From a virus: 20,179 bases of DNA. Positions 1 through 20,179 of the stretch are shown piece after piece; within the stretch, counting starts at the first letter, position 1, and every line of letters starts with the position of its first letter. The DNA lies in the IMG/VR virus record IMGVR_UViG_3300032087_002569, positions 1-20,179 of that record; one strand, 5' to 3'. The translations under genes were made by a program, and so were the position numbers. The notes under the pieces were generated by a model, which saw only the letters and a list, made by a program, of their open reading frames with translations, did not search any database and had not been told where the DNA came from.

Positions 1-1
1 T

Positions 2-514
2 AACCTTTAGTTTGCTAAATTCGTAGAAGTCCTCCCCATTACTTCCAAATCCTGTGAGTTTGTTCACAAATGTAAATCCAAGCCACTTTAGCCATTGGAT
101 GTGGACGGTATTATCGCAGTGAACAATGTTCAACAATAAATCGTGGTTTTTGTGTAACTGATCCACCCAGTGTTTAGAGTGACGGCACAAGGTGTATTTG
201 ATTTCCCTTATCATTGGCGAAGATAAAAGCCCGATAGCAGCCACGTTAGGGCATATCTCCTTAGTCCCAAAGATAGCCACAGGGTGATTGTTTTTGCTTA
301 CGGTAAAGCTCAGGTCAGCCTCCATAACGTGCCTCTGGAGAACCACTGACATAGCTACATCGTTACCAAGCAAGGCTCTCATCTCATTAACATCCTCCAC
401 CCTAAGCTCTTTCGCCACCTGCAAAGCATCCGCCTGAGTAGCAGGTTTAACCTTAACTCCTGAGCTATAACGGATGGGTTCATCCTTAATTATATCTGCG
501 GTTCCGCACAGCAT
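2..514 (-). CDS. internal virion protein A-like (T7 gp13-like), 3' end outside window
   Basis: An open frame from an ATG at 514 runs off the left edge of the window, giving at least 171 residues starting MLCGTADIIKDEP. The later part reads HPVAIFGTKEICPNVAAIGL, then CRHSKHWVDQLHKNHDLLLN and CDNTVHIQWLKWLGFTFVNK. This matches the T7 gp13 family (T7 has VGNTSHIRFLKTIGAVF at the same place), which has a GNAT acetyltransferase-like fold and is needed for virion assembly. Acetyltransferase activity is not known for gp13. The frame overlaps the gp12-like gene by 29 bases. The start has a modest GAAG site 6 bases upstream and is the only in-frame ATG before the conserved region. Its position right after gp12 agrees with T7 order. 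Confidence 0.85.
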   Translation of the reverse strand, partial: MLCGTADIIKDEPIRYSSGVKVKPATQADALQVAKELRVEDVNEMRALLGNDVAMSVVLQRHVMEADLSFTVSKNNHPVAIFGTKEICPNVAAIGLLSSPMIREIKYTLCRHSKHWVDQLHKNHDLLLNIVHCDNTVHIQWLKWLGFTFVNKLTGFGSNGEDFYEFSKLKV

Positions 515-2894
515 AGATCGCTTCAAATTCCAAAGATACGAGGGACGAGGGGAAAGGTGAGTCGTTAAGAACGGAGATATTAACTTGGTCGTTTTTCGCG
601 TATACGGGAAAACGGAAAACCCCATCTTGGATAGAATCAGTTTGACTGCCCAAGACGGCAGTTCCGGTTCCGATGGATCGTCCGTTGTAGACATAATCAA
701 AAGTGTCTCTGTTTTCAGGAGTCACCTGAACCTTAAAGTATCGACTATCGTTGAACACCAGTACCCCGTGCCTTAGCTGGTAGCGACCCTGAGCCACCAT
801 AGTCTGTCCTCTGCCACTGGCACTAGGTGCGCGGAGCTGAGGCCGAGAGACATCATAGGTCATGGTATAGGGAACCCCGATGAACACTGGTTGGTTGGTG
901 TAGTTCCCATTGACCACTAAGGAAGTGCCCGACTTAGAATCCACATCCAGCAGAACGCCCTCTGGCAGCTTCCGCTCTACGGTTCCCTGAGGGTTAGTCC
1001 CAATAACATTCTGGTTACTCCCTGCATCTGCATGAGGCCGGGACACAATCTGGATTGTATCGTTGTCTACGTTGTAAGGGCTAGTAAACGTAGTGGTGTC
1101 ATCAGCGGAGCTGTAGGTTCCCCCAGATAGCTCTGCTCGGCGGTCTAGCAGAGTCACATACTCACTACCAGTGTCCTGCTGACCTGCCTCAATATCCATC
1201 GACTCCAGATAAACACCATCACTGCGCTCGATCACCACATACAAAGTGGAGTCAATGAAGTCGGTGTTTAAGACAGTTGTTCCAGAGCCGAAGTCGAACT
1301 TAAACCAAGCTGATTGGAGTTTGTCAGAGCCGTTAAAAAAGTATTTGTAGACGTAGACTCCATTAGTGAAGCCATCGGTCTGTGCAACAAGGATTTGCTC
1401 ATTATCCGCAGCCGTGATCTGGGTCAGGTTTCCGCTGAGATACTTAGGAACTTGGGCAGTTATGTCAGCCCCATCGAAGAACTGGGTGTCAGGGTTAATA
1501 AAATACTCCTGAACACCACTGAACTCATTGCGCGGAAACCCAAAGTATACGTTTCTACCCACTGCTACAGGGTCAGCCGTAGTGGAGACTGTGTAAGCTG
1601 TGGACTGCTGGATTGACACGGTTTTAGGCGTGAGAAGGTCAGCAGCCTGTAGAGTGAACTGAGTCTGGTCAGCAAACAGCACAAGGCGGTCATAGAAAGG
1701 AACCGCAGCAAACAACACGCTAACCTTGGTCGAACTCGTACCAATATCAATCATGTCCGAGTCAAGGAGCTGTGTGACTGTAGTGCGCCAGAAGTTAAAG
1801 TATTCGGAGGCTTCGCTAAAGATGACATTCTCATCCGCTACAAAACCAAGACGGTTCTTAAAGAAGAATACGTCTTTGATTTTCTTCCCTACAAAGGAAG
1901 CTGTGGGGTTGGTATCATCATCCCCTACCAAGCGGTAGGCCCAAGTAGCTTGCTCAAAAGTAAACGTCCCGTCTGCATTACGGACAAGCTGGTGAGGCAT
2001 CAGAGTAGCATCATACTCCTTATCAATGCCCGGAGCTGCTGTTTCCTCCCACTGACCTGAGCCTCCGGTTCCATCGTCAGCTACAAACTTAACCCAGTAT
2101 TCGTCTCCAGCCTCCTCTGGGTCTCCTACTACCTTAATGATGTAGCCGTGCTTATGCTCAACAGGGAGGTCAGCAAAGTTCTGCACTGACCCAGTGACGT
2201 TCTTAATGAAGTCTCCAGCTTTTGAGTCCTCTACTGAGCAAGTAAAGGCAGCAGCGTCATTGCGAACGATATGTAGCGTAGCTCCGTATTCTGTAACGGT
2301 GTAGGTTCCTGAGGGAATGTTTCCAGCTAAGTTACCCGCAATGTAAGTCGGCTGAGTGTGTTGTGCGCTAGACGACCCTGCGGTGTAGCTATAAGCAGTG
2401 CCGTCTAATACGACCTTGTAAGTCACTTCATAGTCACCCTGAGAAATAAACACAGAGGCTTCTTCGCCTTGCGTAGTTGTCTGAGCTGAACCTACAGCTA
2501 CCGTCTTGGTCTTATTAAGGACAAACGTGTAGTCAGCTACGGTCAGGCACTTGATGTCTGAGTTAGGGGTGGTGGTTGTTATGTATCCTACCCCGTCAGG
2601 AGTGGTTACAGTTTTCTCAGTCCCGTTAATGTCAAAAACCTTGACTGAGTTGTTCTGAAAGATAACCACATACCTCTCATTTAAGTCCCTGTTAATAGTG
2701 TGGACTTTGGTATCCCCTACGCTCCCCGAGATAAGCTGAGAGATGTGCTTGAGGGGAGGACGTTTAATAAGCCCCTCCACCAAAGAACTGTACCCATTGA
2801 TCTGTTCTTCAGATTGAGAACCATACCGGAGTCCATCAGCTTGCTGACTAACACCAGATACTAGGTTCGGGATGGAGGTGGATATTAAGGACAT
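486..2894 (-). CDS. tail tubular protein B / nozzle (T7 gp12-like)
   Basis: An 802-residue tail protein (T7 gp12 is 794 aa) that forms the hexameric nozzle of the short tail. The N-terminus TSIPNLVSGVSQQADGLRYG followed by EEQINGYSSLVEGLIKRPP is the family signature. The central segments KNRLGFVADENVIFSEASEY and FNFWRTTVTQLLDSDMIDIG and the C-terminal GRYQLRHGVLVFNDSRYFKV segment also fit. The start overlaps the gp11-like stop by one base (TAATG). The C-terminus (AVRNRRYN) overlaps the gp13-like gene by 29 bases in another frame. Nothing unusual is seen in its length or composition. Confidence 0.96.
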   Translation of the reverse strand: MSLISTSIPNLVSGVSQQADGLRYGSQSEEQINGYSSLVEGLIKRPPLKHISQLISGSVGDTKVHTINRDLNERYVVIFQNNSVKVFDINGTEKTVTTPDGVGYITTTTPNSDIKCLTVADYTFVLNKTKTVAVGSAQTTTQGEEASVFISQGDYEVTYKVVLDGTAYSYTAGSSSAQHTQPTYIAGNLAGNIPSGTYTVTEYGATLHIVRNDAAAFTCSVEDSKAGDFIKNVTGSVQNFADLPVEHKHGYIIKVVGDPEEAGDEYWVKFVADDGTGGSGQWEETAAPGIDKEYDATLMPHQLVRNADGTFTFEQATWAYRLVGDDDTNPTASFVGKKIKDVFFFKNRLGFVADENVIFSEASEYFNFWRTTVTQLLDSDMIDIGTSSTKVSVLFAAVPFYDRLVLFADQTQFTLQAADLLTPKTVSIQQSTAYTVSTTADPVAVGRNVYFGFPRNEFSGVQEYFINPDTQFFDGADITAQVPKYLSGNLTQITAADNEQILVAQTDGFTNGVYVYKYFFNGSDKLQSAWFKFDFGSGTTVLNTDFIDSTLYVVIERSDGVYLESMDIEAGQQDTGSEYVTLLDRRAELSGGTYSSADDTTTFTSPYNVDNDTIQIVSRPHADAGSNQNVIGTNPQGTVERKLPEGVLLDVDSKSGTSLVVNGNYTNQPVFIGVPYTMTYDVSRPQLRAPSASGRGQTMVAQGRYQLRHGVLVFNDSRYFKVQVTPENRDTFDYVYNGRSIGTGTAVLGSQTDSIQDGVFRFPVYAKNDQVNISVLNDSPFPSSLVSLEFEAIYAVRNRRYN

Positions 2895-3472
2895 TAGCGA
2901 TTGATGACGTTGTAGGCGTCCAGATTATCAAAGATGGTATAATCGGCGGTTTCATCATCGTAGTCCTTTAGAGTGGCTAGAGCGGTAGCTTCGTCAGCCG
3001 CCAGCACCCTCAATAGGTCTTGAGAACCCACCACACGGTCTTGGAAAATGCGACTAGCCCGAACAGTAATGTAGTTGCGAGCAGGTTGGGGAAGGTTAGT
3101 AAACTCAAGAAGAAGGACGATTTCCCCCTTCAGGTCTTGTGTAAATACAAATGAATGTTCTTTGCGGTCATACATTTTGTTCCCGCGCTGAACAACGTCT
3201 AAAGTCGGATACAGCTCCGTCTTGATGTCGAACCGAACAGCCGTAGCAGGTAGGTTGATGTGGCCATTACCGTCTTTAGTGATGGTATATTCAGGCTCAG
3301 TGTTAAAGTGCCACCCTCGGGACTGCACATCCCGGCTCACTTCATCAAGGATTTGCTTGGCTACCCGAGCGTCTGCTGTAGTCGCTGTATCGAGCTGATT
3401 GATCGGGGCTTCCCCAATCGCAGACAGCATTTGGTTAACGGCTTCGAGTTCGGTGCTTAGTGTAAGACTCAT
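2894..3472 (-). CDS. tail tubular protein A (T7 gp11-like)
   Basis: A 192-residue protein (T7 gp11 is 196 aa) that forms the adaptor ring under the portal. Typical features are the start SLTLSTELEAVNQMLSAIGE followed by APINQLD, then a conserved VQSRGWHFNTEP segment, RNYITVRASRIFQDRVVGS, and LATLKDYDDETADYTIFDN at the C-terminus. The ribosome-binding site is poor (AAAGTTGAAAT), which with the upstream terminator suggests modest expression. The stop and the next start share an A in TAATG, so tail protein B is probably coupled to it. Confidence 0.95.
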   Translation of the reverse strand: MSLTLSTELEAVNQMLSAIGEAPINQLDTATTADARVAKQILDEVSRDVQSRGWHFNTEPEYTITKDGNGHINLPATAVRFDIKTELYPTLDVVQRGNKMYDRKEHSFVFTQDLKGEIVLLLEFTNLPQPARNYITVRASRIFQDRVVGSQDLLRVLAADEATALATLKDYDDETADYTIFDNLDAYNVINR

Positions 3473-3493
3473 ATTTCAACTTTAAACTACGCT

Positions 3494-3580
3494 AAAAAGA
3501 GGGGGCTGCAAGCTAAGATTGGGGAAGGAGCGGGATGAGGGCTTCCCGAAAACCCATCCAGATAACTTGCAACCCCCTTG
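3494..3580 (-). terminator. intrinsic terminator after the capsid gene (T7 T-phi position)
   Basis: On the minus strand AGGGGGTTGCAAG (3578-3566) pairs with CTTGCAGCCCCCT (3512-3500), a 13-bp stem with one mismatch, followed by CTTTTT (3499-3494). The long loop contains a second hairpin, GGGAAG/CTTCCC. The location between capsid and tail tubular protein A is where T7 has its late terminator, so it should reduce tail gene expression relative to capsid. Confidence 0.85.
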
Positions 3581-3584
3581 CTAA

Positions 3585-4538
3585 TTAGACGTTACGGATT
3601 TCCACAGCGCACTCCGGGCGGAGGATGCCGTGACCCATAGCGTAACGGGCAACAAACAAGCTACCTTGGAACTCAATCTTCCGCTCAGATTCGAGCTTCA
3701 GGTCGAGCAGCTTCACAGTACCCACCGCGCCCTTTTGGAAGGCGAGGATTTTGGTATTGCTGAAGTCACCATCGTAGGTGTTGTTTGCACCAGTTTCAGC
3801 CGAGATGTTGGAGCTAGGCAGGTTGTTGCTGGCAATGACACGCATACCAGCCACTTTAACCACTTCGCCTTCAACATAGCTACCCACAGCGTTAGCATTG
3901 CCAACGGCAGCGAGGTGCTGCACCAGCAGGTAGTATTCGGTTGGAGCCATCACCGCAAAACGGTCATTGCTCGGAACATCCTTCTCATCGAGAAGCTCGG
4001 CAGCATCGTAGATAGCGTCAGCAATCTCCGAACCAGTGTCCAGACCAGCAGCACCCTTATCGAGCTGCGCACCACCATTACCACCAGTGATGGTAGCGGA
4101 GGCGCGGGCTGCAAGAGCAACAACCTGAGCAACGGTTTGGTCATGCTTCTTAGCCAACGCACGGCCCAACTCAGTCGTGTAGATAGAGCGGACATCGTAG
4201 TGATTCATGGCTTCATCCAGCTCATAAATCATGGTGTTAGCGGTAAGCATCGAGTCGATGTTGATGACCTTCTCGTTAGCTTTGATCTGAGACAGGTAGC
4301 TATTGCCGCTGTCCAAGATGTTCTCACCCGCAACGTGGTAAGCAGCCGAGGCCACGCCAGTTACAGGGAATTGGGCCGACTTGCCCTGAGAAATAGTACG
4401 CACGACGTGAAGAGGCTTGAACACGTTTTCGGTTTCAAACGTGGTCAGCACTTCGCCAGCGAACTGTTTCAGGAACAAGGCGGTGTTAGAGCCAGACGCA
4501 TTGATCTGACCTAAACGTGAGGGAGTAGTAGAACTCAT
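3585..4538 (-). CDS. major capsid protein (T7 gp10-like)
   Basis: A 317-residue HK97-fold capsid protein (T7 gp10A is 345 aa). Conserved T7-like segments run along the length: ALFLKQFAGEVLTTFE, TISQGKSAQFPVTGVASAAY, ANEKVINIDSMLTANTMIYE, LDEAMNHYDVRS, the central GMRVIASNNLP, and near the end GAVGTVKLLDLKLESERKIE and ARYAMGHGILRPECAVEIR. It builds the icosahedral head together with the scaffold. It has its own leader with a promoter-like site and a good ribosome-binding site, and is followed at once by a strong terminator, as expected for the most abundant late protein. No slippery sequence or extended minor form like T7 gp10B is apparent, since the terminator follows the stop within about 10 bases. 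Confidence 0.97.
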   Translation of the reverse strand: MSSTTPSRLGQINASGSNTALFLKQFAGEVLTTFETENVFKPLHVVRTISQGKSAQFPVTGVASAAYHVAGENILDSGNSYLSQIKANEKVINIDSMLTANTMIYELDEAMNHYDVRSIYTTELGRALAKKHDQTVAQVVALAARASATITGGNGGAQLDKGAAGLDTGSEIADAIYDAAELLDEKDVPSNDRFAVMAPTEYYLLVQHLAAVGNANAVGSYVEGEVVKVAGMRVIASNNLPSSNISAETGANNTYDGDFSNTKILAFQKGAVGTVKLLDLKLESERKIEFQGSLFVARYAMGHGILRPECAVEIRNV

Positions 4539-4745
4539 TCTCGTTTCCTTTGTTCAGTTTTTCAGTTGTAAATGTCCACAAGCACCCGCTTGCAGAGCTG
4601 GTTACTGCTGGTCACATCGTCTTTTAGCCGACTCCAGACAACGATTATCCGCCGTAACGGGTCGAAGGGCGTTCAGAACTAGCAGTTCGATATGCCTTGC
4701 TTAGTAATCCTAGTAGTTAACTAGAATTAAGTTACCATTAAAGTC
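4539..4745 (-). other. capsid 5' leader, non-coding, partly structured
   Basis: About 207 bases without a convincing ORF. Small inverted repeats are visible on the minus strand: CTAGTTAACTACTAG-type around 4710-4724 and GAACT-GCT-AGTTC around 4676-4688. The part next to the capsid ends in AAAGGAAACGAGA, a good ribosome-binding site for the capsid ATG. In T7 the equivalent leader holds a promoter and an RNase III site; similar processing is possible here but not shown. Confidence 0.4.
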
Positions 4746-4761
4746 AATCCATTTGTGGATT
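4746..4761 (-). promoter_or_regulatory. candidate phage promoter upstream of the capsid gene
   Basis: On the minus strand AATCCACAAATGGATT follows an A-rich flank and matches the site ahead of the RNA polymerase gene (17081-17096) at 15 of 16 positions from ATCCAC through GGATT. CACAAATGGA resembles a T3/T7 promoter core (CACTAAAGGG), with a predicted start at G 4750 and a 212-base leader before the capsid ATG. T7's strongest promoter (phi10) occupies the same place. The site is also a near-perfect inverted repeat (AATCCA-TTTG-TGGATT on the plus strand), so other roles remain possible. Confidence 0.45.
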
Positions 4762-4972
4762 ATTTTTGAGACTCGATTTGTTGTTCGAGTTTATTGATGT
4801 AAAGACCTAGTGCTTGTACGAAGGCGGCACCCTCTTCAGATTCCACTGCCATCTCCATGCCTATCGGATGCTGCTCCGCTATCTCCCTGAACCCGTCCAA
4901 CTTCACGCTCACGCCGCAGCCTCCGCTCACGAGCAGCAGCAATAAGATCAATGATAGCTTTATCTTTCTCAT
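4760..4972 (-). CDS. putative small lipoprotein (o-spanin-like candidate)
   Basis: A 70-residue protein starting MRKIKLSLILLLLLVSGGCG: a basic start, a hydrophobic core and a cysteine at position 19, as in a type II signal peptide, although the lipobox (SGGC) lacks the usual Leu at -3. The mature part is about 52 residues and ends in an amphipathic helix (about residues 50-70, with KLEQQIESQK). It overlaps the preceding gene by 137 bases in another frame. The ATG at 4972 is preferred; a GTG seven codons upstream would dilute the signal peptide. Position after the holin-like gene suggests an outer-membrane spanin, but it lacks the proline-rich character of Rz1. The TAA stop overlaps the promoter-like motif at 4746-4761. 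Confidence 0.6.
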   Translation of the reverse strand: MRKIKLSLILLLLLVSGGCGVSVKLDGFREIAEQHPIGMEMAVESEEGAAFVQALGLYINKLEQQIESQK

Positions 4973-5078
4973 CTTTTCTTTGTTGAGCAGCACGGGCTGT
5001 TTGAATATCCCCTAACCGCTCCAGTGCCTCCAAAATTTTTGGCACAGCACGAAGAGCGGCTAGGAGTTCTGTAATCAT
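4836..5078 (-). CDS. unknown 80-aa helical protein in the lysis cluster
   Basis: An 80-residue protein: an amphipathic helix (MITELLAALRAVPKILEALE), a charged Lys/Asp/Gln-rich probable coiled coil (about residues 25-60), and a polar Gly/Asp-rich tail. It has no transmembrane segment. It starts on ATGA with the holin-like gene, and its last 46 codons overlap, in another frame, the first part of the lipoprotein gene. Because the holin, this gene and the lipoprotein form a tight cluster, a lysis role is likely. The nested layout recalls Rz/Rz1 spanins, but the missing N-terminal membrane anchor argues against a classic i-spanin. An N-terminal amphipathic helix lying on the membrane is an alternative anchor. 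Confidence 0.6.
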   Translation of the reverse strand: MITELLAALRAVPKILEALERLGDIQTARAAQQRKDEKDKAIIDLIAAARERRLRREREVGRVQGDSGAASDRHGDGSGI

Positions 5079-5281
5079 TTCTTCTCAATTTCAGCAGCTT
5101 TGACCGCCCCTCTGGAATTGGAGTATCCAAGAGCTGCCAAGGCACTAGCAACGAAGGCCACTGATTTTTCAATACCTGAGGTTCCGGTCTCAGCGATTAC
5201 ACCGCTTCCATAGGCCAATCCTATTAGAACTGCTATTGTAGAGAGCCAGAACTCAGTAGTTTTATATCCGGGTTTGTCCAT
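5075..5281 (-). CDS. putative holin, two membrane segments
   Basis: A 68-residue protein with two hydrophobic segments (about residues 11-30 and 40-54) separated by a short polar turn, a charged N-terminus (MDKPGYKTTEF) and a basic C-terminus (SRGAVKAAEIEKK). The KPGYKTTEFWL start and the LAALGYSNSRG end are typical of a small phage protein family usually annotated as holin. It would make the inner-membrane lesion that releases the endolysin. A strong ribosome-binding site (AAAGGAG) lies 5 bases upstream. Its stop overlaps the next gene as ATGA. Placing it between scaffold and capsid differs from T7, whose holin gene lies after the tail fibre gene. Confidence 0.75.
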   Translation of the reverse strand: MDKPGYKTTEFWLSTIAVLIGLAYGSGVIAETGTSGIEKSVAFVASALAALGYSNSRGAVKAAEIEKK

Positions 5282-5300
5282 TTTTTCTCCTTTGTTAGGG

Positions 5301-6086
5301 TTAATTAAGAATATCTGATACCGCTAATCGGCGTTCTATATCCTGACGGTATGCAGGGTCATTGTGGTATCGAGGGTCTCCCATAAGCTCCACCAGCTCG
5401 GCGTTGCTACGGATAGCCTTACCCTTGCCGTCACCCTTCTGACCTGTGATTAGCTTGGGAGCAGACCCTTCACCAGTGGCAGCTTGGTAGCGAGCAAACA
5501 TCCCTTGCACAGCTACCTGAGCGTCAGCCTGTGTCCCGCTCATTACAGAACGGTTATAGGCATCAAGTTCAGCCTCAGGGACGTTCTCCTTGGCCCACTC
5601 AATCATCGAGGTAAAGTTCTCTTGTCCTCCAATGGAGTCCACAACAGCCGCTTCTTCTCGGGAGTTCAGAGCCTCTTGACCAGCTATGTAGCCATCCACT
5701 AGCTCTTTGGGGTAGCCCATCTCAGCTAGTTTGTCGTAGCTCTCCTTGGTCAGCTCTCCTTGATCTTGGAGTTCTTGGGTAAATGGAGCAAACTTCTCAA
5801 ACCACTCACCACTACTTTCCTCCTCCTGCTGGGGAGCTTCTTCTTCGGCAGTCTCTGCTTCTTCTTTGGGTTGCCCTAGTTTGCTCTCTAGTTCCTTGTA
5901 GGCTGAGGCTAAATCTTCAGCACTTTGGAACTTTTCTGGAAGCCACTCAGGGCGATCAGAGGATTCAACGGCTGCTGTCTCCTCAGAAGTCGCTTCCACA
6001 GTGGCAGCGTTTTCTGGGTCAGCAGTAGGTTGATTAGGTGCTTCCGCACCGGGTATTTCCGGTTGGACTTCAACGATGTCAGACAT
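5301..6086 (-). CDS. capsid scaffolding protein (T7 gp9-like)
   Basis: A 261-residue strongly acidic protein between portal and capsid, where T7 has gp9 (307 aa). It should template procapsid assembly and then leave. The N-terminal 45 residues are Glu/Pro/Ala-rich and disordered. Then comes a conserved WLPEKFQSAEDLASAYKELE motif characteristic of T7-like scaffolds, another acidic linker, a helical central part, and a C-terminal helix DPAYRQDIERRLAVSDILN that would contact the capsid. An AAGGAG ribosome-binding site lies 4 bases before the ATG. Confidence 0.93.
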   Translation of the reverse strand: MSDIVEVQPEIPGAEAPNQPTADPENAATVEATSEETAAVESSDRPEWLPEKFQSAEDLASAYKELESKLGQPKEEAETAEEEAPQQEEESSGEWFEKFAPFTQELQDQGELTKESYDKLAEMGYPKELVDGYIAGQEALNSREEAAVVDSIGGQENFTSMIEWAKENVPEAELDAYNRSVMSGTQADAQVAVQGMFARYQAATGEGSAPKLITGQKGDGKGKAIRSNAELVELMGDPRYHNDPAYRQDIERRLAVSDILN

Positions 6087-6135
6087 GATTCTCCTTCTTG
6101 TTTAGGTTGCCCTCAAGCCCTCATTTTACTTTTTA

Positions 6136-7728
6136 TTAAGCCTGAGGAGATTCAGGTTCAGCGGGAGCTTCGCCTTGGTCGGCCATTCCCACTTCAGTAG
6201 CAGAGCGGATAGCCTGTGGCCCTAGCTTCTCAGCCATCTGGGCCATCATCATCTGCTGCTGCTGTTCTTGCATTTCCGCCTGAACGTCCTCCTGAGAGCG
6301 GATAAGCCCTTCGGTATCAATGCCAAGCGAAGTGGCTCGGCGGTTCAGGTAATCAGAAACATTCACATATTGCTGGATGGCTTCAGGGCCGAAGATTTGG
6401 CCAACACCAGCCACGAACATATCCAGCTTATTAAGATCATTACCACGGCCAAGGGCTTCTACACCTGTGACAATCATTGGCTTAACCAGCTCACCCTTAG
6501 GCAGCTTTGGAAGGCGTTTCTCTTTAGCCATTCGATCCATGATGCGAGTGACTAAAGGAAGCTGGAACTCTTGGGACAGGATAGAGTAAGCACCGCCAAG
6601 GGCTGACTCCAGCTCCTGAGCCATAAACCGGATTTCCTCAGCAGTGACTCGCTCGGCGTTCCGCTGCACGGCAGCATTCAACAGGAACGCAAAGCTAAGT
6701 CTCTGCTCGATGGCCTCAGCCACCTCCTTGGCAACCCGTAGGTCAGCATACTTTTCAAGCTGCATGACGCTCACATCACTGCTCCGACCCGAGACAAATG
6801 CCCCAGATGGGCTTTCAGCCAGAGCCTTGGCCTTGGTAGTTCCATTAGGATCAACCAAGATTTTGATGTTAGCTGAAGCTGCCGCCAGCTTGACAATGCT
6901 TTGGGTAAGGGCTTCGAGACTCTTTAGGTCTCCAAGGTACTCCTCAACCAACCCACGGCCATAGTCCTCACCGTCCACCCGACTGTACCTGAGAGCGATG
7001 TAAGGGTTATCTTCTTCCTTAAAGTATCCTTCAGTACCGGGGATAGCGTTGCCTTCTACCTCTTGCCAGACATAGAAACGGCCATCATCTTCTCGGCACA
7101 CTGCCGTGTACAGCTCAACGGTAGGCTCACTATGGCCTGACTGACGCTGTAACGCCTCCACATTTATCTGGCTCCTCACCTCTTCAGGTAGAGCAGTAGG
7201 AGAGATTGTTTCCTTGGTAGCTATGTGGAGTACATTGCCAAACGGGTCACGCTTGACGATGTAGTTCTCCAACTGGAACACACGGATGCCCCCTTCCTTG
7301 GGCGTGAACACAAGCACATTCCCACTGACCACCAAGTGCTTGAGAGCCTCGAACACGGGCACACGGAGGGCAGAAGTCTCCACCTCACGCATGACTGTAC
7401 GCTCGATTTCGGACAGAGCTTTCTCTAGTTCTGTCTTAGATTCATCATCCCCGCCCATTTCTCGCAGCTTGTACCTATCCACACTAAGCCGAAAAAACGG
7501 GGAATTAGGTGGGAATAGTGTCAATAACAGCTTAGAGGCAAGATTGTTGACACCCCTAGCTCCGATGCCTTGGTAGGGAGTCTCGTACTTAGTGGCGTAG
7601 GAGTGACCCTCTGGCGGGACAAGGGTAGGGATAGTCAACTCAGCACAGTCCCTAGCCCGTTCAAGGTAGGTCTGTCTGAGCGTTTCGCACTCACTATAGA
7701 GTGATTTAGCGGTCTTGCCGTTATACAT
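6136..7728 (-). CDS. portal / head-tail connector protein (T7 gp8-like)
   Basis: A 530-residue protein, close to T7 gp8 (536 aa). It forms the dodecameric portal through which DNA is packaged and ejected, and onto which the tail is built. The N-terminal segments LRQTYLERARDCAELTIPTL and GARGVNNLASKLLLTLFPPN are hallmarks of the T7-like connector family, as are the central YSRVDGEDYGRGLVEEYLGD and the NAERVTAEEIRFMAQELESA segments. The C-terminal region is rich in Gln/Met (EMQEQQQQMMMAQMAEKLG) and ends acidic with prolines. No strong ribosome site precedes the ATG; the start lies 3 bases after the gp7.3-like stop. A 49-base gap separates it from the scaffold gene. Confidence 0.97.
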   Translation of the reverse strand: MYNGKTAKSLYSECETLRQTYLERARDCAELTIPTLVPPEGHSYATKYETPYQGIGARGVNNLASKLLLTLFPPNSPFFRLSVDRYKLREMGGDDESKTELEKALSEIERTVMREVETSALRVPVFEALKHLVVSGNVLVFTPKEGGIRVFQLENYIVKRDPFGNVLHIATKETISPTALPEEVRSQINVEALQRQSGHSEPTVELYTAVCREDDGRFYVWQEVEGNAIPGTEGYFKEEDNPYIALRYSRVDGEDYGRGLVEEYLGDLKSLEALTQSIVKLAAASANIKILVDPNGTTKAKALAESPSGAFVSGRSSDVSVMQLEKYADLRVAKEVAEAIEQRLSFAFLLNAAVQRNAERVTAEEIRFMAQELESALGGAYSILSQEFQLPLVTRIMDRMAKEKRLPKLPKGELVKPMIVTGVEALGRGNDLNKLDMFVAGVGQIFGPEAIQQYVNVSDYLNRRATSLGIDTEGLIRSQEDVQAEMQEQQQQMMMAQMAEKLGPQAIRSATEVGMADQGEAPAEPESPQA

Positions 7729-7731
7729 AGG

Positions 7732-7947
7732 CTACACTGGGATATTTAAACCAGCAGTCCCAGAAGAGCTGGGAGCAGCTAGGTTGATACGCAAAGCAGA
7801 GCGTCCACGCCTCCGAGACTTAGTGGAGGAAGTAGATAATCGGCTACGACCCGGAGCCTGAACCCGCTTCGCTGTGGGCGTAGGAGCAGGAGCAGGAGGG
7901 GGAGGGGGAGGAGGCGGTGGTGGCGGTTTAGGAGATGAGAAACACAT
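7732..7947 (-). CDS. proline-rich gp7.3-like virion/tail assembly protein
   Basis: A 71-residue protein with an uninterrupted run of eleven prolines near the N-terminus (after MCFSSPK), then a basic Ser/Arg/Lys-rich middle and the ending GRSALRINLAAP, then GTAGLNIPV. The C-terminal pattern (basic GRxxLRI block and a Gly-rich GxNI end) resembles T7 gp7.3 (GKKSLSVA and GGGINI at its C-terminus), a virion protein needed for adsorption and tail assembly. Location directly before the portal gene agrees. The MCF start could suggest a lipoprotein-like Cys, but there is no signal peptide. Its stop lies 3 bases before the portal ATG, which lacks a strong ribosome-binding site, so the portal is probably coupled to it. 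Confidence 0.75.
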   Translation of the reverse strand: MCFSSPKPPPPPPPPPPPAPAPTPTAKRVQAPGRSRLSTSSTKSRRRGRSALRINLAAPSSSGTAGLNIPV

Positions 7948-7960
7948 GGCTAGTCAATAA

Positions 7961-8167
7961 TTATTCGTGAGTTAAGACAGTTTTATTTTGATCGTCAAAC
8001 TTTTCTTTCAATAAATCAACGACTTGACGCCTACCAACAGCCATCCAAATCTCCCTCTCTGAATCATCTGGACGGGGACATTGGCTAGGAAAACGGGTCT
8101 CCAGCTCCTTTAGGAGAGTCTTAGTCACCCTAGGGAACGGCTGCTCTTCTTCCTCAAACGATGTCAT
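7961..8167 (-). CDS. conserved small T7-like protein, 68 aa
   Basis: A 68-residue acidic protein starting MTSFEEEEQPFPRVTKTLLK. The pattern ELETRFPSQCP, then SEREIWMAVGRRQVVDLLKE, followed by FDDQN, is of a kind I recall in short uncharacterised proteins encoded just ahead of the portal region in T7-like phages. It is predicted helical with no membrane segment or catalytic motif. It overlaps the diphosphohydrolase-like gene by 14 bases and is followed 13 bases later by the gp7.3-like gene, so it lies on the border between replication and virion genes. Function unknown. Confidence 0.75.
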   Translation of the reverse strand: MTSFEEEEQPFPRVTKTLLKELETRFPSQCPRPDDSEREIWMAVGRRQVVDLLKEKFDDQNKTVLTHE

Positions 8168-8510
8168 CCAAGTCCTTTGGTAAATCGCCTTTGTCGATTC
8201 TATGCTTGGTCTCCAGTAAGGCGAGGCAGTTCCACGCAGCGGCTACATCATGTCGCTCATCGGTATGACCACCGAGATGCTTAAACAAGTGACGCAGCGC
8301 GGAGTCCACATAACGAGATAGGGGCTGACCTTTTTCCCAGTTCCTATTCCCGTACTTAATGGCTCCTTCCTCAAATTGTCGGGCAACCAAAAAGATGGCA
8401 TGGCTTGGAAGGAGGTCATATCTACCCTTGCCTTCTCTGGTGTCCCTAACGCTGCCCGTGTCAAACGCCTCGCGCTTACCGGAGTCCTTAACTTGCACAT
8501 TATCACTCAT
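8154..8510 (-). CDS. dATP/dGTP diphosphohydrolase-like protein (MazG-like all-alpha NTPase)
   Basis: A 118-residue all-helical protein. The run GKGRYDLLPSHAIFLVARQF, then EEGAIKYGNRNWEKGQPLSR, ALRHLFKHLGG and DERHDVAAAWNCL matches the phage family annotated as dATP/dGTP diphosphohydrolase N-terminal domain, distantly MazG-like. The paired glutamates (EEGA) and the later E-x-x-D (ERHD) would bind the metal and triphosphate. The expected role is removing or rebalancing purine dNTPs. The ATG at 8510, overlapping the previous stop by 8 bases, is preferred because GAGGA lies 8 bases upstream; the frame is open 14 codons further. It shares 14 bases with the next gene. Whether this copy is active, and whether it acts on dATP, dGTP or modified nucleotides, cannot be told. 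Confidence 0.8.
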   Translation of the reverse strand: MSDNVQVKDSGKREAFDTGSVRDTREGKGRYDLLPSHAIFLVARQFEEGAIKYGNRNWEKGQPLSRYVDSALRHLFKHLGGHTDERHDVAAAWNCLALLETKHRIDKGDLPKDLDDIV

Positions 8511-8814
8511 AACAATCATCCTCAAGTGGTTTAATTCCACATTCGATAGCAACTAGAGCTTCTATAGCGGCTCCTCTGCTTCCTTGCCATCCGGGCAGGA
8601 AGGCGATCCGGTCACACATCAGTAGCTGTCCAATGTCAGTTTTCATGTATAGTTCTCTTGGAAGGTCGGTCTGACCATCAAAGTTCTCTGCGGGATTGAC
8701 AGGCTCTAAACCAGCTTCCCGTAACTCTGCTGCTTTCTTATGAAAAGCTGGAAAGTTCCAATCGGGACAGCCTGTCATTGGCCCCGAAATGTAGACTTTT
8801 AGTTTGGAGTCCAT
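8503..8814 (-). CDS. DUF4406 / nucleoside 2-deoxyribosyltransferase-like protein
   Basis: A 103-residue protein starting MDSKLKVYISGPMTGCPDWN. The YISGPMTG opening, the ELREAGLEPVNPAEN segment and the MCDRIAFLPGWQGSRGAAIEA segment match the Rossmann-like DUF4406 family, related to nucleoside 2-deoxyribosyltransferases. In that superfamily the glutamate after GSRGAAIE is near the catalytic position, but enzymatic activity of DUF4406 proteins is not established. It overlaps the exonuclease by 16 bases and the diphosphohydrolase-like gene by 8 bases, so all three are probably coupled. The context points to nucleotide salvage or pool control during replication. Family assignment is from recalled motifs, and the substrate is unknown. 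Confidence 0.8.
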   Translation of the reverse strand: MDSKLKVYISGPMTGCPDWNFPAFHKKAAELREAGLEPVNPAENFDGQTDLPRELYMKTDIGQLLMCDRIAFLPGWQGSRGAAIEALVAIECGIKPLEDDCYE

Positions 8815-9539
8815 AGGATGACTTCTTTCTTCTTATGGTTGTAGTCAGTGTTCCTAAGGATGCGGGCCAACCTAGCTTGGGACAGGGCATAGTCCTCACC
8901 AAACCCCGCTTTCTCATAGGCAACCAAGATGGCTGACCAATAGTCCTCGGCATCCTCAAGTATCTTTGCAGCCCGTTTTGGGCCAATACCCGGACAACCT
9001 GCATAGCCGTCTGTAGCGTCCCCAGTTAGGCACTGGAGGTAGAAGTTGTAGTCAGCATCCTCTGGCTCAACATCGAACACCCCAATATCTGTGTTCCAGT
9101 TAAAGTGGAGTCCGGGGATGGTGGCGAAGTCCTTATCAATCGAGGCCATCACACACTCACCCTTGCGCTTCTTGGTAGCTGCAATGCCAATCGCATCGTC
9201 AGCTTCAAGGTTGTCCACTGACTTGGCTCCCAGCTCATCGCGCATCCACTGGAGAATTTCACCAAGGATCACAGGCTTACGCTTGTCTGCACGGTTGGAT
9301 TTGTAGGATGAATCCACCTGAGTCTTACGAAAGTTATTAGAGTCGCTAAGGAATATCTCTACAGAGGTTCCCTCGGTTCTGTCCTTGAGCCACTCGATCC
9401 AGTTCACTAAGTGAGCCTTAGCTTCCTTAGCGTCAGCGTGGAGTGTCCACAAGTCATCTCCCCAGTTTACAGGTGTCTCTACCTGTGTGGCGTGTTGGTA
9501 GGCGACTATATCGCCATCAATTAGTATTGTCCTTTGCAT
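8799..9539 (-). CDS. 5'-3' exonuclease (T7 gp6-like, FEN/PIN fold)
   Basis: A 246-residue nuclease (T7 gp6 is 300 aa) that degrades host DNA and removes RNA primers. Metal-binding acidic residues typical of the fold are visible: Asp8/Asp10 (ILIDGDIVAY), Glu112, Asp114 and Asp115 (NLEADDAIG), Asp135 and Asp137 (ASIDKDFATIPG), and the GDATDG segment at 173-178. These are followed by a helix-hairpin-helix GCPGIGPKRA at 181-190 that holds the DNA backbone. The 5' end overlaps the LAGLIDADG gene by 23 bases and its own ribosome-binding site is weak (AAAGAAAG). Its 3' end overlaps the DUF4406-like gene by 16 bases. Confidence 0.95.
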   Translation of the reverse strand: MQRTILIDGDIVAYQHATQVETPVNWGDDLWTLHADAKEAKAHLVNWIEWLKDRTEGTSVEIFLSDSNNFRKTQVDSSYKSNRADKRKPVILGEILQWMRDELGAKSVDNLEADDAIGIAATKKRKGECVMASIDKDFATIPGLHFNWNTDIGVFDVEPEDADYNFYLQCLTGDATDGYAGCPGIGPKRAAKILEDAEDYWSAILVAYEKAGFGEDYALSQARLARILRNTDYNHKKKEVILWTPN

Positions 9540-9927
9540 GATAATTAACTTTCTTTAAAGCTGCTATTTGTGCTCGAATCTCTGCCTTTTCGTCTTTGTC
9601 CACTGCATCGTAGTAGGTGAGAGCTAGTTTTATCTGAGGGCGTTTCTCAACAGAGTAGGGGAAGATTAGGTGCAAAAACCGTAAAGCCTCCATCCCGTGT
9701 AGTACCCAACGAGAGTAGTCCCTAGCGTTTGGTCGGTCTCTGTAAGTCCCGTCAGATGTTCTACCTCCAAAAGCCTCATCCAGCCTGTTGATTGAACGAG
9801 GGCAGCAGGAGTTGATGGAGACTCTGAGCGAGTACCTGTTGAAGTTGACACAACCCTCGCCGTCAAAGTATCCAGCGAAGTAAGCTATCTCCGTTTCATT
9901 GAGCGGTTTTGTCCTTGTTGTTCCCAT
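9517..9927 (-). CDS. LAGLIDADG homing endonuclease, single motif
   Basis: A 136-residue protein starting MGTTRTKPLNETEIAYFAGY. The segment YFAGYFDGEGCV (about residues 15-26) is a clear LAGLIDADG motif with the catalytic acidic residue in DGEG. Only one motif is present, so it should act as a homodimer on a near-palindromic target. Small free-standing enzymes of this type spread by cutting alleles that lack them. It lies between DNA polymerase (13-base gap) and exonuclease, whose start it overlaps by 23 bases. The ATG at 9927 is chosen for AAAGGAACTGG just upstream; the frame is open to 10020 inside the polymerase gene, but without a comparable site. Its last seven residues are encoded by the exonuclease start region, suggesting coupled translation. 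Confidence 0.85.
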   Translation of the reverse strand: MGTTRTKPLNETEIAYFAGYFDGEGCVNFNRYSLRVSINSCCPRSINRLDEAFGGRTSDGTYRDRPNARDYSRWVLHGMEALRFLHLIFPYSVEKRPQIKLALTYYDAVDKDEKAEIRAQIAALKKVNYHAKDNTN

Positions 9928-9940
9928 CCAGTTCCTTTCA

Positions 9941-11818
9941 TTAGTGTGTTTCAGACCAGTTCTGGCCCACCTTGTATTCCCCATCCAATCGACACCGGAA
10001 GTTAAATGAACGTCCTGCATCCTGAATGGCCTTCACGGCTAACTGCCCCACAGTGTCAGCCTTATCTTTATCTACCTCCAACTGCATCTCATCGTGGATG
10101 TGACCCACAAGTGCATAATCTCGGGCAAAGCTCCATCCCTTAACTTCCAGATAGCGGTTAAGCAGCACGGTAGCCTGTTTCATAATCAACGCCCCTGCAC
10201 TCTGTAGAAGAGTGTTCAAAGCGGCGTGTGAGCTTCGGATAGGAAGCTGCCTTCCATCCAGACCGACAAGATAGCCTCGGGCGTCTACGGCTTGTTCAAC
10301 CGCCTCACGTAGCTTTTTAAGGGCAGGAGTCTTATCAAGGAACTCCTTCTTAATGCTCTTCCCCTCGGCCTGTCCTTTACCAATGATCTTACCAATCTTT
10401 TCGTCACCCGCTCCGTATAGGAAGGCGTAGATAAACGTCTTGGCGTTATCCCTTGTCGGAAGCCCAGCGGCCTTTTGGTTCGCCGTATGGATGTCCTCTT
10501 CAAGCAAGATTTTGGCATAGGCTCCACCATCATATCTCGCCATGTAGTGCGCCAAGCAACGAAGCTCCAATCCGCTCGCATCGCATCCAACAAGTTTTTT
10601 CCCTTCTCCAACAGTGAACAGTTCACGACATTCCTTTCCATACGGTGAGCCAGCGTTAGGTACTTGCGCTAGGTTTGGTTTGCTGTGAGTGCAACGGCCC
10701 GTCACCGCTCCGTTCGTTGTCACCCGTCCGTGCAGACGCCCATCTGCTTTGACTAATTTGAGCCAAGCCTCGTTGCCTTCAGCAAGTTGGCCTAGCCGTT
10801 TCTGAATCATTAGGTACTCAAGAAGAGGCCCAGCCTCCTCATAGCCGTCCTTGGCTAACTCCTTCAGTATAGGCTCATCCACCCTAGCCCGTCCGTCAGG
10901 AGTGAAGTCGGTTGGCTTCCAGCCCCTCTGCATAAACCGCTTGGCTATCTGGTCACGGCTTCCGGGGTTGAAAGGAATCTTCTTCTTCAGAGGCTCTCCC
11001 TTCTCAATCTTTGCCAAAGCCTCTTTCTGGGTTGTCTTATTCTCTTTAGCCCAAGCCTTAGCCGCTGTGGTCGCCTCTGCCTTGGTTCGGTAAGTCTCCC
11101 CGTTGAAGTTCCATTTGGTTTTCTTCATCGTCTCCACCTCAGGCTGGAACACCTTCTGAAGCCTGTCCTCAATCTCAGCTCGCTTGGTGGTGAGATCAGC
11201 AACTAGCTCCATTGCCTTGGGCTGATCTAAGAGAAACCCATGCCGTTCCTGCTGCTCGATGATAGAGCCAAACTTATGCTCCAACTCGATAGCAGGTTCA
11301 GCGTACTTCTTCTGCTCGATAGCCTTCCAGAGTTTGAGTGTCACCTTAACGTCCTGAACGCAGTAATCCTGCATCTCCTGACTCCACTCATCGAAGTTGT
11401 TGTTCTCCTTGAAGTCGCCTTTGAGAAGCCCGATGCGGTATCCCCAAGCCTTCAGACTGTGAGAGCCTATAAGGTTCTTGGGGAAGTCTGGAGCTGAGTT
11501 AAGTCTACCGAAGTCTCTCTCCTTCAGGTCAGGCCAGATAAGCCTAGTCAGTAGAATGGTATCCCTGACTACACCCTTTGGATACCAGCTCGGGAACAGC
11601 TTTCGGATAACAGGGATGTCAAAGCCGACGATGTTATGTCCCACGATAGTGTCAGCATTCTGTAACATCGCCAGCCCTTCCTGTATCCCTCGGCCCTCTG
11701 GCTGGTCATTAAACTCATACATCCTCCCCGCCATAAGGTCGGCTATGCAGATGCAGTGAATCTGCGTTGTCTTGTCGAGGAGTCCGTCCGACTCAAGATC
11801 AAATATCAGTGTTCTCAT
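9941..11818 (-). CDS. family A DNA polymerase with 3'-5' exonuclease (T7 gp5-like)
   Basis: A 625-residue replicative polymerase, shorter than T7 gp5 (704 aa). The N-terminal proofreading domain has Asp7/Glu9 (FDLES), Asp67 (HNIVGFD) and Asp156 (YCVQD). The polymerase domain has motif A around Asp413 (CDASGLELRCLAHYMAR), motif B with Lys460, Tyr464 and Tyr468 (NAKTFIYAFLYGAGDEK), and motif C His575-Asp576-Glu577. The position equal to E. coli Pol I Phe762 is Tyr464, as in T7. Where T7 has its thioredoxin-binding loop, this protein has a Lys/Ala-rich, probably helical segment at about 231-280, and the T7 insert around KWKRRWIK is absent. It overlaps the small ORF upstream by 20 bases and is followed 13 bases later by a LAGLIDADG gene. 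Confidence 0.97.
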   Translation of the reverse strand: MRTLIFDLESDGLLDKTTQIHCICIADLMAGRMYEFNDQPEGRGIQEGLAMLQNADTIVGHNIVGFDIPVIRKLFPSWYPKGVVRDTILLTRLIWPDLKERDFGRLNSAPDFPKNLIGSHSLKAWGYRIGLLKGDFKENNNFDEWSQEMQDYCVQDVKVTLKLWKAIEQKKYAEPAIELEHKFGSIIEQQERHGFLLDQPKAMELVADLTTKRAEIEDRLQKVFQPEVETMKKTKWNFNGETYRTKAEATTAAKAWAKENKTTQKEALAKIEKGEPLKKKIPFNPGSRDQIAKRFMQRGWKPTDFTPDGRARVDEPILKELAKDGYEEAGPLLEYLMIQKRLGQLAEGNEAWLKLVKADGRLHGRVTTNGAVTGRCTHSKPNLAQVPNAGSPYGKECRELFTVGEGKKLVGCDASGLELRCLAHYMARYDGGAYAKILLEEDIHTANQKAAGLPTRDNAKTFIYAFLYGAGDEKIGKIIGKGQAEGKSIKKEFLDKTPALKKLREAVEQAVDARGYLVGLDGRQLPIRSSHAALNTLLQSAGALIMKQATVLLNRYLEVKGWSFARDYALVGHIHDEMQLEVDKDKADTVGQLAVKAIQDAGRSFNFRCRLDGEYKVGQNWSETH

Positions 11819-11894
11819 AGTCGAAGCTAAACTCTAGTTGTGTTGCGTGTTCCAGTTCGTCCACAAAGGGGAACTCCATTTGTATGTATTCCAT
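11799..11894 (-). CDS. candidate 31-aa ORF linking primase-helicase and DNA polymerase
   Basis: A short frame, MEYIQMEFPFVDELEHATQL and 11 more residues, fills the gap between primase-helicase and polymerase. It has a strong ribosome-binding site (GGAGGGAGAT directly before the ATG), whereas the polymerase ATG at 11818 has almost none. Its TGA at 11799-11801 lies 20 bases inside the polymerase gene, a layout suited to translational coupling. The peptide is acidic and amphipathic, without a recognisable family. It could be a genuine small protein or simply a leader whose translation opens the polymerase start. The evidence is the site and the overlap only. Confidence 0.45.
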   Translation of the reverse strand: MEYIQMEFPFVDELEHATQLEFSFDYENTDI

Positions 11895-11911
11895 ATCTCC
11901 CTCCATTTTTG

Positions 11912-13525
11912 TTAGTTGTTGAACTCCTCAGGAAGTATGGGTTCAGGAAACCCTACCTCCCGTGTTCTGCCTGTGTCGTGGCTATACTCCAGCCTTGCAC
12001 ACAAGCCCGTTTCACCTGTCCAGCGGTTCTTTACGATCCGCACTTGTGTCATGTTTCGGTCAGCTTCGTCCTGCTGGTTCCTCTCTAGGCCCAACACTAT
12101 GTCAGACAACTGACCAATCCCTCGGCTGCCCCGAAGGGAAGCTAAGGAAATCTGTCCACCCTCCTCAAAAGGTTTTCCATCGGAGGTCTTGAGGTGACTT
12201 ACCAGCACCATGCCAATCTTTAATTCCTCTACCAGTGAGCGAAGTTTGGTCATGGTGACATCAATGAGTCTGCGCTCGTCTCCTCCTTCCAACCCACTGA
12301 CCACGATGGAAAGGTGGTCTAGGAATATCCACTGGCAACCGCATCCCCTGACCATATAACGAATGCGATTAAGTAGATTATCCGAGTCCACCGATCCAAA
12401 GTGGTCGTAGGTGTAGAACCGTCCAGTGCCGACTGAACGCTCAAAAGCTCCTTTTAGTTCATCCTCTTCCACCTCTTCTTTGCCAAGGTGGATAGGTTTA
12501 GATAACTCAATGCCGACAATCCCCAAGGCTGTGCGCCGCACACTCTCTTCTAGTGCGATGTAGCCAACGGTCTGGCCTTGGGTCATTAGCCAGTGGCACA
12601 GCTCTCGACAAAACTGGCTCTTGCCTATGCCTGACCCTGCGGTAATAGTCACAAGCTCACCTTGGCGTAGGCCGTGGGTCATCTCGGTGACTCCCTCGAA
12701 GGGGTAGGGAACAGCCTCAGCTACATCCACCTCAGTAATGTATTCCCACAAGTCAGAGCCACCTACAATCCCATCAGGTCGGTACTCCTTGGCATCCCAC
12801 ATTGCCTTTACAAGCTCAGAGCTGCGGTTAGCTACCAGCATCTCATTGGCATCCTTCAGAGGAAGGGAAGCTATCTTGGCCTTGCCGGGACTAAGGAGGG
12901 CAGCACATTGCTTGGCCGCTGCCCGTCCGTGTTCGTCTTGATCGAACATGAACACCACTGTCTCAAACTTTTCGACGTAGCTGATGTTCTTTGCGATGGC
13001 CTTGGCCGCTGCTGGTGCGCCGTTCGGGACGCTAACCACAGGCCACTTGAGCTGCTGGGTCTGACTGACCGACATTGCATCAATCTCGCCTTCCGTTACC
13101 ACCAGCATCTTACCTCCATCGGCCCATAAGTGCTGACCAAACAGGCCCATGTTCGAGGCGTCTCCAAGGATCATAAAGTCCTTGTTAGAGAACCGGAGCT
13201 TCTGAGCAATGATGGCCCCTTCGTTGTCTTTATAGGTTGCTATCTGTACAGGTTTCCCGTTGTAGCTCCCTAATCTGTAATCCCACTTCGAGCAGGTATC
13301 CTTGTTCAGCTTTCGCTTGGGTAAATCTTCAATCTCCCCCGATATAAATGTCTGCATTTTAACTACGTTGTGTGTTGTTTTTGGAGCAGCCGCTCCGTCC
13401 GTGTGTTCGTATTGATGACAGCTATAGCACCAACCATGTCCATCGCTGTACCGTGCCATAGCATCACTACTGCCGCAGTAAGGACACGGCTCGTGGCCAA
13501 TAAACTCTGATGATTCTTCACTCAT
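11912..13525 (-). CDS. replicative primase-helicase (T7 gp4-like)
   Basis: A 537-residue bifunctional replication protein that primes lagging-strand synthesis and unwinds the fork as a hexamer. From the N-terminus there is a zinc-binding primase domain with Cys14, Cys17, Cys33 and Cys36 (CPYCGSSD...CYSC), then a TOPRIM domain with Glu145 (LVVTEGEID) and the Asp195/Asp197 pair (FMFDQDEHGR). The RecA-like helicase domain has Walker A GSGIGKS at 297-303, catalytic Glu326 (ALEES), Walker B Asp403 (IFLDHLSIV), His444 (VSHLK) and the LRGSRGIGQLSD segment. The ATG at 13525 follows GGGGAG by 8 bases; the open frame begins 12 codons earlier without a better site. The C-terminus is acidic (LPEEFNN), which in T7 binds the polymerase. 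No ribosome site supports an internal short form at Met57. Confidence 0.97.
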   Translation of the reverse strand: MSEESSEFIGHEPCPYCGSSDAMARYSDGHGWCYSCHQYEHTDGAAAPKTTHNVVKMQTFISGEIEDLPKRKLNKDTCSKWDYRLGSYNGKPVQIATYKDNEGAIIAQKLRFSNKDFMILGDASNMGLFGQHLWADGGKMLVVTEGEIDAMSVSQTQQLKWPVVSVPNGAPAAAKAIAKNISYVEKFETVVFMFDQDEHGRAAAKQCAALLSPGKAKIASLPLKDANEMLVANRSSELVKAMWDAKEYRPDGIVGGSDLWEYITEVDVAEAVPYPFEGVTEMTHGLRQGELVTITAGSGIGKSQFCRELCHWLMTQGQTVGYIALEESVRRTALGIVGIELSKPIHLGKEEVEEDELKGAFERSVGTGRFYTYDHFGSVDSDNLLNRIRYMVRGCGCQWIFLDHLSIVVSGLEGGDERRLIDVTMTKLRSLVEELKIGMVLVSHLKTSDGKPFEEGGQISLASLRGSRGIGQLSDIVLGLERNQQDEADRNMTQVRIVKNRWTGETGLCARLEYSHDTGRTREVGFPEPILPEEFNN

Positions 13526-13956
13526 GCAATCCACTCCCCCGGTACGTTCCCCTGCGCCCATTTAAATCCGTGCCTCTCCGCCCATTGGCTATAGCTTGTC
13601 CTGCTGTTTCGACTCAGCTTTACCTTGGCGTTCTGAAAAATAAACCGGATGTCTAGTGATGGGTTTGCTTCTCGCACTGCCAACATCTTTGTCCTGTCCG
13701 ATGCCTTGAAGAAGCCCTTGGCCTCTATGATGACTCCGTTTGGAAGAATAAAGTCTGGTGTGTAGTTGCATTGGCGAACGTATCCTAGCTTGATAGTTTC
13801 GTATTCAAACCGCACCCCAGCCTTAGACAACTGGGATGCGATTTGCCGCTCGAACTTAGAGCGGTAGGTTGGGTTTTTAGAAGTCACCAGCGTGAGTTGG
13901 TTCCTCTTCGTCCAATGGTGTTCCAAAGGCTGTGTCTGGTAAGCTCTCGCCTCCAT
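13522..13956 (-). CDS. endonuclease I, Holliday-junction resolvase (T7 gp3-like)
   Basis: A 144-residue homologue of T7 endonuclease I (149 aa), which cuts branched DNA and helps degrade host DNA and resolve replication intermediates. The active-site set is conserved with T7 spacing: Glu36 (FERQI), Glu51 (FEYE), Asp68 (NYTPDFILPNG), Glu78 and Lys80 (IEAKG), corresponding to T7 E20, E35, D55, E65 and K67. The C-terminal RTSYSQWAERHGFKWA and PGEWI also match. The chosen ATG at 13956 has GAGG 9 bases upstream and makes the gene overlap the SSB 3' end by 80 bases. The N-terminal 22 residues before the conserved core are longer than in T7. The 3' end overlaps the primase-helicase start by 4 bases. 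Confidence 0.93.
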   Translation of the reverse strand: MEARAYQTQPLEHHWTKRNQLTLVTSKNPTYRSKFERQIASQLSKAGVRFEYETIKLGYVRQCNYTPDFILPNGVIIEAKGFFKASDRTKMLAVREANPSLDIRFIFQNAKVKLSRNSRTSYSQWAERHGFKWAQGNVPGEWIA

Positions 13957-14548
13957 TCACTTTTTCCTCTTCATCCACGGTAAAGCCGTAGGATGCCGCA
14001 TCGGATACGTTAAACCCGCTGCTTCCTTCCTCGCGAACCATCACCGCCTCAGGCTCAAATGTAATTCCAAAGCCAATAGCAGAGTAATATGGAACCATGA
14101 CGCCTTTTACTTGGATTTTAGCCCCGTAACCAACTTCGTAGTCCTTATCAGTTTTGACGTTTCCATGCCTGTCAAAAATTACAGGCCGCTTTTCAAAAGC
14201 AACATTGCCCTCCTTGTCTAAAAACTTATGTTTCATCTTGTACAAGACAGCAATGTTTCCCGTCTCCTTATCGTCTTTGTCTACTTCAGGTATAAACCGA
14301 GGATATGGAGATATTTTTAGTTTCTGTTTTCCCTCAGCTTCGCACTGCCACTTGTACAGTTCTTTCACCTTTTCATCGTAAAGTTGCCTGTAATTGGCAA
14401 CCTCCTCAGGCGTAAGAATTAGGTTAACCTTAAACTCCCCTTCAATGGTTTTGTATTTGAAGTCAGGTTTGGTCAGTTTCGGAAAACTCGCCGTGCCAAT
14501 AGGCGAAATAGGCATCGCTATCCTTGGTTTCTTTATTCGTTTACTCAT
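13877..14548 (-). CDS. single-strand DNA-binding protein (T7 gp2.5-like)
   Basis: A 223-residue protein in the position and size range of T7 gp2.5 (232 aa), which coats single-stranded DNA and recruits the polymerase and helicase through its acidic tail. The N-terminus is basic (MSKRIKKPRIAMP), a TKPDFKYKTIEGEFKVNLIL segment matches the first OB-fold strand pattern, and GAKIQVKGVMVPYYSAIGFG resembles the gp2.5 segment KLKVKYSLVPYKWNTAVG. The C-terminus is acidic and ends GDF, with the terminal aromatic residue important in T7. The ATG at 14548 is preceded by GAGGAAA at good spacing; the open frame extends 41 codons further upstream, but that part is intergenic in character. The 3' end overlaps the endonuclease gene by 80 bases. 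Confidence 0.9.
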   Translation of the reverse strand: MSKRIKKPRIAMPISPIGTASFPKLTKPDFKYKTIEGEFKVNLILTPEEVANYRQLYDEKVKELYKWQCEAEGKQKLKISPYPRFIPEVDKDDKETGNIAVLYKMKHKFLDKEGNVAFEKRPVIFDRHGNVKTDKDYEVGYGAKIQVKGVMVPYYSAIGFGITFEPEAVMVREEGSSGFNVSDAASYGFTVDEEEKVNGGESLPDTAFGTPLDEEEPTHAGDF

Positions 14549-14618
14549 AGTTTCCTCAATGATGTGAGGACAAAGAAAGAGACAATCCCTCTGTGCCCTC
14601 GGTTCTACTCCTTGCGAA

Positions 14619-17021
14619 TTAGCCAAAAAGGTAACTCGCGTTACGAATCTTGGCAATTTCAAAATCACCAAAATCCACTGATTCTGTATTAGTTTTCAAT
14701 AACTTACTGGATGGCAACAGGCCACCAAGTTGCTCTTGAAATTGGGTTAGCTGGCAGGGGGTAAACACTTCTACAAAGGCTTCCTTAGTCTGCCGCAAAA
14801 GTTCATCAATGTTCCCAGCGTGGGTTCCATAACAATCGTGAATCGTAACAAGGGGGAATGGACATTTATTGACCACCCTGTGCATCACCGCTGCGTCTAG
14901 CGAGTGGACAAAGTTGGGAGCAATAGCCTGAACTTGCCGTCTGACGTTAACTTCATCAGGAATGCTCTCGTTAAGTACGACATAACGGAATGAGCCAGCG
15001 ATGGTTGTTTTAACGGTCTTGGCTCGCATCTCGTAGTAGCCCTGACTAACAGGGAAGCCGCAAGGGCTGACCCATTGGAGGGCTTTGTTGTTACTGGCCA
15101 CTTCTTTGGCTATGTCCTGAAGCCAAATCATTGTGCTGGCAGCGTCAGGGACGATCCGGGCAATGGCCTGAGCCACTCTCTTGGCCATCCACATGACCGT
15201 TTTACCTAGCTCTAGCTCGCCCCAAAGCTGGTCATTCTTCATTGCCTGAGCCATAGCCGCTCCCTCGATCTGCTTACTGAAGCCATAGAGCTTGGCTCCG
15301 TAGGGGAGGGTCATCACAGGCTGCTTAACCAGAGAGCGGGTAATTCCAAAGTCTAGCCACTGTTTAGCCTGAGGCTCGGGTCTGTTCTTGAGAATACACA
15401 CCAGCTCATCGGCTACCCTGCTGTAGATGTCCTTAGGCTCTCCGCTTTCGCAGCAGTTCGTGGCCTCGGCTCCCTTGGCATCCCGTTTCAGCAGTGAGAG
15501 AATCTGTAGGCCATTGGAGCTGGCATCCAGTAGGATGGGTAGGGTGCTTTTGAACTCCTTGGGGTTATGACTGTACGATTGGTATTCGATACAGGCCCGG
15601 AGGAACATCCACGGCTCATCGGCTTCTAGCCACCAGCGGTGATTAAAGGGGTCTCCAGCACAAGCCATGATCTCCTCTCGGTGCATCTCCACCCATGCCT
15701 GTCGTGCCTCAAAAGAAACCTTGTCCTCGCCAAAGCAATTAGCGATGTGAACCCGTAGCCAGTTTGCTCCGCTCTCTCCCAAAGGCTTGGCTTCGGCAAA
15801 GTCTAGCAAGGCCCGAGAGTATCCACTGCCTTGTGGGTTTAGAAAGGTTGGGATGTAGTAAGTCCTCCCCCTAAAGTCACACTGAGCGGGGAAGTAGATG
15901 TCTTGGTTTAGAAACTTCTTGGCTGCTGTGAGTATTTTAATGAGGCCCACACGGTGCATCTTAGTGTCCACGTTGGACTTGTAGATTTGTGTGGCCGTGC
16001 TGCACCAAGCCTTGTAGGCAGCATAGTTGGTGTGGAAGTCCTCAGGGATGTCAGGCTTATGCCTAACCCGAGTCATAGTCCAGCCGCCCTGAACATCGAG
16101 GTCTCTGTCCCAGAACTCCTGCATAACTTTGTAGACACGCTCGTTGACCCGCCACGGCACACTCTGGAGCCGATTGATGGACTCATAGACCTCAGGCATT
16201 GAGAAGCCTTCGAGGGACTTCAGGTATTTTGGGTCGTAACTTTTGACGATGTAGATAGGCCGCTTAAACTCAGCTCCATATCCCCCTGAGGTGGGGTCTC
16301 CGTCTACCCACTGGATAGGAGGCTCGACCATCGGTAGGAAGGATGGAGTCAAAGCCTCGGAGTTCTGGGCGTACTGCTCTAGCCATTCCATGCAGTCATC
16401 TGTGGGCAGGACATAGGTGATAGCCCTCTTAGCTCTCAGGTATCGTTTGCTGAACTCAATCAGACCTGTCCGAGCCTTGAAGATTTCCAGACAGGCGAGG
16501 CCCACATGAACACGGGCTGTAGTTGACCAAGAGGTGTAGCTGTCGAGCTTGTGCCGCCGCATAGATGCCTTCTGCTTTGATCGGCGGAAGTCCTCACCAT
16601 GCTTAGTCCTCTTCATGTAGGCTGCGATATGGTTGAAAAACTTTGGATGCTCCCCTTTGATGTGCGTAAACCGAGCCTCATCTTCCAGCAGCTTACCGAT
16701 TGTGCTGGCAACTGCGGTGAGGGTACGCTCTCGGCTGATGGAATCTAGGATGACTCGGGAGGCAAGAACTGCGGTAACATGAGGGTCGAGTTGGGCTAAG
16801 TATTGGACTGAGGTGTGCCTGACTCCGGGCTTACTGGAGGCGTCTGTGACCCACTCGTGGATTCCTTTGGCTACCTCGTCGGTGCAGTTAACGAGTAACT
16901 TCTTTGCCCCACCACTGCGGGTCTCTCTGCCCCGACTTATCCCTGACTCTCGCCTCTTCTGGTCTCGGATGACAGCCCTATCCATCATCTCGGTGTCGAG
17001 TTGCTGCTGTTGTTGTATCAT
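14619..17021 (-). CDS. T7-like single-subunit DNA-directed RNA polymerase
   Basis: An 800-residue homologue of T7 gp1 (883 aa) that should transcribe the middle and late phage genes from phage-specific promoters. The catalytic residues are in place: Asp499 (LLDASSNG, T7 Asp537), Arg562, Lys566 and Tyr574 (TRSLVKQPVMTLPYG, T7 627/631/639) and His728-Asp729 (TIHDCYG, T7 Asp812). An N-terminal match to T7 is seen at LTAVASTIGKLLEDEARF. The specificity loop (about residues 662-682) keeps T7 Arg756 (Arg679) but has Thr, Lys and Val where T7 has Arg746, Asn748 and Gln758, so its promoter should differ from T7's. The protein ends SYLFG rather than DFAFA. The ATG at 17021 is chosen for its GGGGAG site 5 bases upstream; an in-frame ATG at 17087 lies inside the promoter-like motif and lacks a good site. 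Confidence 0.97.
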   Translation of the reverse strand: MIQQQQQLDTEMMDRAVIRDQKRRESGISRGRETRSGGAKKLLVNCTDEVAKGIHEWVTDASSKPGVRHTSVQYLAQLDPHVTAVLASRVILDSISRERTLTAVASTIGKLLEDEARFTHIKGEHPKFFNHIAAYMKRTKHGEDFRRSKQKASMRRHKLDSYTSWSTTARVHVGLACLEIFKARTGLIEFSKRYLRAKRAITYVLPTDDCMEWLEQYAQNSEALTPSFLPMVEPPIQWVDGDPTSGGYGAEFKRPIYIVKSYDPKYLKSLEGFSMPEVYESINRLQSVPWRVNERVYKVMQEFWDRDLDVQGGWTMTRVRHKPDIPEDFHTNYAAYKAWCSTATQIYKSNVDTKMHRVGLIKILTAAKKFLNQDIYFPAQCDFRGRTYYIPTFLNPQGSGYSRALLDFAEAKPLGESGANWLRVHIANCFGEDKVSFEARQAWVEMHREEIMACAGDPFNHRWWLEADEPWMFLRACIEYQSYSHNPKEFKSTLPILLDASSNGLQILSLLKRDAKGAEATNCCESGEPKDIYSRVADELVCILKNRPEPQAKQWLDFGITRSLVKQPVMTLPYGAKLYGFSKQIEGAAMAQAMKNDQLWGELELGKTVMWMAKRVAQAIARIVPDAASTMIWLQDIAKEVASNNKALQWVSPCGFPVSQGYYEMRAKTVKTTIAGSFRYVVLNESIPDEVNVRRQVQAIAPNFVHSLDAAVMHRVVNKCPFPLVTIHDCYGTHAGNIDELLRQTKEAFVEVFTPCQLTQFQEQLGGLLPSSKLLKTNTESVDFGDFEIAKIRNASYLFG

Positions 17022-17080
17022 TGGTTCTCCCCTTACTTTGCCACTGTGGCGACCACATAGGCCGTCATATCCTACTAATA

Positions 17081-17096
17081 AATCCATTAGTGGATA
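17081..17096 (-). promoter_or_regulatory. candidate phage RNA polymerase promoter upstream of the RNA polymerase gene
   Basis: On the minus strand CTATCCACTAATGGATTT has the CACTA block followed two bases later by GGA, which aligns with the core of T7/T3-type promoters (CACTATAGGG and CACTAAAGGG). The predicted start would be the G at 17085, 64 bases before the polymerase ATG. A nearly identical site (one mismatch in ATCCAC-W-AATGGATT) lies ahead of the capsid gene at 4746-4761. The upstream flank is A-rich. The site is an imperfect palindrome, so an operator or recombinase site is a real alternative. Confidence 0.45.
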
Positions 17097-17138
17097 GAAT
17101 AAAGTGCTTTTTTCATCTTGTGATTAGTTGGACTGTAT

Positions 17139-17183
17139 TCACTTATGGATGGATTTGTGGGGGGATTTTAAGTCCACTTATGT
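17139..17183. repeat. CACTTATG direct repeats beside the tRNA 3' end (candidate integrase arm or regulatory sites)
   Basis: On the plus strand TTCACTTATGG (17139 onward) and TCCACTTATGT (17173 onward) share CACTTATG at 17140-17147 and 17175-17182, spaced 35 bp, the second ending two bases from the tRNA CCA. A related GGATTTGTGG lies at 17151-17160. Short direct repeats next to an attP core are typical of integrase arm sites. They also resemble the palindromic motif at 17081-17096, so they could belong to the same family of regulatory sites. Function inferred. Confidence 0.35.
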
Positions 17184-17184
17184 C

Positions 17185-17272
17185 TGGTGCGAGCGAAGGG
17201 ACTCGAACCCTTACACCCTTGTCGGATAACGGGTTTTAAGCCCGTTGCGTCTACCTATTCCGCCACGCTCGC
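17185..17272 (-). tRNA. tRNA-Leu(UAA), complete, CCA encoded; candidate attP core
   Basis: The minus strand folds into a full class II tRNA. The acceptor stem GCGAGCG pairs with CGCTCGC. The D arm contains GCGGAATAGGTAGACGC. The anticodon stem ACGGG/CCCGT holds the loop CTTAAAA (anticodon TAA). A long variable arm (ATCC/GGGT stem) follows, then a T arm AAGGG-TTCGAGT-CCCTT, discriminator A and encoded CCA. All stems are intact, so it could be functional. Leucine tRNA genes are known integration targets for T7-like marine phages (P-SSP7 carries a 42-bp match to a host tRNA-Leu). With an integrase 1.3 kb away, this is the likely attachment site. A complete gene rather than only a 3' fragment means it could replace the host tRNA or serve translation during infection. 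Confidence 0.93.
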
Positions 17273-17329
17273 TCGCCACAGAACCCCACATTTACCACAT
17301 ACCATGCCACAGTATAAAAGTCGATGGAT

Positions 17330-17704
17330 TTAGTCTATTCTGTCCAGCTCTCGCTCGACTTTGACCCAATACTTTTCTGTGGCTTTCTTCCGGTGGCCTG
17401 TAGGCCCACCATTCCACATCCGAGCAGCGTCCTCGAAGGTTGGCTTGCGTCCGAGTCGCCTCTCGGTGCAGTAGATTTTCATGTAGGCTCGGCAGATGGT
17501 CTTTGCCTTTTCTCTGTCGTAGCAATCGTCAGGGAACTTAAACTGTCCCTGCTTGCGAGCTTTGCGGAAGCGGTTCACATCTTCCACTACTGCTGCTCCG
17601 ATCTGGAGAGGGCCATGACTAGCCCCACCATCTCCCACTGCGTTGTCATTCCCACTCGACTCTACTGCAATGAGAGCGGCAAGGAATTTAGCTGTTATTA
17701 TCAT
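17330..17704 (-). CDS. lysozyme / lytic-transglycosylase-like endolysin
   Basis: A 124-residue protein with the hallmarks of a small SLT/goose-type lysozyme fold: a catalytic glutamate in LIAVESSGN (Glu15), the following substrate-site signature HGPLQIG (about residues 30-36), and a late MWNGGP motif (about 96-101). It probably cleaves the glycan strands of peptidoglycan at lysis. There is no clear signal peptide: the N-terminal MIITAKFLAALIAV runs straight into the active-site Glu and is better read as the first core helix. Export would then rely on the holin-like protein at 5075-5281. It sits 14 bases after the HNH gene and ahead of the tRNA, unlike T7, whose amidase-type lysozyme (gp3.5) lies after endonuclease I. 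A role in virion entry is an alternative. Confidence 0.8.
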   Translation of the reverse strand: MIITAKFLAALIAVESSGNDNAVGDGGASHGPLQIGAAVVEDVNRFRKARKQGQFKFPDDCYDREKAKTICRAYMKIYCTERRLGRKPTFEDAARMWNGGPTGHRKKATEKYWVKVERELDRID

Positions 17705-17718
17705 TAGTGTTGTGTCTC

Positions 17719-18528
17719 CTAGTTAGTTAGTTGGTGTTGTTTTAGTAGTTTCTTGGTCTCTTTAGCTAAAGCGTTGTCCGCCCATTTGCCTCCGAGGGAT
17801 GGATCGTAGGAAGCTCTTTTGCTACTGTTCTCGTGAATTGTAATCACTCTCAAGTTGTCTTGATGGTGTGCTCCGCCAAGGAACAAAGGTATAATGTGGT
17901 CAACGTGATGCTGTACCCCTGAGAGTTTGGTGGCCTTGCGTTGCAGCTCATCGAACTGGGCCATCTCATCTTCACAGCTATCTGGTAGGTACGCATCGTA
18001 CATCAATGCCCTTCTGTGCCAGCTTTTACGCAATCCTTCTGACTTCCCCTCGTCAGTTTTGCTCCGCTCCCTAGCACGAACATTTCGGATAGGGCGTTCA
18101 GCTACTTTTCTACATTCCTTGCTGCAATACTTAGAACAATTCGCGCCCATAAACTCTTTTGAACAGTGCTGGCAGACCTTTTTATGATTGTAGTATCCTT
18201 TTCGAAGACTCGTTCTCTTCGCTTCGTATTTCCCCCTGTTAGCTTTGTCCCAATTTATCTTTCTGATCTCACCGCACTTTTTACATCTGGGCCTCCTTGG
18301 GTCAGCTATAAAGTTTCGTCCACAATCAGGGCATTCTCTTTTAATTTTCTTAAACTTTCCGGGGATAAAGTCAGGATTTCTTCGGGCTTCCCTGTATTGC
18401 TTGTTGTATTCCTTTGCATATCTCTTGACACACGGCTCACATCTTTTTCTGGAAGCGTACCCAAAGAAAACCTCGCCGCAGTCAATGCAAGTAATATCTC
18501 GATACTTTGCTTTTCTCCCCTTCTTCAC
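17719..18528 (-). CDS. HNH homing-type endonuclease with multiple zinc ribbons
   Basis: A 269-residue basic protein. The N-terminal half holds three Cys-pair modules, at about residues 14-34 (CIDC...CEPC), 65-84 (CPDC...CKKC) and 118-139 (CQHC...CSKEC), followed by a C-terminal HNH nuclease motif around residues 207-240: HHVDHIIPLFLGG, then NLRVI and NSSK. The architecture fits a free-standing phage HNH endonuclease that nicks or cuts DNA and spreads by homing. It begins with GTG behind GGGAG at a short 3-base spacing. It lies between the integrase and the lysozyme-like gene and is bracketed by a perfect 20-bp direct repeat, which marks it as a probable recent insertion. The target site is unknown; cleavage near the integrase/lysozyme junction of uninserted relatives would be the natural expectation for a homing enzyme. 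Confidence 0.9.
   Translation of the reverse strand: MKKGRKAKYRDITCIDCGEVFFGYASRKRCEPCVKRYAKEYNKQYREARRNPDFIPGKFKKIKRECPDCGRNFIADPRRPRCKKCGEIRKINWDKANRGKYEAKRTSLRKGYYNHKKVCQHCSKEFMGANCSKYCSKECRKVAERPIRNVRARERSKTDEGKSEGLRKSWHRRALMYDAYLPDSCEDEMAQFDELQRKATKLSGVQHHVDHIIPLFLGGAHHQDNLRVITIHENSSKRASYDPSLGGKWADNALAKETKKLLKQHQLTN
17722..17741. repeat. 20-bp direct repeat, copy 2 (HNH gene 3' end)
   Basis: Identical to the 20 bases at 18548-18567, but read here in a different frame as the last residues of the HNH protein (ending QLTN then TAG). After it come AGGAG and the start of the lysozyme-like gene. After the other copy come a few bases of CAA repeats and GGGAGACA, so a GGAGACA ribosome-site segment also recurs after each copy. 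Confidence 0.9.
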
Positions 18529-18547
18529 TGTCTCCCTTTTTGTTGTT

Positions 18548-18567
18548 GTTAGTTAGTTGGTGTTGTT
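18548..18567. repeat. 20-bp direct repeat, copy 1 (integrase 3' end)
   Basis: On the minus strand this reads AACAACACCAACTAACTAAC and encodes the last residues and the TAA stop of the integrase. An identical copy lies 826 bp away at 17722-17741. The two copies bracket the HNH endonuclease gene. Confidence 0.9.
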
Positions 18568-19565
18568 GCTTCCAGACGCTTCTCCTCCAATTTGATAATG
18601 GCGTCTGAGAGATTCTTTGGTGCGAGGTGGGCATACCTCATGGTGACTTGGATTGACTTGTGTCCAAGCAACTCCTTTACATCAAGCAGGGGAATCCCGG
18701 CTTGAACCATGCGTGATGCACAAGTGTGCCTTAGGCAGTGGGGAACGTATTGGGTGTCCTTGGTGAACCCGAGGAGTCCCCGGACATAGTTCCAGACATG
18801 GTTAAAGCTGGTCTGCTTGACGTTGGCGAAGGGACTCTCTAGGCTCAGCGTTTGCCGTGATTGTAGAATGTCTTGCACACGGCTGGTCATAGGGACTGAC
18901 CGAGGCTCATCGTTCTTCGTTTTCCAGATCGTGATGAGGCCGTTCTCTACGTCCTTCCATTCGAGGGCAAGAGCCTCCCCCACCCTCATGCCAGTATCCA
19001 CCAGCACAAGGGTGAGGTCGGCCATATCGTTGCGAGCGAGATCGCGGAATTTTGCAACGAGTTCATCCTCCTCGGCGTAGGTGAGCCAACGGATGCGTCC
19101 CTTTGGCTCCTTCTTACGCTCAATCTTTGGCATACCCCGCAGCCATCCACGCTCATGCCCGAAGCGGAGCATCTTGCTCAGAGCTGCCAGCTTCCGGTTA
19201 ATGGTGGCATTGGAGTTGCCCATGTCCTCTAGTGACATGATAAAGGTATCAATCTGCTCAGGCATCACATCCTCTAGTGGATTGGATGAGCCAAAGAAAT
19301 TAACCACCAGCTCTGCGTTAAGCCGTAAGGTTTTTTCAGCTTTCGCGTCCTTCCAGTAGCGATTGTAAGTGGCCTCTAATAAGTCACCCCAAGTCCGGTT
19401 TCCAGCCGAGCTAATGGACTCTACAGGCTTACCTTTGGCTAACGCTGCCTTGGTTTGGTACACGAAGTCCTCAGCCTCCTGCTTGCTTTGGAACTGTCTA
19501 CGGATACGCTTGCCCTTGTAATGGACAGCCGCTTGAAATGAATTGCCTCTTTGGTTAACGCTCAC
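18549..19565 (-). CDS. int: tyrosine recombinase / phage integrase
   Basis: A 338-residue tyrosine-family site-specific recombinase expected to catalyse recombination between the phage attP and host attB sites. The N-terminal part (residues about 5-45) resembles the arm-binding three-stranded domain, residues about 58-145 the core-binding SAM-like domain, and 160-338 the catalytic domain. All expected active-site residues are visible: Arg194 (DTGMRVGEAL), Lys215 or Lys217 in the beta-hairpin, His276 and Arg279 (HCLRH), His302 (LLGHKS) and the nucleophile Tyr311 (MRYAHL). It starts with GTG overlapping the previous stop by 4 bases, after a clear GAGGAG site 8 bases upstream. Its 3' end carries one copy of the 20-bp repeat that brackets the following HNH gene. 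With the tRNA-Leu 1.3 kb downstream it suggests a temperate or integrating lifestyle. Confidence 0.95.
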   Translation of the reverse strand: MSVNQRGNSFQAAVHYKGKRIRRQFQSKQEAEDFVYQTKAALAKGKPVESISSAGNRTWGDLLEATYNRYWKDAKAEKTLRLNAELVVNFFGSSNPLEDVMPEQIDTFIMSLEDMGNSNATINRKLAALSKMLRFGHERGWLRGMPKIERKKEPKGRIRWLTYAEEDELVAKFRDLARNDMADLTLVLVDTGMRVGEALALEWKDVENGLITIWKTKNDEPRSVPMTSRVQDILQSRQTLSLESPFANVKQTSFNHVWNYVRGLLGFTKDTQYVPHCLRHTCASRMVQAGIPLLDVKELLGHKSIQVTMRYAHLAPKNLSDAIIKLEEKRLEATTPTN

Positions 19566-19873
19566 TTGCTTTTCTCCTCTCTATGTCTGTACGCACTGAT
19601 ATGAACTTCTCTATTGGCTGAAACCATGTAGCTATCCTTCTTTCCTTCGTCGGTGGTGTATTCAACCTTCCGCTTACTAATGGCCTTAGCTACAGCTCCG
19701 CTTTCAGTTACTCTGGTGACTTCGTAGGTGGCTCCGTCCAGCTCTAGGGTATCTCCTACCTTTCGGCGGATCATCCCGTTCTTGATGACCGGGACACTCT
19801 CCCAGACCTCGAAGCTCCCAATCTTGTCGCGCTGGATTTGGATACCCCAGCGGGTTTCTCTTTCAGTAGTCAT
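19562..19873 (-). CDS. hypothetical early protein, 103 aa
   Basis: A 103-residue soluble, charged protein starting MTTERETRWGIQIQ. The middle section (about residues 36-62, with VGDTLELDGATYEVTRV) reads like a small beta-barrel with alternating hydrophobic strands, and the C-terminus is basic. No catalytic motif or known family is recognised. Its start overlaps the stop of the upstream Cys-rich gene (ATGA) and its stop overlaps the integrase GTG start (GTGA), so it is probably translated together with the integrase. A directionality or regulatory role for the integrase is conceivable from position only; nothing in the sequence shows a DNA-binding helix-turn-helix. Confidence 0.7.
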   Translation of the reverse strand: MTTERETRWGIQIQRDKIGSFEVWESVPVIKNGMIRRKVGDTLELDGATYEVTRVTESGAVAKAISKRKVEYTTDEGKKDSYMVSANREVHISAYRHREEKSK

Positions 19874-20046
19874 TCGTCTCCCTCATCACTGTTGTTATCG
19901 TTGTTGTCGTTATTGAGTTCCTCCGCATCACACTTTGGGCATAGCCATTGCTGTGAGCTGAAGTGATACTCGCACCGAACTTTGTAGCCCCCGTGGTCAC
20001 ACGTTGGCCCATCTAGTTCCCAATCACTAAAGTCATACTTAGGCAT
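19870..20046 (-). CDS. small Cys-rich (zinc-ribbon-like) acidic protein
   Basis: A 58-residue ORF starting with MPKYDFSDWE. It has Cys16, Cys25, Cys36 and Cys39 with neighbouring histidines (CDH and CPKC), which suggests a single zinc-binding knuckle. The C-terminal 18 residues are a low-complexity Asn/Asp/Glu tail encoded by AAC/GAT/AAT triplets. It begins 8 bases inside the upstream membrane-protein gene and its TGA overlaps the ATG of the next gene, so it fits into the early operon with no gaps. The ribosome-binding site is weak (GCAGAG next to the ATG), and coupling to the upstream gene may matter. Function unknown. A small early zinc protein with an acidic tail could bind a host protein, but that is speculation. 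Confidence 0.6.
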   Translation of the reverse strand: MPKYDFSDWELDGPTCDHGGYKVRCEYHFSSQQWLCPKCDAEELNNDNNDNNSDEGDE

Positions 20047-20179
20047 CTCTGCTGCTTTTGTTGTTGGTCTTTCCTAAAACGAAATGCTCGAAGAGGAGAG
20101 CCAGAACAATGAGAGGTATGCAGATGATCCAAACGCCTATCGCTAGGATTAGTGTCAGTCCCTCTATGATTGAAGCCCT
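20039..20179 (-). CDS. small membrane protein, 5' end outside window (partial)
   Basis: An open frame enters the window at its right edge and runs 46 residues to a TAA stop at 20039-20041. No ATG, GTG or TTG occurs in this frame inside the window, so the start lies beyond base 20179. Translation shows one long hydrophobic stretch (TLILAIGVWIICIPLIVLAL) followed by a polar tail rich in Lys, Asn and Ser, so a single-pass inner-membrane protein is likely. The stop overlaps the start of the next gene (ATG at 20046) by 8 bases, as in a tightly packed early operon. Function unknown. Small membrane proteins are common among early genes of T7-like phages, but I recognise no specific family. The gene is inferred from the open frame, the hydrophobic segment and the overlap. 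Confidence 0.6.
   Translation of the reverse strand, partial: RASIIEGLTLILAIGVWIICIPLIVLALLFEHFVLGKTNNKSSRDA

Follow-up and report, generated by a model that had tools for sequence, protein, structure and literature searches.

An HNH endonuclease gene framed by copies of the integrase 3' end in a T7-like phage

How can an endonuclease gene enter a phage genome for the first time without harming the genes on either side? Free-standing endonuclease genes are common in phages, and this first entry is poorly documented. The question is raised by a locus in a virus record of 20,179 bases, the whole of which was analysed and is called the window below. It belongs to a T7-like phage coded on the minus strand, whose gene set comprises an integrase, an HNH gene, a lysozyme-like gene, a tRNA-Leu, a single-subunit RNA polymerase and endonuclease I; judged by their translations, a primase-helicase, a DNA polymerase, capsid genes and tail genes are also coded. 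Among annotated phages, the relatives of the integrase include those of the Autographiviridae Pseudomonas phage LUZ100 and Bordetella phage BB8. A DNA-level search of the annotated phage collection gave no match. The features of the locus are listed in Table 1.

Table 1. Features of the integrase-HNH-lysozyme locus and of the neighbouring tRNA gene (window coordinates)
Feature	Position	Strand	Evidence or remark
Tyrosine integrase gene	18549..19565	-	Pfam Phage_integrase E 2e-26; PHROG integrase; stop TAA inside left repeat copy
Repeat copy 1, AACAACACCAACTAACTAAC: final integrase codons and stop	18548..18567	-	exact sequence match
HNH leader AACAACAAAAAGGGAGACA with ribosome site	18529..18547	-	GGAGACA at 18529-18535
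HNH / endonuclease VII-like gene, GTG start, 269 aa	17719..18528	-	PHROG matches; weak Pfam HNH
HNH catalytic motif HHVDHIIPLFLGGAHHQDNLRVITIHEN, residues 207-234	17827..17910	-	sequence; Pfam HNH residues 205-228
Repeat copy 2: final HNH codons, other frame; putative original integrase-lysozyme junction	17722..17741	-	best window match to L002/L003 junctions
GGAGACA ribosome site of the lysozyme-like gene	17713..17719	-	sequence
Lysozyme/transglycosylase-like gene	17330..17704	-	Destabilase E 5e-5, below cut-off; SLT E 0.005
tRNA-Leu (TAA), possible attP	17185..17272	-	in HNH-bearing L028 too; absent from L002 and L003

The repeat and the gene between its copies

The first-pass annotation had claimed a 20-bp direct repeat on the minus strand, with one copy at the end of the integrase gene and the other at the end of the HNH gene. 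Both copies are exact and lie 826 bp apart, start to start. This is the longest exact direct repeat anywhere in the window, and none of 200 shuffled windows reached 20 bp (longest repeats of 17 and 19 bp for the 100 first-order and the 100 fourth-order Markov shuffles, respectively). Of some 410 random places sampled in related phage DNA, about 1% had an exact repeat of at least 19 bp within about 2.5 kb. No other place in the window matches the 20-mer with up to three mismatches (expected 0.00), and a search for the exact 20-mer in other phages found it only in this one.

The integrase frame passes through the repeat as ..ACA ACA CCA ACT AAC TAA and stops within it, while the HNH gene reads its copy in a different frame and ends at a TAG just after it. 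Thus the likeness of the two copies is at the level of DNA, not of protein. The GGAGACA said to follow each copy is real, these being two of its three occurrences in the window; by itself it is weak evidence, because a ribosome site of similar sequence, GGGAGAC, precedes another gene of this region. As read from the sequence, recombination between the copies would remove exactly the HNH gene and its leader, as had been proposed. The HNH gene being framed by identical 20-base copies of the integrase end, both of its neighbours stay intact.

A survey of integrase loci for a direct-repeat signature at integrase ends gave at most 10–12 bp, the background level, except here; a general signature of this kind was thus rejected. 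A literature search for HNH genes flanked by repeats brought up no example from a phage.

The protein coded between the copies matches the PHROG families endonuclease VII (E 7e-13) and HNH endonuclease (E 9e-13); its match to Pfam HNH (E 0.004) is below the cut-off. It has the HNH core HHVDHIIPL..GG..NL..N, and its N-terminal half carries zinc-ribbon-like Cys pairs. The structure predicted from the single sequence, with a pLDDT of 39, is uninformative. A PDB sequence search gave no match, and no close HNH relatives were found in GTDB genomes. The gene very probably codes for a free-standing homing-type endonuclease. The insert is a single ORF with an HNH motif, and a search for inverted repeats at its ends found none. 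A transposase gene and inverted terminal repeats, which would mark a transposon or insertion sequence with target-site duplication, are thus lacking.

The tRNA-Leu(TAA), near the integrase, may be attP. The copy in L028, an HNH-bearing relative, is identical to that of the window. As a clue to the host, the 3' 56 nt of this tRNA gave no exact match in GTDB genomes.

Relatives with and without the HNH gene

Presence of the HNH gene varies among close relatives: it is found in the window, L026 and L028, and not in L002 and L003. The contig 3300032086_001821 (L001/L026) is the same phage, with 99.94% identity over 12.7 kb and both repeat copies present. L028 (contig 3300022934_000360) shows 94% DNA identity; it starts inside the HNH gene, so that the integrase end is missing from the contig, and at the HNH end it has the repeat in a 19-nt form, shorter by one base. 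Read in the integrase frame, this copy gives TTPTNN then TAG, much like the TTTTN then TAG of L002, and the TAG of L028 falls at the place of the L002 and L003 stop. At L028:440-500 the one-base difference in the repeat removes the HNH stop, and the frame would continue into the lysozyme start.

The integrases of L002 and L003 are 97 and 96% identical to that of the window in amino acids, and in both phages the integrase leads straight into the lysozyme-like gene. The first-pass annotation had expected a single repeat copy and a direct integrase-lysozyme order in relatives lacking the HNH gene; this is largely what L002 and L003 display, with a single junction that carries an AAC-rich variant of the 20-mer. 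The sequence from integrase to lysozyme in L002 is GAAGC-AACAACAACAACAACAAACTAGGAACACA-..ATG. When the window is scanned with this junction, the top score, 21.5, falls on the HNH-end copy; the integrase-end copy follows with 18, and no other place exceeds 14.5. The best window match of the L003 junction is likewise the HNH-end copy. The stretch CTAGGA-ACACA, through which the lysozyme gene is reached, is also common to this copy and the L002 junction. As the best match to the HNH-free junctions, the HNH-end copy appears to be the old integrase-lysozyme junction, which places the HNH gene inside a duplicated integrase tail and junction. An alignment of the left leader AACAACAAAAAGGGAGACA with the L002 junction is also possible, and on that basis the duplication may span about 30 bp, with an internal length difference.

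The HNH gene is rare at this place. Its motif follows the integrase in 4 of the 82 loci scanned (the phage of the window, L082, L088 and L091); in L109 a clearly related HNH gene starts at the same place, and the sequence ends before the motif. In the integrase outgroups (L004-L022, LUZ100 and BB8) no HNH gene lies between integrase and RNA polymerase. Absence from nearly all 82 loci and from the outgroups indicates that the HNH gene was gained.

A second lineage offers a comparable case. In L083 and L094, which are empty, 36 bases separate the integrase stop from the RNA polymerase start. In L082, L088 and L091 this interval holds an HNH gene of 216 aa, different from that of the window; compared with the empty L083 and L094, the integrase is 98–99% and the RNA polymerase 99% identical in DNA. 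L082:1802-2452 and the two empty relatives form a clean occupied/empty pair. The L082-type HNH gene overlaps the integrase at ATGA, and the last integrase codons read LEA, versus LERH in the empty relatives. The sequence behind this HNH gene, GTTTTTAAAGATTTGACAA, is modestly similar to the integrase tail GTTTTGGAAAGACATTGACAA; no other part of the insert matches that tail better (score 11 versus 8 for the next), which at most suggests that a remnant of the tail lies at the HNH 3' end. In both lineages the best PHROG match of the HNH protein is endonuclease VII.

Other genes also occur between the integrase and RNA polymerase genes: L089 (3356-4141) and L104 have a PAPS-reductase-like gene there, L110 (2381-3280) and L002 (4589-6013) a DNA methyltransferase. 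This interval is thus a hotspot for accessory genes, and the distribution of HNH genes suggests that in temperate T7-like phages entry occurs repeatedly at the integrase 3' end.

Insertions and repeats were also seen elsewhere. L003 carries at 2432-3052 an extra gene of 206 aa, of unknown family, with a 10-bp repeat GAATGACTAC on each side, and its flanking genes lie next to each other in L002 and the window. Since this gain of a non-endonuclease gene is also bounded by GAATGACTAC, duplicated junctions are not confined to HNH genes. A second gene that resembles an endonuclease, with relatives in L049 and L050, lies at 9517-9927 of the window between those for DNA polymerase and exonuclease; its PHROG match is HNH, but by sequence it appears LAGLIDADG-like (Pfam LAGLIDADG_3 E 0.005, below the cut-off). 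At the start of this gene, the 3' end of the DNA polymerase gene is repeated imperfectly (83%; 9913-9930 / 9970-9987). Tandem TTTCTTTAACCG repeats occur upstream of early genes in L002 (near 2440-2490) and L003 (near 2010-2055), and none at the corresponding place in L001.

Origin of the locus

Taken together, we think it probable that a temperate T7-like phage acquired the HNH gene at the 3' end of its integrase gene, and that the insertion duplicated the old integrase-lysozyme junction. A free-standing gene, for which we predict a homing role, would have entered after a break at the integrase end, and illegitimate repair with misaligned ends, by template switching or microhomology, would have duplicated the junction. 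The left copy would complete the integrase, and the right copy would end the HNH frame and keep the lysozyme leader. Afterwards the gene would have spread by ordinary double-strand-break repair between homologous flanks, or simply been inherited. Joining at microhomology is described for one-sided illegitimate repair in T4 (PMC2988022), and the mycobacteriophage HNH insertions described are either precise or altered at the junction (PMC3706429). A repeat born of illegitimate repair would be a scar of acquisition rather than a recognition site; it could permit rare precise loss of the HNH gene. The earlier idea of a mobile-endonuclease footprint with a copied landing site holds in part: the HNH-free relatives and the outgroups give good support to the view that the gene was gained at the integrase 3' end and that the tail was duplicated. 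The 20-mer as a landing-site motif finds no support, since the exact form occurs in this phage only and the HNH-bearing L028 carries a variant of 19 nt.

The divergence of the downstream genes bears on how much came in. Nucleotide identity with L002 drops from 96% in the integrase to 74% in the lysozyme gene and mostly 65–77% in much of the RNA polymerase, with stretches of about 90% further on. It leaves unsupported the view that the HNH gene alone had moved, and it makes the main rival a block exchange in which the HNH gene, the lysozyme gene, the tRNA-Leu and the 5' part of the RNA polymerase gene entered together by recombination at the integrase 3' end, the repeat arising by unequal crossover in the AAC-rich tail. 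A methyltransferase in L002 and L003, where the window has the tRNA-Leu, is in line with such an exchange, and nuclease genes have been reported to lie where regions of genetic exchange end (PMC10448857). But the alignment of the HNH-end copy with the L002 junction through CTAGGA-ACACA means that an HNH-free integrase-lysozyme junction must have existed in this lineage or in the donor, and in the second lineage the HNH gene differs while both flanks remain 98–99% identical. A block exchange is a real rival, which we hold to be rather unlikely.

An ancestral HNH gene, lost from L002 and L003 by recombination between the repeats, would also leave their single junction; it appears improbable given the absence of the gene after the integrase in L004-L022, LUZ100, BB8 and nearly all surveyed loci, and the different lysozyme allele of L002 and L003. 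Another reading is that all leaders of the early region are AAC-rich with GGGAGAC ribosome sites and that the repeat arose by chance or convergence; AACAAC runs and GGGAGAC do occur in other leaders here. We give this very little weight, as the identity is 20/20 and includes the non-AAC part CCAACTAACTAAC, no other place in the window matches at up to three mismatches, and no shuffle reached 20 bp. That the repeats are recombinase sites, as integrase arm sites or an att pair, and the HNH gene a cassette excised site-specifically, is invited by the adjoining integrase gene and deserves practically no credit: the repeat differs in L028, and the lack of a third copy near the tRNA-Leu or elsewhere in the window led us to reject it as an att or arm site.

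Gain with a duplicated junction, the reading that we favour, may be taken one step further. Endonuclease VII-like HNH genes could repeatedly home to the integrase stop codon in temperate T7-like phages, each carrying its own integrase 3' end, as a phage counterpart of the fungal mitochondrial mORFs. We regard this extension as doubtful. If true, the carried integrase 3' end would let HNH genes enter a gene end harmlessly. In any case the locus and the empty/occupied pairs provide defined junctions for testing the step of first entry.

Comparison with known systems

As in the phage free-standing HNH homing genes described for T4 mob (PMC2988022) and Cluster J mycobacteriophages (PMC3706429), the HNH gene lies between conserved genes in the same orientation, leaves its flanks intact and varies in presence among close relatives. 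It differs from the insertions described there, which are precise or show a 35-bp loss at the junction, by the 20-bp duplicated gene end. F-CphI of cyanophage S-PM2 is also Endo VII-like, and is described as a homing enzyme of a marine phage (PMC6083498). It has an Endo VII motif, whereas the protein of the window has the HNH-type DHIIPL..GG..NL core, and the two are likened by description only.

The closest analogue is found in the mORFs, in which an endonuclease ORF bounded by copies of the end of the invaded gene proves a workable arrangement (PMC3630166). In both, an endonuclease ORF sits at the 3' end of a gene, a copy of the gene end stands on each side (20 bp for the integrase here) and the gene remains whole. 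The mORFs have longer, often diverged gene ends and code for LAGLIDADG or GIY-YIG enzymes (PMC3630166), while the locus of the window is a phage one, with 20 identical base pairs and an HNH enzyme. A gene end from a foreign donor, recognisable by diverged copies, was not found in the window; the LEA versus LERH integrase tail of L082 and its empty relatives at most suggests one there. The copies of the window being identical, the locus works like a mORF and is not classed as one. It is an HNH gene framed by a copied gene end, an unusually clean footprint of an already known kind of mobile gene.
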